Below are positions 1 to 64,000 of a stretch of DNA of 64,000 bases, piece by piece (the first letter of the stretch is position 1; each line of letters starts with the position of its first letter). This stretch comes from Polyangiaceae bacterium. GTDB lineage: Bacteria; Myxococcota_A; Polyangia; Polyangiales; Polyangiaceae. The stretch is taken from the NCBI GenBank assembly GCA_947475525.1, contig CANJMI010000004.1, forward strand, positions 186,001 to 250,000, read 5' to 3'. The notes below the pieces were generated by a model. That model was not told the DNA's origin, searched no databases, and saw nothing but the letters and a program-made list of their open reading frames with translations. The translations under genes and the position numbers were made by a program.

Positions 1-1454
1 GCGGCGGGGACCATGCTCTCGCCGCTGGCGTTGCCGCCCCAACAGGTCATGACTTCAAGCGAGTTGACCACGCACGTATGGGAACTGCCTGCCGAAACGC
101 TGACGACCGCGCCGAGCGCGGCGGGGACGGCGGTCTGCCCATCGTTCTTTTTGCCCCAGCAGGTGAGCACCCCAGCCGTGTTGACGGCGCACGTATGCGA
201 ATCGCCTGCGGAAACGCTCGCGACCGCGCCGAGCGCCACAGGGACGGCGGTCTGCCCATCGTCGTTTTTGCCCCAGCAGTGGACAGCCCCGGCCTTATCG
301 ACGGCGCACGTATGCGAATCGCCAGCGGAAACGCTCGCGACCGCGCCGAGCGCCACAGGGACGGCGGTCTGCCCATCGTCGTTTTTGCCCCAGCAGGTGA
401 GCACCTCAGTCGTGTTGACGGCGCACGTATGCGAATCGCCAGCGGAAACGCTGACGACGGTTCCGAGTCCGATGGGCACCGTGGTCTGACCATCGCCGTT
501 CGAGCCCCAGCATTGCACCGCCCCGGCCTTGTCGATGGCGCACGTATGGGTACCGCCAGCGGAAACGCTGACGACGGTTCCGAGTCCGACGGGCACCGCG
601 GTCTGACCATCGCCGTTCGAGCCCCAGCATTGCACCGCCCCGGCCTTGTCGATGGCGCATGTATGGGTACCGCCAGCGGAAACGCTGACGACGGTTCCGA
701 GTCCGACGGGCACCGTGGTCTGGCCATCGCCGTTCGAACCCCAGCATTGCACCGCCCCGGCCTTGTCGATGGCGCACGTATGGGTACCGCCAGCGGAAAC
801 GCTGACGATGGTTCCGAGTCCGACGGGCACCGTGGTCTGACCATCGCCGTTCGAGCCCCAGCAGGTCACGGCACCGGCCGTATCGACCGCGCACGTGTGG
901 TCCCCGCCCGTGGAGACTTTCGTCGGTACGTCACACGGGAGCGACGGATCCTTGTGGGCTGGGCTAGGCCACGCGCACGTGAGCGCGGGCGTCAAAGCGC
1001 CGGCACAGTATTCCCACGGTTTGCAGGCACCACAGCTCCGGTCGGTCGTGCTTGTCGGCGGAGTCGTTTCGTCCGTTCCCGCACTGCACACCGTGACGGG
1101 AGTGCAAATGCGGTCGGCTGTCGCCGTTGGTGCGGCCGTCTCATACTCGCCCGAACTGCACACCGTGACGGGAGTGCACGCGCGGTCGACTGTCGCCGTT
1201 GGTGCGGCCGTCTCATACTCGCCCGAACTGCACACCGTGACGGGAGTGCACGCGCGGTCGACTGTCGCCGTTGGTGCGGCCGTCTCATACTCGCCCGAAC
1301 TGCACACCGTGACGGGAGTGCACGCCGTCGACGCATCACTGAAGAAGCCCGCCGCGCAGGGCTCTACATCAGCGTTCGTTGAGTCATTCTCGCAGCCCAC
1401 CAAAAATGTAAAAAGGGCGACCAACGGACGGAAAGACGCCTTTTCTTTTCGCAT
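1..1454 (-). CDS. RCC1-repeat lipoprotein with N-terminal Cys-rich repeats (3' end beyond window)
   Basis: This reading frame enters from an ATG at 1454 and is still open at the left edge, so the C-terminus is missing. The N-terminus is a lipoprotein signal (MRKEKASFRPLV... with lipobox LVGC). It is followed by about five Cys-rich modules of the CTPVTVCSSGEYE type, 24 residues each, then at least eight RCC1-like units of 39 residues. The RCC1 units share the pattern VSVSAGGTHTCAIDKAGAVQ then CWG.N..GQT.VP. RCC1 units fold into beta-propellers; in Myxococcota this arrangement belongs to surface or secreted proteins of unknown role. The protein is presumably anchored in the outer membrane. Long open frames on the other strand and in other frames here are repeat-driven shadows. 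Family assignment is secure; function is unknown. Confidence 0.85.
   Translation of the reverse strand, partial: MRKEKASFRPLVALFTFLVGCENDSTNADVEPCAAGFFSDASTACTPVTVCSSGEYETAAPTATVDRACTPVTVCSSGEYETAAPTATVDRACTPVTVCSSGEYETAAPTATADRICTPVTVCSAGTDETTPPTSTTDRSCGACKPWEYCAGALTPALTCAWPSPAHKDPSLPCDVPTKVSTGGDHTCAVDTAGAVTCWGSNGDGQTTVPVGLGTIVSVSAGGTHTCAIDKAGAVQCWGSNGDGQTTVPVGLGTVVSVSAGGTHTCAIDKAGAVQCWGSNGDGQTAVPVGLGTVVSVSAGGTHTCAIDKAGAVQCWGSNGDGQTTVPIGLGTVVSVSAGDSHTCAVNTTEVLTCWGKNDDGQTAVPVALGAVASVSAGDSHTCAVDKAGAVHCWGKNDDGQTAVPVALGAVASVSAGDSHTCAVNTAGVLTCWGKKNDGQTAVPAALGAVVSVSAGSSHTCVVNSLEVMTCWGGNASGESMVPA
20..890 (-). repeat. 117-bp tandem repeats encoding RCC1 units
   Basis: Period 117 bp (39 codons), about 7.5 copies, inside the RCC1 lipoprotein gene. 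The four copies between about 480 and 890 are nearly identical at DNA level, while those before 480 have diverged. This points to recent unequal duplication on the N-terminal side of the propeller. Confidence 0.85.
1084..1330 (-). repeat. 72-bp tandem repeats encoding Cys-rich modules
   Basis: Copies begin at 1084, 1156, 1228 and 1300 (period 72 bp, 24 codons). They encode modules with two cysteines each (DRACTPVTVCSSGEYETAAP type). The two central copies are almost identical. They form the stalk between the lipobox and the RCC1 propeller. Confidence 0.85.
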
Positions 1455-1499
1455 AGCTAGGGCGCTCGTACACCAATTTTGGCAGTGCGAAAAGTGCCA

Positions 1500-1700
1500 G
1501 TGGCCCCACGGCAACGCCGTCGATTCTTCGGAGCCCCCTTGGAACCACGGACTTCCCGAAGCCGTCGCCGCCCCAGCAGATCAATGCACCGGCCGTCGTG
1601 ACGGCGCAGGTGTGCCCATAGCCGGCGGAGAGGCCGCTTTATCATCCCCAGCCTCGGTGGACACGCCAACTGCCGCGACCCCGAGTTCAAGACGGAGGTG
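1500..1700 (-). pseudogene. Degenerate RCC1-repeat remnant
   Basis: One RCC1-like unit can be read on the minus strand (SAGYGHTCAVTTAGALICWG, about 1638-1575) just upstream of the intact RCC1 gene. In-frame stops lie immediately before it. The matching upstream half (LGVAAVGVS, about 1665-1690) is in another frame, separated by roughly 30 extra bases. There is no start codon, signal peptide or further repeat. It looks like the broken tail of a second RCC1 gene, or a fragment left by recombination between repeats. The rest of 1455-1845 shows no gene; it would contain the promoters of the two divergent genes. Confidence 0.4.
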
Positions 1701-1830
1701 GTGTGTTTTTGTAGGGTTGGTGACCGCACCGTCAGGCAGGTCGCCGGCGACCTCGAACTCGCGCTCGAGGAGACGTCCCTTCGCGAGACTGTACGTAAAA
1801 CAAGCGCGCATCAGACCCGAGCCTCCGCGC

Positions 1831-1836
1831 TATGCT
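1831..1836 (+). promoter_or_regulatory. -10-like TATGCT close to kinase start
   Basis: TATGCT preceded by GC ends 9 nt before the ATG of the Ser/Thr kinase gene, and no Shine-Dalgarno sequence lies between. It is one member of a recurring pattern in this window that suggests leaderless or near-leaderless mRNAs. Confidence 0.35.
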
Positions 1837-1845
1837 CCGCGCCGG

Positions 1846-3768
1846 ATGACGGACCTGATGAGTCGGGACTACCTGGCGCGCCTGCGCACGCTTGGCATCG
1901 ACAAAACACTGCTTTTCACCGATGCGACCGGGCTTATCGGACGCGCGCGTGAAGCCGCGGGGGTGTCGGTGGACCTCTTACCGGCCTTGCGGCTCGAGGG
2001 GGCACATGCCGAGTACGGACCGCTCGCGGATTTGCGCCTTGGGGAGATCATCGGGGAAGGGGGAATGGGCGCGGTGCTCGATGCACATCAACTGCCGCTG
2101 CGCCGGCGCGTGGCCGTCAAGCGCCTGCACACGCTGGATGCGTCTCCGAGTGAGCAGGCGCAGCTCATGCAGGAGGCGCTGGTCCTCGGCGCACTCGAGC
2201 ATCCGAACATCGTCCCGGTGTACGCGCTTGGTCGCGGACCCGATGGGCGCGCCCTGCTCGTAATGAAACGAATTGAAGGGCGAGCTTGGAGCGCCGAGTT
2301 CGAGCGTCTCTATCCAACGTCGCCATCCGTCGGCGGTGATAGGATCGACGCACAGTTGCGCATCTTTCTACAGATTTGCAACGCAGTAAACTTCGCCCAT
2401 GGGAAAGGCGTCGTACACCGTGACCTCAAGCCTGCCAATGTGATGATCGGCGCGTTCGGCGAGGTGTACGTCGTCGACTGGGGGATCGCCGTTAGTATCC
2501 GTGCGGACGCGCCGGGCGAGCTCGAACCCGCAGCCTCGGTGCAGTCGGTCGCAGGCACTCCCGCCTACATGGCGCCGGAGATGGCCGCGGGGTTTGGCGA
2601 CCTCATCGACGAGCGGACGGACGTCTACTTACTCGGGGCGATTTTGCACGAGCTGATTACCGGACGCGCGCCACATGAAGCCCCCACCGTACTCGCCTCC
2701 CTCGAACACGCGTTCCTCGGCGAGCCGTTCGAGTACGACGCATCCGTGCCGCTAGAACTCGCGACCATCACGCGCCGGGCCATGAGCTACGACCCCGAGG
2801 CACGTTTTGCGAGCGCCGCCGCGCTCCACGATGCACTGCTCGAGTTTCTCGCCCACCGGGCCTCCGATCACGTGTGCGCGGAGGCCCTCGCCTGCCTCGG
2901 TGAACTAAGCGCACTGCTCGCGAACCAAGGCCGACCGGCCGCAATCCACGAGCGGGCCAGCGCCGCGCGATTCGGATTCCAGCAGGCGCTCCGCTCTTGG
3001 ACCGACAACGCTACCGCGCGCGAAGGACTCCAGAACTTGCTGGAATTGATGATCGCTCGCGAGCTCGACCGCGGAGACGCGGAGGCCGCGCTTCTGCTGA
3101 TAGGTGAGCTGCCCGAACCACGCCCAACACTCGAAGCCGCCCACGCCGTGCTTAGGCGCACGCTGGTCGAGCGCCAAAACCGCATCGCGGCGCTCGAGCG
3201 TCAGCAGCACGATGCGGACCCGACCTTCGTGGCTTCACGTATCATCCGTAAATTCATACTCTTAAATATTCTATACATCGCCCCCATCATCACGCTGGGT
3301 GTACTGCGCCTACTTGGCCTGCACCGGGCGGGCTACGCTGACGCGATTGTCGTGATGCTCCTGCTAACCGCAGCCTCCTTCTTGCAAGCGCGCGACGCAC
3401 GCCGGAACGGCGCCACCCTTCTGTTCAGAAACATACTCGACCTCCTCGTCGGGACGGCGCTCCTGAGCTCGCTCGCGATGCTCGTATGCGCCATGTTCAA
3501 GCTGGACATGTCCGTCGGCTTGGCCGTCGTCCTCCTGCTTTTCGCGCATATGATGCTCGCGGGGGGCGCCTACATCGATCCCTCATTCTATGTGAATGCG
3601 GTACCGCTCTGCCTGGCCGCAATCGCGGTCCCCATCTGGCCCGCCTGGCGCGGCCTCAGCGCGGCGCTCGCCGTCCTCGCCACCCTGGTCGGCGGGTACA
3701 AAGTGTGGACACGCCTTGGCGCGCGTCTCGCAGAACACAGCAACCAATCGAACCTGCCGCCTTCGTAA
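1846..3768 (+). CDS. Membrane-anchored Ser/Thr protein kinase
   Basis: Hanks-type kinase of 640 residues. The glycine loop GEGGMGAV is at about 70-77, the ATP lysine in VAVKRL at 92, HRDLKPANV at 191-199, DWG in place of DFG at 211-213 and GTPAYMAPE downstream. DWG still supplies the Mg-binding Asp and is common in myxobacterial kinases. After the kinase come an alpha-helical stretch and a cluster of about five hydrophobic segments, so the catalytic domain should face the cytoplasm from a C-terminal membrane bundle. No PASTA or other extracellular sensor domain is seen. I chose the ATG at 1846 because the longer open frame upstream has no kinase-family sequence and runs antisense to the RCC1 region. 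Its substrate is unknown. Confidence 0.92.
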   Translation: MTDLMSRDYLARLRTLGIDKTLLFTDATGLIGRAREAAGVSVDLLPALRLEGAHAEYGPLADLRLGEIIGEGGMGAVLDAHQLPLRRRVAVKRLHTLDASPSEQAQLMQEALVLGALEHPNIVPVYALGRGPDGRALLVMKRIEGRAWSAEFERLYPTSPSVGGDRIDAQLRIFLQICNAVNFAHGKGVVHRDLKPANVMIGAFGEVYVVDWGIAVSIRADAPGELEPAASVQSVAGTPAYMAPEMAAGFGDLIDERTDVYLLGAILHELITGRAPHEAPTVLASLEHAFLGEPFEYDASVPLELATITRRAMSYDPEARFASAAALHDALLEFLAHRASDHVCAEALACLGELSALLANQGRPAAIHERASAARFGFQQALRSWTDNATAREGLQNLLELMIARELDRGDAEAALLLIGELPEPRPTLEAAHAVLRRTLVERQNRIAALERQQHDADPTFVASRIIRKFILLNILYIAPIITLGVLRLLGLHRAGYADAIVVMLLLTAASFLQARDARRNGATLLFRNILDLLVGTALLSSLAMLVCAMFKLDMSVGLAVVLLLFAHMMLAGGAYIDPSFYVNAVPLCLAAIAVPIWPAWRGLSAALAVLATLVGGYKVWTRLGARLAEHSNQSNLPPS

Positions 3769-3820
3769 CGCGCGTGCGCCGACTTGCTCTCGCGGCGCTC
3801 TCACTCCGTAAGAACCTCAG

Positions 3821-4099
3821 TCATTCACTCGGCTTGTTCGCCACGGGCAAGCAAGCTTTCTCCCAGCGCAAGGCGGGGTATGCGCGCCGTTGGATGCGCG
3901 CGTGCGCTCCAAGCCCTCGCGCGCCTCGGTGAGCTTTGATCACCCGACGGATCGTTCGAGCACCCACGCGAAAAAATGGAGCGTTCGGCTCAGGCACACG
4001 AAGCGTCACAGCCACCTCCTCAACCAAGCGGCAGACGTTGCCGAAAACGAAACAGCGACGGAGCCATTTGTAGCAGTCCCCCCCCCGGACAACTACCAC
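3821..4099 (-). pseudogene. Possible remnant sharing a motif with the 1140-aa membrane protein
   Basis: A 92-codon minus-strand frame contains RRVIKAHRGARGLGAH. This matches residues 23-38 of the large membrane protein encoded at 50200-53622 (RRVIKAHRGASGLVPH) over ten consecutive identical residues plus GL and H. Most DNA differences within the match fall at third codon positions, which indicates relatedness at protein level and not a recent DNA copy. Homology is not visible beyond about 20 residues, and nothing else in the frame is recognisable. It may be the degraded 5' end of a paralogue or a short gene with the same motif. The rest of 3769-4189 shows nothing else. Confidence 0.3.
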
Positions 4100-4189
4100 A
4101 AGCGATCCCGGTCAAAACTCGATGCGTCATTCATCGAAGGGTTGCCCGGCGGCACTAGCCGAATCGCCCTTCTTGGGGTAGCTAGGGGC

Positions 4190-5158
4190 ATGTTCCGCTC
4201 ACCGTATTGGATCGCGCACGCGCTCCTCGTTCCCGCAGCGCTGATGCTGACAACCTGTGAGGCGAGCCGCTCCGAAGACGACTCGCAGGTGCAGGTGCAA
4301 GAGCCCGCTCCTTGCTTCGCCGGCGATGACTTTTTCGCGGCTTCGCAGTTTGCGACGCGCATCGGTTACCTCGCTTCCGCGGAGCTCGCAGGACGCCTCC
4401 CGGGTAGCGACGGCGACACTAAAGCGCGTAAATACATAAGCGAATCACTCGCGTGCTTCGGCCTTCAACCCGTCGGCAGCACGTTCAGCCAGCCGTTCGT
4501 GGACAGCGAAGGCCATGACACAGCCAACGTGATCGGCGTGTTGCCCGGCGTTGACCCCGACCTGAAAAACGAGATCATCGTGGTCTCAGCCCACCACGAC
4601 CACCTCGGCCTCGACGAGCAGGGTCAGGCGAGACTCGGTGCCAACGACAACGCCTCGGGCGTCGCAACACTTCTCGCCGTGGCCCACGCGCTCGTCTCCC
4701 GCAGTCAAGGGCCGAAGCGGACCCTCGTCTTCGCAACCTTCGGCGCCGAGGAGCTCGGCCTCGAGGGCTCGATCCACTATGTCGCGCATCCCCCCGCGGG
4801 CCTGCCCATAAAGAACACCGTGTTTGTCGTGAACATGGACATGGTCGGTCGCTACGACAACGACGACCTGCTCTACGCCCTCGACGCGAAGCCGGGCTCA
4901 CCGGGTCGGGCCGCGGTCGACGCGGTGCGGCCCAACTTTACCGACTTGAACCTCGACGTCGACACGATGGGCGACAGCTCCGACCAAGTCAGTTTCGCTG
5001 CCGTCGGCGTGGCCGGCCTGTTCTTCCACACACCTGACAGCACGTGTTACCACCTGCCCTGTGACACGGCCGAAAAGATCGATTACCCCCACCTTTCCAG
5101 GACCGCCGAGCTTATCACTGCAGTCGTCGAGTCACTGGCCAACGGCTCGCTGCTTTAG
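4190..5158 (+). CDS. M28-family zinc peptidase, lipoprotein
   Basis: A 322-residue secreted peptidase. The N-terminus carries a lipobox (ALMLTTC, Cys23). The M28 (aminopeptidase Y/S/IAP-type) zinc-site motifs appear in order: AHHDHLG (His135, Asp137), ANDNASG (Asp153), GAEELG (Glu187/188), NMDMVG (Asp217) and FFHTPD (His280). It should remove N-terminal residues from peptides at the cell surface. The ATG at 4190 gives a clean signal peptide; longer open frame upstream is not protein-like. It is transcribed alone, convergent with the PNGase F-like gene. Confidence 0.92.
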   Translation: MFRSPYWIAHALLVPAALMLTTCEASRSEDDSQVQVQEPAPCFAGDDFFAASQFATRIGYLASAELAGRLPGSDGDTKARKYISESLACFGLQPVGSTFSQPFVDSEGHDTANVIGVLPGVDPDLKNEIIVVSAHHDHLGLDEQGQARLGANDNASGVATLLAVAHALVSRSQGPKRTLVFATFGAEELGLEGSIHYVAHPPAGLPIKNTVFVVNMDMVGRYDNDDLLYALDAKPGSPGRAAVDAVRPNFTDLNLDVDTMGDSSDQVSFAAVGVAGLFFHTPDSTCYHLPCDTAEKIDYPHLSRTAELITAVVESLANGSLL

Positions 5159-5173
5159 AGACGAGAGCGTCTC
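5158..5173 (+). terminator. Short hairpin after the M28 peptidase gene
   Basis: GAGACG-AGAG-CGTCTC forms a 6-bp stem with a 4-nt loop directly at the stop codon, between two convergent genes. It lacks a T-tract, so intrinsic termination is uncertain. Confidence 0.3.
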
Positions 5174-5228
5174 GCCTCGTTGGTAGAGAGAGCCCTCCTC
5201 GCGCGACCCGCTCCCGGCGCCTTCACGG

Positions 5229-6953
5229 TCACTCGTAGACGACGAGGTAACTCGACATCACGATCGAGCCCGCATTGTCCGGCGGCTCCTTACCGTTCAA
5301 AAGTCCGCGGTAGCTGACCGTGGTCTTCTCGCCGGGGTTCACGTCCGCCGTCACGTCGACGACGTACGGCACGACCTGTTGGCCGGGGCACCAACCACCG
5401 CGACCGAACCACCATGTGCCACCTTGGTTCGGAACCATCCCGTGGTCGACTTCATCGATGCAGCCGTCCTGCTTTTGCGCGAGGGGATGGTCCTTCGTGT
5501 GCGCCTTGCCGTTGGTCGTGAACTCGTGCTGATGGCGGCAGAATTCCGCGCAATTTTGAGCCGCGCCACCGTGACCGGTGATCAGCGCCCACAGCTCGAC
5601 ATGCTTCGCCGTCTTGGAGATGTCCACCTCGATAGGCTGGTACTTCCCATTGTAGAGCGCATTGAATTCGCCACCGCTGAAGAGGTACGTAGCCGCCGTC
5701 GGTCGGTAGCCTTTCTTTTGGTTCGAAAACCGAAAGTCGACACGCGAGAGGTACGCTTGCTGATTCCACTCGGGGCTGACTTCATAGCGAATCGTGCGTT
5801 TCCCGCCCTTCTTCAACTCCACGAGCAGCGGCGTCGCGTCGACCGTGTAGTGCCCCTCGCGGTGGTAGGTCGTGATGAAGCGCGCGACCTCGATTTTCGA
5901 GGTGCCATCCTCGCCAATCAAGAACATGTCGGCGATGTAGTCCCACGCACCGCAGTTTCCGAATTCGCCTTTCGTCGGATCGGAGCAGTCCATCACGTTG
6001 TCGATGGTCAGCGTGTCGAAGGCCACCATCGCCGCGGCATCGGGAAACGTGACCTCCTTCTCGACGTTGAACTTCACGACTTCGTCCTTCCAGACGTTGA
6101 CGACCGTGGCGGAATCCTTCGCGAGCTCCGCCGCGCGGGAAGCTTCGAAGTTGAAGTGACGAACCTCGTAGGACGCGTAAGAGAGGTTCGACTCCCACGG
6201 CCACTCGTTCGCGGTTTGAAGCGCCGACTTGAAGCGCTTCACGTCGGCGAACATCCCGATGTCCCTCACCTCTTGCCGCCGATCGACCGCGAAGCCTCCG
6301 CGCGTTTCGCCCGCGGTGAGCACGTCCTTGACCCAACCGTCGAGCTCACTTGCGTGCTTCGCAACCAGATGCAGGCGACCGCGCCACAGCTCCGCCTTCG
6401 CCGGTTCGAGAGCTGCGAGCGCGGCCTCGATGCGCGGCTTCATCTCATCCACTTCGGTTGCGGCGTCCGCGAGCTTTCGCGTGGCAACGAAGAAATAGTG
6501 AGCATTTTCCGGCGATTTCGCTACGAGCTGGTCAACGTCGCGTTTCCATAACGAGGACGCGTCGAGCGCCGAGTTGGTCCGAGCGCTGCCGAGAAAGACG
6601 TACGCGTCGCAGCCCGACCAGTTCTCCGTGAGGCGCCACGTCGTGCCGTCGACGAGCGGCACCGCGAAGTCCCCGGCGAGGTCGTGACGCTTGGTCCCGT
6701 AGGGCCCTTTCGTGTCGATCGCCGCGACCGGCAGGCCGCGTTCCGTGCAGAACGCCCCTGGATCGACGGCGACGCCTCCGCTGCCGCCCGTACCGCCAGC
6801 ACCGCCCGAGCCACCGCCTCCGGTGCTGGTCGCGCTCGACGTCGCTTGTGACGACGCGGCCGTCTCCTCCGTTGTGCAGCTCGCGGCCAGCGCCGAAACT
6901 GCGCCCCAAAGACACAAGGCCGCGCTTCCAAACCCAAGAGCTTGCGTTCGCAT
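5229..6953 (-). CDS. PNGase F-like peptide N-glycosidase lipoprotein
   Basis: A 574-residue lipoprotein (lipobox ALAASC) with a Gly/Ser linker, an N-terminal region of about 250 residues I do not recognise, and a C-terminal half resembling peptide-N-glycosidase F. Landmarks shared with the Elizabethkingia enzyme as I recall it are CGAWDYIADM (enzyme: CDEWDRYANV, holding the catalytic Asp60), VARFITTYH, ITGHGG, NCAEFC (enzyme: GCAEWC, holding Glu206) and GRGGWCPG. These suggest a catalytically competent amidase cleaving N-glycans from glycoproteins at the cell surface. I start at 6953 because GAGAAG lies 4 nt upstream and the signal peptide is clean; an in-frame start six codons earlier (6971) is possible. 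It lies downstream of the MBOAT gene on the same strand with a 32-bp gap. Confidence 0.8.
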   Translation of the reverse strand: MRTQALGFGSAALCLWGAVSALAASCTTEETAASSQATSSATSTGGGGSGGAGGTGGSGGVAVDPGAFCTERGLPVAAIDTKGPYGTKRHDLAGDFAVPLVDGTTWRLTENWSGCDAYVFLGSARTNSALDASSLWKRDVDQLVAKSPENAHYFFVATRKLADAATEVDEMKPRIEAALAALEPAKAELWRGRLHLVAKHASELDGWVKDVLTAGETRGGFAVDRRQEVRDIGMFADVKRFKSALQTANEWPWESNLSYASYEVRHFNFEASRAAELAKDSATVVNVWKDEVVKFNVEKEVTFPDAAAMVAFDTLTIDNVMDCSDPTKGEFGNCGAWDYIADMFLIGEDGTSKIEVARFITTYHREGHYTVDATPLLVELKKGGKRTIRYEVSPEWNQQAYLSRVDFRFSNQKKGYRPTAATYLFSGGEFNALYNGKYQPIEVDISKTAKHVELWALITGHGGAAQNCAEFCRHQHEFTTNGKAHTKDHPLAQKQDGCIDEVDHGMVPNQGGTWWFGRGGWCPGQQVVPYVVDVTADVNPGEKTTVSYRGLLNGKEPPDNAGSIVMSSYLVVYE

Positions 6954-6985
6954 TGACTTCTCAGCGTACACGGACAGCGAGAGTT

Positions 6986-8653
6986 TCAGAACTGGAAGTA
7001 GACGAACGGCACCGCCTCGAGAGAGGCCGCTTTTCTCAGCGCGAACGCCACCGCGACGAGCGCCACGGCCTGCGCCAGAGCAGGAGCCCGAATGAAGCGT
7101 TCGCGCGCAAGCTCACCCCACTCGCGAGGCAGCCATTGTACCAGGAGCGCCCCGAACATCACCGCGACGACGACCATCGGAAGGTTCGGCGTGTAGAACG
7201 TCGCGGTCACGAGACGTTGGTAGAGAATGCTCACCTTATCGAGCGAGCTTGCGCGGAACATCGCGAAGGTCAACGCAACATAGGTGAAGTTCGCGGCGAC
7301 ACCGAGGACCCGCGAAGGGAGCCGCGCGGCATCGCCGAGCACGCGCCCAAGCAACGCGAGCAGCCCACCGACAAGCCACGCGCCACCGAGCACCAGTCGG
7401 AACATCACGAGGAGCCCCGGCAGACCAAAGCCCTGCGCGAGCGCTCGGCCCACAAGCTCGAGAACAATCGTTCCAAGAAGCGCCCCGGCGAGGCCCCTCG
7501 CTAGCGCTCGACCGCGCGCTAAGGCGAGCTTCTCTTTGACGACTTGGGTGAGCGCGACCCCGAGCCCCTGGACGCAGCCGAAGATCACGTAGGTCCACGC
7601 GGCCCCGTGCCAGATGCCGCACAAGAGCATCGTGAGAAAGACGTTGAGGTAACGTCGCGCGTCGCCCTTTTTTCCGCCACCGAGCGAGAAGTAGACGTAG
7701 TCGCGTAGCCAACTCGACAGCGAGATGTGCCAGCGTCGCCAGAACTCCGCGATGTTCGACGCCTTGTAAGGCTGGTCGAAATTGATCTTGAAGCGGTAGC
7801 CAAGGAGCAGCGCCGAACCGATGGCAACGTCGCTGTAGCCCGAGAAATCGCAGTAAACCTGGATCGCGTAACCGTACATCGCGGAGAGCGACTCGACCGA
7901 GGAGTAGCTCGTGGGCTCGGCGAACACGCGGTCGACGAAGTTTACGGCGAGGTAGTCGCCAATGACCACCTTCTTGAAGAGACCCGTCGCGATGAGAAAG
8001 AGGCCTTCGCCGCCGGTGAGCGCCGTGAGACGCGTTGGCCGCTCGAGGTGCGGAAGGAGATCACGCCCGCGCACGATCGGGCCCGCGACGAGGTGCGGGA
8101 AGAACGAGATGTACGTGAGGTAATGCAGGTAGCTGCGACACGCGGGGATCGTTCGCCGGTAGACGTCGACGACGTAGCTTAGCGACATGAAGCAGAAGAA
8201 CGAGATGCCGATCGGTAGCTCGACTCGCAAGTGAACGTCGGGGACCGCGAGATGAAGTTTGTCGCGAAACAGCCACTGAAACGTGTCCGCGCCCCAGTTC
8301 CAGTACTTGAAAAACACGAGGATCCCGACGTTGACGGCGATCGTCCCGACGAGCATCGCTTTGCGACGGCGCGGGTCCTCGATCGTGTCGAGCCACACAC
8401 CGAGCAGCCAATCGACGCTTGTGCCCACGAGCAGGATCGGAACGTACTTGAGCGACTCGAACACGAGCCGAAAGCGCGCAGGCCCGTCCGCCGCGCAAAT
8501 CGCCGCCCAGCCGACGAAGGTCCAGCCCGCGTAGAACACGTAGCTCGCGACGAGCAAGGCGCCGAGGCGGAGACGCGGCCAAGGATGAAGCAGCCACGTC
8601 ACGATGAAGACGGCGCTGAAGAAGTAGGCGTAGGTAGCGGTGTTGAAGAGCAT
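6986..8653 (-). CDS. MBOAT family O-acyltransferase (AlgI-like)
   Basis: A 555-residue polytopic membrane protein of the AlgI/DltB type. Recognisable sequence includes SYVVDVYRRTIPA, FFPHLVAGPIVRGRDLLPHL, YCDFSGYSDVAIG, NIAEFWRRWHISLSSWLRDY and the catalytic-His region LLCGIWHGAAWTYV. Such proteins move acyl groups, usually acetyl, across the membrane onto polysaccharide or cell wall together with a periplasmic SGNH partner. The divergently transcribed SGNH gene at 8720 is the obvious candidate partner. Start at 8653 (MLFNTATYAYFF) fits the family; longer frame upstream is not conserved-looking. The acceptor polymer is unknown. Confidence 0.93.
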   Translation of the reverse strand: MLFNTATYAYFFSAVFIVTWLLHPWPRLRLGALLVASYVFYAGWTFVGWAAICAADGPARFRLVFESLKYVPILLVGTSVDWLLGVWLDTIEDPRRRKAMLVGTIAVNVGILVFFKYWNWGADTFQWLFRDKLHLAVPDVHLRVELPIGISFFCFMSLSYVVDVYRRTIPACRSYLHYLTYISFFPHLVAGPIVRGRDLLPHLERPTRLTALTGGEGLFLIATGLFKKVVIGDYLAVNFVDRVFAEPTSYSSVESLSAMYGYAIQVYCDFSGYSDVAIGSALLLGYRFKINFDQPYKASNIAEFWRRWHISLSSWLRDYVYFSLGGGKKGDARRYLNVFLTMLLCGIWHGAAWTYVIFGCVQGLGVALTQVVKEKLALARGRALARGLAGALLGTIVLELVGRALAQGFGLPGLLVMFRLVLGGAWLVGGLLALLGRVLGDAARLPSRVLGVAANFTYVALTFAMFRASSLDKVSILYQRLVTATFYTPNLPMVVVAVMFGALLVQWLPREWGELARERFIRAPALAQAVALVAVAFALRKAASLEAVPFVYFQF

Positions 8654-8700
8654 GGCTCGGACGTCGAGGTGCGAAAGGTGCCGCGTCCTTCGCCTGCTTG

Positions 8701-8706
8701 TATAGT
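8701..8706 (+). promoter_or_regulatory. Candidate -10 (TATAGT) in the MBOAT/SGNH divergent promoter
   Basis: TATAGT ends 13 nt before the ATG of the SGNH gene within the 66-bp gap between the two divergent genes. No convincing -35 was identified. Confidence 0.4.
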
Positions 8707-8719
8707 TTCTCGCGCAGAA

Positions 8720-10354
8720 ATGGGCACGGGCATGCAACCGAATTACGTTGACCCCGAGTTACGCCTCGAGGCGGACGCGAGCGACGAGGGCCACGACGTG
8801 TTTGGGGAGCTCGGGACGACTCTCGACGCCGATCGCGCAGCCGACGTGCGTTACCTCCAGAGCCGCAGAACCGCGGAGGACGCTCTCTCCCCGTCAGTGC
8901 CCGTCTCGCGGAAGATCGCGCTCACGTTCGCGGCCGTCTGGTTCCTCATCGCAGTCCCGTATGCGCATCCCGCGCTCTCGAAGTGGCGCCTCCTCAGCGC
9001 GCAAGAGACCGGCATGACAGACGATGCGCCAATCGCCGCGGGAGGCCCAATGCCCACAGCGTCGGTCGGCGAAGCGAAACTCCCGGGTGAGACGTTCGAT
9101 CAACAATCGCGGGCGAAAGAGCTCGAAGCCGGCGACGACAATCGCGGTCCAATTGCCAAGAAGAAGACGGAGCTCGCGGTTGCCAACAACGTCGGCAAAG
9201 AGAAAAAACCCCCGCGCGCAATCGACGACCCGAGCGGCAAGGCCCTCGACGCATTCTTCGCAAAGCTCGCTCGCGTCGAGAACAAGGAGCCCGGCGCCGT
9301 CGCGCGCGTTCTTTATTACGGAGACTCGATCGTCGCGTCCGATTTCGTAACCGGCCAGCTCCGCCGTCGATTGCAGTCACGCTTCGGAGACGCGGGTCAT
9401 GGCTACGCGCTGATCGCCAACGCGTGGCCCGGCTGGTTCCACATCGACGTCGCACGCGCCGCCTCCGCCGATTGGCGCGTATCGACCTGCGTCGGGCCGT
9501 ACGCCGCAGACGGATTCTACGGACTTGGCTGCGCGTCGTTCCAAACGCGTGCAAAGGGCGTGTGGTCCACCATTGGGACCGCGGACCTTGCCGAGTGGGG
9601 CCGCAACGTCGCTAGCTTCGAGCTCGAGTTCTTGAAGCAACCTGGCGGCGGCAGCGTCGAGCTCATCGTCGATGACGGCGAGCGCCGCGTGATTTCAACC
9701 GACGGTGAAACCGCACTCGATTGGGCTGCGATAACGGCACCCGACGGCGCGCACAAGCTCACGCTCCGCACGCTCGATGACAAGCCAGTGAGGCTCTTCG
9801 GCGTGCGAATGGAACGCGCTGTTCCAGGCATCACGCTCTCGGCGTGCGGGATCACCGGTGCGCGCGCACGCTTCCTCGACAAGCAGGATGACGCGCATTT
9901 TGCTGCTGTTTTGAAGGCCGCGAAGCCCGACCTCATCGTGCTCGCGTTCGGCTCGAACGAAATCACGGACGGCACGATGTACCCGATGGACCAGTATCGC
10001 GAGACGCTCGCCGCCGTGATGGAGCAGATCGAAAAAGCCGCGCCAGACGCCGCACGCATGCTCGCCGGACCGCCAGATATGGCCTCGAACAATCCGACCC
10101 AGGGGCGCTCCAGACCCATGGTGCACTTCATCACCGAGAATGAGAAAAAGCTCGCCGCCGAACGCGGCTGGGCGTTTTGGGATCAGTACCGAGCGATGGG
10201 CGGAGGCGGCTCGATGTGGTCGTGGATCCAAGCCGGCCTCGGCTCCCCCGACATGTTCCACCCGACAGGCCAAGGGGGGACCGTCCTCGGCAACTGGGAG
10301 TACCTCGCCCTGATGCAAGCGTACGACGACTACCGGCAGCGTCATGCAGAATGA
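8720..10354 (+). CDS. Membrane-anchored SGNH/GDSL hydrolase-like protein
   Basis: A 544-residue protein with a cytoplasmic N-terminus of about 60 residues, one membrane segment at about 65-83, a charged linker and a periplasmic SGNH domain. Catalytic-type blocks are YYGDSIVASDF (Ser203 in GDS), AFGSNEITDG (block III) and SPDMFHPTG (Asp/His block V). It is divergent from the MBOAT acyltransferase, so it probably completes an acetyl-transfer pair comparable to AlgI/AlgJ or PatA/PatB; that pairing is inferred. The ATG at 8720 is used; another in-frame ATG lies at 8732. Its end overlaps the next gene by 11 bp. Confidence 0.85.
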   Translation: MGTGMQPNYVDPELRLEADASDEGHDVFGELGTTLDADRAADVRYLQSRRTAEDALSPSVPVSRKIALTFAAVWFLIAVPYAHPALSKWRLLSAQETGMTDDAPIAAGGPMPTASVGEAKLPGETFDQQSRAKELEAGDDNRGPIAKKKTELAVANNVGKEKKPPRAIDDPSGKALDAFFAKLARVENKEPGAVARVLYYGDSIVASDFVTGQLRRRLQSRFGDAGHGYALIANAWPGWFHIDVARAASADWRVSTCVGPYAADGFYGLGCASFQTRAKGVWSTIGTADLAEWGRNVASFELEFLKQPGGGSVELIVDDGERRVISTDGETALDWAAITAPDGAHKLTLRTLDDKPVRLFGVRMERAVPGITLSACGITGARARFLDKQDDAHFAAVLKAAKPDLIVLAFGSNEITDGTMYPMDQYRETLAAVMEQIEKAAPDAARMLAGPPDMASNNPTQGRSRPMVHFITENEKKLAAERGWAFWDQYRAMGGGGSMWSWIQAGLGSPDMFHPTGQGGTVLGNWEYLALMQAYDDYRQRHAE

Positions 10355-10754
10355 GCCGCGACCGGCCGACGACTCGACGCGAGCGCGCGGGGCACTGCGC
10401 TCCCTCGTGCGACGCCTTGCGGAGGAATTCGCCGAGCGCCTTGTGGCCGAGATCGACGCGCGTGGACTCCTCGCCACGCTAGAGCCCCGCCCGACTCAGG
10501 CCGCTCTACCTGCGCGCATTCGCCGCGATGACGTGATGCTCGACACCGTGTGCGAACAGCTCCTCGCGTTCGCGCGCCGCTCGGCCGAGCCGCTGGCGAT
10601 CCGCACGATGGCCACGGAGCTCGAGCTGCCTCGAACCGCACTCGCCCATCCGCTCCGCTTGCTCGTGGCGCGTGGCCTGCTTGTCCGCACCGGAGAACGA
10701 CGAGGGACGCGTTACGCCCTCGCGCGAACCAAGTCGAAGCGAGCCCCCAGGTGA
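10344..10754 (+). CDS. Small winged-helix DNA-binding-like protein
   Basis: A 136-residue basic protein starting inside the end of the SGNH gene, which indicates translational coupling. Residues about 65-130 look like a winged helix: a helical segment DVMLDTVCEQLLAFA, AIRTMATELELPRTALAHPL as helix-turn-helix and LVARGLLVRTGERRGTRYAL as recognition helix and wing. An N-terminal helix (LRRLAEEFAERLVAEI type) could dimerise. No effector domain is present. It may regulate the acylation genes beside it, but that is only positional inference. Confidence 0.6.
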   Translation: MQNEPRPADDSTRARGALRSLVRRLAEEFAERLVAEIDARGLLATLEPRPTQAALPARIRRDDVMLDTVCEQLLAFARRSAEPLAIRTMATELELPRTALAHPLRLLVARGLLVRTGERRGTRYALARTKSKRAPR

Positions 10755-10774
10755 CGGCCGCTCGAGAGTCGCGC

Positions 10775-10780
10775 TAAGGT
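10775..10780 (+). promoter_or_regulatory. -10-like TAAGGT exactly 6 nt before start
   Basis: GC-TAAGGT is followed by 6 nt and then the GTG start of the outer-membrane protein gene. This is the spacing expected when transcription starts on the start codon. No Shine-Dalgarno sequence is present. Confidence 0.4.
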
Positions 10781-10786
10781 TCGATC

Positions 10787-11614
10787 GTGAAGCGGCATCT
10801 CGTAGCCCGAGTTCTCATGCTCATTGCGACGTTCGGTGAACTCACTGGCTACGCGTCCGTCGCCTCGGCTGACGACCCGTACGCTTCGGAGCCGCAGCCG
10901 AACTACCCGATGCAACGCCCCCAGGCGCGCCCCATGGCGCCCGGACCTGCGTACGGCGACGGGCAAGAAGATGGGCCGTCATGCTGCCGCTGGTCGCTTC
11001 GTTACGATCCCTTCGACTTGCTGACGCGACGCGTGACGGTGGTGGGTGAAGTCGCAATAGCCAACCTTCCACTGTCGATCGAGGTCTCACCGAAATACAT
11101 TTTTGGCTCGACGGCGAACGAGCTCGACGAGCGGGGCTTCGGCGTCGCCGCGAGGGTGGCTTGGTATCCCGGGGGTGTTGCGTTGCGGGGCGTTTGGGTG
11201 AAAGCGCACGCCGAGTACGAGAACTTCCGGGCGACGTTGACCCGAGACGACGGCGCGACCCAGATCGCGGGCGCGTATGGCAAAGCGGATCCGGCCAACT
11301 GCGACGCGGACTCCGCACCCGGCACGTGCAGCCGCGGGGTGGCCAGTACGATCCTCGGCTTGATGGTCGGCTCGACCCAGGTGTTTGGTCCGAGTGGCGG
11401 CTTCGCAATCTCCGGAGGCATCGGCATCGGCGCCGCCCTCGCGGGTTCACAGACACTAGGCGTGCTGCCGTGCACCGCGAGTGACGTCTCGGGCAAAAAT
11501 CCAAACTGCACCACGGCCGAGCCAAACGGCTCGCCGGGCCTCAGCTACACGTACTACGACAACAGCTCGCGCATCCGGTTGCTCGGCACGCTAGGCATCG
11601 GCGTCGTTTTTTGA
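10787..11614 (+). CDS. Outer-membrane beta-barrel-like protein
   Basis: A 275-residue protein with a cleavable signal peptide (ends near ASVASADDP), a Pro-rich linker, then a series of amphipathic beta strands with short turns (VTVVGEVAIANLPLSIEVSP, FGVAARVAWYPGG, AISGGIGIGAALAG) and a C-terminal GTLGIGVVF ending in Phe, as outer-membrane barrels do. It resembles myxobacterial small OMPs of unknown function. GTG start with a close -10-like hexamer. No enzyme motif is visible. Confidence 0.7.
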   Translation: MKRHLVARVLMLIATFGELTGYASVASADDPYASEPQPNYPMQRPQARPMAPGPAYGDGQEDGPSCCRWSLRYDPFDLLTRRVTVVGEVAIANLPLSIEVSPKYIFGSTANELDERGFGVAARVAWYPGGVALRGVWVKAHAEYENFRATLTRDDGATQIAGAYGKADPANCDADSAPGTCSRGVASTILGLMVGSTQVFGPSGGFAISGGIGIGAALAGSQTLGVLPCTASDVSGKNPNCTTAEPNGSPGLSYTYYDNSSRIRLLGTLGIGVVF

Positions 11615-11630
11615 ACCGAGCGGCGCAGGT

Positions 11631-11903
11631 TCAGCGCGAGTCGTCATCGCGACGTCCCTGATTGCTGCGGCGAAGCTCGGGACGCGGTGGGAACATGCGT
11701 CGGTCGTCACGCCGCCGGTCGACCTCGAGGCGCTTATCGATTCCCGGCGCGGCGCGTAGGACAGCAAGGCTGTCGAAAGAACGCGTCGCTTCGCGCTCGA
11801 GCGTGCGCACATGTTCGTGGCAAAGGTCCACCGGCTTGCCGGCCACTTCGACCGCCGAGACTGCTCCAGGCTTCCCGCAAACAATGCACGAGGAGGGGCT
11901 CAT
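11631..11903 (-). CDS. Small zinc-ribbon-like protein
   Basis: A 90-residue protein with CIVCGKPG near the N-terminus and DLCHEH about 20 residues later, a four-ligand CxxC...CxxH arrangement typical of small zinc knuckles. A basic, disordered tail rich in Arg and Asp follows. Overlapping frames are longer but lack such patterning. Convergent with the outer-membrane protein gene. Function unknown. Confidence 0.5.
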   Translation of the reverse strand: MSPSSCIVCGKPGAVSAVEVAGKPVDLCHEHVRTLEREATRSFDSLAVLRAAPGIDKRLEVDRRRDDRRMFPPRPELRRSNQGRRDDDSR

Positions 11904-11965
11904 GGACCCAACCTCGCGCGCTCCGCCTGGATGGCCAAGTTTTCCGCGAAACGCAGCGCCGCGGT

Positions 11966-12916
11966 CTAGGCGCGTGCCGCTCGCATCGACTCGACCCAGC
12001 GGATCACGTCATCGCTGACACGACGGCCGAGAAAGGTCGAAAGCTCACGGATCCCTGTCGGGCTTGTAACGTTAACTTCAGTCAATCGTCCTCCAATGAG
12101 ATCCAGACCGACGAAGTAGAGTCCATCTGCGCGCAGCCGTGGACCTACGTCGGCCACCAACTCCTGCTCGTGCGCATCGAGTTCGGTAGGCTCGACCGAA
12201 CCCCCGACATGGATGTTCGCGCGGAGCTCCCCCTTGGCGGGCACGCGCAAAATCGCACCGAGTAGCTTTCCGTCGAGCAAAAGCACGCGTTTGTCGCCCT
12301 GAGCGACGGCGGGCAAGTACTCCTGCATGACCGCGAGCTGACGACCCTCATTGGTGAGTAGATCGACGATGGCTCGGGCGTTCGTGTCGGAGGCGGCGAC
12401 CGAAAGAACGCCAAACCCGCCTGCGCCCGAGAGCGGCTTGATGACGGCGCGGCCACCCACTTCAGCGACGAAGCGGTGCAGCTCCTCGCGGTCGGCGGTG
12501 ACGAGCGTCCGTGGTGTCCAGCGCGGAAACTCGAGGGCATAGAGCTTCTCGTTGGCGTCACGAAGGCCGCGGGGGTCATTGACGACGAGCGTCTGGGCGC
12601 GCACCCCCTCGAGGAGCTGCGTCGCGTACGCGTACGCCGCATCGAAGGGCGGGTCTTTGCGAATGAACACCGCATCGAGCGACGCCAGGTTCACCCGCTC
12701 GGGGTCGCCCGCCGTGACGAGCCGCCCGTCCACAATCAAGAGACGCGTCACCACGGCGAGCACGTCGCTCACGCCGCCAGAACGACGCTCGAGCTGATGG
12801 ATGAGGCAATGAACGCACTCGTGGCCAAGGGCAAGGGCCGCCTCGATGAAAGCGAACGTCGTGTCTTTTTCCGGGACGATGCCAAGAACCGGATCCATCA
12901 CGAAGAGTAGCCGCAT
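11966..12916 (-). CDS. gshB: Glutathione synthetase
   Basis: A 316-residue ATP-grasp enzyme that ligates glycine to gamma-glutamylcysteine in the cytoplasm; the E. coli enzyme is the same length. Visible are the N-terminal LLFVMDPVLGI, FIRKDPPFDAAYAYATQLLE, the ATP-grasp KPLSGAGGFGV loop and the C-terminal metal-binding EVNVTSPTGIRE. The ATG at 12916 matches the family start; an upstream extension is not conserved-looking. No gshA is seen in the window. Divergent from pgsA. Confidence 0.95.
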   Translation of the reverse strand: MRLLFVMDPVLGIVPEKDTTFAFIEAALALGHECVHCLIHQLERRSGGVSDVLAVVTRLLIVDGRLVTAGDPERVNLASLDAVFIRKDPPFDAAYAYATQLLEGVRAQTLVVNDPRGLRDANEKLYALEFPRWTPRTLVTADREELHRFVAEVGGRAVIKPLSGAGGFGVLSVAASDTNARAIVDLLTNEGRQLAVMQEYLPAVAQGDKRVLLLDGKLLGAILRVPAKGELRANIHVGGSVEPTELDAHEQELVADVGPRLRADGLYFVGLDLIGGRLTEVNVTSPTGIRELSTFLGRRVSDDVIRWVESMRAARA

Positions 12917-13005
12917 GGCCGAATGGATACGCTCGCAGACGCCCGCCTGCAACCGAGGTGGAACAATCCATGGTACCCGGCCGAGGCGCGATGCTAGAAG
13001 ATGGC

Positions 13006-13740
13006 ATGGCCGCTTCGACGTCGCTGCCACCACGCCCACGCCGAACGTTTCGCTCGGTGCTGCAGGCGAAACGTGAGCGCCGAAGGGCCGCGACCCAGGC
13101 CGGCCGCGAGAAGCGGGCGAAAGAGCGTCGTGACCTGTGGGAGGACGCGAAAAATATCCCCAATCTCTTGACGTTTATGCGCGTCTTGATGATCCCCGCG
13201 GTGCTCGTATTTCTCGAACGCGGTAGCCCACGCGCTTGTTTTTGGGCGGCTGTCGTCTTCAGCGCCGCCGCCATCACCGACATGCTCGATGGCTGGCTCG
13301 CGCGGCGCCAAGGGCTCGTCAGTGTGCTCGGCAAGTTCCTCGATCCGCTCGCCGATAAACTGATCGTCGCGGCAGTGCTCGTTTGGCTCGTCTCGATGGG
13401 TCGCATTCAAGCTTGGGCCGTGGTGATCCTCCTCTCGCGTGAGATCACCATCACGGCGCTCCGCGGCGTCGCATCCTCCGAAGGGCTGATCATCGCGGCG
13501 GGTGACGGCGGCAAGCTGAAGACCGCACTGCAAATGGTCGGACTCATCTGCCTCATCGTGGGTTATCCGTACGACTTCTGGCTCTTCGTGGACTTTGGCC
13601 GCGTCGACTTCGTTCACGTTGGACGACTGCTCATCTACCTGTCGCTGGTCTTTTCGATCACGAGCGCGGCAAGCTACTTCCAGCTCTTCGCAGAAGCCGT
13701 TCAGCAGAAAAATCGGCCACTCCCGGGACAGCCCGGCTGA
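13006..13740 (+). CDS. pgsA: CDP-diacylglycerol-glycerol-3-phosphate 3-phosphatidyltransferase
   Basis: An inner-membrane enzyme of about 244 residues that commits CDP-diacylglycerol to phosphatidylglycerol synthesis. The CDP-alcohol phosphotransferase signature D..DG..AR........G...D...D is intact (DMLDGWLARR then GKFLDPLADK), and the family N-terminus NIPNLLTFMRVLMIP is clear. A basic leader of about 50 residues precedes it. In-frame starts exist at 12958 (GTG), 12970, 12991 and 13006; I chose 13006, which has AGAAG upstream. Confidence 0.93.
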   Translation: MAASTSLPPRPRRTFRSVLQAKRERRRAATQAGREKRAKERRDLWEDAKNIPNLLTFMRVLMIPAVLVFLERGSPRACFWAAVVFSAAAITDMLDGWLARRQGLVSVLGKFLDPLADKLIVAAVLVWLVSMGRIQAWAVVILLSREITITALRGVASSEGLIIAAGDGGKLKTALQMVGLICLIVGYPYDFWLFVDFGRVDFVHVGRLLIYLSLVFSITSAASYFQLFAEAVQQKNRPLPGQPG

Positions 13741-13773
13741 CCGCGCCTCACGTCTCTGGTAGATCGTAAAGCG

Positions 13774-14193
13774 ATGAATCGGACGCTTCGCTGTGTCGCC
13801 ACCGTCTCCCTCGCGTTGCTCGTCGGAGCGCCGCTGATGAGTTCTTGCGCGCAAGAAGCGGAGGGCGAGCGGTGTGAGCTCGACAAGGGCCTAAGCGGCG
13901 CCGATTCGGATTGCGCCGACGGCCTCTCGTGCACCGATGCCGCGACGCTTCAGCACAGCCCAGCGGCGTCGGTGTGTTGCCCAACCGATAAGACCTTCAC
14001 GACGATCGTGTGCACCCCAAAACAAGCAGGTACCACGACGACCTCGACCACCACGACGACCGGTAGCGGCGGAGGGACGGCGAGTGGTGCTGGCGGAACG
14101 GGCGGAGCGATGACCGCAGGCGGCGGCGGCACCGCGACGGCAACCGGCGCAGGCGGAGCGGGCGGAGCGGGCGGAGCGGGCGGCGCAGCCTGA
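13774..14193 (+). CDS. Small lipoprotein with Thr/Gly-rich tail
   Basis: A 139-residue predicted lipoprotein (lipobox PLMSSC). A short Cys-containing segment (CELDKGL, DCADGLSC, VCCPTDK) is followed by a low-complexity Thr then Gly/Ala tail to the end. No catalytic motif. It may be a surface decoration or a truncated relative of the larger Cys-rich lipoproteins in this window. Only 18 bp separate it from the next gene. Confidence 0.6.
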   Translation: MNRTLRCVATVSLALLVGAPLMSSCAQEAEGERCELDKGLSGADSDCADGLSCTDAATLQHSPAASVCCPTDKTFTTIVCTPKQAGTTTTSTTTTTGSGGGTASGAGGTGGAMTAGGGGTATATGAGGAGGAGGAGGAA

Positions 14194-14211
14194 TCGAGGA
14201 ACACAAAACCA

Positions 14212-15606
14212 ATGCCAGCGTGGCTTCGCAATCTCGCGCCAATCGTCCTTCTTCTGTGTGCCGTCGGCGTCGTCTTGTGGCGCATGCCGAAGGTGGACCT
14301 CGGCCACAGTGAAGCGTTCAAGCGCCGGCGCGTGATGAATTGGCTCCCGCTCGGCCTGACGTACGCGTTCCTCTACTTCGGTCGGTACAACCTCTCGGCG
14401 ATCGTCAGTGAGCTCGACAAGGCGGGGCTCCTCACCAAGACGCAATTCAACGAGCTCGACGGCGTCGGTGCCTGGGTCTACGGCATCGCGTTTCTGATCA
14501 ACGGTCCGCTGACCGATCGCTTTGGCGGACGCAAGACGATCCTCATCGCCGCGGGCGCATCGGCCCTCTGCAACGCTGCCATGGCGGTGATCATGCAACG
14601 TGCCACGAGCGGAGCCATGCAAGGGCCGGAAGTGCAACGCGCGCTTCTCTACGCCAACGCCGCCAACATGTATTTTCAGAGCTTCGGCGCGGTCAGCATC
14701 GTGAAGGTGAACGCCCCGTGGTTCCACGTGCGCGAGCGCGGCGTACTCGGCGGACTCTTCGGCATCCTGATCTCGCTCGGCCTTTATTTCGCCTACGATT
14801 GGACACTTTTGCTGGTGAAGTTCGGCTTCGCCGCGGCCTTCTGGGGACCGAGTGTGGTCCTCGTTCTCTGCGTCTTCGTCGCGGCGAAGTACGTGCGTGA
14901 CACGCCCTCCGATGCCGGCTTCGAAGACTTCGATACCGCCGACGCCACCTCGGGGCAAACCGGGACGATGAGCGTCGGTAGCGTCCTTCGGAAGATGTTC
15001 TCGCAGCGCGTGATCTGGCTCATCGTCGCCATCGAGTTTTGCTCGGGCTTCTTACGCCAGGCGGTGATGAAGCAATACCGTCCCTTCGCAAAAGCGGTCG
15101 GCATGGACGGCTCGTTCGTCTACCAAAACTGGGGCATGCTGCTGTGCGTCGCCGGAATTCTCGGCGGCGTCTTCGCGGGGTTCATCTCGGACCGAGTCTT
15201 CGGCTCGCGGCGCGGACCGGTCGCGAGCGTCCTTTATGGAGGGCTCCTGATCGGCTGCGTGTGCGCGTACTTTCTCCTCGGCTCGCCGCTGCTTGGCTGG
15301 AGTGTCGTGTTCATGTCGCTCTGCGTGATCGGTGTTCACGGCATGTTGTCCGGAACAGCGTCGATGGACTTCGGCGGCAGCAAGAACGCCGGCGTCGTCA
15401 CGGGCGTGATCGACGGTTTTGTCTATCTCGGAACGGGAACCCAAGCATTTTACTATGCGCGGTCACTACCGACCGGCGCCGATGCGAAAGTGGCTGCGAA
15501 TTGGGGCGTATGGCCCTCGGCGATGATCCCGGTAGCGGTGGTCGGTCTTCTGCTTTGCGCGCTGATCTGGAACGCCAAGCCAGGTAAGTCGAGTGGCGCG
15601 CACTGA
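14212..15606 (+). CDS. MFS transporter, organophosphate:phosphate antiporter-like (GlpT/UhpT type)
   Basis: A 464-residue polytopic protein with about 12 membrane segments. Family-like sequence includes FLYFGRYNLSAIVSEL near the first helices, GPLTDRFGGRKTILI in the loop 2-3 position and GTASMDFGGSKNAGVVTGVI with GFVYLGTG late in the protein, as in GlpT/UhpT relatives. The exact substrate (sugar phosphate, glycerol phosphate or other) cannot be read. It overlaps the next gene, so the two are likely co-translated. Confidence 0.8.
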   Translation: MPAWLRNLAPIVLLLCAVGVVLWRMPKVDLGHSEAFKRRRVMNWLPLGLTYAFLYFGRYNLSAIVSELDKAGLLTKTQFNELDGVGAWVYGIAFLINGPLTDRFGGRKTILIAAGASALCNAAMAVIMQRATSGAMQGPEVQRALLYANAANMYFQSFGAVSIVKVNAPWFHVRERGVLGGLFGILISLGLYFAYDWTLLLVKFGFAAAFWGPSVVLVLCVFVAAKYVRDTPSDAGFEDFDTADATSGQTGTMSVGSVLRKMFSQRVIWLIVAIEFCSGFLRQAVMKQYRPFAKAVGMDGSFVYQNWGMLLCVAGILGGVFAGFISDRVFGSRRGPVASVLYGGLLIGCVCAYFLLGSPLLGWSVVFMSLCVIGVHGMLSGTASMDFGGSKNAGVVTGVIDGFVYLGTGTQAFYYARSLPTGADAKVAANWGVWPSAMIPVAVVGLLLCALIWNAKPGKSSGAH

Positions 15607-17875
15607 GCGTGCCTGGCCTCTCGGACTTTGGCTGAGTCTCGCCCTCGGTGTGGTCGGGGCGTGCGCGCTACGCGGTCCGACGGAGACCACCTCGAGCTCG
15701 ACGAGCGCAACGAGCGCGATGCCCTCGGGCCAGGGAGGAGCCGTCGCGAGCCTCGTCTCATCGACCGTCGCGAGTGGCGCGGGCCTCGTCCCGAATGTGC
15801 CACCGAGCTTCGAGGTGATGGGTCGCGTTATCGATCAAGACGGCAATCCGCTAGCGAAAGCGTTCGTCCTTCAAGGCGGGCGTTCCCACGAGCCTGCGAT
15901 AGAGACGACCGCCGATGGCGCGTTCACGCTAACGATGACCTACCTCGGACTCGGCACGCCTACGGTCGTCGCGAGCCTTCGCGGTTACCGCACGGCGGGC
16001 CTCGAGGTGCTCGAGGTGCCGAGCGAGCCTATCGAGCTTGCGCTCACGGCGGCCACTCCGCCCGACAACGAGAGCTATGCGTACGGCGCGCCCGGCAAGG
16101 GGAAGGATCCGAGCACCGCGTTCTGCGGTCATTGCCACGACACGATCGCCGCTGAATTCCAGACCTCGAAGCACGCGCAAGCGGCGCGAGATCCGCTCGT
16201 TCACGATCTCTACGCGGGCACTGCGAGCGGCTTCACCACGAAAGTCGCGTGCGACGCGGCCGGCGGAACTTGGCGAACCGGACACGCGCCCGGCACCGCC
16301 AGCGACGCGGCATTGAAGTGCTACGTCGGCGGGGGCGTGCTGCCCGCAATCAACCCAAGCTGCGGCGTGAAGGCTTCGCTTGCGTGCGACGATCCAGCGC
16401 TTTCCGCAGCGGACCGGCCAACCGAGTTCGGCGGCTGCGCGGACTGCCACGCGCCGGGCATGAGCGGCAAGGCGGGCGGGCGCGATCTGCTCGATGCGAC
16501 GGAAATTGCCTACGAGAACGGTGTTCACTGCGACTTCTGCCACAAGGTCGCCGACGTGGATCTCGCGCTGCCACCAGGCACTGCCGGACGCCTCCGCGTT
16601 CAACGCCCACACGAGACGTTTCAAAGCGGTCCGCCGGGAGGCAAGGTTCGGCAAGTGATGTTCGGCCCGCTGCTCGATGTGCCGAACCCAAACATGGGTG
16701 GCAGCTTGCAACCGCAGTTCGCAACCGCGACTTTTTGCGCCGGCTGCCACGAAGCCCTACAGCCGGCGCTCGTACCGGGCACGACCCTCGCGCCACGCTT
16801 CGCGGCAGGCTTACCGGTGCACACGACGTACACCGAGTGGCTCGCGAGCCCCTACGCGAAAGGCGGCGTGCCGTGCCAGCACTGCCACATGCCGCCGAAC
16901 GATGCGCTCGACTCGTCGGCCGATCTCGGCAACGCCGAGACAGCGTCGATCACCTTCGGGTTTCCGCGGCCCTCCGATCAAATCCGTCGGCACATCTTTC
17001 GCGGCCCACTCGTTTCGCTCAGTCCGCAAAGCCTGCGCCTGATCGACTCCGCCCTGACGAGCAGCGTCAAAGCGACCTTCACGGCGGGTCAGCTCGACGT
17101 CGACGTGAGCGTCGCGAACCTCGGCTGCGGACACGCGGTACCTACCGGCGATCCGATGCGTGCCATCGTGATGCTCGTCGAAGCGCAATGCAACGGCGTG
17201 CCTCTCGAAGCGAACGGCGGCCTCACCGTCGATGATGGGGGAGGGGCAAAAGCTCAGACCACGCTCGGAAGCGGAGTCAGCCTCGCCGGTATGAACCTGA
17301 CGTGGGCCGCCGCAACTGGCATCGCCAACGCAGGCGATGTCGTCCGCCTCGTCCGGCCGTCGGGGGCGTTCCACGACTACGATGGCGTCGGACTCTTCGC
17401 GGGTGGCGCCTTGCTCGCGAGCGAGAAAGGGATCCCCATCGCCTTGCCCGTAGGACTTGCGACGGTGCTCGCAGTAACGCCCACCGGCCTGACGCTCGAC
17501 CGCTCACTCCCCGGGTTGAACGGCGACGTCCTCTACCTCGGCGACGCCACCGCAACCCTCGATGGTCAGACCTCGCGAGCGCTCGCCGGAGCCCCGGGAC
17601 TCGTTTACGCGCGCGTGCTCGTGGACGGACAAGGCTCACGCCACGTTCCTCATTTTCGCGGGACCGACATCGCGAGTGACAATCGGATCGCACCCACGAA
17701 AGTGCAGCATTCCGCCTACCGTTTCGCGCTCCCCTCGAGCTGCAAGCAGACGACCGCGACAGTCCAAGCAACGCTCCTCTATCGACCCCTCCCACACGGC
17801 GAAGCGCGCCTCCGCGGCTGGGACGCACACGATTACCGAATCGGAACCAGCGCCGACGCAATCGCGATCCCCTGA
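15593..17875 (+). CDS. Five-heme cytochrome c lipoprotein with carboxypeptidase-regulatory-like domain
   Basis: A 760-residue lipoprotein (lipobox VVGAC, Cys24). A beta-sandwich of the carboxypeptidase regulatory type lies at about 72-150 (VMGRVIDQDGNPLAKAFVL). Five CxxCH heme sites follow: CGHCH 178-182, CADCH 282-286, CDFCH 313-317, CAGCH 382-386 and CQHCH 428-432. The motif NLGCGHAVPTG seen in other multiheme proteins comes next, then a large C-terminal beta region. It should carry electrons at the cell surface or in the periplasm; the partner is unknown. The GTG start at 15593, with AGGTAA upstream, overlaps the transporter gene by 14 bp. Confidence 0.88.
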   Translation: MARTERAWPLGLWLSLALGVVGACALRGPTETTSSSTSATSAMPSGQGGAVASLVSSTVASGAGLVPNVPPSFEVMGRVIDQDGNPLAKAFVLQGGRSHEPAIETTADGAFTLTMTYLGLGTPTVVASLRGYRTAGLEVLEVPSEPIELALTAATPPDNESYAYGAPGKGKDPSTAFCGHCHDTIAAEFQTSKHAQAARDPLVHDLYAGTASGFTTKVACDAAGGTWRTGHAPGTASDAALKCYVGGGVLPAINPSCGVKASLACDDPALSAADRPTEFGGCADCHAPGMSGKAGGRDLLDATEIAYENGVHCDFCHKVADVDLALPPGTAGRLRVQRPHETFQSGPPGGKVRQVMFGPLLDVPNPNMGGSLQPQFATATFCAGCHEALQPALVPGTTLAPRFAAGLPVHTTYTEWLASPYAKGGVPCQHCHMPPNDALDSSADLGNAETASITFGFPRPSDQIRRHIFRGPLVSLSPQSLRLIDSALTSSVKATFTAGQLDVDVSVANLGCGHAVPTGDPMRAIVMLVEAQCNGVPLEANGGLTVDDGGGAKAQTTLGSGVSLAGMNLTWAAATGIANAGDVVRLVRPSGAFHDYDGVGLFAGGALLASEKGIPIALPVGLATVLAVTPTGLTLDRSLPGLNGDVLYLGDATATLDGQTSRALAGAPGLVYARVLVDGQGSRHVPHFRGTDIASDNRIAPTKVQHSAYRFALPSSCKQTTATVQATLLYRPLPHGEARLRGWDAHDYRIGTSADAIAIP

Positions 17876-17972
17876 GCGCGGGCCTGCAACTTCCCGCAGA
17901 AACGCGCGCCACTCGTGCTCCGAAACGAGCTGCGAAACGAGCTCCGCGCAGTTTGACCTTGCCCCGCTAAAG

Positions 17973-17983
17973 TTGTCAGACTA
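17973..17983 (+). promoter_or_regulatory. FadR-subfamily operator TTGTCAGACTA
   Basis: TTGTCAGACTA matches the FadR-subfamily GntR consensus TnGTnnnACnA at every fixed position. It lies 11 bp upstream of the ATG of a FadR-type regulator, next to an AT-rich TAATTAAAC stretch that could be part of the promoter. Autoregulation of the three-gene operon is the simplest reading. Confidence 0.6.
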
Positions 17984-17994
17984 ATTAAACAGAC

Positions 17995-18786
17995 ATGACG
18001 CCGCCTAGCCCAATCGGAGAAGTGCGACGCATCGCCGACGCCGTGCAAGGGCGGGTGCTATTCGGAACCTACCCGTCGGGTTTGCGCCTCCCGACCGAGG
18101 CCGCGCTCGCGGAAGAGTTCGCCTGCGGCCGCAGCACCGTACGCGAGGCCCTGCGCCACCTCGCCGACATTGGCCTCGTCGCGAGTCGTCGCGGCTCAGG
18201 TGCGCACGTACTCGACTGGCGCCGCGAAGGCACGCCGGCGCTCCTTCCACAATACGTGAGCCTCGGGGAGTTCGACGTATCGCCAACGGCGCTCGCGGAG
18301 GGATTGCTCCGCATCCGCGCGGTGATGGCATGCGAAGCGGTTCGACTCGCGGCGCTGCACGGCACAAGAGAGAGCCTGAAGCCTGCAGAAGCGCGGCTCC
18401 TCGCTGGGCCAAGCCTCGAGAACGATCCCGCGTCGCACACCGTCAACGAGCTCGAGCTTTACCGCGCACTCGTTCAAGCGAGCGGCATGTGGCCAGCGGT
18501 TTGGATGGTCAACGCCGTGTGGGCACCGATGACGCAGTTGAACCGCATGTTCGCGGCCGCGCTCGGCCCCGTTCGCGCGGACTACCAGCCGACGATGGAA
18601 AAACTCTTCGTGTTGATTCGCGCGGGAAAAGCGGACGCCGCGGTCGCATTCGTCGAGCGATGGTTTCGTCGTGTCGACGCAGAATTGGTCCTCGCGCTCG
18701 AGAGCATCGTCGCTCCGAAAGCCCCGCGCCAAAACCGCGCCCCATCGACGAAACGAACACCCGCTGCCCGCAAAGGACGCCCGTGA
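17995..18786 (+). CDS. GntR/FadR-family transcriptional regulator
   Basis: A 263-residue regulator. The N-terminal winged helix is typical (GRVLFGTYPSGLRLPTEAAL, then STVREALRHLADIGLVASRR, then GSGAHV). The C-terminal part is the all-helical FCD-like effector domain, ending in a basic Lys/Arg-rich tail. It heads an operon with an FAO/gluconate-dehydrogenase-3-like subunit and a GMC oxidoreductase. The next gene starts at GTG 18783, overlapping this stop codon. The ligand is unknown; given the operon it may be a long-chain alcohol or related lipid. Confidence 0.88.
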   Translation: MTPPSPIGEVRRIADAVQGRVLFGTYPSGLRLPTEAALAEEFACGRSTVREALRHLADIGLVASRRGSGAHVLDWRREGTPALLPQYVSLGEFDVSPTALAEGLLRIRAVMACEAVRLAALHGTRESLKPAEARLLAGPSLENDPASHTVNELELYRALVQASGMWPAVWMVNAVWAPMTQLNRMFAAALGPVRADYQPTMEKLFVLIRAGKADAAVAFVERWFRRVDAELVLALESIVAPKAPRQNRAPSTKRTPAARKGRP

Positions 18787-19322
18787 CGATCACCCTCTTT
18801 TTCCTCGTCGTCGGCCTGACGGCGGTCCTCTGGCTTTTCAGCGGCTACGGCGCACCTACGCTCACTTGCGCACTCTTGAGCGCCCGCGAACAAGCCATCG
18901 TCACCTCGTTCGCGAACGCGTTTTTCCCCCCCGACGGTCCGATCCCTCTTAGCGGCGCAGAGGCCGAGGTGCCGCGCTACTTCGACGACTACTTGAAGCG
19001 CAGCGCGCGGGTGCAACGCGTGCTCATTCGTCTGCTCATCCTCTACATCGAGCTCGAGCCCCTTATCTTCGGTCCGCGCTTTTCCCGCTTCTCGAGGCTT
19101 TCGCGCGCGGAACAAATCGCGGCTCTCGAGAGCGCCGGCACAAGCTCGATTTATTTCCGCCGCGTCGCGTTCATCTCGCTTCGCGCGCTGATGACGATGG
19201 CCTACCTCGCCAACGCGACGGTCTCCACCGCGATGCGCATGACTCAGGCCGCCGATCCTTTCGGCTTCGGCGACCAGCTCTTTGAACGCACACCCACGAA
19301 CCGCTCGGAGGACCACCCATGA
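18783..19322 (+). CDS. GMC-oxidoreductase partner subunit (gluconate 2-dehydrogenase subunit 3-like)
   Basis: A 179-residue protein with one N-terminal hydrophobic segment (ITLFFLVVGLTAVLWLFSGY) and a helical domain containing FANAFFPPDGPIP and SRLSRAEQIAALE. This pattern occurs in small subunits or N-terminal regions of membrane-associated GMC enzymes. The GTG start forms a GTGA overlap with the regulator and its end forms an ATGA overlap with the GMC gene, so the three proteins are translationally coupled. It probably anchors or activates the oxidoreductase. Confidence 0.65.
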   Translation: MTITLFFLVVGLTAVLWLFSGYGAPTLTCALLSAREQAIVTSFANAFFPPDGPIPLSGAEAEVPRYFDDYLKRSARVQRVLIRLLILYIELEPLIFGPRFSRFSRLSRAEQIAALESAGTSSIYFRRVAFISLRALMTMAYLANATVSTAMRMTQAADPFGFGDQLFERTPTNRSEDHP

Positions 19323-20878
19323 CGACCCCACTCGCGATGCTCCCGACAACGACGGATCCGCACGACGGGGTCAAAGCCTTTGCGGATTACCGAGGCGACC
19401 TTCACGAGCGCTGTGAGGTGTTGGTCGTCGGCTCGGGTCCGGGCGGCGCCGTCGTGGCAAAAGAACTCGCCGAGCGCGGTCACGACGTCATCCTCCTCGA
19501 GGAAGGCCCCCCAATGGGACGCCGTGAATTCAAACAAGAAGCCGGCGAGGCGATGCAGCGTCTGATCCGTGACGGCGGCTCGCGCGCATCACGCGGCAAC
19601 ATCGTGACGCCGACGATGCAGGCGATCGTTCTCGGTGGCGGCTCGGTCATCAACTCGGCGATCTGCGCCCGCCCGCCCGCCTGGATTTTCGACAAATGGG
19701 CGGAGCGCACCGGCACCTCGATCACACGCGCGGATCTCGATCCACACTTCGAGCGCGTCGAAACGTTTTTGGGCGTCGCTCCCACGCCGGCCGAAGTCCA
19801 GGGCGAGCGCAATGAACGCTTCAGGCGCGGCTGCGAAGCCATCGGCATGTCGGTCGAACCTATCTGGCGCAACGTGCAAGGCTGCAAAGGCAGCGGCGAG
19901 TGCTTCACCGGTTGCCGAAACGGCGCCAAAAAGTCCACGGACGTCTCCTATGTCCCCGCGGCCATTCGCGCAGGCGCGAGAGTCTTCACGAGCATTCGGG
20001 TCGAGCGCGTGGTCGCTCAGGGGCGCCGCGTGAAAGGAATTGAAGGTCGTATTGTCGAGCCGCTGACGAACGCGGTACACGGCCGCGTCACCTTCGACGC
20101 CGACCTCGTCGTGCTCGCGGCTGGCTGCATGGCCACCCCCGTGATTCTTCAGAAAAGCGAGCTTTGTACGGAGAATCGTTGGGTAGGCAAAGACCTGCGC
20201 TTCCACCCGGGTCTCGCGATGCTAGCGATGTACGACGCGCCCATCGATCCTTGGAAAGGCGCGACGCAAGGGTACCACTCGCTGCAATACCTCGAAGAAG
20301 GGCTGAAGTTCGAGGTGCTGTGGTCCCCTCCTTCGGTGCTCGCGACGCGCATGCCCGGCGTCGGCCACAGCTACCAGAAGCACCTCCTGCGCTACGACCA
20401 CCTCGCGCCGTTCGACGTCATTTGCGCGGCGGATCGCTCGAGCGGCGAAGTCTCCGCGAAACGCGGGACCATGAGTCCCGACATTCAGTACCACTTCGAT
20501 CAAGAAGACGTCGACCTGATGCAGAAGGGTCTCGGGATCCTGTCGGACATCTGCTGGGCTTCCGGCGCGGAAGCGATCCTTCCAGGGCTCCACGGGATCC
20601 CCGAAGTGATCGAGCGCAAAGAAGACGCCGAAGTCATCCGCACGCACCGGTTGAAAGCGAGTGACACGATCGCCGCGTCCAACCATGCGTTCTGCACGAC
20701 GCGAATGTCACCAAGCGCACGCCTCGGTGTGGTCGACGAGAGCGGCCGCTGCCATGATCTCGACAACCTCTACATTGCGGACACGGGGATCTTTGCGGCG
20801 AGCTCCGGCGTAAACCCGATGCTTCTCTGCATGGCCCTCGCCGACCGCGTCGCGCTTGGCATCCACGCGCGGCTTTGA
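19319..20878 (+). CDS. GMC-family FAD oxidoreductase
   Basis: A 519-residue enzyme. The FAD dinucleotide fold VLVVGSGPGGAVVAKELAERG is near residues 35-55, the GMC-type GGGSVINSAICAR loop follows, and the C-terminal active-site and FAD region contains NHAFCTTRMS and YIADTGIFAASSGVNPMLLC. The sequence resembles long-chain alcohol and cholesterol-oxidase-like members. It should oxidise an alcohol, passing electrons to oxygen or a membrane carrier via the preceding subunit. The exact substrate cannot be read. Confidence 0.88.
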   Translation: MTTPLAMLPTTTDPHDGVKAFADYRGDLHERCEVLVVGSGPGGAVVAKELAERGHDVILLEEGPPMGRREFKQEAGEAMQRLIRDGGSRASRGNIVTPTMQAIVLGGGSVINSAICARPPAWIFDKWAERTGTSITRADLDPHFERVETFLGVAPTPAEVQGERNERFRRGCEAIGMSVEPIWRNVQGCKGSGECFTGCRNGAKKSTDVSYVPAAIRAGARVFTSIRVERVVAQGRRVKGIEGRIVEPLTNAVHGRVTFDADLVVLAAGCMATPVILQKSELCTENRWVGKDLRFHPGLAMLAMYDAPIDPWKGATQGYHSLQYLEEGLKFEVLWSPPSVLATRMPGVGHSYQKHLLRYDHLAPFDVICAADRSSGEVSAKRGTMSPDIQYHFDQEDVDLMQKGLGILSDICWASGAEAILPGLHGIPEVIERKEDAEVIRTHRLKASDTIAASNHAFCTTRMSPSARLGVVDESGRCHDLDNLYIADTGIFAASSGVNPMLLCMALADRVALGIHARL

Positions 20879-20977
20879 GACTCGGCGCAAACGGCAGTCC
20901 CTATTGCGTAAGCAGCAGAACGCCCACGCGGATACGGACCATGTCTCGACGCTATCACGAGCGGTCAAGCCGGGTGC

Positions 20978-20983
20978 TAGGCT
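20978..20983 (+). promoter_or_regulatory. -10-like TAGGCT exactly 6 nt before start
   Basis: GC-TAGGCT followed by 6 nt and the GTG start of the VWA gene. No Shine-Dalgarno sequence. Member of the leaderless-promoter pattern. Confidence 0.4.
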
Positions 20984-20989
20984 GCGGCC

Positions 20990-22186
20990 GTGAGCGAGCT
21001 CCTCGTGCCCTTCGTATTCGAGCTGAGGAGGCGCAAGCTTCGCGTGGGTCCGACCGAGCTCGGCGCGCTTGCGAAGGCCCTGCTCGCCAACGTCCACGAC
21101 AACTCGCTGGAAGGATTTTACCACGTATCACGCGCACTTTTCGTGCACAGCGAGACCGAGCTCGACGCGTTCGACGAGACATTTTCAGCGCATTTTAGGG
21201 GGATCGCCTCCGCTACCATCCGCGTTCTCGGCGAGCTCGACGATTGGCTTCGCGATCCGGCGAAGCTCGCGTTCCTATCCGACGAGCAACGGGCTTTGCT
21301 CGAGTCGCTCGACATGGATGAGCTGCGCCGGCTGCTCGACGAACGGTTGCGCGAGCAGAAGGAGCGCCACCAAGGCGGCAACCGCTGGATCGGGACTGGC
21401 GGGACAAGCCCCTTCGGCGCCGGGGGCCACCACCCAACGGGCATTCGCGTCGGCGCCATGGGCGGGAGCCGCAGCGCCATCGGCGTTGCCGACGCCCGGC
21501 GATACCGCGGTTACCGTAGCGACGTCGTGCTCGACGTGCGGCAAATCGAGGTCGCGTTGCGCAAGCTTCGGTCCTTCACCCGCGAAGGCATGGTGGAGGA
21601 GCTCGACATCGAACAGACGATCGCGGAGACCGCGCGCAATGCAGGCGAGCTCGAGATCATCACGCGCGCACCTCGTCGCTCGAACGTGCGCGTCATCCTG
21701 ATGATGGACGTCGGCGGCTCGATGGATCCACACGTGGCGCTCGTCTCCGAGCTCTTCAGCGCGGCCAAGCGCGCGACCCATTTTCGTGAGCTCAAGACCT
21801 ATTACTTTCACAACGCGATCTACGGGCAGGTCTTCGAGAGCGACCGTTTCCGCGATCCCGTTCCGTTATCGCAACTTTTGCGAGAGTGCGACGGCGCGCG
21901 CTACCACCTGGTGATGGTGGGCGACGCCTCGATGCATCCGGGTGAGCTCTTCAGCGATGGGCCGTGGTACCGCGGTCACGGCGCAACCGATGAGAGGGTC
22001 TCGGCGCTCGAGTGGTTCCACGTCCTGTCTCGGCATTTTAAAAAAAATGCATGGCTCAACCCCGATGCTCCGAAGTTTTGGAGCGGCACGGTTGACGATT
22101 TGCGGCGCGCTTTCCCAATGTTTCCCCTCACGCTCGAGGGGCTAGGCGACGCGGTGCAGCAGCTCGCGCGCGGGGCTCGCAAGTAA
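20990..22186 (+). CDS. VWA-domain protein of the CoxE type
   Basis: A 398-residue cytoplasmic protein. The N-terminal helical region (VPFVFELRRRKLRVGPTELG) and C-terminal von Willebrand A domain match CoxE-type proteins that work with MoxR AAA ATPases. The MIDAS motif is DVGGSM in place of canonical DxSxS, followed by VMVGDASMHPGEL. A glycine-rich linker with TGGTSPFGAGG lies in between. No MoxR ATPase gene is adjacent in the window, so its partner is elsewhere. GTG start. Confidence 0.85.
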   Translation: MSELLVPFVFELRRRKLRVGPTELGALAKALLANVHDNSLEGFYHVSRALFVHSETELDAFDETFSAHFRGIASATIRVLGELDDWLRDPAKLAFLSDEQRALLESLDMDELRRLLDERLREQKERHQGGNRWIGTGGTSPFGAGGHHPTGIRVGAMGGSRSAIGVADARRYRGYRSDVVLDVRQIEVALRKLRSFTREGMVEELDIEQTIAETARNAGELEIITRAPRRSNVRVILMMDVGGSMDPHVALVSELFSAAKRATHFRELKTYYFHNAIYGQVFESDRFRDPVPLSQLLRECDGARYHLVMVGDASMHPGELFSDGPWYRGHGATDERVSALEWFHVLSRHFKKNAWLNPDAPKFWSGTVDDLRRAFPMFPLTLEGLGDAVQQLARGARK

Positions 22187-22204
22187 GCGCGGGCAACGGC
22201 CGAG

Positions 22205-23824
22205 TCACTTCGAGCGAGCGGCGCCGCAGCTCGCATTGCCCGGCGTCGCAACGAAGAGTTCATAGTCGCCGACGGTCAGATCGCGCGGCAATCCGACTTC
22301 ACCATCGTAGACGCCACGCTCGTCGGTCGCGAGGGAGCCCAACTTGCGTTCACCCGACTGCGCACTCTGGATGAGAATGTCGACGCGCACATGGGCGCAC
22401 GACTCGCCGTCCGCCGTGATTCGACCGCGCAGGCGCATCGGCTTGCCGCGGAAAAGGTCGTGGTCGACGTCGTCTACGGCCACGCTGGCGGGGGCGCGGT
22501 CATCGGGCTTTTGCGCAAGGCCCGCCCCACCCGACATCCCATCGTTCGGCATCCCATCGGCCGAAGAACCTCGGTTCGCAGCGGCGTCCGGCGCGTTGTT
22601 CGCCGGGGCTTCGCCAGCTCGGCCCGAAGCGACGTCTTCCCTGCGTTTTTGTTCGGCGTCCTTCCTCTCACGGGCCCCGAGTTCGGCGCCACTGTCACGC
22701 CCCGTCGGCCACGCGAAGTTGTCGGGGGGCGGCACGTGTTGCGGCCTATCGAGCCGCGACGTCTGCTGCAAGTCGAGCGCGGCCCCGCCGAGATCGATGC
22801 GTCGCCACTGGCGGTCGTCCCGAACTTCGACCCACGCGTGAGCCTCGTTGGAGACAAGCCGCGCGGGCACCCCTGCGTTCAGCGCGGTCACGAGGAAGGC
22901 GAACGCGCGATGCCGACACACACCTTTTTTCGACAGCGCGAGATCCAGGTAGATGTCTCCCTGCACGGGCGGCACATCTGCGGACGGCGCGAACGAGCGA
23001 AAATACTCCGTCAGCTTCACGACGACTTCGCGCGGCGGTAGCTTCGGGGACAGGCCGATCGCGCGCGACACCCGCTCGAATGAAGCGCGATGGGCGCGTG
23101 GCTGCGAAGGCACCGCAGGCAGCGCCCGCCACGAGACGTCGGGGTAGTCGGCCGCGAAACCTTCTCGAGGGGTCGCGATGTCGATCACGAGGCGCACGCG
23201 CTCGTCGGCCCGCGAGCGCACGAACCAATTGTCAGCACCGTCTCGAAGGAGCTCGATTGCCGTAGGCGGCATGGTCGTGAGACGCAGCGGCACCGCACCG
23301 GCGGCGACAGAGGGGATGCGCACGGCCTCACCCGCTCGAAGCCCAACAGAGAGGTCGCCAAAAAACCGCTCCTCGCCCACCACCGCGGCATCGCGCATCG
23401 AAATGGGGCGGAGCTCCGGATCGCGGACGTACAGCGTGTAGTCTTCGCGCACCGCGTCGTACGCGGTCATCCGCTTAAACGGGGTGAGCTGCGGCGAGAA
23501 CGGATCGTCGTAGTTCTCGTGGGTCGGCCGGCGGGTATCGCGGTCGGGCCGAAAGTCGGAAGCCGAACTCTCCGCCGCGTGGTCGTAGACCGTCTGCGGA
23601 GGCGGGGTGCGCTCGACGTCCGGCTTCGAGATGGGACCGCTCGGGGTGTCGATCGCGGAGGCATTCGTTCCCGCGACATTCCCGGCGGACGCGAGCGAAA
23701 GCACCTCGTGCGGATCGGGCGGCAGGTACTCGTGGAGGACCTCACCGCCGCCGTCGGCTCGAGCCATCACCGCGACCGCCGCCAGCGCGACGGAGCAGAC
23801 GACGGACAAGGCCCGCGGAGTCAC
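22205..23824 (-). CDS. Transglutaminase-like (papain-fold) secreted protein
   Basis: A 539-residue protein with a signal peptide (SVALAAVAVMARA), a linker, a transglutaminase-core domain and a C-terminal beta domain. The catalytic triad is visible: Cys in KKGVCRHRAFAFL, His in SNEAHAWVEV and Asp in WRRIDLGG. A low-complexity linker (Asn/Ala/Gly-rich) separates it from the terminal domain. The GTG start overlaps the stop of pcnB as GTGA, so it is translationally coupled to that cytoplasmic enzyme, an unexpected pairing. It may be a protease or crosslinker in the periplasm; substrate unknown. Confidence 0.8.
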   Translation of the reverse strand: MTPRALSVVCSVALAAVAVMARADGGGEVLHEYLPPDPHEVLSLASAGNVAGTNASAIDTPSGPISKPDVERTPPPQTVYDHAAESSASDFRPDRDTRRPTHENYDDPFSPQLTPFKRMTAYDAVREDYTLYVRDPELRPISMRDAAVVGEERFFGDLSVGLRAGEAVRIPSVAAGAVPLRLTTMPPTAIELLRDGADNWFVRSRADERVRLVIDIATPREGFAADYPDVSWRALPAVPSQPRAHRASFERVSRAIGLSPKLPPREVVVKLTEYFRSFAPSADVPPVQGDIYLDLALSKKGVCRHRAFAFLVTALNAGVPARLVSNEAHAWVEVRDDRQWRRIDLGGAALDLQQTSRLDRPQHVPPPDNFAWPTGRDSGAELGARERKDAEQKRREDVASGRAGEAPANNAPDAAANRGSSADGMPNDGMSGGAGLAQKPDDRAPASVAVDDVDHDLFRGKPMRLRGRITADGESCAHVRVDILIQSAQSGERKLGSLATDERGVYDGEVGLPRDLTVGDYELFVATPGNASCGAARSK

Positions 23825-25122
23825 TCGACCGCCTGGTCTCCCGCGCGATCGACGTCGGACGCGTCTCGCTGCCGCGCGCGCGGCCTCGGCCCAACCTCTT
23901 CGGATAACCGGTCGGCCTCGGCGACGTGCAGGGCAAAACCGTACGATTCGGACCGCACAAGCTTGCCCGCCTTGCCACTGCGCAGGCGGGGCAACGTCGC
24001 GATGATGCGCCGCATACCGTCCGCGCAGCGCCGGGTAATCGCCAAACGCTCGACGAGACCCTCGACGAAATCGCCGACCGCCGCCGAACGATCACGATGG
24101 CCTTCGCAAGCCTCTTTCAGTGTCTCCAAGAGCAGCAACGTCCAGAGCACGGTGTCATCGAGAACCTCACCGGCCACGTGTTGCGCATCGATGTACGCGA
24201 GCTGCCGCCACACGCGCGCGCCCGGTGAATCGTCGCGATCGTTCTCGTAGAGCAGCGCCGAAAGTTCAGGCAGGAGCACGTCGAGCACGCCTGTCTCCCA
24301 TGCGATGTACAGGCTGCGTCGAGCTTGTCCGCCGCGCAGCAGCCTGAGAATTTCCTCAGCCACGCGTGGCCGAGCGGCCTGCTTGAGTGACTCGCGGCAG
24401 TAGACAATCGCCTCGTGCACGTCGGCGTCGATGCCAAGGTCGAGGCGGCCTGCAAACTTGATCGCTCGAAGAATGCGGACCGGGTCTTCGTAGAAGCGGA
24501 CGTCGGGCACACCGATCGTGCGAACGACGCGGCCCTGAATGTCCGACATCCCGCCGACCCAATCGAGAATGTGATTCGTCTCGAGGTCGTAGAAAAGAGC
24601 GTTGATCGTAAAATCGCGACGGTACGCGTCTTCGTCCGCTGTGCCGTAGACGTTGTCGGAGCGGATCAACGCGCCTTCATTTTCCGGCGTCGTACGGAAG
24701 GTCGCCACCTCGATGACCTTGCGCTGCTGAAATAGGACATGCACAAGGCGGAACCGGCGACCGATGATGCGCGAGTTGCGAAAGAGGTCGCGCACGTCTT
24801 CTGGATGCGCACTCGTCGCGACATCGAAGTCTTTGGGCTTACGACCGAGCAAGAGGTCGCGCACGCAGCCGCCAACCAGGTACGCTTCGTGGCCGTTCTG
24901 TACGAGACGTTTCAATACCTTGCGCACGTCGGGATCGACGAACGAGTGCTCGACGACGACCTGATAACGCCGCGGCTCCACGAGGTTGGCGTTTTCCTTC
25001 GGCGCGGGCGGGCGCGGTGGCTCAGATGCGGCAGCGCGCGCGGTCGGCGAAACGGCAACGCTGGCCCGAGAAGAACGCGACCTCGGGAGGTCACCCGCGC
25101 CGTTGGGGGTGGATCGACCCAT
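23821..25122 (-). CDS. pcnB: Poly(A) polymerase / CCA-adding-type nucleotidyltransferase
   Basis: A 433-residue class II tRNA-nucleotidyltransferase-family enzyme. Nucleotidyltransferase head: AYLVGGCVRDLLLGRKPKDF followed by DVATSA (GG and DxD motifs), RRDFTINALFYD, then VRFYEDPVRILRAIKFA. The N-terminal Pro/Ala-rich and C-terminal Arg-rich extensions are typical of PcnB and less so of CCA enzymes. It would add 3' poly(A) to RNA and promote decay. A role as tRNA CCA enzyme cannot be excluded from sequence alone. Confidence 0.88.
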   Translation of the reverse strand: MGRSTPNGAGDLPRSRSSRASVAVSPTARAAASEPPRPPAPKENANLVEPRRYQVVVEHSFVDPDVRKVLKRLVQNGHEAYLVGGCVRDLLLGRKPKDFDVATSAHPEDVRDLFRNSRIIGRRFRLVHVLFQQRKVIEVATFRTTPENEGALIRSDNVYGTADEDAYRRDFTINALFYDLETNHILDWVGGMSDIQGRVVRTIGVPDVRFYEDPVRILRAIKFAGRLDLGIDADVHEAIVYCRESLKQAARPRVAEEILRLLRGGQARRSLYIAWETGVLDVLLPELSALLYENDRDDSPGARVWRQLAYIDAQHVAGEVLDDTVLWTLLLLETLKEACEGHRDRSAAVGDFVEGLVERLAITRRCADGMRRIIATLPRLRSGKAGKLVRSESYGFALHVAEADRLSEEVGPRPRARQRDASDVDRAGDQAVE

Positions 25123-25390
25123 GATTTCCTAAACGATTCCGAAAAAAAATGCGGATACCGAGTCGCACAATCGACCGGCGCTCACGCGTGAACGGAACAT
25201 CCGTATCACGTTTCGACCTCCGAGGCTCCTTGCGCGTGCCCCCTTTGGCGTCCCCCAAACCCACGCCCCGCCCAGACGCTACGTCAATGGCTTGACGAAC
25301 CGTCCGCCAACGCTCCGACAACCGCGGGCCCATAAGCTCGTAACCCATCGGAAACTCACCTGATTCGCGTTGGCACGAATGATGAAAAGC
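25123..25390. other. Intergenic region between pcnB and flagellin genes
   Basis: 268 bp separating divergent genes. It holds an A-run (25141-25149), a 10-bp palindrome TCACGCGTGA (25182-25191) and TGGCACG (25371-25377), which resembles a sigma-54 -24 element but lacks a proper -12. No gene or confident promoter was found. Confidence 0.4.
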
Positions 25391-26242
25391 ATGGTCTCGC
25401 CGGCCATGCCAATCGCCACGAACTCCAACCTCGCTTCCTCGTCTGCCCAGAGGCATTTCGCCTCAGCCGCCAACGGCGTGCAGCGAAGCTTCGAGCGTCT
25501 GTCGAGTGGCTATCGGATCAACAATGCGGCCGACGACGCCGCCGGCCTCGCCGTCAGTGAGACGCTCGGCGCGCAGATCCGCGCGTTCTCCGTCGCGGAG
25601 CGGAATACGAGCAACGCGGTCAGCATGTCGCAGACGGCAGAGTCCGGCCTGGGACAGCTCGGCGACATCCTCGTGCGCATGCGCGACCTCAGCGTGCAGG
25701 CTGCGAACGGCGACCTCTCGTCGGCGGCCCGGGGTAACATCGATACTGAGTTTCAGCTTCTCAAGGCCGAGATCGACCGACTCTCGCAGTCGACGAAGTT
25801 CAACGGCAAAGACATGCTCGCCGGAACCGCGACGACCTTCGACTTTCAGGTCGGCATCGGAAGCACCTCCTCCGACATCATCTCGGTGTCGTTCGGTGGA
25901 ATTTCACTGTCGAACTTCGGCCTCTCAGGCACGAACGTCGCCGGCTCGGATGGCGCCGCAGCCATCGCCGCCATCGACCAAGTGGATGTGGCGTTCGCCA
26001 CCGTCAATGCGCGACGTGCCGCGTTTGGTGCGACACAGAATCGCCTCGGCGTGTCCCAAACGAGCACGGCCTCAATAAGGACGAACCTGATGGCCTCGAA
26101 CAGCCTGATCCGCGACCTCGACGTCGCCGAAGAATCGGCGCGACTCGCGCGCGGGCAGTTGCTCATGCAGGCAGGTGTGTCGGTGATGGCGCAAGCCAAT
26201 CGCCAACCGGAAATGGCGTTGTCGCTACTGGGAGGTCGGTAG
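25391..26242 (+). CDS. Flagellin (short, D0/D1 only)
   Basis: About 283 residues. Both conserved ends of flagellin are present: N-terminal FERLSSGYRINNAADDAAGL and VRMRDLSVQAANGDLS, and C-terminal ANSLIRDLDVAEESARLARG and QLLMQAGVSVMAQANRQPE ending in ALSLLGGR. The middle variable domain is minimal, so the subunit is essentially D0/D1. Starts at 25379, 25391 and 25406 are possible; GAAAAG lies before 25391, while alignment with typical flagellins (MPIATNSNLASS) would favour 25406. No other flagellar gene is in the window, so it is a solitary locus with its own strong terminator. Confidence 0.92.
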   Translation: MVSPAMPIATNSNLASSSAQRHFASAANGVQRSFERLSSGYRINNAADDAAGLAVSETLGAQIRAFSVAERNTSNAVSMSQTAESGLGQLGDILVRMRDLSVQAANGDLSSAARGNIDTEFQLLKAEIDRLSQSTKFNGKDMLAGTATTFDFQVGIGSTSSDIISVSFGGISLSNFGLSGTNVAGSDGAAAIAAIDQVDVAFATVNARRAAFGATQNRLGVSQTSTASIRTNLMASNSLIRDLDVAEESARLARGQLLMQAGVSVMAQANRQPEMALSLLGGR

Positions 26243-26304
26243 CGACTCAACTCACGAAGATTTGCTTGAGGGAGTGGTGGGGTGCTTAAGAAACACCCTG
26301 CCGG

Positions 26305-26356
26305 AGCGGCGCCCCGGGTCCCGCCAACTGGGCGGCGCCGCTTTTTTTTATTTTTT
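26305..26356 (+). terminator. Rho-independent terminator of the flagellin gene
   Basis: AGCGGCGCC (26305-26313) pairs perfectly with GGCGCCGCT (26334-26342) around a 20-nt loop, followed by a T-rich tail (8 T, A, 6 T). It ends 56 bp before the convergent lipoprotein gene. It is the clearest intrinsic terminator in the window. Confidence 0.9.
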
Positions 26357-26411
26357 CGGCACACGGCCGACGGAGGGTCCGAACCGCGCGCGATGGCCAC
26401 ACGGGCCGCGC

Positions 26412-27314
26412 TCAGGGTTTGAGCTCGACCACTTTGCGATCACCCAGGGGCATCACCATGCGATTGGTGCGACCACCGAAAAGTGCGCGGTAGCGTTCGA
26501 CATCTTTCGAAGCAATCGTGTGCGTCTTCTTCGGGATGAACCACGCAACGCCCTCGGTGCACGGCGGCATCGTTTGCGAACCTTCGTACGCGTAGTAGCC
26601 GTCGCTGAGACCGACGAGCGGAGCCACATCGAAGGGCTTTCCCTTCACGAGCTGCGGCGCTTCGGTCGGCTGCTTAGGCAAGCGTTTCCACACTTCAGCG
26701 AGCTCAGGTGCGGTCTCCCCCTGAGCGAACAAAACGGCGACGACCGCGAGCTTCCCTTCGCTCGATTTGTGCACGAGCTGAAGCTCGACCTCGAAGCGTT
26801 TGCCGGCGATCGTGTGCTCACTCGGGCTGTGGAAAACGAGCTCGAGCAGCTCGAAACGCTTGCCGCTGACGGTGAGGTAATTGTTTGCCACGTTCGCGAT
26901 GCGTACGCCGTGGCCGTCATTCTGAATCGACAGCGGGACGGGCAAATAGTCGACCGAGAGGCGCGGCGCCTCCTTGCCCGCGACCTCGACCTTGCCCGGG
27001 ATGTCGATCGGCGACTGGCGGTTGCCGCTCTTGCACGCGACGAACGCGGGGCTCAGGTTCCCCCAAAACGAGGGACCGGTCTCTCCGCCGTAGGTCCACA
27101 TCGGAGCTCCCGATGGTGGTGCGACGCCCGCAGACGCGGCCGCCGACGCGGAAAGTGCGGCACTCGCGCTCGGCATACCGGCGCTGCCGCTGCCCGCCGG
27201 CGTGGCAACGCCCGCGCTACCGGTCGGGGTCGCCGACGGACTTGGATGCTCGACGTCCTTGCTCATGCAACCGAGGACGCCCACGAGAACGAGACACGCA
27301 ACCTGTCGACGCAT
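26412..27314 (-). CDS. Alpha-carbonic-anhydrase-like lipoprotein lacking two zinc ligands
   Basis: A 300-residue lipoprotein (lipobox VGVLGC), an Ala/Ser/Pro linker to about residue 70, then a complete alpha-carbonic-anhydrase fold: QSPIDI at 100-105, NDGHGV (His64 equivalent), FHSPSEH, ELQLVH, QTMPPCTEGVAWF and the family C-terminus. Aligned with known enzymes, the first zinc His (human His94) is Val160, the second (His96) is His162, and the third (His119) is Gln179. The gatekeeper Glu (Glu106; here E166) and the Thr199 equivalent remain. With one of three ligands it should not bind catalytic zinc, so it is probably a binding protein rather than an enzyme. It follows the DAO gene by 34 bp on the same strand. 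Confidence 0.85.
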   Translation of the reverse strand: MRRQVACLVLVGVLGCMSKDVEHPSPSATPTGSAGVATPAGSGSAGMPSASAALSASAAASAGVAPPSGAPMWTYGGETGPSFWGNLSPAFVACKSGNRQSPIDIPGKVEVAGKEAPRLSVDYLPVPLSIQNDGHGVRIANVANNYLTVSGKRFELLELVFHSPSEHTIAGKRFEVELQLVHKSSEGKLAVVAVLFAQGETAPELAEVWKRLPKQPTEAPQLVKGKPFDVAPLVGLSDGYYAYEGSQTMPPCTEGVAWFIPKKTHTIASKDVERYRALFGGRTNRMVMPLGDRKVVELKP

Positions 27315-27348
27315 GCGGCCCCGAGTATGGCACAACTCGAGCGGAGCC

Positions 27349-28521
27349 TCACACGCCACAGCGCGCTTGTTCGCTCCGCGCGGTTCCGAATTCGCGCCAA
27401 CGAAACCGCTCGGCGAACGGGTGCGGGCGTCCCTCGACCACGTCGGCCACGAGGTCACCTATCACCGGCGTGAACTTGAAGGCGTGTCCGCTGTCACCCG
27501 TCGCGACAACCACACCCTCTCGGTCAGGATGCCTTGCGACCAGAAAGTCACCGTCGAACGTGTCGCTGTAAAAGCAGAGCCGAGAGAACGCGACCGGCGC
27601 ATCGGCGAGCCCAGGGATTGAATGGCGCAAGAACGCCCGGAAGCGCGCTTCCTCCGTCGCCCCGACAACACGCGGGGCCTCGGGCGCTTGCGCCACACCG
27701 ACACCGTGATTCGAAACTTTAACGAGCCCGTCCGCGTTCGCCGAAAATCCATACCAACCTGTGCGACCGATGTCGGCGGCCCACGGGAGAAACGTCGGAG
27801 CAACGAACGGCGTCACGTCGACTGGACGAAACACGAACACCGGATGGCCATTCGAACGCAGCCGATCGGATAGCTCGGGGAGAAGGGTCGTGATCCAAGC
27901 TCCCGCTGCGACGACGACGACGTCCGCTTCAAGCGCACGGCCCGCGGTCGAGCGCACCCCGACGACGCGACCCCCGCGCTCCACGAACGCATCCACACCA
28001 AACCCCTCTTCGATGGTCACGCCCATCCTGCGTGCGCGACGCGCCTCCGCAGCCACAACGGCGCCGCTCTCGGCCCACCCCCCGATCGGGTTGCGATAAC
28101 CATCGACAAAACGGCCTTCCTTGAAGGCCGGACACGACCGCGCGAGCCACGCCGAGTCAACGCGCTCGAGGGCGTGCCCCATCCCCGAGAGGAGCGCGTG
28201 GCTGTCGTACTCGAACCCCCCCGGCGCCATAGGCTCCGACGAAAGCAACAAGATCCCCGTCTCGTGAAAGAGCGCGCGACCACCCTCCCCTGACCAGCGA
28301 GCGTTCCACTCACGCCAGCGAGCGAGAGCGACCTGCATCCATTCGGTGTAGAGCGCGTCCTGGCCGTAGTCGCACCGCACGAGCTTCGAGAGATCCGTGG
28401 ACGCGGCATCGGGATGAGGCAACGGACCGGCCTCGACCAGGACGACCTCGTGGCCTCGGCGGCGGAGCTCCACCGCGCTTGCGACGCCGAACGCCCCGCC
28501 TCCAACGACCAACGCCCGCAT
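27349..28521 (-). CDS. FAD-dependent amine/amino-acid oxidase (DAO family)
   Basis: A 390-residue enzyme resembling sarcosine oxidase and N-methyl amino-acid oxidases. FAD fold [20 protein letters not shown] at the start, [11 protein letters not shown] mid-protein, and near the C-terminus [20 protein letters not shown], the typical sarcosine-oxidase-like FAD-contact region. Expected to oxidise a secondary amine or amino acid with release of hydrogen peroxide. It is divergent from the fused monooxygenase and probably co-transcribed with the downstream carbonic-anhydrase-like gene. Confidence 0.85.
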
Positions 28522-28530
28522 CGCGCCCGA

Positions 28531-28536
28531 ATCCTA
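28531..28536 (-). promoter_or_regulatory. -10-like TAGGAT before the DAO gene
   Basis: On the minus strand TAGGAT ends 9 nt before the ATG of the DAO gene, in the 46-bp gap shared with the divergent monooxygenase gene. Confidence 0.3.
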
Positions 28537-28555
28537 CCACCGAAGCTTCATCTGC

Positions 28556-28561
28556 TATCGT
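28556..28561 (+). promoter_or_regulatory. -10-like TATCGT exactly 6 nt before start
   Basis: GC-TATCGT is followed by 6 nt and the GTG of the fused monooxygenase gene. No Shine-Dalgarno sequence. Confidence 0.4.
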
Positions 28562-28567
28562 CCGACC

Positions 28568-30823
28568 GTGACCTTGAAACGCGTGGCATGTCTTGGCGGA
28601 GGCCCAGCGGGTCTCTATTTCGCGGCCCTCCTCAAGCGCGCACGGCCCGAGCTCGACGTGCGGGTCCACGAACGAAATCGGCAAGGGGACACGTTTGGGT
28701 TCGGGGTCGTGTTCTCCGACGCAACGATGGAAAATTTGCGGGCGGCCGACCCACAAAGTCACCGCGCCATCACGGAAAACTTCTGGCACTGGGACGCGAT
28801 CCACACGCATTATCGCGGCGAAAAGCTCGTATCGAAGGGCCACGGCTTCGCGGGGATGTCGCGTCAGAAGCTGCTCACGATCCTCGAAGAGCGCAGCCTC
28901 GAGGTCGGCGTGACGCTCTCCTTCGATGACGAAATCCCCGATCCTCGTGCGATCGACGCGGACCTGATCGTCGGGGCAGACGGCGTGATGAGCGGCATGC
29001 GGCAGCGCTTTGCCGAGGTGTTCGAGCCCGCGATCGACGAACGCCCGAATCGCTTCGTGTGGCTCGGAACGACGTACCCATTCGACGCGTTCACGTTCTA
29101 CTTCAAAGAGAATCCACACGGTCTCTTTCGGGTCCACGCGTACCGATACGAGCCTGGCATGTCGACCTTCATCGTCGAGTGCACCGCCGACACGTTCGCG
29201 CGGACAGGCCTCGCCGAAGGCGATGAGGACGCGACGCTCGCCTACGTGACCGAACTCTTCGCAGGTGAGCTCGCGGGGCACCCGCTCCTGAAGAACCGCT
29301 CGGTGTGGCGGCGTTTCCCAACGATCAAGAACGCGCACTGGCACGATGGCAAGCACGTGCTCCTCGGTGACGCGGCCCACACGGCACATTTCTCCATCGG
29401 TTCGGGCACCAAACTGGCTATGGAGGACGCCATCGCGCTCGCGGAAAGTTTGTGCGCTCACGCGGAGGTGACCGAGGCTCTCGACGCGTACGAGACGCAT
29501 CGGCGCCGCGAGGTCGAGGGGATCCAGCGCGCGGCCCAGTCGAGCCTCGAGTGGTTCGAACACACCGAGCGTTACCGCGAAATGGCGCCGATTCAGCTCA
29601 ATTTTGGCATGCTCACGCGCAGTCTCCGAGTGACCCACGAAGGCTTGCGCGCGCGCGACCCCGAGCTTGTGCGCGAGCTCGACGGGTGGTTCGCGCAGGT
29701 GGCTTCGAAGCAGTCCGGTCGCGACGTGCCGCCGACTACGCCGCCGATGTTCACGCCCTACAAGTTGCGCGACCTCGTGCTCGAAAACCGCATCGTCGTA
29801 TCTCCCATGTGCCAGTACCTCGCGGACGACGGCTCCGTGAACGACTGGCACCTCGTTCACCTCGGGAGCCGCGCGATTGGGGGCGCAGGGCTGATCCTCA
29901 CGGAGATGACCGACGTCAGCGCGGACGGACGCATCTCGCTTGGGTGCGCGGGCCTTTACCGCGATGAACACGTCTCGGCGTGGCGGCGCGTCGTCGAGTT
30001 TGTCCACGCGAATTCATGCGCGAAGATCGGCGTACAGCTCGCGCATGCAGGTCGCAAAGGCGCGACCGTCTTGCCCTGGGAGGGAGGCTACGACGTGCCG
30101 CTCGACGAAGGCGCGTGGTCACTCGTCGCGGCGTCGGCGATCCCCTTCAAGGAGCGCTGCCAGGTTCCTCGTGCCATGACGCGCGAGGACATGGATCGGG
30201 TGCGAGAGGACTTCGTGGCCGCAACGATACGCGCCGACGAGGCCGGCTTCGATCTGGTCGAACTTCACTTCGCGCATGGTTATTTGCTCGCAACTTTCCT
30301 CTCACCGCTGACGAACCGACGCGAAGATGCGTACGGCGGTTGCCTCGAAAATCGGCTTCGCTTCCCGCTCGAGGTGTTCGACGCGGTGCGCGCCGCGTGG
30401 CCGGCACACAAGCCTATCGTCGTTCGAGTGAGCGCGACGGATTGGGCACCCGGTGGCATCGAGAGCGACGACGCCGTGGCGATAGCGAGGGCCTTGAAAG
30501 CGCACGGCTGCGATGCGCTCGACGTCTCGACCGGACAGACCGTGGCGGAGCAAGAGCCCGAGTACGGACGCCTCTACCAGACGCCGTACAGCGACCGGAT
30601 CCGCCACGAGGTCGGCATCACGACGATGACCGTCGGGGCGATTTCCAGCTACGGCGACGTGAACAGCATTCTCGCCGCGGGCCGCGCCGATTTTTGCGTG
30701 CTCGCGCGCGCACACTTGTTCGATCCCTACTGGACGCGGCACGCAGCGTACGAGCAAGGCTATCGGCTACCGTGGCCCGCTCCCTACGCAGCCATCAATC
30801 GCTACGCGTGGCGCTTCAAGTGA
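28568..30823 (+). CDS. Fused FAD monooxygenase / old-yellow-enzyme reductase (aryl-CoA type)
   Basis: A 751-residue bifunctional flavoprotein. Residues 1 to about 380 are a group A aromatic monooxygenase ([47 protein letters not shown]). From about 392 to the end is an old-yellow-enzyme TIM barrel ([53 protein letters not shown]). This fusion is known for 2-aminobenzoyl-CoA monooxygenase/reductase and salicylyl-CoA 5-hydroxylase. No CoA ligase or ring-cleavage gene is nearby, so the substrate here is unproved. GTG start. Confidence 0.9.
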
Positions 30824-30959
30824 GCCTCTGCGTTCGTTCTGCGCCCCCGCTGAAGCACCGCTGCCCGGAAAACCATCGCGACACTTCGGTTGTCGAGTTG
30901 CGCGCCGCCCGATGTCCGTTCACTCTCTAACGAACGTCCCCTTGCCTACGGAGTTTCCG

Positions 30960-31418
30960 ATGACCTTCGCAACCGCTTCACGCCGGCCTCGCTTTTTCTT
31001 AGCGAGCCTCGCGGCTTTTGGTTTCGCCGCCACGACGATGCCCGCCTGTTATTTCAATTTCCAGCCCGTCGGTGTGTCCTCGAACACCGGCGACTCCGAC
31101 GGCGACGGCTTCAAGCTCAGCGGGGACTGCGATGACGAGGATCCCAACGTATTTCCAGGGGCTGGAGAACGCTGCGACGATGGCGTCGACAACGATTGCG
31201 ACGGAAAGATCGACGCCGCGGATCCCGAATGCCAATCCGGCGCGACAACGTCAGGCTCGGGCGGCTCGGGCGGAAGTGCGGCTACGAGTGGCTCAGGCGG
31301 CGCGGGCGGAAGTGCGGCTATGAGTGGCTCAGGCGGCGCGGGCGGAAGTGCGGCTACGAGTGGCTCAGGCGGCGCGGGCGGAAGTGCGGCTACGAGTGGC
31401 TCAGGTGGCGCGGGCTGA
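30960..31418 (+). CDS. MopE-like metal-binding-motif lipoprotein with Gly/Ser repeats
   Basis: A 152-residue lipoprotein (lipobox TMPAC). After it comes one MopE-type module rich in Asp (DSDGDGFKLSGDCDDEDPNV then CDDGVDNDCDGKID), thought to bind divalent metal. The C-terminus is four copies of SAATSGSGGAGG. The ATG at 30960 has GGAG 6 nt upstream and starts directly at the signal peptide; an earlier start at 30912 is less likely. Convergent with the transporter gene with only 6 bp between. Function unknown. Confidence 0.75.
   Translation: MTFATASRRPRFFLASLAAFGFAATTMPACYFNFQPVGVSSNTGDSDGDGFKLSGDCDDEDPNVFPGAGERCDDGVDNDCDGKIDAADPECQSGATTSGSGGSGGSAATSGSGGAGGSAAMSGSGGAGGSAATSGSGGAGGSAATSGSGGAG
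31275..31418 (+). repeat. Four 36-bp tandem repeats
   Basis: Copies start at 31275, 31311, 31347 and 31383 and encode SAATSGSGGAGG (one copy has Met for Thr). The last copy ends in the stop codon. The number of copies is likely to vary between strains by slippage. Confidence 0.9.
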
Positions 31419-31424
31419 CTCGGC

Positions 31425-32768
31425 TCAACTCGTAGCCGGGCGCACGACCGGCTTGCCGTCGACGTTCTCAAACACGCCCTCCCAGCGCGCGATGACGACA
31501 CTCGCGAGGGCGTTTCCAACCACGTTGAGGGTCGTGCGCGCCATGTCCATCACTTCGTCGACGGCGAGAAGCATCGCGACGCCCGCTTCTCCGGGGAGGC
31601 CAAAGCTTGCGCACGTACCCGCGATGATGACGAGGGTCGCTCGCGGAACGCCCGCTACGCCTTTCGAAGTCAGCATGAAGGCCAGCATCATCACGACTTG
31701 TTGCGAGATGCTGAGTTCGATGTGCGCCGCCTGAGCGATCGTCATCGAGGCGAGCACGAGGTAGAGGGTCGAGCCGTCGAGGTTGAATGAATAACCGGCC
31801 GGAATAACGAAACTTGCCACGCGGCGAGGCACGCCAAATTCGACGACCTTCTCGAGAAGCTGCGGCAAGGCGGCCTCACTCGACGCCGTTGTGAACGCCG
31901 TCAGTGCGGGCTCGCGAATCTGGCGCATGAACGAAAAGACTCGTATTCCGACAATGCGCATCACCGGCACGAAGACGAACAAGAACATCAGCAGCAGGGC
32001 CAGGTAGAGCGACCCGACGAGTCGCGCGTAACGGCTAACCAGGTACCCGACTGCGGGCCAGCCGCGCACCATCACTCCGCCTACCTCGTGCCCGGCGGCC
32101 ATGTGGCTCACGTTGTAGGCCATCGCCCCGAAAACGCCGAGCGGCGTCAGGCGCATGACCATGTCCGTGTACTTGAACATCGTCTGCGCGATCGTCTCGA
32201 GGGCCTCGAGGACCGATTTTCCCTGGGGCCCGATTCGAGTCAGCGACACGCCAAACATCACCGCAAAAACCACGATCGGCAGCAAATCACCTTCGACCCA
32301 GTGCTTCGCGAGATTCGACGGAAACAGGTGGAGCGCAATGTCCCAGCCCGACGCCGGCTTCGCTTGAGTGACGCCGGAAGCCACCACGCCGAGATCGATC
32401 GGCAAGCCATCGCCGGGGCGTAGCCAGTTCGCCACACCGAGCCCAATCCCGAGGGCGAGCGTCGTCACGATTTCGAAGTAGAGCAGCGCCTTGACGCCCA
32501 TGCGACCGACGGCCTTGAGGTCGCCTGTCTGAGCGATGCCAACGACCAACGTCGAGACGAGCAACGGCACGATCAGGCCCTTTATCAGCGCGATAAACGC
32601 GCGCGACAAGAAGCGGAAGAACTCGTAAGCGCCGGGCGACGAATCCTGCGGGAAGGAGCCGCCGAGCGCCACACCGAGGACGAGCGCGACCATGATCCAC
32701 AGCGTACCCGAGCGGTACCAGGGTTTCGCGGCGATCGAAGGACCCGAGGCATCAGGGGGCGCGAGCAT
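31425..32768 (-). CDS. Dicarboxylate/amino acid:cation symporter (DAACS family)
   Basis: A 447-residue inner-membrane transporter of the GltP/DctA type. Family hallmarks: the serine-rich hairpin TASSEAALPQLLEK, GYSFNLDGSTLYL in TM7, FMLTSKGVAGVPRATLVI and MDMARTTLNVVGNALASVVI in TM8. It takes up glutamate, aspartate or C4-dicarboxylates with protons or sodium. It lies 12 bp after ctaA on the same strand. The specific substrate is not readable. Confidence 0.93.
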   Translation of the reverse strand: MLAPPDASGPSIAAKPWYRSGTLWIMVALVLGVALGGSFPQDSSPGAYEFFRFLSRAFIALIKGLIVPLLVSTLVVGIAQTGDLKAVGRMGVKALLYFEIVTTLALGIGLGVANWLRPGDGLPIDLGVVASGVTQAKPASGWDIALHLFPSNLAKHWVEGDLLPIVVFAVMFGVSLTRIGPQGKSVLEALETIAQTMFKYTDMVMRLTPLGVFGAMAYNVSHMAAGHEVGGVMVRGWPAVGYLVSRYARLVGSLYLALLLMFLFVFVPVMRIVGIRVFSFMRQIREPALTAFTTASSEAALPQLLEKVVEFGVPRRVASFVIPAGYSFNLDGSTLYLVLASMTIAQAAHIELSISQQVVMMLAFMLTSKGVAGVPRATLVIIAGTCASFGLPGEAGVAMLLAVDEVMDMARTTLNVVGNALASVVIARWEGVFENVDGKPVVRPATS

Positions 32769-32780
32769 GCCCCGGTGGTA

Positions 32781-33830
32781 TCACGGTCCGACCGGTTCGC
32801 CTTCGCTCTCCGGCGTGACGCTCTCGGTGATGGTCACATCGGGGGGCTCGATGCCGAGCGCTTCGAACACATCGGCCGGCTCCTCTTCGAGCGCGGCGGA
32901 GAGGAAGCGCACGAGCGCGAGCCACACGAGCTGCGCGGCGAGAAGATGCACGAGCTGCATCCAAGTCGGCGCGAGCAGCAAAAAGTTGAGAAAGCCGAAC
33001 GCAACTTGACCGACGACCGCGATGCGCAGCTGCGTTCCCGCAAAGGCAAGCTCGCGCGACTTCCGTGCAGACAACGCCCCCGCATGTCGCGAAGCTACCG
33101 ACCGCGCCGTCTCAACCGCTTGGCGCACCGCGAGGAGCACGAACGCCGCACCGATCGCGAGGAACGGGTGCATCACGCGCAATTGAACGTGCCAGGGCGC
33201 GCTCCGCGAGAAATCCTCTCGGAGCGCGTCGGTGAGCCCTTTCGCGGGAAAAAGCGTATCACCGAGCGCCGCGATGGCCCCGCTCGCCCCCGTGACGAGC
33301 AGCGCGACAACCGATGCGAGCCCGAGCACAACAACGAGGCGACTGCCCGTGAAGTTCCAGCGACGAGCGCCATTCGCTCGCCACGCCACGAGCCCCAGCG
33401 CACCGACGAGCAAGAACGTGTTGGTCAAGTGCACGACCATCCACACGGCGCGCGCGACCGATTGGTTTTGCGCCACGTACTTCAAGAGGACGATGCCGGC
33501 CCCGATCAGCACCTCGCCAAACATGAAGGCCGAAGCCCACGCGACCGGTCGCCGAATCGGGTGGTCTTCAGGAAAGATCCGGCGCGCGCACAGGAACTGC
33601 ACGGCGACGAGCAGCGCCGAGAGGCCCGACGTCACGCGGTGGGTAAATTCGACGAGGGTCGCGATGCTCGGGGACCGCGGAACGACATCGCCGTTGCAGG
33701 TCGGCCAGTGGCTGCCGCAGCCCGCACCGGAGCCGCTCGCGCGAACGTAGCCGCCCCACACGATAACGAGGAGCGTCACGACGAGAGAGAGCCGCGACAG
33801 CGTACGGTACCGCGCGTGGATGCCGGTCAT
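32781..33830 (-). CDS. ctaA: COX15/CtaA-family heme A synthase
   Basis: A 349-residue protein with eight hydrophobic segments. It has the N-terminal GGYVRASGSGAGCGSHWPTC loop with paired cysteines, EFTHRVTSG heme-ligand His, MVVHLTNTFLLVGAL and the repeated QLRVMHPFLAIGAA / QLVHLLAAQLVWLAL His motifs. It converts heme O to heme A for cytochrome oxidase. No oxidase subunit gene is nearby. It forms a likely operon with the DAACS transporter. A C-terminal acidic tail (VTITESVTPESEGE) is longer than usual. Confidence 0.9.
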   Translation of the reverse strand: MTGIHARYRTLSRLSLVVTLLVIVWGGYVRASGSGAGCGSHWPTCNGDVVPRSPSIATLVEFTHRVTSGLSALLVAVQFLCARRIFPEDHPIRRPVAWASAFMFGEVLIGAGIVLLKYVAQNQSVARAVWMVVHLTNTFLLVGALGLVAWRANGARRWNFTGSRLVVVLGLASVVALLVTGASGAIAALGDTLFPAKGLTDALREDFSRSAPWHVQLRVMHPFLAIGAAFVLLAVRQAVETARSVASRHAGALSARKSRELAFAGTQLRIAVVGQVAFGFLNFLLLAPTWMQLVHLLAAQLVWLALVRFLSAALEEEPADVFEALGIEPPDVTITESVTPESEGEPVGP

Positions 33831-33927
33831 GTGTGGTCGGCTTAGCCCAAAGCCGGAGGCCGAGCCAGATCCAAGCGACGTTCGCCGCCCAATCGAGACG
33901 ATGCCGTGCGCTCGGGCTCACGGCAGG

Positions 33928-33933
33928 TAGAGT
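33928..33933 (+). promoter_or_regulatory. -10-like TAGAGT before the alpha/beta hydrolase gene
   Basis: GG-TAGAGT ends 8 nt before the ATG, with no Shine-Dalgarno sequence between. Confidence 0.35.
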
Positions 33934-33941
33934 AGGCCCCG

Positions 33942-34931
33942 ATGCTTGCGCCGCTTTCGATCACCGAACAGTACCTCCGAACCCACGACGACTGGTCGCT
34001 TGAGCTACGCCGCACGGTGTCGAGCGAGCACTTCGACTCGGCTCGCGCGCCGCTCCTCATCGTCCCGGGTTACGGGATGAACAACTTCATTTTCGGCTAC
34101 CATCCGCGCGGAACCAGCATGGAACGCTGCCTCGCCGAGGCGGGCTTCGAAGTGTGGTCGTTCAATCTTCGCGCGCAAGGCGGATCGCGGGCAATGGGGC
34201 CGAACGCCGGACCCGTCACGCTCCACGCCTACGCCGCGGTCGACGTCCCAGCCCTCGTCGAGCACGTCCTCGCGACCACACGCACGCGAAGCCCAACACT
34301 GACGCTCGTTGGCGCGAGCCTCGGCGGCAGCGTGGCGTACGCGTACCTTTCGCTGCACCCCGGAGTGCCCGTCAACGGACTCGTCACGATGGGCTCGCCC
34401 CTCCGCTGGGAGGAGGTGCACCCGCTCGTCAAGTTGGCCTTCGCGTCGCCCGCACTCGCCGGAGCCGTGACCGTAAAAGGCGCGCGCGCGATGCTGCGCC
34501 GAAGCCTACCCGCCCTCTTGAAGGCGCCGGCGCTCCTCAGCTTCTACATGAACACGGCGACCATCGATCTGCAGCACATCGGTGAGGTCACCCGCACGGT
34601 GGAAGATCCGCATCCCTCGATCAATCGCGACATCGCGCATTGGATCAAGAACCGCGATCTCGTCGTCGACGGTGTCAACGTGACCCAGTCCCTCGGCCGC
34701 CTCACGCTTCCCTTGATGGTCGTGCTCTCGAACCGTGACGGCATCGTCCCCGAAGCGACCGCCATGAGCGCGGCTCGGGCGTGGGGCGGCACCGTCGATG
34801 TCCTCCGCGTAGGCGACGAGCGCAACTGGTATGCGCACGCCAACTTGTTCATCGCAAACGACGCACGCGAGGTCGTCTTCAATCCGATGATCGCGTGGAT
34901 CTCTCGCAATTTACCGCGAATAAGTGACTGA
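33942..34931 (+). CDS. Alpha/beta-hydrolase
   Basis: A 329-residue hydrolase without a signal peptide. Oxyanion-hole region LLIVPGYGMNNFIFGYHPRG, nucleophile elbow LTLVGASLGGSVAYAYL (Ser), acid in LSNRDGIVPEA and His in NWYAHANLFI. Overall it resembles lipase-like and PHA-synthase-like hydrolases that recognise acyl chains. Substrate unknown. Convergent with the PI-PLC gene. Confidence 0.85.
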   Translation: MLAPLSITEQYLRTHDDWSLELRRTVSSEHFDSARAPLLIVPGYGMNNFIFGYHPRGTSMERCLAEAGFEVWSFNLRAQGGSRAMGPNAGPVTLHAYAAVDVPALVEHVLATTRTRSPTLTLVGASLGGSVAYAYLSLHPGVPVNGLVTMGSPLRWEEVHPLVKLAFASPALAGAVTVKGARAMLRRSLPALLKAPALLSFYMNTATIDLQHIGEVTRTVEDPHPSINRDIAHWIKNRDLVVDGVNVTQSLGRLTLPLMVVLSNRDGIVPEATAMSAARAWGGTVDVLRVGDERNWYAHANLFIANDAREVVFNPMIAWISRNLPRISD

Positions 34932-34963
34932 CTAAGTGAACACCGCGAACACCGAGGGGAGCC

Positions 34964-36004
34964 TCACGGCGTAAGGAGCTGCGACGGGTTCTCGATATCC
35001 TTCGGCGTGCAATTGTTCGGGGCCGTCACGGGATTGCAGCGTGAGGGCATGCCGCCGGGGATCGTAACGACATAAGACGTGGAGTCGCGCGCCGCGGGGT
35101 AATCGGTGCTGACAAAGTGAGCACCAACTGCGAGCGCGGCATCGCGCGTGGTGACGTCATCGGCCGCGGCCTCGACACCGTCGGAGTCGGCGCGGGTGCG
35201 GACGAGCATGTGCGCGGCAAGGCCCTTCGCGATCCGCAGCGCGTCGCCGATGGGATCGTTCGCAACCATGATGGCGGCGAACGGGTCGCCCGCCTCGGAG
35301 TCGGGAAAGAGCAACCTGCCTTCGAGATCCTTGTGGTCGTGCGTGTACGCGCGCTGAAGCTCGGCGTGCTCGTCCATGGTGAAGAGCACCTTGCCGCGCG
35401 TGAGTCCGAGTGTCGGCCAACCCTCCTTCAGGGCCTCCGCGATCGACGCATGGGTTCCCTTGACGAAGGCCGGCGTGACGATGCGGTGCAAAGGCCACAC
35501 GGAGAGAATCTCCCGATGGAGCTCGTCGAAGAAGGCCTCTTGTGCGCCCGTGCTCTCGTCCTTCAGCTCGAGCTGAACGACGATCGGGTGATGTCCGCGG
35601 TGCGCGTCGGACCAGGTTTTCACCGCTGTGAGACACTCGACAAGGCTCGCGCACGTGGTGTGGTCATCGATGAGCTTCAAGTGAAAGACGTTGAAGACGC
35701 CGCCTTCGAGATGCAGATCGAGCTCGATGTGACGGACCCCCAGCTCCTCGAACTGCCGGTCGAGCGGCAGGTTCGTGTAGTCCCACGCGAGCAAGTCGTT
35801 TTGGGGCGGTTCGACGTGGTAGCTGTTGTGCGTGGATTTCGTCTGGACGTGGTCGAGACGCAGCTCCGTATCGAGCGGGTAATCGTACAACGGTTGCACG
35901 TCGCTCACGGGCGAAGCCGTCTCTTCCACCTTCGCGCAGCCGAACGGAGCGAGCGCCACCAGCACGAGCGCGAGCACCGAGCCTACGCGTGAATCGATCC
36001 TCAT
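34964..36004 (-). CDS. Ca2+-dependent phosphoinositide phospholipase C-like lipoprotein
   Basis: A 346-residue lipoprotein (lipobox APFGC). The catalytic-type sequences QTKSTHNSYHV (first His), RHIELDLHL (acidic pair) and NVFHLKLIDD (second His) with VVQLELKDES match the PI-PLC TIM-barrel family. It should cleave phosphoinositides or glycosyl-PI anchors outside the cell. The ATG at 36004 gives a clean signal peptide; longer upstream frame is rejected. TACCCT lies 6 nt before the start on the minus strand. Divergent from a PPP phosphatase gene. Confidence 0.88.
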   Translation of the reverse strand: MRIDSRVGSVLALVLVALAPFGCAKVEETASPVSDVQPLYDYPLDTELRLDHVQTKSTHNSYHVEPPQNDLLAWDYTNLPLDRQFEELGVRHIELDLHLEGGVFNVFHLKLIDDHTTCASLVECLTAVKTWSDAHRGHHPIVVQLELKDESTGAQEAFFDELHREILSVWPLHRIVTPAFVKGTHASIAEALKEGWPTLGLTRGKVLFTMDEHAELQRAYTHDHKDLEGRLLFPDSEAGDPFAAIMVANDPIGDALRIAKGLAAHMLVRTRADSDGVEAAADDVTTRDAALAVGAHFVSTDYPAARDSTSYVVTIPGGMPSRCNPVTAPNNCTPKDIENPSQLLTP

Positions 36005-36010
36005 AAGAGG

Positions 36011-36016
36011 AGGGTA
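36011..36016 (-). promoter_or_regulatory. -10-like TACCCT exactly 6 nt before start
   Basis: On the minus strand TACCCT is followed by CCTCTT and the ATG of the PI-PLC gene. Another member of the leaderless-promoter pattern. Confidence 0.35.
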
Positions 36017-36110
36017 CCGTCGCACGTACGGCGCGTCGACGGCGCGAAGCGTCGCCGCGGTGGGAACGCAATGCTTGCAAGGCGCGCACGGCACGGCAAT
36101 CGTGGTTTCA

Positions 36111-36857
36111 ATGGCTGGACGCACCTTCGTCACCGGAGACATCCACGGCGATCTTCACGCGCTTCTCCGCGTCATGGGGAAGCTGCCCGAGCTCGACCAG
36201 AGCGACACGCTGGTATTCCTCGGCGACTACGTCGACCGCGGCCCAAACTCGGCGCAGGTGGTCGATCACGTCCGAAACCTTTCCAAACGCGTGGCGGCGA
36301 AAGTCATCACGCTCCGCGGAAATCACGAAGATGCGTGGTTGGCGGCCATCGACCGAGGCTGGCCCGAGTTCGTCATTCCGAGGTCACACGGCTGCCGGCA
36401 GGCGATGGAGTCTTACATTGGCGCGACCGCCGGCGACGACGACTTCGACGCAGAGCTCTTCGCGGTCATGCTGCGAGGCAAGTTCTTCCCGAGCGACGTC
36501 GTCACGTGGATGCGCGGGCTGCCTTACTACTACGAAGACGAACACGCGATTTACGTGCACGCGGGCCTCGTCTCCGCCAAGGACGGCACCTTCCTCCACC
36601 CGTCGGAGACGCTCCAAAAGGTGGCCCTCCTCTGGGTGCGCGATCAAAACTTTTTCCGCAATTACCGAGGAAAACGCGTCGTTTTCGGTCACACGGTGAC
36701 CGGCACGCTGCCCGAAGAACTCTCGTCGTACACGCCCGAAGATCCCTCGGACATGTGGGCCGGGCCGTGCACGATCGGCATCGACACAGGCTCGGGCAAA
36801 GGCGGCTTCTTGACCACCCTCGAGCTGCCGGCGCTCAAGGTCTACGAGTCTCGCTAG
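36111..36857 (+). CDS. PPP-family serine/threonine protein phosphatase
   Basis: A 248-residue metallophosphatase. The metal-site motifs GDIHGD, GDYVDRG, RGNHE and later YVHAGL and FGHT are all present, as in PrpA/PrpB and eukaryotic PPP enzymes. It probably dephosphorylates phosphoproteins, which fits a genome with Hanks kinases; targets are unknown. I use the ATG at 36111 (MAGRTFVTGDIHG); an upstream GTG at 36060 would add 17 residues with no family resemblance. Confidence 0.9.
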   Translation: MAGRTFVTGDIHGDLHALLRVMGKLPELDQSDTLVFLGDYVDRGPNSAQVVDHVRNLSKRVAAKVITLRGNHEDAWLAAIDRGWPEFVIPRSHGCRQAMESYIGATAGDDDFDAELFAVMLRGKFFPSDVVTWMRGLPYYYEDEHAIYVHAGLVSAKDGTFLHPSETLQKVALLWVRDQNFFRNYRGKRVVFGHTVTGTLPEELSSYTPEDPSDMWAGPCTIGIDTGSGKGGFLTTLELPALKVYESR

Positions 36858-36997
36858 CGAGCGCGGAGCGCCTTTGACGAGCCTGGCTACATGCAGCCGC
36901 TGAAGTCCGTGATGCGACCCCACATCCCGGGATACGAGCGCTGACCGTCAGGACAATTGCCGTCGAAACCATCGCGCGACGTGCGCCAACAGTCGGC

Positions 36998-37738
36998 TCA
37001 AAACGCGTAACCGAGCGACAGGTTCGCGCCCAATCCGATCCCGTAGTTCCACCCCACTCCCGCACGGACGAGCGTGCCGCCGTCGAGGGGCTGATAACGG
37101 TAACCGACGAAGCCCGCGGGCGCTCCGTACGCTTCGAGGTCACCCGATCGCCGAATTAAAGCGAACGACGATGCGCCGGCCGCAAGCTCGAAGGAGTGCG
37201 AACCCGTCGGACCAAAGAGGCCGTGCGCCATCAGTTGCCCGCCGAACGTCGGGACGACCTCCATGAAGATGACCGCGCCGACACCGAGCCCCCCGCTCAC
37301 CGCGAAGCCGCGCAGGGGGCGGTACGCGTAAGCGACACCGAGGCTATTTAGCAGCACCAGCGTGGTGGCCTCGACGTACACGGCGTGTTTCACCGTCGGC
37401 TCGGTGGCGAGCCCCAAGTCAGGCGGAGCCTCCTCCACTTCTGCCGCTGAGGGCACGACTGGCGCCGCCGCTTGGGCAACCGGCGCTGCCTCTTGCGCGA
37501 CCGGTGCTGCCTCTTGGGCGACCGGCGCTGCCTCTTGCGCGACTGGCGCTGCCTCTTGCGCGACTGGCGCGGCCTCTTGCGCGACCGGCGCGGCCGCTTG
37601 GGGCACGACCGGCGCGGCCTCTTGCGCGAATGCGCGCGACGGGACCCCGACGGCCAAGGCTACCCCCAGCATCACCGCAAGCGAACAAGTCGCCGGACGA
37701 ATTTTAACAAAATCGCTCGAGTTTACCGAAATTTTCAC
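36998..37738 (-). CDS. Outer-membrane protein with Ala/Pro/Gln repeat stalk
   Basis: About 246 residues: a signal peptide ending near SRAFAQ, then about eight copies of the heptad EAAPVAQ (some degenerate), then a beta-rich domain (FAVSGGLGVGAVIFM, FVGYRYQPLDGG, LGANLSLGYAF) ending in Phe. It is likely a small barrel displayed with a flexible periplasmic or surface linker. I use GTG at 37738 because GGAGG lies 9 nt upstream; an ATG at 37771 is the alternative. Function unknown. Confidence 0.7.
   Translation of the reverse strand: MKISVNSSDFVKIRPATCSLAVMLGVALAVGVPSRAFAQEAAPVVPQAAAPVAQEAAPVAQEAAPVAQEAAPVAQEAAPVAQEAAPVAQAAAPVVPSAAEVEEAPPDLGLATEPTVKHAVYVEATTLVLLNSLGVAYAYRPLRGFAVSGGLGVGAVIFMEVVPTFGGQLMAHGLFGPTGSHSFELAAGASSFALIRRSGDLEAYGAPAGFVGYRYQPLDGGTLVRAGVGWNYGIGLGANLSLGYAF
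37467..37630 (-). repeat. 21-bp tandem repeats encoding EAAPVAQ heptads
   Basis: Seven to eight copies of a 21-bp unit within the outer-membrane protein gene, several identical. The expected effect is a variable-length Ala/Pro linker. Confidence 0.85.
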
Positions 37739-37791
37739 GACGTTCACCCTCCACTTTAGCTCGATGAGCATCCACTTTCCGTGGCTGCGCG

Positions 37792-40700
37792 TCAGGGTTG
37801 AGGCAAGTAGTCCACGGGCTGAGCGAAGTCCTTCGTCAGTTGACGGAACATGTTCATCTGATCGACGTAGCCCTGCAGGGTCGCGGCACCGCCGGGGTTC
37901 GTCGCGTCCTCCTTGGCGTGACCTTTTGCATCGAAGATCACGAGCGGAGTGCCGTACGTGTCGACCTTCACTTTGCCGGTTCCATCACGCTCGACTTCGT
38001 AGGCGAGGGCGAGGAGGCGATTCGCCCACGCGACCATGCGCGCCCCCGCCGCCTTCTCACGTGTTTGCCCGAGAAACGTCTCGGTACCCGTCGAGCGAGC
38101 ACGGTAAGTGAGCCCACTCTTCGGATCGTAGAACGCAACGATTTCGTCGTCGTACCAATCGGGCGTTTCGCTCGGCAACACGGCCAGCGTCGCTTGATTC
38201 ACGAAGTCGTAGGACCAGTTGCTCGGGAAGAACATCGTGCCCCACACCATCGCGTAGATGCGCTCATTCCATCCGTAGTTCGGCTCGACGAGCTTGCTCC
38301 CAACCGGCATCGCGGGCGGCCCATTCGGCGTGGACCATGCGGGATAGCCCACTGGAAAATCAGGCGGATTCAGGTCGGCCTCATCGAGCCCGGTGACGCG
38401 CGGCGCGTAGGTATCGTAGTCGCCTGTCAGCAGCGCGTTGTAGAGCCGACGGACTTGCTGCGGGTACACCGTCGCGAAGTTTACGTTCTTGTAGCGCCCG
38501 TCGATGAAGTCTTCCTTCGAGTTCGAGATGAAATTGTCGAACGCCTCGGAGAGGTAATAAATCGCCCAGACTTTGTCGTAGTAGGAGCCGGCTTGCGTCT
38601 GGTAGTCGCCCCACCAGTAGCCCTTCGAGTAATCGAAATCGTTGTGAACGTAGCGGCCTTCACCGAGCGGCAGATGAAAGCTGTAACCATAGACATCGGG
38701 CAAAGCCTCGGAGTCGACGCCGTGCACGAGCCCATCGACCCCGTCAGGCTGATTGACGAAATAACAGTCGGCGCTCGAGCAATAGTAGCCGGGCTCAGGG
38801 CGCGTCAGCATCCGCGCGAAGAGCTCGAAGGCCGTGCTCGACGCAAGAGCGAGGGGTCCAAACGACCCATCCTTCAAGAGGTCCGCCGAAGGCTTCGTGG
38901 GATCGCCCGACAGGAGCGCGCCGAATGCGAACGTCTTGGCGATCGCTGCGATGGGCTCGAAGTAACGCGACTGAACGCGAGCCACGACGGCCTCCGAGTT
39001 GAAATTCGTACGGTTGCGGCGGAAGCTGTCTTGCACGTAGCGCAGCTCGTATTGGCTCTCGAGAAAGCGCACGATCTCGTAAGCGTCGGCCCCCGCGTCA
39101 TCGGTGAACGTCGTCACGTTTCCCGCGTCCGCATACTCGTCGCTCTGAAAAAGGTAGCCGCGGCGAACGCGACCTTCACCATCGACCGCGCGCGGGATGT
39201 GTCCCCATGAAAACTGCGCGTAATCGGGGTTGTCGGCGAACGAGGACATGTCCCGGTAGTCGACGACGTCGAGAGGCTGCTCTTGGCACCGCTGACCGAG
39301 CACCGCGTTCGGGGCGTCGCTCGCCTCGCACTTCGAGATCAGGGCGAAGTCCTCCTGGTACTGCGAATAGTGGATGTTCGTGTAGGGGTCCTCGGGCGAG
39401 GTCGGTGGAAAATAGTAGACGCCGAGCAAGCCCGGATTCGTCCCGAACGCCGTGAGCTTGTACGCCTTCGCTTTGCCGACGCCGCTACCCGTCACCGAGA
39501 CGCCGGGCTCGGCCCAGACGTCGAGCACGTCACCGTAGATGAAGCGCATCGCCGCGCGATCGTACTTGCCGAGCAGTCGCTGGTCCTGCGAGGTGTCGCC
39601 TGGGTAGTCCATCACGCTCGTGGTCGCGTACGAGCCGATGTCATTCGCGAGTTCCTCCTGCGACACAGGATCGCGCCAGCGCGGGCCGATGCAATCGGTA
39701 CCGTCGGTCGTTCCGTCAGCGCACGCGGCAGACACCGAAGCGTTCTTCGTGCGGAGCTGCCAGTACGCCGCGTCGTAGTTCAGCGAATCGAAGGATGCCG
39801 CGAAGTTGTGGCGCAGCCCCATCGAATGACCGAGCTCGTGGGCGAGAACGCCCTTGGTGTATTCGACCCGCGCCCACTCGTAGATCTGCTTGCGCCAATC
39901 CTCGACGGCCTTCGCGTCATCTTTGCTCGGTGCACCGAAAAGTTTCTTCGCCTTGGTCGCAAGACCCAGCAAATTATCGGGTTCCACGTCTTCGCGGTCG
40001 AGGCGGCAGCTTCCATTGCGCGCCCGCGCGAGGAGACTTTGGCGCTTGAGTGCGCGACGCATCGCCGGGTTCTTGGGACCGAAAGGCGACGCATGACGGA
40101 CCGTCTCCGCGGTGACCGGAGCGGTCGGATCGAAACCTGCGAGCTGCGCCATGTCGGGCGAGATGAGCTGGGCCTCGAGCGCCGAGCCCTTCATTCGCTG
40201 CAGTCGTTCAGCGAGTGCGCCGTTGCCCGGGCCGAGGCGATCGAGCTTCGCCAAGGCATCGAGGCGACGCTTGTGCGAGAGGTGCGGATTTTCATTCGCC
40301 ACCGTCGCGGAGCCGAGGTTCGCCAAGTAAGGAGCGAGCGCGCCCGAGTCGAACGCGCTGTAATGCCGCGCGAGTTCTTCCTTGGAGTTCGGTCGTCCAG
40401 CGTGCGCCGCTGTGCCACCCTTCTGCAGCTCTTTTACCCAGCCCGAGACGTTCTGCCCCTTCACGTAGTCTTCGGGAGCGATAAGACCTTCCGTCAGCAT
40501 CAAGAGATCGGCGAGCTGCGCGGCCGCGTGATTCGTGCGCTCGCCCCAAATGTTGACGCTACCCGAGATTTTCTCGCCGGAGAGCGGATCTTCCGCGTCG
40601 ACCATGATCCCCCAAGGCGACATGGTCTGCGGCTCCACGATGTTCGTGATGAAGTTGTAGCGAAGGTCGCCGAGTCGCGGTGAGCTCAGCGCAGCGCCGC

Positions 40701-42102
40701 AGGCCGCGTCGTCCTCCTCGAGGACGGGGTTGTGGCAGAGGACGAAGACGTTCGGAACGCTCGCCGTCGAATCGGAGCCCACCGGCGGAACGTAATCGTC
40801 GGCCCAAGGACTCGGCCAACCCATCTTGGTCTCGCAGTCGGTGTCACCCGTGCGACGGCATTCGGCGAGGCGACCCGCGACCAACGCAACGCGGACCGCG
40901 GAGTCCCAAGCGCTGAGCGTCTCGCGTGTGCCTTCGAAGAGCTCCGGCGGAAACCCTTGATTCACGAACCACGGGATCGTGCGCACCGGGCGATCACGAA
41001 GGGGAACCGTACAGAGCTTGAGAAACTGGTCGCAGCGCGAACCGCGGCCAACAGCGGCGCACTCGTCCTCGGTGCCGTCGCTGTCGGCATCGCGGTGGAT
41101 ATCGGCTTGAAACGGGGTCGTCGCCTGAGTGTTGCAAACGGTCGACGTGTGCGACTTGAGGAACAGGTTCCAGCGCGATGCGAATCGATGCCACTTGTCG
41201 TCGACGACGCCGTAACCAGTCTCAAACCCGAAGCGGTCCTGGGTAAAGACGCCGGCGAGATCCATTCGCTCGCCGTCCCAATCGGTAGGCTCGTAGTCGC
41301 TCGGTTTCGCGCGCATGAACGCGGTGCGCAGCTTGAGCTCGGTCGGGTTGCAGCTCTGCTCGGGGAAGGCTCCAACGAACCAACACGCGGGGAACTTTCC
41401 CCACTCGGTATCGACGACGCCGGGCTTCGCGAGCACCTTGGTGGTGATGTCGAAGTACCCCTCTTCCACGGAAAACACAGGCGCATCGGGATGCGACGGA
41501 TCGCCGACGTAGTACGAGAGTGGCTCCCACTCGACGGCATAGAGGATGCCGATCTGAGAGAGCGTGTCGAGACTGTACGCGTCGGTTACGAGGTTTTTCG
41601 ACCAGTCAACGCGGAAGAACTGCCGCTTGTACCAGGGGAGGTCCGCGTCGTTCTCGACGATCACGTTGAGCGCTTCACCGGTGGACGGGTTGTAATCCGT
41701 CTGAATGTCGAAGTGCTTTTCGATGGTGAACGCGGCCACCACTTGACCGTCGGGGGTCGCCTTGAGGCCCTTCTTGTCGCTGTTCTCGACGAGCTCGTGG
41801 CGGAGCCGAGCGATGAGCGATTTCTCAGTAATTTCCCAGCGGATCCGGGTCATCGTCTGACCGTCCGCGCTGGTGATGAGGCCGTCCGAGTTCGCACCGA
41901 ACATCACGTCAACAACCGAGACGTGCATGTAAAACTCGGGGTCGTCGGCGGGGTTGCCCACGTCACCGACGAAGAACTCTTTCGCGAGCGCGTTCGCCTG
42001 AACACGGCTGATAGGCGGACGCTCCATCGAGCAACCTGTCGCCAATGCGAAGGAGAGAAGAGCAAGGACGAGCAATCGGGCCGCGGCTGGCAATCGGCGC
42101 AT
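37792..42102 (-). CDS. Very large zinc metalloprotease (metzincin) lipoprotein
   Basis: A 1436-residue lipoprotein (lipobox LATGC). The zinc motif AHELGHSMGLRHN (about residues 755-767) fits HExxHxxGxxH, and SVMDYPG about 65 residues later supplies the Met-turn, both hallmarks of metzincins. The 750 residues before it, with several Cys pairs and Asp-rich turns, and the 600 residues after it are not recognised. It should be a surface or secreted protease. Start ATG 42102 has AGGAG 6 nt upstream. It is the longest gene in the window and is transcribed alone. Confidence 0.88.
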   Translation of the reverse strand: MRRLPAAARLLVLALLSFALATGCSMERPPISRVQANALAKEFFVGDVGNPADDPEFYMHVSVVDVMFGANSDGLITSADGQTMTRIRWEITEKSLIARLRHELVENSDKKGLKATPDGQVVAAFTIEKHFDIQTDYNPSTGEALNVIVENDADLPWYKRQFFRVDWSKNLVTDAYSLDTLSQIGILYAVEWEPLSYYVGDPSHPDAPVFSVEEGYFDITTKVLAKPGVVDTEWGKFPACWFVGAFPEQSCNPTELKLRTAFMRAKPSDYEPTDWDGERMDLAGVFTQDRFGFETGYGVVDDKWHRFASRWNLFLKSHTSTVCNTQATTPFQADIHRDADSDGTEDECAAVGRGSRCDQFLKLCTVPLRDRPVRTIPWFVNQGFPPELFEGTRETLSAWDSAVRVALVAGRLAECRRTGDTDCETKMGWPSPWADDYVPPVGSDSTASVPNVFVLCHNPVLEEDDAACGAALSSPRLGDLRYNFITNIVEPQTMSPWGIMVDAEDPLSGEKISGSVNIWGERTNHAAAQLADLLMLTEGLIAPEDYVKGQNVSGWVKELQKGGTAAHAGRPNSKEELARHYSAFDSGALAPYLANLGSATVANENPHLSHKRRLDALAKLDRLGPGNGALAERLQRMKGSALEAQLISPDMAQLAGFDPTAPVTAETVRHASPFGPKNPAMRRALKRQSLLARARNGSCRLDREDVEPDNLLGLATKAKKLFGAPSKDDAKAVEDWRKQIYEWARVEYTKGVLAHELGHSMGLRHNFAASFDSLNYDAAYWQLRTKNASVSAACADGTTDGTDCIGPRWRDPVSQEELANDIGSYATTSVMDYPGDTSQDQRLLGKYDRAAMRFIYGDVLDVWAEPGVSVTGSGVGKAKAYKLTAFGTNPGLLGVYYFPPTSPEDPYTNIHYSQYQEDFALISKCEASDAPNAVLGQRCQEQPLDVVDYRDMSSFADNPDYAQFSWGHIPRAVDGEGRVRRGYLFQSDEYADAGNVTTFTDDAGADAYEIVRFLESQYELRYVQDSFRRNRTNFNSEAVVARVQSRYFEPIAAIAKTFAFGALLSGDPTKPSADLLKDGSFGPLALASSTAFELFARMLTRPEPGYYCSSADCYFVNQPDGVDGLVHGVDSEALPDVYGYSFHLPLGEGRYVHNDFDYSKGYWWGDYQTQAGSYYDKVWAIYYLSEAFDNFISNSKEDFIDGRYKNVNFATVYPQQVRRLYNALLTGDYDTYAPRVTGLDEADLNPPDFPVGYPAWSTPNGPPAMPVGSKLVEPNYGWNERIYAMVWGTMFFPSNWSYDFVNQATLAVLPSETPDWYDDEIVAFYDPKSGLTYRARSTGTETFLGQTREKAAGARMVAWANRLLALAYEVERDGTGKVKVDTYGTPLVIFDAKGHAKEDATNPGGAATLQGYVDQMNMFRQLTKDFAQPVDYLPQP

Positions 42103-42254
42103 TCGGAACTCCTGAGCGGGTTACGCGGCCTCGAGTCGAAAGCCGCGCGGGGATTATCTACTTTGCTGCAGCAACTTCAATTGCGCGATTCACCCAGCAC
42201 CTGAAGATCCCTGCCCTTTGGCGTCGCCGCACCGCACCGTGGAGAGCAGCGTGT

Positions 42255-42260
42255 TAACCT
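42255..42260 (+). promoter_or_regulatory. -10-like TAACCT before a Cys-rich lipoprotein gene
   Basis: TAACCT ends 8 nt before the ATG at 42269. Confidence 0.3.
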
Positions 42261-42268
42261 AGAAGTGA

Positions 42269-42958
42269 ATGCCTCCTCACATCAACACCGCGACGGGGAG
42301 TCTTCTCGCGCTCACCGCCTTGCTCGCCGCTTCGCTCGCCGGAGCTTGCGGGACGACCATCATCGTACAGGTGCTGCCCGGTGAAGGCGGCGCGGCGACG
42401 AGCTCGGCTACCGCAGGCGGCGTCGACGTCACCACCACGATGGAGAGTTCAAACGGCACGGACGTCGGCATGACCGTCCAGACCGTAGGCCAAACGGGGC
42501 CGGTGTTCGACGCTTGCACGACGGCCTGCGGAGCGGCTGCAGAGTGCGGGATGCCCGCGTCGTTCGAGCAGTGCCTCGCCGCCTGTCAGGGCGTGAATCC
42601 ACAATGCGCGCCGAGCCATCAAACGTGGCTTCAGTGTCTCGCGGCAACCGGGACCTTCGACAAACCGGCGTGCCCGGGTGACTTTGCGTGCTCGCAAGCG
42701 TTGCTCGGTTACATCCTGTGCACCGGTGGCTGCGCGGGTGGCTCGTGCAGCGAAAGTCGCGCCGCACCGTGCGCGTGCAGCTCATCGTGTGGCGGCTCGA
42801 CCTTCGATACCGCGTGTTTTCCGGACGCGCAGGGCATGGCGACGTGTGAATGCCGCGAGAACGGCAAGTACATCGGCAAGTGCTACGGACCTACCGAGAA
42901 AAAATTCTGCGACGTGATGCACAGCTGCTGCGCCGAAGTCTTCTTCATCGACGGTTAG
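42269..42958 (+). CDS. Cys-rich lipoprotein of unknown function
   Basis: A 229-residue predicted lipoprotein (lipobox LAGAC), a Ser/Thr linker, then about 22 cysteines in patterns such as CTTACGAAAEC, CLAACQG, CTGGCAGGSC and CACSSSCGG. The cysteines probably form disulfides in a small extracellular domain. No known enzyme motif. Convergent with putA with 13 bp between. Confidence 0.7.
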   Translation: MPPHINTATGSLLALTALLAASLAGACGTTIIVQVLPGEGGAATSSATAGGVDVTTTMESSNGTDVGMTVQTVGQTGPVFDACTTACGAAAECGMPASFEQCLAACQGVNPQCAPSHQTWLQCLAATGTFDKPACPGDFACSQALLGYILCTGGCAGGSCSESRAAPCACSSSCGGSTFDTACFPDAQGMATCECRENGKYIGKCYGPTEKKFCDVMHSCCAEVFFIDG

Positions 42959-42971
42959 GCCGAGCGCGAGG

Positions 42972-45900
42972 TCACCTCACCTCGTGACGATCCTCTTCGC
43001 TGCGCGCGCCCAGGTTTCCATAACGATGGTAGTCGTGGCTGATGCTCTGTTCGCTCACGTACCAGAGCAGCTCGATGCGCCCCTCGGCAACGACCGGCGC
43101 TCGCGCGACGTAGACGCCGCTGTCTCCGACCGCCGCAAGGACCTCGAGCGGTACGCGCGAAGGAGCGGCATAACGCACGCGATCGGTGCCACCTTCGCGG
43201 ATCCGTACCGCAACCTCGGCACACGTTTCCTCGACGGTCGCGAACGACACGCCCCACGATGACCTCGCACGGGTGAGCCAAGCGAGCGCTGGATGTCCCA
43301 AGCCCGGTGGCGAACTCACGATGACGCCGCAGCCGACGGTCCGAGCCGCGATGACGCGAGCGAGCACATCGAACACCGTGTCCTCGGCATGAACGCGAAC
43401 ATGGATACGCGGCACCGGGTGGTAGAGACGAAGGTTGTCTTGTCCGACGAGCTTGAAGTGATCGTGCTCGATACCGAACTCGGTACGGGAGCTGAGGTCG
43501 TAGCTGTGCAACGCCGCGAGCAGCCGACCGATGTCGGCGACGGGCAACGTGGCCTCCTCAGGCGTTTTATTGAGTTGCGAGGTAAACTCCACGCGTAGCC
43601 GGTCCAGCCCAGCATCTTCAAAGCACCCAGAGGCGAGCATCGTCCCGCCGGGTGCGACAATCCGCGGACTCCGTTGCTCTTGCGTCGCCTCGCTCGACGA
43701 GCGTCCCGTAAACTCCATCAATTGCGCAACGTAGTTTGGACCTCCGGCCTTGATGCCGGGTCCGAACGCGCTCTTGCCGACCCCGCCGAACGGCTGCCGC
43801 AAGACGATGGCGCCCGTCGTTACCCGGTTGATGTAGAGATTGCCCGCGCGGATGTGCTCACGCCACAAAGCCTGCTCGCGCTCGTCGAGACTCTCGATGC
43901 CACTCGTGAGTCCGTAGCCGGTCTGGTTCACGACCGCGATCGCGTGGACGAGGTCATCGGCGCGCATGACCGAGAGAACCGGCCCGAAGAACTCCGTCAT
44001 GTGGCTGTAGCTGCCGGGGCGCACGTCCCATTTCACCGCGGGCGAGTGCAGGCATGGGTTGTCGGCGGCGTTCTCGGAGAGCAATGCCCACGACTCGCCC
44101 TCATCGAGCTCCTTCATGCCGCGCAGCAAGTGGCCGGCGGGCGGCATGATAAGTGGCCCAAGGCGGGTGTCGAAAGCCCAGGACGAGCCGACCTTGAGGC
44201 TCCGAATCGCGTCGACCAGGGTCTTGCGAAACTCGGCGTCGTCGTAGACCTCTCCTTCGAGCACGAGCAAGGAGGTCGCCGAGCACTTTTGTCCCGAGTG
44301 CCCGAAGGCCGAATGGAGAATGTGTTTGATGGCGAGGTCGCGATCGCTCATCGCCGTGACGATCGTGGCGTTCTTACCGCCGGTCTCGGCAAGCAGGTTC
44401 ATAGCGGGCTTGGCCGCGAGCATCCGCAGCGCGGTCGCCGTGCCGCCGGTGAGAATGACGACATCGACCGCCGGCGAGCTGACAAGCCGACTGCCGCCGT
44501 CCTCGACCGAGCACGGCGCGAGTTGGAGCGCCTCCATCGGGACACCCGCGCGCCAAAAACACTGGCAGAGCACGTACGCGCAGAGCACGGTGTGCGGCGA
44601 AGGCTTCACGATCACCGTGTTGCCGGCCGCGAGCCCCGCCACGATGCCTCCGCATGGAATCGCGATCGGAAAATTCCACGGAGACACCACCGCAACGACC
44701 CCTTTCGGTTTCGCCGACAAAGTCTCGAAGCTGCGGAACTCGCGCGCGGTCATCGCGTAGTACTCGACGAAATCGATGGCCTCTGAAATCTCGGGATCGG
44801 ATTCGACGAGCAGCTTGCCGCCATCCGCCAGCGCCGCCCCGAGCAACTCCCCTCGCGCTTTGCGGAGCTCGTCAGCCACCCCCGCGAGGATCGCACCGCG
44901 CTCCGCCTCGCCGAGCGCACGCCAGCCTTTCGGATCGGCAACCGCGCAGGCAATCGCGCGATCGATGTCCGCCGACGTCGCGAGCCTGTGCCGCGCGACG
45001 ACGACCCCCGGCCGGGACGGGTCGAGCGACAAGGCAACCTCGCGATCGAAGACCTCGGCACCCGCGATCACGATTGGCACTTCGGCCGCCCGAGCGCCTT
45101 CGCGCGCTTGCCAGTCGGCGACGAGCTTCTCCGCCCACTCGAGGTTGTGCTCGAGCGACCAATCGGTATTGGAGTCGTTGTCGAAGGCCTTCGGTTCGCT
45201 CGACCGAACGAGCGAATCGGCAGGCAATTCATTGCGATTTTGAGTCCGGCGCGACTCCGAAGAGAGCGTAGCCTGAAGCTCGAAACTTTCCGTAAACGCG
45301 CGCTCGAGCTCGTACCAAACGGGCGAGTCGACCTCGAGCTTGAAGGCGTGCCGAAGAAAGTTTTCCGGACCGGTATTCTCATCCAGCCTGCGGATTAAAT
45401 AACCGATCGCGCTGATGAACTCCTCGCGGCGCGTCGCGGGAGCGTAGAGCAAAAGGTCCGACGCGAGCTCGTGGATTGCGCGGCGCTGATGGTTCGCCAT
45501 CCCCTCGAGCATCTCGTATTGCACGCCCTTCTCGATGCCGCGCTCGCTCGCGAGCACGAGCGCGTAAGCGACCTCGAAGACATTGTGAGTCGCGACACCC
45601 ACCCGCACCGCGTTGATGTTCTCCTGCGTGAGGGCAATCTGGAGCATCCGCTTGTAGTTCGCGTCGGTCTCGATTTTCTTGTGAAAGGGGGCCTGCTCCC
45701 AACCGCACACGGACGCCTCGAAGCGCTCCGACTCCATGTTCGCCCCTTTGACGAGGCGGATGGTCACGGGCGAGCCACCTTTGGAAACGCGTCGGCGTGC
45801 CCAGCGAAGGAGCTGCTGCTGCACGAGGTACGAGTCAGGAATGTATGCCTGCAGCGCGATGCCCGCATCGACAGCCTCGAGCCCGGGGCGCTCCAGGGTC

Positions 45901-46694
45901 CGCATGAAGGCCTCGGCTGTGACACCGAGGTCTCGGTACTCCTCCATGTCGAGGTAGACGAACTTCGGCACGCTTGTGCCATCGCGGCGCTCGAAGCGAG
46001 CCTTCGCCGCAGCCCGGTACAAGAGTTCGAGGCGGTCCGCGAGGATCTTGACCGAATGCCTTCGCCCGAGCGGGGTTATCTGCGAGTAAATCGTGGAGAC
46101 TTTGACCGAGATGACCTCAATCTCGGGGAGCTGGAGTGCCGCCAAGTACGACTGCAGGCGCGAGCGGGCCTCATCTTCGCCGAGCAGCGCCTCACCGAGG
46201 TAATTGACGTTCATGCGGACGTCTTGCTCTCGGCGCTCGCGAAGATGTTCGGCGAGGACCTCCGGCTCGGCGGGAAGAATCACGTTCGCCGTCTCGGCGC
46301 GCATCCGCTCCCTGACCATCGGCATGCTCACGCCCGGCAACAAGCTGCCGAACGATTGAAACCCCTTCAACATCACGCGCTCGAGTGGGCTGAAAAAACG
46401 CGGCACTCCTTGAACGTCAAGGATGTGAGTCAGCTGTTCAGCGGCGCGGCGAGGGGCCTTCGCTCGGAAAGCCTGGTCGGTGATCTGGGTGAGGGTCGCC
46501 TTGTCGCTCGGGCTTTGCATCATGCGCTCGAGCTCCGCTTGCTGCCGGCGCTCGTCCGCCGTTTGCAGCTCCACGCCCCGCCGTTGAAGGTGCCGCGCGA
46601 GCGCGAGCGTCTTTTGGACAGACGACGGCAACGCCGAGCTCCAGTCGACGACGAACGTTTCGAGCATCGCAGCGAGGGTTCCTTCGGGCGACAT
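42972..46694 (-). CDS. putA: Bifunctional proline dehydrogenase / L-glutamate gamma-semialdehyde dehydrogenase
   Basis: About 1240 residues. The N-terminal PRODH barrel is recognised by KFVYLDMEEYRDLGVTAEAF and TIRLVKGANMESERFEA; the aldehyde dehydrogenase by VVSPWNFPIAIPCG, LLAETGGKNA (general base Glu) and FGHSGQKCSATS (catalytic Cys). It oxidises proline to glutamate, the first half feeding the quinone pool, with intermediate channelling between sites. No ribbon-helix-helix DNA-binding domain is seen, so it is not a self-repressing PutA. A C-terminal domain of about 200 residues follows the dehydrogenase. I chose ATG 46694; a TTG at 46730 is possible. Transcribed divergently from a Cys-rich lipoprotein gene. 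Confidence 0.95.
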   Translation of the reverse strand: MSPEGTLAAMLETFVVDWSSALPSSVQKTLALARHLQRRGVELQTADERRQQAELERMMQSPSDKATLTQITDQAFRAKAPRRAAEQLTHILDVQGVPRFFSPLERVMLKGFQSFGSLLPGVSMPMVRERMRAETANVILPAEPEVLAEHLRERREQDVRMNVNYLGEALLGEDEARSRLQSYLAALQLPEIEVISVKVSTIYSQITPLGRRHSVKILADRLELLYRAAAKARFERRDGTSVPKFVYLDMEEYRDLGVTAEAFMRTLERPGLEAVDAGIALQAYIPDSYLVQQQLLRWARRRVSKGGSPVTIRLVKGANMESERFEASVCGWEQAPFHKKIETDANYKRMLQIALTQENINAVRVGVATHNVFEVAYALVLASERGIEKGVQYEMLEGMANHQRRAIHELASDLLLYAPATRREEFISAIGYLIRRLDENTGPENFLRHAFKLEVDSPVWYELERAFTESFELQATLSSESRRTQNRNELPADSLVRSSEPKAFDNDSNTDWSLEHNLEWAEKLVADWQAREGARAAEVPIVIAGAEVFDREVALSLDPSRPGVVVARHRLATSADIDRAIACAVADPKGWRALGEAERGAILAGVADELRKARGELLGAALADGGKLLVESDPEISEAIDFVEYYAMTAREFRSFETLSAKPKGVVAVVSPWNFPIAIPCGGIVAGLAAGNTVIVKPSPHTVLCAYVLCQCFWRAGVPMEALQLAPCSVEDGGSRLVSSPAVDVVILTGGTATALRMLAAKPAMNLLAETGGKNATIVTAMSDRDLAIKHILHSAFGHSGQKCSATSLLVLEGEVYDDAEFRKTLVDAIRSLKVGSSWAFDTRLGPLIMPPAGHLLRGMKELDEGESWALLSENAADNPCLHSPAVKWDVRPGSYSHMTEFFGPVLSVMRADDLVHAIAVVNQTGYGLTSGIESLDEREQALWREHIRAGNLYINRVTTGAIVLRQPFGGVGKSAFGPGIKAGGPNYVAQLMEFTGRSSSEATQEQRSPRIVAPGGTMLASGCFEDAGLDRLRVEFTSQLNKTPEEATLPVADIGRLLAALHSYDLSSRTEFGIEHDHFKLVGQDNLRLYHPVPRIHVRVHAEDTVFDVLARVIAARTVGCGVIVSSPPGLGHPALAWLTRARSSWGVSFATVEETCAEVAVRIREGGTDRVRYAAPSRVPLEVLAAVGDSGVYVARAPVVAEGRIELLWYVSEQSISHDYHRYGNLGARSEEDRHEVR

Positions 46695-46744
46695 GCGCGA
46701 AGCGTCCCTCGATTCTCGGCTCGCGGGCAAGTGGAAGTCGGCGC

Positions 46745-46750
46745 TATGAT
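46745..46750 (+). promoter_or_regulatory. -10-like TATGAT before the Cys-repeat lipoprotein gene
   Basis: GC-TATGAT ends 9 nt before the ATG. GGAG overlaps the gap, so this gene may use either a leaderless or a very short leader. Confidence 0.35.
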
Positions 46751-46759
46751 GGAGCGGTC

Positions 46760-47797
46760 ATGCTTCCCTTCTTCGTTCGCAACGCCCTCGCGGCCCTCGT
46801 TCTCACCTTCGGACTCGCAACGGGGTTCGCCTCCTGCAGCCGAACCATCGATCTCGGCTCCCCTGCCCGCGAAAACACGGACCCTACCTGTGGCAACGGG
46901 ACGTGCGCGCCCGAGGAGACGTGCGCCACCTGCCAGCCCGATTGCGGGTTCTGCGAGGGCTGTGGCGACGGAGCCTGCGGTGAAGGCGAAGACTGCGGAA
47001 ATTGCGTGCCGGACTGCGGGATCTGCGAGACGTGCGGCAACACCACGTGCGAGCCCGAAGAGAACTGCGCGAGCTGCCCCCTCGACTGCGGCAAGTGCTC
47101 GAGCTGCGGCAATGAGGTCTGCGAGGAGGGCTTCGAAGATTGCACGAGTTGCCCGCTCGACTGCGGTCTGTGCGAAGGCTGCGGCGACAAGAACTGCACG
47201 GCGGCCGAGAGCTGCACGAACTGCCCGCAAGACTGCGGCGCGTGCGAGGCTTGCGGCGACGGCTTCTGCGTAGGTGGCGAAGATTGCATCACGTGCGCGC
47301 CGGACTGCGGCGTGTGCAAAAGCTGCGGCGATGACGCTTGCACCGCCCCGACCGAGACGTGCTTCACGTGCCCGAAAGATTGCGGCAAGTGCGAAGGCTG
47401 CGGCAACGGCGTCTGCTCCGGCGGCGAGAACTGCGCCTCGTGTCAGAAAGACTGCGGGGTGTGCTCGGTGTGCGGCAACAAGGTCTGCGAAGGGCCCTAC
47501 GAGACGTGCTCGAACTGCAACCAGGACTGCGGCAGTTGCGAAGTGATCGGCTGCCTGGAGGTCGTCAACTGCGCCCTCGGGTGCCTCGATTTAGGCAGCC
47601 TGCCACCGAAGTTCAGCCTGAGTTGCATCGCCAACTGCACGGCGCAAGGTTGCGCGGACGTGCAGTATTTCGTCGATGAATTCATCAACTGCGCCATCGC
47701 CAACATCGGCAATTGCCTTGGTGATGGCGGTGGCATCGGGTGCATTCAGAAGGCGTGTGACGCCGAGCTCGCCGCGTGCATCGGCGCGAAGTGCTAG
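46760..47797 (+). CDS. Lipoprotein with nine CGxG.C / DCG.C repeats
   Basis: A 345-residue lipoprotein (lipobox GFASC). From about residue 43 there are nine consecutive modules of about 25-27 residues following CGnGxCxxxEnCxxCxxDCGxC, each with seven or so cysteines. A C-terminal Cys-containing helical domain follows (EVVNCALGCLDL, CIANCTAQGCADV, CIQKACDAELAACI). The array is almost certainly disulfide-bonded and rod-like on the cell surface. The module occurs in other myxobacterial secreted proteins; its ligand is unknown. Confidence 0.8.
   Translation: MLPFFVRNALAALVLTFGLATGFASCSRTIDLGSPARENTDPTCGNGTCAPEETCATCQPDCGFCEGCGDGACGEGEDCGNCVPDCGICETCGNTTCEPEENCASCPLDCGKCSSCGNEVCEEGFEDCTSCPLDCGLCEGCGDKNCTAAESCTNCPQDCGACEACGDGFCVGGEDCITCAPDCGVCKSCGDDACTAPTETCFTCPKDCGKCEGCGNGVCSGGENCASCQKDCGVCSVCGNKVCEGPYETCSNCNQDCGSCEVIGCLEVVNCALGCLDLGSLPPKFSLSCIANCTAQGCADVQYFVDEFINCAIANIGNCLGDGGGIGCIQKACDAELAACIGAKC
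46898..47530 (+). repeat. Nine imperfect 75-81-bp Cys-module repeats
   Basis: Units start at successive CGxxxC motifs (CGNGTC, CGDGAC, CGNTTC, CGNEVC, CGDKNC, CGDGFC, CGDDAC, CGNGVC, CGNKVC). They are diverged in sequence but constant in cysteine spacing, so the array is old and structurally constrained. Confidence 0.8.
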
Positions 47798-47921
47798 GAA
47801 GCTAGTGTTTTTCGGCGATACCTTCGCGATCCCTCAGTCGAGCGTGCTCGCGTACGAGAAGTACGCTGTGCGTGCTCGCCTGCGGCCTCGGTCGGTCTCG
47901 ACGCAAACCACCTAGCTTCCT
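47796..47921. other. Long inverted repeat flanking a GC-rich intergenic segment
   Basis: AGGAAGCTAG (47796-47805, overlapping the stop codon) is matched by the exact inverse CTAGCTTCCT (47912-47921). The 106 bp between contain a further palindrome CGAGCGTGCTCG and two GTGCTCGC repeats. The segment lies between two convergent lipoprotein genes. It could fold in RNA from either strand, so it may be a bidirectional terminator or a structured RNA. No T-tract directly follows either arm. Confidence 0.4.
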
Positions 47922-47978
47922 GGCCTTCGATCCTCGCTTGTGTGCGGAAGGAAAGCCGTGACGGAGTTTCCCGCGGGC

Positions 47979-49070
47979 TCAGCCAGCTCCACCCGCGCCA
48001 CCAGCTCCGGTCGCTTCAGGAGCCGCATCACCGAGAGGGAAACGCAGCGCGCAGGTCTTCTCGTCGCCGCCGCCCTTCACGCAGTCGGCATCGAGTTCGA
48101 GGCACTTACTACCGAACTTCGTCTTGATGCAGGCGTGCTCGGGCCCGGACATCGCGCAGTCGGTGGTGGTTTTGCAGTCCGGTGTGGTGAAGCAATAGCC
48201 GTTCAGCGCAAAGTTGTTGCCGCTGCACCACCAATTCGGGTTCGCGCACTGGTCGTGCTCCGTGCATGCGAGCGTGCAGCGACCGAAGTCCCCGGAGCCG
48301 TAACCGGTCGGTCGAAAAACACAGAGGCCTTTGTCGAGCCCACCGCAATCGTTGGTGTTCAAGAGATCGGAGTCGCCGAGCACGCAGGGGCTGGAGCACA
48401 CCGACGAGCTGCTGCCGGTAAACTTCTGGCAGAAACCCGCGCACTCATCGACTTTCGCGTCCGCGTTGCAAGCAGCGCCGAGCGGTTTGCCCGCCGCGAT
48501 CGTATCGACGCAGAAACCGGTCCGTGGATCGCACAAGCGTCCGTCGCATTGACTGTCTTTGCCGCACGCGGGGAGACACACGGTGCCGGCGTTGAGCACC
48601 GAGCAACGCAGGTCGTCGCGACCATGACACTTGTCTTCCGCCATCGGATCATCGAGAAACTTGAGCTCAGGCCCGATGACGCAGCCGAGGAAACACTCCC
48701 CCTTGTCGGCTCCATTCGGAATGAGGCACGCACTGCCCTCGCCCTTGCAATCCTTATCGGCGATGCAATCTTGCGTGCAGTAACCGCTACCGGCACCGCC
48801 ACCGAGCGCCGGAGAATCGGACGTCGCGACAATGCAGCGAAGCCCAGCTCCGCAGTCCGCGTCTTTCGAACACGCCGCGGCAAGCGCGTTTTCCGGACCC
48901 ATCCCGGTCGTGGTCGCCGTAGGGCCCACCACCGTAGCCGTCGCCGTTTGCGTGCTCGAGCTCGCGGCTCCGCCGGCACCGGCCGCCGGCACGTACGAGA
49001 TGCCGCAGCCCCAAAACCCACCGACTACGATTCCCAAACCTGTCGAAGCCAGCCACGTCGTCGTTCGCAT
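47979..49070 (-). CDS. Cys-rich lipoprotein with Thr-rich linker
   Basis: A 363-residue lipoprotein (lipobox GGFWGC), a Ser/Thr/Ala linker, then Cys modules of the type CSKDADCGAGLRC, CTQDCIADKDCKGEGSAC, CLPACGKDSQCDGRLCDP and CTLACTEHDQC, and a short Gly/Ala tail. Such modules recur in Polyangiales lipoproteins of unknown role. I use ATG 49070, which has GGGAG at proper distance; ATG 49076 is only 3 nt from it. Longer upstream frame is not protein-like. Confidence 0.75.
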   Translation of the reverse strand: MRTTTWLASTGLGIVVGGFWGCGISYVPAAGAGGAASSSTQTATATVVGPTATTTGMGPENALAAACSKDADCGAGLRCIVATSDSPALGGGAGSGYCTQDCIADKDCKGEGSACLIPNGADKGECFLGCVIGPELKFLDDPMAEDKCHGRDDLRCSVLNAGTVCLPACGKDSQCDGRLCDPRTGFCVDTIAAGKPLGAACNADAKVDECAGFCQKFTGSSSSVCSSPCVLGDSDLLNTNDCGGLDKGLCVFRPTGYGSGDFGRCTLACTEHDQCANPNWWCSGNNFALNGYCFTTPDCKTTTDCAMSGPEHACIKTKFGSKCLELDADCVKGGGDEKTCALRFPLGDAAPEATGAGGAGGAG

Positions 49071-49183
49071 TGTCATATTCTCCCGAGCCGGCGAAGCTAC
49101 CAGAGATAGCCACCCCGATTTCCATAAAAAACGAGCGCCGCCCACTGCACGTGGCGCGTGCTCACGCGAACCGCGCGCTCCTT

Positions 49184-50152
49184 TCAGAGCGGAGTCGACA
49201 GTGCGAATTGGTTGCGACCGGCGCGCTTCGCGGCATAGAGCGCGGCGTCTGCAGCCGCGACAAGCGCCGCGGGCTCGGTCATGTGCGGCTGCCAAAGCGC
49301 CACGCCAACGCTGACCGTCAACCGAAGCGTCTGCGCGCCGATGTCGAACGCCGCGGCCTCGACCTGCGCCCGCAACCGCTCTGCGAAAAGCCCACCCTGC
49401 GCGAGCGAGATCGCCCGCGCTACGACCGCGAACTCCTCGCCGCCATAGCGCGCGCACACATCTTCGGCACGCACGAGAGCAAGTGAAAGTTGGCCGAGTT
49501 GCGCGAGCACTTGATCGCCTGCAAGGTGACCGTGGGTGTCGTTGACGCGCTTAAAGTGGTCGATGTCGAACATCAACAAGCAGAGTTCCGTACGGTGCCG
49601 CGCCGCGAAGCGGACCTCCTTCGCGAGGCAGTCGAGGAAGTAGCGTTTGTTGAACGCGCCCGTCAGCGCATCGCGAAGGGCGGCATCGTACATCTGCTGC
49701 TGGAAGCGTTCATCGAGTCGGTCGCCAAGCGCATAGCGAACCACCGTCGTCTCACCGATGCGGAGCTTGTCGCCATCTTTCAGCGAGGCGCGCGTGATGC
49801 GCTCATCGTTGACGTACGTGCCGTTGGCGCTTCCCATGTCCTCGACGATTCGCTCGTCGCCCACCCGGACGATCCGACAATGCACGCGCGAGATGCTGTC
49901 ATCCTCGAGACGAACCGTCGCCGCCGCAGAGCGCCCCAACGTCGCCTCGTGCGACTCGATCGGAAAGACGCGCCCCGCTTCGGGCCCGGTCAAGAGCAAC
50001 AAGTGCGCGCGCACCGCACGCGAACGCTCGAGGACCTCCCCGCGGGTGGTGATAATCGTGCGACCGAGTTCATCCTCGTCGTCGGAGTCGTAGCCAAAAC
50101 CTGACACGCGACCCAGAGGATAGCGCCACGACGCGCGTCTGTCGTCGCCCAT
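49184..50152 (-). CDS. FHA-GGDEF diguanylate cyclase
   Basis: A 322-residue cytoplasmic protein. Residues 48-130 form an FHA domain (TLGRSAAATV, SISRVHC, GSANGTYVNDERI), which binds phosphothreonine peptides. Residues 155-320 form a GGDEF domain with FDIDHFKRVND and active-site RYGGEEF (237-241). An inhibitory I-site RxxD is present (R228, D231) five residues before GGEEF. It should make cyclic di-GMP under control of a Ser/Thr kinase phosphosignal, with product inhibition. Start ATG 50152 has GGGAG upstream. It follows the 1140-aa membrane protein gene on the same strand with a 47-bp gap. Confidence 0.92.
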   Translation of the reverse strand: MGDDRRASWRYPLGRVSGFGYDSDDEDELGRTIITTRGEVLERSRAVRAHLLLLTGPEAGRVFPIESHEATLGRSAAATVRLEDDSISRVHCRIVRVGDERIVEDMGSANGTYVNDERITRASLKDGDKLRIGETTVVRYALGDRLDERFQQQMYDAALRDALTGAFNKRYFLDCLAKEVRFAARHRTELCLLMFDIDHFKRVNDTHGHLAGDQVLAQLGQLSLALVRAEDVCARYGGEEFAVVARAISLAQGGLFAERLRAQVEAAAFDIGAQTLRLTVSVGVALWQPHMTEPAALVAAADAALYAAKRAGRNQFALSTPL

Positions 50153-50199
50153 CGCTCTCCCGGTCACCGTCGCGCGGCGAAGACGAATCCACCCGCGAG

Positions 50200-53100
50200 T
50201 CAGGTAGCATGCGGCAATGCTGGACCCGTGAGAGGCAAGAGGGGCGTCCCCCGCACGAGCCTCGGGATCGGCGCATCCGCATGAGCCGCCGCGCTCCAAG
50301 CGGAGACCCACGCGAGCCAACCTATCGACTGTTCGCGAAAAAACAGGTGCCGGGTATCGAGCACACGAAGCGGCCGCGTCGAAGGCGCACCGTGAACCTC
50401 AGGCGCGATGGTCGTGCCGGTGCCTCCGAGTCGATACACAAGCTCGGTGCGGTAGGCATCGTCCGGCCACACGATCAGCGCTTGATCAGCAATATCGTAC
50501 GCCGCGCGGGTGCCGAGCTCCACTTCCAGCTGCTCGCGCACGAGCTCCACTTCGGCTCGTTGGTAGAGCCCGGCGAGCGCGTTCTCGAACAAGACGGCCG
50601 CCTCGTTGGACCGCGTAGCGAGCTCCGCGAGGAACCCCAATTGTGCCAAGCTCGCGACGACCATGCCCGACTGTTCTTCGAAGCGCAGCTCACACGGCTC
50701 GAGCGACAGCGCGCGGCAACACAGGCGCACCCGAATTCGGTTCGAGCTGAGTTCGATGCCCTCGATATCGACCGCCCCGTAAGGCCAGCGGGCGGCACCT
50801 TCAATCAGCGCACCTAGCTCGCGATCGACGAAGCGGCGCACGGCTTGCTCGACCTCGTGCAGCCCCTCGCGAAACTTCCCAAGGGACGCAAGGTTCCCGC
50901 TCTTCAGCTTTTTTCCTCGGATAAGAGCGGTGTCATCCTCGCGTTGCGCCGCACGGCGGAGGCGCTCGTAGAGCTTCGGTAGGGTCCCGGAGTGAAGGCC
51001 TGGCACGAGCAAACCGCGCATCGTCTCGCCGTCGTGGCCAATGAGCGCGGGCACGAGGCCTTCAGGGCGGGTCGCACGGTAGAGCTTGAAGTTCTCCTTA
51101 AGTTCCCACGCGAGGAAGCCGAAAATACTCGGCGAGAAAAACATCGTCATCCAGGCGAGAAAGCCACCGAGAAGCGAGCCGAGGGGTGAAAACAACTGCG
51201 TGGCCGACGCCAGAATTTGCGGCATCGAGGTCAACAGCAGCTTGTCCGCGACGACCACCACCGGAAAGTGCTTCAGCGGGTTGATGAACGGCTCGATCAT
51301 CAGCGTGACGTAAAAACGCAGCGCATAGGCGACGATGCCCCAAAGAAGACCGACGAAGCCTTTCCAGTAAAGCGACACCCGGCTCTGCCCCTGCCGAAAC
51401 CGCAGCGCCTCGTCGACGCGGTATATGCCGCGCTCGAGGAAATCGAGCATCACCTGGAAGACCCGACCGACAGAGCGAACAAAACTCGGGAGCCACTGAC
51501 GCCGGACGAGCTGCAATCCCGGCGCGAGCTGGTCAAAAATAAAGTCCTCGAAGAGCGCGCCGAACCGCGAATCCAACGCCACACTCGCCGCGAGAAAAAA
51601 GGCGAGACCCACGGCCAACCCAAGCCATTGATCCTGAACGCGGAGAGCCAGAAAATACCAACCGACGGTCGCCACCGCGGCCGGGATGAGTCCTCGCCGA
51701 ATGGCGAATCGAACCTGGGGCAACGCGAACCATCGGCGTACGGTCGGCCGAGCAAACATCGCTCGAGGGAGCCGGACGAACACGAGAGCCAGCGCCATCC
51801 CGACGAGCTCGATGAACTGCATCGCCGCGCGGCGAAAAAACATCGAGTGAATCAGTCCGAAAAAAAGCGCGGCGGTGACCGCAAGCGAGGGCCAGGTCAA
51901 AACGTGAACGTTGAGATGCGCGAGCTCAGCGAAGTGCCCGACGGCCTCCAGGACGACCGCCGCGGCGGCGAGCGGAAGTGCGAAATAGAGGGTAAAAATG
52001 CGGCCGATTCGCGTACCGAAGGGAATGCTCGAGAGTTTCTGGAAGGCGCGGAGGTACACGTCACTCGCGCGGTAGACGCCATCGAGTTCCTCGTCGAGGA
52101 TGCGGTCCGCGGCGAGCAGCGGATCACCGTCCCAGAGTTCTTTTGCGGAGCTGAGATCGGGCAGCTTCAGCTGGTTGCGTGAGAGCGCGTCGCGGACCGC
52201 GCCGAACGACAGGTAGCCATGCTCGAGAGTCGTATCGAGCAGTTCTTCTACGAGTTTCTCGCGAGCAAGACGTTCGGGGTCCGTGACGGCGACGAGCGAC
52301 ACGCGCTCGAGGGTCGCATTCAGCTTCGGCCGCATCGCATCGCGGACGTTGTCTTCGGCCCGCTCGCGCGTGACGTCGATGAGCTTGGCCAGAAGCTTGC
52401 GGTCAGCCGCGCCAACCCGTGCATGCCGCGCGAGCTTGGCGGCCTCGGCGAACTGACGAGCGATCCGCACCTCGCGGGTCGCAGGCAACCGCCGGACGAC
52501 GGGGCGCTTACCGCGTGAACGGACCCAGCCTGCAACATCGATGACGCTCTGCGGCTTCTCGTGCGCGAGTGCCGCCACTTGCAAGGCGTAGAGCAAGCGC
52601 GCCTCCACCGAAAACCGCGTCCCTCTCTCCGCCGCAGCTCGGTCCGCGACGAGTGCGAGCAGCGGACCAAAGCTCGGCTCCGAGCGGCGCGGAAGGTCGG
52701 GTGCATCGAGTGGACTCAACGCGGCGGCAAGCCTCGCACTCAAGCTCGCGATGGCCTCATGGCCGGCGGCCTCGGCTTCGCGCCGCATCGGCTCGTCTTC
52801 GACCGTAGCCGCGTGCGCCGCGGCGATCGCGGCCCCAACGTCATTGCCGCGAGAACGCCCAAGACGGCTCCGCTTGAGGGAAGCCCGCGCCTCACGCACG
52901 GTCGCCGGACGCGCGGGTGCAGCGTCCAACATACCGAAGCCGAGTTGCGTCGAGTGCGTGGCAACGGTCGCCATCGAGATGGCCTCGACCGTCGGCGGAG
53001 CGACCTCGGCGGGGCGACCCGCTTCGAGCAAGGTCGGGATGTCGAGGTCCGCGCCGAACATCGCGTCGAGGGCTTCGAAGTGCGCGATGCCAGGAAAGCT

Positions 53101-53622
53101 GCTGACCAGCAGACCAGGCGCAAAATACCGGAGTTCCAGGTAAAGCGCGGCAAACTCGATGTACACCTCGCGGTCGTCGTACGGCGGCAGCACGAGATCG
53201 TCGTGCCGCAACATCGCGCGAACCTCGTCGAACTCGATCTGACCGATTCGGTCGATCCGCTCTCGCATGGAGGCCGCGTCGAGCTCGCCGCCATTCGAGT
53301 TTGCTTCGAGCGCGATGTGAATTCGCGCATGAAAAACCGCGCGCCAGTAGCGGGTCAGCACGACCGAATCCGACGAGTCCGCACGCGCACCCGAGGCCGC
53401 ACGGCCAAGCAAGATAAGCGGATCGGGCAGCTCATCGAAGCGCACACCGAGCTCGCTTACGAGCCCCGTCGCCATCAACTCACCTCGATGAAGCGCGTAG
53501 CAACGAGGATGGGGCACGAGCCCCGAGGCACCCCGATGCGCCTTGATCACACGACGCAAGAGCGGAGGCCCGACCACGAGGGCACCGGCCGACTGAAAGA
53601 GGAGCTGCTCGAGTCGATTCAC
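50200..53622 (-). CDS. Large conserved-type membrane protein of unknown function (1140 aa)
   Basis: I do not recognise this protein. About 540 soluble residues come first (the motif LLRRVIKAHRGASGL at 21-35, then Ala/Glu/Arg-rich helices). They are followed by seven or eight hydrophobic segments between about 545 and 840 and a soluble C-terminal domain of 300 residues. No ATPase, protease or transport signature is visible. It starts at a GTG, 18 bp after gpmA and 47 bp before the FHA-GGDEF gene, so the three are probably one transcription unit. A matching motif is found in a fragment at 3821-4099. It may be a membrane sensor or scaffold; that is speculation. Confidence 0.75.
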   Translation of the reverse strand: MNRLEQLLFQSAGALVVGPPLLRRVIKAHRGASGLVPHPRCYALHRGELMATGLVSELGVRFDELPDPLILLGRAASGARADSSDSVVLTRYWRAVFHARIHIALEANSNGGELDAASMRERIDRIGQIEFDEVRAMLRHDDLVLPPYDDREVYIEFAALYLELRYFAPGLLVSSFPGIAHFEALDAMFGADLDIPTLLEAGRPAEVAPPTVEAISMATVATHSTQLGFGMLDAAPARPATVREARASLKRSRLGRSRGNDVGAAIAAAHAATVEDEPMRREAEAAGHEAIASLSARLAAALSPLDAPDLPRRSEPSFGPLLALVADRAAAERGTRFSVEARLLYALQVAALAHEKPQSVIDVAGWVRSRGKRPVVRRLPATREVRIARQFAEAAKLARHARVGAADRKLLAKLIDVTRERAEDNVRDAMRPKLNATLERVSLVAVTDPERLAREKLVEELLDTTLEHGYLSFGAVRDALSRNQLKLPDLSSAKELWDGDPLLAADRILDEELDGVYRASDVYLRAFQKLSSIPFGTRIGRIFTLYFALPLAAAAVVLEAVGHFAELAHLNVHVLTWPSLAVTAALFFGLIHSMFFRRAAMQFIELVGMALALVFVRLPRAMFARPTVRRWFALPQVRFAIRRGLIPAAVATVGWYFLALRVQDQWLGLAVGLAFFLAASVALDSRFGALFEDFIFDQLAPGLQLVRRQWLPSFVRSVGRVFQVMLDFLERGIYRVDEALRFRQGQSRVSLYWKGFVGLLWGIVAYALRFYVTLMIEPFINPLKHFPVVVVADKLLLTSMPQILASATQLFSPLGSLLGGFLAWMTMFFSPSIFGFLAWELKENFKLYRATRPEGLVPALIGHDGETMRGLLVPGLHSGTLPKLYERLRRAAQREDDTALIRGKKLKSGNLASLGKFREGLHEVEQAVRRFVDRELGALIEGAARWPYGAVDIEGIELSSNRIRVRLCCRALSLEPCELRFEEQSGMVVASLAQLGFLAELATRSNEAAVLFENALAGLYQRAEVELVREQLEVELGTRAAYDIADQALIVWPDDAYRTELVYRLGGTGTTIAPEVHGAPSTRPLRVLDTRHLFFREQSIGWLAWVSAWSAAAHADAPIPRLVRGTPLLPLTGPALPHAT

Positions 53623-53640
53623 TCGTCGCGGTGCTTTCGT

Positions 53641-54381
53641 TCAACCAGCCTGTTTGGCGATGGCAGCCGCCGCATGGAGCGCTGCGTCCGGGTCGCCTAG
53701 GTATGCAGCCGACACAACTCGGAGGTCCGCATCGAGCTTATAGACGCGTGGAATGCCCGTCGGAATGTTGAGGTCGGCTATCGCGTCATCGCTTACGCCA
53801 TCGAGATGCTTGACGAGCGCGCGCAAACTGTTGCCGTGAGCCGCAACGAGTACGACCTTGCCGGCACGCAGATCGGGCACGATGGCGTCATGCCAATAAG
53901 GCAGCATTCGAACGACGACGTCCTTCAAACACTCGGTCCCCGGCAGCGCGTCGGGGGCGAGTCCCGCGTACCGGGTGTCATGCGATGGATGGCGCTCATC
54001 GTCCGCATCGAGCGGAGGCGGCGGCACCTCGTAGCTTCGCCGCCACACGAAGACTTGCTCCTTTCCATGCCGCTCGGTCGTCTGCTTTTTGTCGAGCCCC
54101 TGAAGCGCGCCATAGTGTCGCTCGTTCAACCGCCACGAACGTCGTACGGGGATCCACGAGCGCCCGAGTTCTTCGAGAGCGAGGTTCGCGGTGTGAATCG
54201 CTCGGATGAGAAGCGACGTGTGCACGACGTCCGGAAGCACGCCGGCCACGTTCAAGAGACGCCCAGCTTCGCGCCCTTCGGCCAGTCCCGCGGAAGAGAG
54301 CGGCACGTCCGTCCACCCGGTAAATAGATTGAGGGCGTTCCACTCGCTCTCGCCGTGGCGCAACAAAATCAACGTGCACAT
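53641..54381 (-). CDS. gpmA: 2,3-bisphosphoglycerate-dependent phosphoglycerate mutase
   Basis: A 246-residue glycolytic/gluconeogenic enzyme interconverting 3- and 2-phosphoglycerate. Phosphohistidine motif [10 protein letters not shown] at the N-terminus, [25 protein letters not shown] and the second His in [15 protein letters not shown]. The ATG at 54381 gives the family N-terminus [13 protein letters not shown] 54390 is possible. It heads a likely operon with the 1140-aa membrane protein and FHA-GGDEF genes. Confidence 0.95.
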
Positions 54382-54494
54382 CAGCGGCACGATGAGGCGA
54401 GGGGCTCACGCACGTCAACCGGTCTGCGATAGGTCCCGCGATTGCCCCGGCGATCAGAAGACGCCCGTGAGACCCATTTAAGGCGGGGCGAGAG

Positions 54495-54500
54495 TAGGAT
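54495..54500 (+). promoter_or_regulatory. -10-like TAGGAT exactly 6 nt before start
   Basis: TAGGAT, then six nucleotides GCGCCA, then the ATG at 54507. No Shine-Dalgarno sequence. Confidence 0.4.
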
Positions 54501-54506
54501 GCGCCA

Positions 54507-55463
54507 ATGCTTCGCGGCGCTCGAGTTTCAGCACTTGGCGGACTCGCGATCGCGATGCTCAGCGCGTGCGACCGACCAGCGTCAGGCGAAGCCGCAAAGA
54601 CCACCACCGCGATCGCGACAACCAGCGCATCGGACACGAGCGGCTTTCGGCTCGATGGCGAACGATTCGAGCCCGCTGGCATTTTCGCGATTGGAACGGA
54701 GGGCGAGTCCTCCTGGCGGATCACCGTGACGCGCACGCCGAGCGACTGCGCATCGTTGCGGTCACGTTACCCGGAGCACCCGGTCAGCGCGGGTTCGCTC
54801 GATTTGTGGCTCGCCCAACGTCGCGGCCTGGCGGAAGAACGGGATGCATGGTCGGTCCGCGGCGGCTTCGTGAACGGCGTAGCCGGAGGCCGAGCCCTCA
54901 TCACGCGGGGTGCGATGGTCGAAGGGGTCCGGGCGAACGAGACCGTGGTGGCGATAAAGGGGCTCGAGCTCGCGCTGCAGGAGCACGGACAAGCGGCGCG
55001 GCTCTATCAATTCGATGGCGACCTGCTCGCAACGAATTGCGGCCGAGTCAGTCGCCCCGAGGCGAACCGCCCTCAAACCAAGTTGAACCTTCGCATCGAC
55101 GGTGTGCCCGTTGTGATTCGCGGAGCGAGCGTCCGTCCCGAAGGCAACCGGCACTACCTCCGGCTCACGCGGGCGCCCCACCGTTGCGACAGCGCAGTCA
55201 CCGAAGGCTATGATTTTTACGTCGATCTCGCGCTGACGGGCGACCCGCCACGGGTGGCTCTCGTGGCTTTAATCGGGGAGACATTTCCGGAGAGCGCAAC
55301 GGGCTCGAAAGGAAGCGAGACCTTCAACGTGCAGGCGAAAAATTGGCGCGCGGAGACTGGAAACGTCGCGCTCACCTTGAATGGAACGCTCGACGCTGGC
55401 GGGACCGCCGTCGCGTTTGAAGGAGAGCTCGACGCGCTTCGGTGCACGCCGCTTCCTCGCTAA
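54507..55463 (+). CDS. Lipoprotein of unknown function
   Basis: A 318-residue predicted lipoprotein (lipobox AMLSAC). After a Thr/Ala linker it contains two similar beta-rich halves ([37 protein letters not shown]) with few cysteines. No motif allows a functional call. It lies 62 bp upstream of msrA on the same strand. Confidence 0.7.
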
Positions 55464-55512
55464 AGCCAGGGCGGCAAGCGAGCGCACGGAGGCCGCGACT
55501 CCGCACGAGTGC

Positions 55513-55518
55513 TATCGT
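55513..55518 (+). promoter_or_regulatory. -10-like TATCGT 7 nt before msrA start
   Basis: GC-TATCGT ends 7 nt before the ATG at 55526. The same hexamer precedes the fused monooxygenase gene. Confidence 0.35.
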
Positions 55519-55525
55519 CGGGACG

Positions 55526-56182
55526 ATGTCCTTTCGTCTTTTCAGCGATGCTCTCAAGCTCCGAGTTCCCTCACCAGCCGAGGCCTTACCGGGAAGGAGC
55601 GAGGCCGTTTCAGTATCCGAGCGCCACTTCGTGCTCGGCACGCCACTTCGAGATGAGCTCACACACCTCGAGACAGCACTCTTCGGGATGGGCTGCTTCT
55701 GGGGAGCCGAACGAAAGTTTTGGCAAGCCGAAGGTGTCCACGGGACCGCCGTCGGTTACGCCGGAGGCCTGACGCCAAATCCGACTTACGAAGAAGTCTG
55801 CGGCGGGCTCACGGGTCACACCGAGGTGGTCCGCGTCACGTTCGACCTGAAAAAAGTCTCGTTCGAGAACTTGCTTCGAGTCTTCTGGGAAAACCACGAT
55901 CCCACGCAGGGTATGCGCCAAGGCAACGACGTCGGGACCCAATACCGCTCGGCCGTCTTCACCGAGAGCGCCGCGCAACTCGACGTCGCAGAACAATCGA
56001 AGCGCGACTACGAGCAGCGCCTCCACCGAGCGGGCTTCGGAGCCATCACGACGGAGCTTCGCCTCGCTCCCGAGTTCTACTTTGCCGAGGATTACCACCA
56101 ACAATACCTCGCCAAAAATCCCAACGGCTATTGCGGGATCGGTGGCACCGGAGTCCTCTGCCCCGTCGGGCTCCAAGCCTGA
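55526..56182 (+). CDS. msrA: Peptide methionine-S-oxide reductase MsrA
   Basis: A 218-residue cytoplasmic enzyme that reduces methionine-S-sulfoxide in proteins. Active-site motif GMGCFWGAE with the nucleophilic Cys, then [22 protein letters not shown] and [20 protein letters not shown] with a likely resolving Cys. An N-terminal extension of about 50 residues precedes the conserved domain. Start ATG 55526 fits the short-leader pattern; the longer frame overlaps the previous gene. Upstream of a cation efflux gene. Confidence 0.94.
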
Positions 56183-56237
56183 CAGCTTGCGGCGGGTCCG
56201 CTTGACAGCGGCGGGCCACGCATCTCAGGTTACCTCC

Positions 56238-57197
56238 GTGGGGCACGGACACGCGCATCATCATGGTCACGCGCACGCTCCTTCGAACGATGGGGGCGCG
56301 CACGACGCGGAACCCGCCAAGGGTCGCGGCGCACAGCGCACCCGATTGGTGATCGCCCTGACCGTGACGGGCCTCTACACGATCGCCGAAGTCGTTGGCG
56401 GCAAGCTCTCCGGGTCACTCGCGCTTCTCGCCGACGCGGGGCACATGCTCTCGGACACCGCCGCCTTGGCGCTCACGGTCTTCGCGATGTGGGCCGCCGG
56501 ACGACCTGCAAAAGCCCAGCAAACATACGGTTTCCAGCGAACCGAGATCCTCGCGGCCCTCGTGAACGGCGCAGCGTTGCTGGCGATCTCGGGATCGATC
56601 ATGCTCGAGGCCATTGGGCGCATTCATGCACCGACGCCTGTCGCTCCGAAGCTCGTGCTTTGGGTTGCGGCAGGCGGTCTGGTCAGCAACCTCGTCTGCC
56701 TCGCCGTGCTGAGCGCGGGGCGAGCGCACAGCCTCAACATGCGCGGCGCGTGGCTCCACGTACTGAGCGATGCTCTCGGCAGCGTCGGCGCCATCGTCTC
56801 CGGTGTTTTAATCGCGGCCTTCGGATGGACGTGGGCCGATCCCGTCGCGTCGGTGTTCATCTCGCTCCTCGTGATGCGCTCCGGCTGGTCGCTGCTCTCC
56901 GAGACCGTCGGCGTGCTGATGGAACATGCACCCGAACACGTGAATGTGAATGACGTGCGAACGGCGATGATTGCGCAGCCTGCGGTGGATGCCGTGCACG
57001 ATCTGCACGTATGGACGATCACGAGCGGCCTCGTGTGTTTATCGGCGCACGTCGTCACGCACGCGGACCCCGAACAGCAGCAGGAAGCACTCGCGGTGCT
57101 GACTCGCCTCGTCCGCGAGCAGTTCCGAATCGACCACGTGACCATCCAGCTCGAGCATGTCTCGTTCCCGGATGAGACATGCGCCCGCTGCGATTGA
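56238..57197 (+). CDS. Cation diffusion facilitator (CzcD-like) metal efflux transporter
   Basis: A 319-residue inner-membrane transporter that expels divalent metals, most likely zinc, in exchange for protons. His-rich N-terminus (GHGHAHHHGHAHAP), the metal-site motifs LADAGHMLSD in TM2 and LHVLSDALGS in TM5, then a cytoplasmic C-terminal domain (DAVHDLHVWTITSG) and a terminal CARCD that may bind metal. The GTG at 56238 begins exactly at the His-rich segment; earlier frame overlaps msrA. Convergent with a lipoprotein gene. Confidence 0.93.
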   Translation: MGHGHAHHHGHAHAPSNDGGAHDAEPAKGRGAQRTRLVIALTVTGLYTIAEVVGGKLSGSLALLADAGHMLSDTAALALTVFAMWAAGRPAKAQQTYGFQRTEILAALVNGAALLAISGSIMLEAIGRIHAPTPVAPKLVLWVAAGGLVSNLVCLAVLSAGRAHSLNMRGAWLHVLSDALGSVGAIVSGVLIAAFGWTWADPVASVFISLLVMRSGWSLLSETVGVLMEHAPEHVNVNDVRTAMIAQPAVDAVHDLHVWTITSGLVCLSAHVVTHADPEQQQEALAVLTRLVREQFRIDHVTIQLEHVSFPDETCARCD

Positions 57198-57246
57198 GCG
57201 CGAACGCACGCCGGTGTCGGCCGTTAAGTGACGCACCGCCAGGCGG

Positions 57247-58380
57247 TCACTTGCAGTAGTCGATAGGCTCGGCGCCCTTCGGCGAGATTGCCCCGAAGGC
57301 GACCTTGCGCAGAGAGAAGCCGAACCCGACGCTGATGGCATTGCAGGTCTTGGTCGGATCTTGCGAGCCGTCATCCAGCAGATCCGAGGTGCGCCGAAGT
57401 TGGGCTGCGAGGGACGCGTCGAAGATCGTGCAAGCAGCGGGATTGATCGCACCAGAGGCCGCGCGCAGAGTCTTGATGAACTCCTCGGTCTTCAAGTAGC
57501 CCCCGATGTGTCCGAGCGCACCCCCCTGGTGAGTTGGTGCGAGCTGCACCGTCGCGCGCGCCCCGTAAATCGTGATGGGGACAGATTGCCCCGCAACGTT
57601 GAGGGTCAACACCAAGTCGGACGTGCCGTTCGAGTCCCAAACATTCTTAACGAGCTTCGACATCGGAAAGGAGGTCTTCGCCGTGCTGATGTCGCTCGGA
57701 TCCGAGAGTTCAGAATGGAGCACGGGCCAGCAATCGCCGCCCTTCCAGCTCGGTGCGAGCCCGAGCGAACCTGCGCCGTACACCTTGGTCACGAGCGCCG
57801 CCGCATCCGCGCCCGAACCCAATCCGGCGAAGGCAAATATCTCCGAGAATTGCCCCGCGCTTATCGCATCGTTCGCTTGCCCATCGAGACTCGGAACGAG
57901 CCCTTCGAGGATCGGGCGAACGTTTCGACCGAAGGAATTGTCGCGTCCATCGGTGCCGTCGCCGAACGCCGAAGTCGAACCGCCTGGCGCAGGCGTGCAG
58001 TGCTTTGAGAAATCGGACGACGTGCTCTGCGCATCGAGATCGAAGCCGAAGTCCTTCCACGCGATGGGCGAGTCCATGTCATCGAACGTGCGCCCACCGA
58101 GGTAGAGCTTGTCGACCGCGAGCACCGCGCCGTCGAACGGCACGCAGGCACTTGGCTCGCTGCCGCCCGTGCCTGAGCCCCCAACCCCGCCGCCCGCGCC
58201 GGTGACCGAGGTAGCCACCGCCAACGCACCTCCGCTGCCGCCCGAAGCGCCCGTCGTCGCGCTGCCGCTCTGGTCCGCCTCCACCGAAGCGGAGCAGCCA
58301 GGCTCGGCTGTAAGAACGAAAGCAACCGAAGCGAGCGTGACGAACGAAGAGAGACCTGCGGTCAATTGAAGTCGAAGCAT
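57247..58380 (-). CDS. Lipoprotein of unknown function with Gly/Ser linker
   Basis: A 377-residue predicted lipoprotein (Cys in TAEPGCSAS), a Gly/Ser/Ala-rich linker and a beta-rich domain with a few cysteines. Phrases such as VDKLYLGG.TFDDM and AINPAACTIFDASL suggest a secreted binding domain, but I do not recognise the family. ATG at 58380 is used; ATG 58389 and GTG 58392 are nearby alternatives. Confidence 0.7.
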   Translation of the reverse strand: MLRLQLTAGLSSFVTLASVAFVLTAEPGCSASVEADQSGSATTGASGGSGGALAVATSVTGAGGGVGGSGTGGSEPSACVPFDGAVLAVDKLYLGGRTFDDMDSPIAWKDFGFDLDAQSTSSDFSKHCTPAPGGSTSAFGDGTDGRDNSFGRNVRPILEGLVPSLDGQANDAISAGQFSEIFAFAGLGSGADAAALVTKVYGAGSLGLAPSWKGGDCWPVLHSELSDPSDISTAKTSFPMSKLVKNVWDSNGTSDLVLTLNVAGQSVPITIYGARATVQLAPTHQGGALGHIGGYLKTEEFIKTLRAASGAINPAACTIFDASLAAQLRRTSDLLDDGSQDPTKTCNAISVGFGFSLRKVAFGAISPKGAEPIDYCK

Positions 58381-58561
58381 GGGTTCCATCACCTTCCGAT
58401 GCGCAGACGTCCCTCGTCGCGAAGTCGGTGTTGCGGAACTATCACAGGCGCGACCACAAAATAAAGTACGCGGCCAGGGTTGCGTTCACATCGCTTGCCA
58501 TCTTGCGATGGCTCACGAAGCAAGAAACGTCCCGAGCCGCGTTGCGAGAGCCGAAAAAGGC

Positions 58562-58723
58562 TCAGGCCTTCTTCGCGACGGCCTTCTTTGCGACCTTTGC
58601 GACGGCCTTCTTTGCGGGGGCCTTCTTCGCGGCCGCCTTCTTTGCGGGGGCCTTCTTTACGGCCGCCTTCTTTGCAGGGGCCTTCTTCGCAATCGCCTTC
58701 TTCGCGGTCTTCTTCGCTGCCAT
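58562..58723 (-). CDS. Histone H1-like Lys/Ala-rich protein
   Basis: A 53-residue protein of almost only Lys, Ala, Pro and Val: MAAKKTAKKAIAKKAPAKKA followed by further AKKAPAKKA units. This composition matches the C-terminal domain of histone H1 and bacterial H1-like proteins that bind DNA non-specifically and condense it. The ATG at 58723 has AGAGGA 7 nt upstream, the best Shine-Dalgarno sequence in this part of the window, which argues for real translation. No globular domain is present. Confidence 0.7.
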   Translation of the reverse strand: MAAKKTAKKAIAKKAPAKKAAVKKAPAKKAAAKKAPAKKAVAKVAKKAVAKKA

Positions 58724-59277
58724 TTTGAAATCCTCTCTCGCGTCGACGCGAGTGTTGCGCGCCAAAGCGGCGCGGTTGTGCGTTCTCCTTTTCAATCCCC
58801 GTGCCAACTCGTGAAGACGTGCTCCGCGAAGCGCGCGCGCGACGCAACCTCGGCCCTACGTTGCATGGTTCACCTCTTGCTGAGATCTCGTTTCGTGCGG
58901 TCGTGCGCGGCCTCGTGCGCAGCGTGCGCGAGTATCCAAAGGGTTGATCGCAGAGAGTCGCGCGCCGCTTCGAGCTCGCGCGGATCCAAAACGCGATCGC
59001 CCGATGGCGCAATACGCGCGCAGCGTGACGTGCAAGCAATGCGCACTCGACGCAACGAGACGACGCGTGGCGCCTTCACGTCGATGGCTTCACGGCGATG
59101 TCACGACGCGACCACGTGCTCCGCGAAGTGGCACTCGCCGCGGAGGTCTTCCGTCTCCTCGGCCTTGATTGGCTGTTGTGGGCATGCGCGATCGGAGGAA
59201 TGCTCGCCTCAGCAGGCTACGTGCAACGCACCCAGGACGGCGCGGCATCGAGAGCTCGCTGACGGAGGCTCGAGCTC
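58724..59277. other. Gene-poor segment with two short candidate ORFs
   Basis: 554 bp with no recognisable gene. Two plus-strand frames look mildly protein-like: 58801-58947 (GTG start, 48 codons, with PTREDVLREARARRNLG) and 59098-59262 (ATG start, 54 codons, with SRRDHVLREVALAAEVF and a hydrophobic stretch GLDWLLWACAIGGMLAS). Both contain the 14-bp string CGTGCTCCGCGAAG. The second ends 15 bp before the yicC-like gene. They could be a small membrane protein and a decayed copy, or chance frames. Confidence 0.3.
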
Positions 59278-60147
59278 GTGGCACGCAGCATGACAGGATA
59301 CGGAGCGGGCGAAGCGCCGCTCGGACTTGGACTACTGACGGTCGAGATTCGCGCGGTCAACCACCGCTACGTCGATCTACGACTCAACCTGCCGGATGAA
59401 CTCGCGGGCCTCGCGTTCGACTTCGAGCAACGAATCCGACCGAAGCTGCAGCGCGGGCGCTTCGATGTCGCGGCCCGGCTGACGACTCAGGCCGCGCCGG
59501 CCGCGATCGACCGAGACCGGGCGGTAGCGGTGTACCGCGCACTCGCCGAGCTGCGCGACGAGCTTGCACCGGGGACCGAGCTGCCGTTGTCGGTGCTCGC
59601 CTCGATGCCGGACCTCTTTCGAAGGACCCCGAGCTGGAGCCGCGAGGCCCTGCTCGCGAGCTTCGATCTCGCGGCGGCGGCGGCACTCCTTGCGCTGTCG
59701 CACATGCGCGACATCGAAGGCCGGGCGCTCACGGAGGACATGCGGCATCGACTCACCGAAGCCCGACAATTGCGTCACGCGATCGTTGCCGAACTGCCAT
59801 CGGTCGTCACCGCGCACCGAATCAAGCTGAGCGAACGCATCGCGCGACTCGGCGAGCTGGAAGTCGCGCTCGATCCGGCTCGACTCGAACTCGAGGTCGC
59901 GATCTTCGCGGACCGCTCCGACGTGAGCGAAGAACTCGGGCGCCTGGAGAGTCACTTCAATCAACTCGACACGCTCTTCGATGGCAGCGACTCCGTTGGT
60001 CGAAAGGTCGACTTTCTACTTCAAGAAATCATGCGAGAAACGAACACGCTCGGCTCCAAGAGCCAGAGCGCCAGCATCGCGCATGCCGTCGTGGAGCTAA
60101 AAACGGCCATCGAGCGCCTGCGCGAACAGGCGCAAAACCTCGAGTGA
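59278..60147 (+). CDS. YicC-family endoribonuclease
   Basis: A 289-residue protein of the YicC/YloC family, endoribonucleases linked to small-RNA turnover. Hallmarks: N-terminal SMTGYG, EIRAVNHRYVDLRLNLP and C-terminal GRKVDFLLQEIMRETNTLGSK. GTG start (MARSMTGYG). In many bacteria this gene sits beside gmk and rpoZ, but here those are absent and the next gene is a glycosyltransferase. Confidence 0.93.
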   Translation: MARSMTGYGAGEAPLGLGLLTVEIRAVNHRYVDLRLNLPDELAGLAFDFEQRIRPKLQRGRFDVAARLTTQAAPAAIDRDRAVAVYRALAELRDELAPGTELPLSVLASMPDLFRRTPSWSREALLASFDLAAAAALLALSHMRDIEGRALTEDMRHRLTEARQLRHAIVAELPSVVTAHRIKLSERIARLGELEVALDPARLELEVAIFADRSDVSEELGRLESHFNQLDTLFDGSDSVGRKVDFLLQEIMRETNTLGSKSQSASIAHAVVELKTAIERLREQAQNLE

Positions 60148-60251
60148 CCGCACGGAGTTTGACCGCGCACGGCAGCGAGCTTCATTCCAAGTTTCGCTGA
60201 TTTTTGCTGCCCTTTAGGAAAACCCAGGCGATCGCGGCACGGCTCGCGGTG

Positions 60252-60257
60252 TAGACT
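60252..60257 (+). promoter_or_regulatory. -10-like TAGACT exactly 6 nt before start
   Basis: TG-TAGACT, an extended -10 form, is followed by 6 nt and the ATG of the glycosyltransferase gene. No Shine-Dalgarno sequence. Confidence 0.45.
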
Positions 60258-60263
60258 CCCGCG

Positions 60264-61343
60264 ATGCGCATTCTCTATGGCGTCGTCGGCGAAGGCATGG
60301 GGCACGCGATGCGTTCGCGGGTCGTGCTCGAACATCTTGTGGAGCAGGGACACGAGCTCGAGATCATGGCGTCCAGTCGGGCGGTCGACTTCCTCGAGAA
60401 GCGATTTCGCAAAGTGAACCGAATTCACGGGCTGCACATGGTCTACGAGAACAATGTCGTCTCGCGTAGCAAGACGCTGCTCTCCAACTTGGTGAACACG
60501 GCGCTCCGTGGCGTACCGGCCAACATCGCGGCGTACTTCGACCTCATTGGTGCATTCCGACCCGAGCTCGTCATCAGCGACTTCGAGTCGTGGACCTACG
60601 TCTACGCGCGCGCCCACGGCATTCCGATCATCTCCATCGACAACATGCAGATCATGAACCGCTGCAAGCATGGCCGCTCAATAACGGAGGGGCATGAGGC
60701 TTCATTTCGCCTGAGCCGAGCCTTCGTCAAAGGGAAGCTTCCAGGCTGCAGGCACTACCTGATCTCGACGTTCTTCCGACCACCTCTTCGCAAGAAGCGC
60801 ACGACTCTCGTGCCGCCGATTCTTCGAAGCGAGATCATCGACGCGAAGGTCGACGTCGGAGAGCACGTCCTCGTCTACCAAACAGGAACGAGCCACGACG
60901 CGCTGCTCTCGGCCCTCGCCGCGAGTGGCGTGCCATGTCGGGTCTACGGGGTCGAGCGCGACCTCAAGCGCGACAAGGTCGTCGGCAACCTCGTGTACCG
61001 ACCGTTTTCCGAGGCACAGTTCATAGCCGACCTTGCGTCATCGCGCGCGGTGATTGCCGGCGGCGGCTTCACGTTGATGGGCGAAGCCGTCTACTTACGA
61101 AAACCGATGCTCACCATCCCGCTTGGTCGGCAGTTCGAACAATTGATGAACGGGCGCTACCTCGAAGAGCTCGGCTACGGGCGCTGCGTCGAGCGCATCG
61201 AGGATCCGTCGGTCGTGCACGACTTCCTCGAGAAAGTGCCGAAGTACGCGAAGAACCTCGAAAGCTACCGGCAGAAGGGCAATCGCAAACTCTTCGAGAA
61301 CCTCGATGCGTTGCTCGATCGCGCAGCCGCCGGCATGTTGTAA
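60264..61343 (+). CDS. Glycosyltransferase-like protein (GT28/MJ1255 type)
   Basis: A 359-residue GT-B-fold protein. N-terminal YGVVGEGMGHAMRSRVVLEHL (acceptor-side Gly-rich loop with GHA.R) and C-terminal AVIAGGGFTLMGEAVYLRKP with PLGRQFEQLMNGRYLEELGYG (nucleotide-sugar side) match MurG- and MJ1255-like enzymes. Acceptor and sugar cannot be deduced. Ends 8 bp before the PFK-2/FBPase-2 gene, so the two are almost surely co-transcribed. Confidence 0.85.
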   Translation: MRILYGVVGEGMGHAMRSRVVLEHLVEQGHELEIMASSRAVDFLEKRFRKVNRIHGLHMVYENNVVSRSKTLLSNLVNTALRGVPANIAAYFDLIGAFRPELVISDFESWTYVYARAHGIPIISIDNMQIMNRCKHGRSITEGHEASFRLSRAFVKGKLPGCRHYLISTFFRPPLRKKRTTLVPPILRSEIIDAKVDVGEHVLVYQTGTSHDALLSALAASGVPCRVYGVERDLKRDKVVGNLVYRPFSEAQFIADLASSRAVIAGGGFTLMGEAVYLRKPMLTIPLGRQFEQLMNGRYLEELGYGRCVERIEDPSVVHDFLEKVPKYAKNLESYRQKGNRKLFENLDALLDRAAAGML

Positions 61344-61351
61344 TCACCCGC

Positions 61352-62596
61352 ATGCAGCATCGAGCCGAGAAGGTCGTCCTTGTGATGGTGGGCCTCCCCG
61401 CACGAGGCAAATCTTTTCTAGCGCGTAAAGTCTGCCGTTACCTGCGCTGGCTCGGGCATGACGCGCGCGTGTTCAATGTGGGCACGTATCGGCGCGAGCG
61501 CGTCGGGCAACACCAGCCGGCATCGTTTTTCGATCCCGGCAATTCATCAGGCAATCAGGCACGGCAGCGGGTGGCACTCGAGGCTCTCGAGGATGCGCTT
61601 CGGTGGCTTCGCGCGGACGGCCAGGTGGCAATCTACGACGCCACGAACTCGACGCGCGAGCGGCGGCGGATGCTCGAAGAACTCTGTCAACGCGACGGGA
61701 TCCCGGTGCTCTTCATCGAGAGCGTTTGCGACGATCCCGCCATCATCGAAAACAACATTCGCGAGACGAAACTGATGTCACCCGATTACGCGGGCGTCGG
61801 GATGGACGACGCGTTGAAGGATTTCAGGCAGCGCATCGCCCACTACGCCAAGGCGTATGAACCCGTCGAAGACGCACGCCAGAGCTTCGTCAAAGTGCTC
61901 GACGGTGGGCGCCAGGTGGTGGTCAATCGCGTGGATGGCCCGCTGCGAGCCCGCGTGGTCGCCCTCTTGATGAACACCAGGTTGACCCGCCGCACGCTGT
62001 GGCTGACCCGCCACGGCCAGAGCCTCTACAACCAGCGAGGCCGCCTCGGCGGAGATTCGGAATTGAGCCATCAGGGCGAGGATTACGGGCGCGCGCTGGC
62101 GACCCATTTTGCAACGCCGCCCGAGGGATTCGAGGTGTGGACGAGCACGCTCAAGCGGAGCATGCAGACCGGTTCCTTTCTCGGATTGCCCACCACCGAA
62201 TGGCGCGTGCTCGACGAGATCGACGCCGGCGCATGCGACGGAATGACCTACGAGGAGGTCGCGCGACGCATGCCCGACGTCTACGCCGCGCGCAAAGCGG
62301 ACAAGCTGCGCTTTCGTTTTCCGCAGGGGGAATCGTACCTCGACGTCATTCGCCGCATCGAACCGCTCGTGCTCGAGCTCGAAAGGCAGACGACCCCAAC
62401 CTTGATCATCGGGCATCAAGCGGTCCTTCGAACGCTCTACGCCTACCTCATCGGGGATCCCGTCGAGCACTGTCCGCACCTGGCGTTCCCGCTCCACACG
62501 CTGATCGAGCTTAGCCCCAACGCCTATGGCTGCGACGAGAAGCGGTTTCCGCTGACGCGCGCCATCGAGGAGCGCCACAGCATGCCGCCGGGCTGA
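61352..62596 (+). CDS. Bifunctional 6-phosphofructo-2-kinase / fructose-2,6-bisphosphatase-like protein
   Basis: A 414-residue two-domain protein. The kinase half has Walker A GLPARGKSF (14-22), IYDATNSTRERR and ETKLMSPDYAGV, as in eukaryotic PFKFB. The phosphatase half has LTRHGQSLYN (RHG at 220-222, phosphohistidine), WTSTLKRSMQTG, LDEIDAGACDGMTYEEV and IGHQAVLRTLYAYL (second His). If active it makes and destroys fructose 2,6-bisphosphate, a signal considered typical of eukaryotes. Co-transcribed with the glycosyltransferase gene. Which activity dominates cannot be read. Confidence 0.9.
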   Translation: MQHRAEKVVLVMVGLPARGKSFLARKVCRYLRWLGHDARVFNVGTYRRERVGQHQPASFFDPGNSSGNQARQRVALEALEDALRWLRADGQVAIYDATNSTRERRRMLEELCQRDGIPVLFIESVCDDPAIIENNIRETKLMSPDYAGVGMDDALKDFRQRIAHYAKAYEPVEDARQSFVKVLDGGRQVVVNRVDGPLRARVVALLMNTRLTRRTLWLTRHGQSLYNQRGRLGGDSELSHQGEDYGRALATHFATPPEGFEVWTSTLKRSMQTGSFLGLPTTEWRVLDEIDAGACDGMTYEEVARRMPDVYAARKADKLRFRFPQGESYLDVIRRIEPLVLELERQTTPTLIIGHQAVLRTLYAYLIGDPVEHCPHLAFPLHTLIELSPNAYGCDEKRFPLTRAIEERHSMPPG

Positions 62597-62632
62597 GGTC
62601 GCGCGTGATCGCGACGTAGGATTTTTCCGGCC

Positions 62633-62959
62633 TCACTCAGCGGCGAGCGTGCTTTCGGAAACGAGCGGCAGCCCAACCTTCCGCGTCCACCACAAAAAGC
62701 CGACGACGAGCTGACGCCTATCCTCAACGAAGCTCGGCTTCTTCCCTTCGAAGGCGTGACCGACGAACTGGAAGGCCCAGCCAACGGAGAACATCGCGGC
62801 GGCGAGCGGCAGGCCGATCACCGTCGCGCCCACCGGAAGTGACGCCACGATAAGTGGAATGCCCACGGTGTGGCAGGCTTGGTTGACGCGATTCTGATGG
62901 TCGAGGCGGTAGCTCTCCATCAGTTGGGTCCATTCGGGGTTCAGATTGATCAGGCTCAT
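62633..62959 (-). CDS. DUF962/Mpo1-like membrane protein
   Basis: A 108-residue membrane protein of the DUF962 (YGL010w/Mpo1) family. Conserved N-terminal SYRLDHQNRVNQACHTVGIP, two hydrophobic segments, and FVGHAFEGKKPSF with a conserved His. The yeast member is an iron-dependent dioxygenase in fatty-acid alpha-oxidation; activity here is unproved. ATG 62959 starts the family domain. It follows the TetR gene by 45 bp on the same strand and is its likely target. Confidence 0.85.
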   Translation of the reverse strand: MSLINLNPEWTQLMESYRLDHQNRVNQACHTVGIPLIVASLPVGATVIGLPLAAAMFSVGWAFQFVGHAFEGKKPSFVEDRRQLVVGFLWWTRKVGLPLVSESTLAAE

Positions 62960-63004
62960 CGGTGGTTCCTTGGGTTTCAGAGGTGAACGGTCACGCATAC
63001 GCAG

Positions 63005-63622
63005 TCAGCGCGAAATCACGCGTATCAACGCGTCGACGAGCGCCGACATAAACCGGGCGTCGGACACGACGGGCGCGCCAAGCACGTGGCCGTGGACCGC
63101 ACCCTCGACCATCGAAAAGAGGACGAACGCAACGGCGCGCCTGTCACCCTCGAAGCCCCGACGCTGGAGCATCACCGCGATGCACTCGCAGAGAGCGTGC
63201 TCCGCAAGCGAGGTCGACGCGTCGAGCTCAGGATCGGCGTGGCGACGTTCGGTCAACACCGCGTGCAGCTTGGGGTCCTCGCGATGCGCTCCCATCACGA
63301 GTTCCACCAAAGCGCGCGTCTGCTGCTCGAGCTTGCGTGCCGGACTTCGGGTGCGGCCCGGCTCCACGTCGAGCACCGCGAGGACCTCGGCGGCGACCCG
63401 TTGATTTCGGGTCCGTGCAAGCTCGTGCAAGAGCGCATCCTTGTCGACGAAGTATTGGTAGAAGCTGCCCGTCGCGACGCCGGCTCGCAACGCTATCGAC
63501 TTGGTCGTCGCCGCCGCGTAGCCGTTCTCGGAAAACTCCGCTTCCCCCGCGGCGAGCAAGGCCTCGCGCGTTCGCTTGCTGCGAGCTTGCGCGGGCTCTC
63601 GAACACGGGTCGTCACTGCCAC
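63005..63622 (-). CDS. TetR/AcrR-family transcriptional regulator
   Basis: A 205-residue repressor. HTH at about residues 16-65: RTREALLAAGEAEFSENGYA, TTKSIALRAGVATGSFYQYF, VDKDALLHEL. The rest is a helical ligand domain. GTG start. A perfect 20-bp palindrome lies 22 bp upstream, so it likely represses itself and the downstream DUF962 gene. Ligand possibly a fatty acid or related lipid, inferred from the DUF962 neighbour. Confidence 0.93.
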   Translation of the reverse strand: MAVTTRVREPAQARSKRTREALLAAGEAEFSENGYAAATTKSIALRAGVATGSFYQYFVDKDALLHELARTRNQRVAAEVLAVLDVEPGRTRSPARKLEQQTRALVELVMGAHREDPKLHAVLTERRHADPELDASTSLAEHALCECIAVMLQRRGFEGDRRAVAFVLFSMVEGAVHGHVLGAPVVSDARFMSALVDALIRVISR

Positions 63623-63644
63623 ACGAGAGAGGCTAGTTAGTACC

Positions 63645-63664
63645 TGAACTTGACGTCAAGTTCA
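63645..63664. promoter_or_regulatory. TetR operator: perfect 20-bp palindrome
   Basis: TGAACTTGACGTCAAGTTCA is a complete inverted repeat centred 32 bp upstream of the TetR start codon. On the minus strand it contains TTGACG, a -35-like hexamer, with TAGCCT 18 bp after it as a possible -10. A bound TetR dimer would block the promoter. Confidence 0.8.
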
Positions 63665-63696
63665 TCTTATCGAGAGGCGCGCGGCTGGCCCGAAGC

Positions 63697-64000
63697 TCAC
63701 GACGCGCGGCGCGACGGCCAGCTCGGCCAAAGCTCAGGCAAACCACGGCGTTCCCGGCGCGCGAACTCCCACGCGACGACGCGCTCGGATGCGGTGACGA
63801 CTCCAAAAGCGAGCAGGAGCCCGGCAACGACGTCGATTAGATAGTGCCAACGTAGAAACATCGTCGCGATGACGGTGTTCATCGTGATGAATGCGACCAA
63901 CATCCAGGCCCGGCCGACGTCGCGCCGATAGCGGAAGCCGAGCAGCGTGAATGACGTCGGGATCGCCGTGTGCAGCGAGGGGAAGATGTCTTTCTTTGCG
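63697..64000 (-). CDS. PAP2-superfamily phosphatase (5' end beyond window)
   Basis: The visible 101 codons are the C-terminal part of a membrane phosphatase of the PAP2 type. KDIFPSLHTAIPTSF corresponds to the PSxH motif and TMFLRWHYLIDVVAGLLL to the third motif with the catalytic His, followed by a basic tail. It would dephosphorylate a lipid phosphate (phosphatidate, undecaprenyl-PP or inositol phospholipid). The start codon lies outside the window. Confidence 0.85.
   Translation of the reverse strand, partial: AKKDIFPSLHTAIPTSFTLLGFRYRRDVGRAWMLVAFITMNTVIATMFLRWHYLIDVVAGLLLAFGVVTASERVVAWEFARRERRGLPELWPSWPSRRAS

Follow-up and report, generated by a model that had tools for sequence, protein, structure and literature searches.

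A lipoprotein gene of a Polyangiaceae bacterium most likely encodes a bacterial carbonic-anhydrase-related protein (CARP), a lipid-anchored pseudoenzyme that would have been derived within its genus from a zinc alpha-carbonic anhydrase (alpha-CA) lipoprotein and would now act as a binding or scaffold module. On the strength of the comparisons reported below, we give this reading a probability of roughly 70%. Carbonic anhydrase is a CO2-converting enzyme, and CARPs are familiar from animals and viruses. The gene lies in the window, which is the whole 64,000-nucleotide stretch of DNA that was analysed; the gene, its active-site codons and its neighbours are listed here.

25370..26242 (+): flagellin gene, convergent neighbour and conserved landmark of the genus locus (pcnB-fliC...CA), from Pfam and locus comparison
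26412..27314 (-): CARP-like lipoprotein gene, 300 aa, with signal peptide and lipobox VLGC, Ala/Ser/Gly/Pro linker and alpha-CA domain
26430..27077 (-): alpha-CA domain PF00194, residues 80-295, Pfam match of 113.4 bits
26568..26576 (-): Q247-T248-M249, aligned with Leu198-Thr199-Thr200; the outer two changed, Thr199 kept
26778..26780 (-): codon CAG of Q179, aligned with the His119 site
26829-26831 (-): codon CAC of His162, aligned with His96, kept
26835..26837 (-): codon GTT of V160, aligned with the His94 site
27105..27266 (-): linker of low complexity (Ala/Ser/Gly/Pro) joining the lipid anchor to the domain, from the ORF translation
27267..27314 (-): signal peptide and lipobox, MRRQVACLVLVGVLG followed by C (Cys16), with Met rather than Asp at +2
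27349..28521 (-): FAD-dependent oxidoreductase (DAO, PF01266), 34 bp upstream of the CARP gene on the same strand

The zinc site of the lipoprotein

The open reading frame was confirmed with the exact bounds 26412-27314 on the minus strand. A preliminary description of this DNA had proposed a lipoprotein with an intact alpha-CA fold, and both proposals were borne out. The PF00194 match spans profile positions 2-250 of 254, well above the cut-off of 27 bits, and is thus a full-length family match; the nearest solved structures are the bacterial alpha-CAs 6eki, 4c3t and 6im0 (E 5e-53 to 3e-48). A structure prediction from two sequences, the window protein and one relative, gave a pLDDT of 39.8. 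By inspection the VLGC lipobox occupies residues 13-16, as had been described, and the linker extends to about residue 70; alignment revealed that the lipobox Cys recurs across the genus orthologues. Judged by the E. coli +2 rule for lipoprotein sorting, the protein is probably exported and held by its lipid and flexible linker on the periplasmic face of the outer membrane.

Alignments anchored on the conserved motifs QSPIDI, NDGH, FHSPSEHT, VHKS and GS.T.PPC.EGV placed Val160, His162 and Gln179 at the zinc triad His94/His96/His119, so that the window protein reads V-H-Q. The earlier claim that Val160 and Gln179 replace zinc histidines, with only His162 left, therefore held in alignments to bacterial alpha-CAs and to the orthologues alike, and no version of the anchored alignment yielded three histidines. 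An alternative alignment restoring them was rejected, since the motifs flanking each site are intact, an indel is unnecessary and there is no gap nearby. The protein accordingly lacks the three histidines of a catalytic alpha-CA and has the composition of a CARP, an alpha-CA domain without one or more zinc histidines; the gatekeeper residues Glu106 and Thr199 are present. The residues kept are H64 (H135), E106 (E166), E117 (E177) and T199 (T248), together with the disulphide cysteines Cys94 and Cys252. The preliminary description had listed the equivalents of His135, E166 and Thr199 as kept, and all three are; what it had missed is that Leu198 and Thr200, the neighbours of Thr199, are changed (to Gln247 and Met249), as is Asn62 (to Asp133). 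The same three positions are changed in each of the three altered orthologues, namely the window gene and its relatives in genomes G001 and G003, and 3/3 of them have Glu or Gln at position 198. A test for a surplus of changes in the active-site cavity gave a Fisher p of 0.03 with the zinc ligands included and 0.09 and 0.14 without them; because significance depends on the ligands that define the group, the surplus is partly circular, and a focus of the non-ligand changes on the active site is suggestive only.

Comparison with inactive and active carbonic anhydrases

A likeness to animal CARPs had also been suggested, and it was supported by the intact fold, the loss of two zinc ligands and the persistence of the change in a second species. 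The animal CARPs VIII, X and XI have, like the window protein, kept the alpha-CA fold and lost one or more zinc histidines. Specifically, CARP X has the triad R-H-Q, towards which animal CARPs trend, and so has lost His94 and His119 and kept His96, as has the window protein (PMC4981384). Animal CARPs differ in being cytosolic or secreted and, in CARP X, in having Arg at position 94, whereas the window protein is a bacterial lipoprotein with Val at that position and of independent origin. Common descent with CARP X/XI was not indicated: the window protein is nested among intact lipoprotein alpha-CAs of its genus, in a tree that contained no animal CARPs, and its best PDB matches are bacterial alpha-CAs.

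Among analogues that have been tested, the nearest is TgCA_RP of Toxoplasma gondii, a GPI-anchored F-H-Q protein that keeps Glu106 and Thr199 and was inactive when measured (PMC5437132). It shares with the window protein a hydrophobic residue at position 94 (Phe), Gln119, both gatekeeper residues and membrane anchorage, but it is eta-CA-like, carries a GPI anchor, has a rhoptry role and has exchanged the proton-shuttle His, kept in the window protein, for Lys. Bacterial alpha-CAs of known structure (6eki, 4c3t/4uov, 1kop and others) resemble the window protein over the whole domain and in the motifs QSPIDI, SEHT and PPC.EGV; the best matches among them have His94/96/119 and Leu198/Thr200 where it has V-H-Q and Q/M. 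Gln119 by itself would be no proof of inactivity: PfCA is an active H-H-Q enzyme, so that Gln can be a CA zinc ligand, and in human CA II a carboxamide variant retains reduced activity (PMC5437132). Given the aliphatic Val94 together with Gln119, and the inactivity of TgCA_RP, CO2 hydration by the window protein is unlikely. By analogy with the dead carbonic anhydrases of animals and parasites, it probably has a non-enzymatic job. In human CARPs, back-substitution is reported to bring activity back.

A different outcome would be a rebuilt metal site, in which His162, Gln179 and a third donor (water, Gln/Glu198 or His135) coordinate zinc or a different metal and support slow CO2 hydration or some other hydrolysis. 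The equivalents of Glu106, Glu117, Thr199 and His64 are all kept, residues for which a pure scaffold would have no use; in PfCA, Gln119 does not preclude activity; and the Glu or Gln at position 198 recurs throughout the altered genes. We nevertheless regard such a site as unlikely, since Val94 is unable to coordinate a metal, the metal-adjacent Leu198 and Thr200 have been replaced, and TgCA_RP has no activity with the same gate residues kept (PMC5437132). The surroundings of Thr199 and Glu106 may instead be retained for the fold.

Orthologues, selection and locus

Five genomes of the genus were examined, each with one orthologue. The window gene and that of G001 are V-H-Q, that of G003 is Q-H-H, and those of G002, G004 and, from another genus, G048 are H-H-H. 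Since the genus thus holds all three versions, the loss took place inside one orthologous gene. G001 is an independently assembled Polyangiaceae MAG (contig CANMZR010000055.1) whose domain is 84% identical to that of the window protein, and the orthologue survey that had been proposed revealed both the Val and the Gln substitution in this second species. A broad scan of genome contigs matched a single locus, this G001 record. Sequencing error was rejected in view of the identical V-H-Q in G001 and the Q-H-H in G003. The intact relatives G002, G004 and G048 have an orthologous locus and the same lipoprotein layout; they differ in the H-H-H triad, the motif GSLTTPP and a phosphatase gene after the CA gene. 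Separately, the loop after QSPIDI is extended in G003, G002 and G004 by lineage-specific insertions of repeats rich in Ala, Lys and Asp (for example KGGAKADPKD). These insertions reach about 80 residues and are absent from the window and G001 genes.

In a tree computed without the four diagnostic columns (support as bootstrap/SH-aLRT), the window and G001 proteins grouped together (100/97) with G003 as their sister (100/97), all inside a 7-row clade of lipoprotein alpha-CAs (100/99). Because V-H-Q and Q-H-H are nested in this way among the lipoprotein alpha-CAs of the genus, the ligands were lost within the genus or close to it. A paralogue in place of an orthologue was rejected, there being one such gene per genus genome (n=5) and a shared locus order, pcnB-fliC...CA...DAO, which supports orthology.

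In at least two species purifying selection acts on the altered gene. For the V-H-Q pair dN was 0.09 and dS about 1.2, giving a dN/dS of about 0.075 (NG86), a ratio that is only rough because dS is near saturation. For the same two genomes, flagellin is 73% and pcnB 85% identical, against 84% for the CA domain. No stops or frameshifts were found in any member. The protein is conserved under selection as in a CARP, its frame being open in all three altered species, two of which carry V-H-Q. End branches of the altered genes were 0.12, 0.11 and 0.26, compared with 0.19 and 0.28 for the two intact ones. It could be supposed that redundancy among carbonic anhydrases has lifted selection on catalysis and that the gene is drifting to loss, catalytic residues first; the genome does encode one other alpha-CA (contig C32; H-H-H, Tyr at 64) and four beta-CAs, and the neighbour that overlaps the CA gene in intact relatives is absent. 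The low dN/dS, the frames still open in three species at a dS of about 1, and branches no longer than those of intact relatives argue against decay, as do the retained signal peptide and cysteines, the lack of acceleration on the tree and the identity of the last 31 residues of the two V-H-Q proteins, and we consider it very unlikely.

Coupling to an amine oxidase gene had also been proposed for the lipoprotein gene. The oxidase gene does adjoin it, across a 34-bp gap and on the same strand, but this is adjacency only and does not imply a joint function. The oxidase resembles N-methyl-tryptophan oxidase/sarcosine oxidase, with N-methyl-L-tryptophan oxidase as the best NCBIfam match, below its cut-off. 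The two genes are adjacent in 3/3 altered species and in 0/2 intact species of the genus: in G003 they are arranged in the same way, about 60 bp apart, and the contig of G001 starts with the end of the oxidase gene, 34 bp before the CA gene, whereas the distance is 3 kb in G004 and 11.5 kb in G002. In the intact relatives G002, G004 and G048 the gene after the CA gene encodes a histidine phosphatase (PF00300), with a 4-bp overlap in G004, and in G004 and G048 an acyl-CoA dehydrogenase gene comes next. None of the three altered genomes (97-99% complete) has the phosphatase gene, whereas both intact genomes of the genus do. The zinc site has thus been lost where the gene neighbourhood also differs, and we accept a small rearrangement at the locus, where local gene content differs between genomes. 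Two further features were noted in the vicinity. A terminator-like site, made up of a GC-rich hairpin and then a long run of T, lies at 26330-26352, at the end of the flagellin gene and between the flagellin (+) and CARP (-) genes. Divergent from the oxidase gene, at 28568-30823 (+), is a gene for a bifunctional salicylyl-CoA 5-hydroxylase/oxidoreductase (NCBIfam PRK08255, over cut-off); this gene is conserved in G003 and G004.

Dimers are common among bacterial alpha-CAs, which would suit a dead lipoprotein that dimerises or competes, as a negative regulator or decoy, with an active alpha-CA whose gene lies elsewhere in the genome. The same idea was proposed for secreted CARPs of corals (PMC4981384), and the active-type alpha-CA on contig C32 does co-occur, but that protein is only 33% identical to the window protein and on a distant branch of the tree, and the altered relative G003 shows no second alpha-CA, leaving this the least probable of the alternatives.

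Rarity of ligand loss and a possible route

The triad was surveyed across Myxococcota (317 genomes of the class and 377 sampled phylum-wide), and 88 of about 93 alpha-CA domains with readable positions were H-H-H. Likewise, all 11 plasmid-borne alpha-CAs that were spot-checked and had a readable triad were H-H-H (Pseudomonadota, Actinomycetota, Bacteroidota, Cyanobacteriota, Bacillota). Together these counts indicate that a changed triad is rare. A two-ligand loss was found in G185, of another family in the same class (G185:C3:247002-247634, minus strand), where a short protein that has a signal peptide and the lipobox-like motif GGC is Q-H-Q, with His64 changed to Arg. In G378 (G378:C143:11000-14420), an ORF of 926 residues that runs to the contig end holds four tandem alpha-CA domains, the first Q-H-H and the other three H-H-H; two-domain versions of this tandem protein occur in G480 and G402. 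The losses in G185 and G378 sit elsewhere in the tree than the genus, so that by parsimony there were three separate loss events. Literature searches, of partial coverage, found no description of inactive bacterial alpha-CAs or CARPs. Other irregular alpha-CA genes were seen in passing: one on E. coli plasmid pRHB32-C15_2 (10704-11974) is apparently frameshifted, with pieces in several frames; a Streptomyces cadmiisoli plasmid homologue is H-H-H with Leu198 changed to Thr; and a G303 homologue is H-H-H with Glu106 changed to Thr and Thr199 to Ala.

If the window gene is a CARP, its history would start from an ordinary zinc alpha-CA lipoprotein of the genus. His94 would first have become Gln, with Leu198 and Thr200 changed, the state seen in G003, and Val at position 94 and Gln at position 119 would have followed, giving the state of the window and G001 genes; we infer this order from the one intermediate, G003. 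The neighbouring histidine phosphatase gene would have been lost alongside the changes at the zinc site. The resulting protein would bind zinc weakly or not at all and would not hydrate CO2, and its retained fold would act as a non-catalytic binding or scaffold module. One candidate ligand or partner would be a product or partner of the FAD amine oxidase next door.

The bacterial V-H-Q and Q-H-Q proteins all keep His96, as do CARP X and TgCA_RP. Bacteria may repeatedly make X-H-Q pseudoenzymes from exported alpha-CAs along the route that animals and apicomplexans took, with His94 and His119 lost and His96 and the gate residues kept, a generalisation that we put forward tentatively and with somewhat less than even confidence. 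Independent convergence on X-H-Q in the three groups would suggest a common structural reason to keep His96 and the gate residues. If our reading of the window gene is true, a genus with H-H-H, Q-H-H and V-H-Q versions would provide a series for the transition from enzyme to binding protein, and its intact orthologues would let experiments ask what a zinc-free carbonic anhydrase fold does and which changes precede the others.
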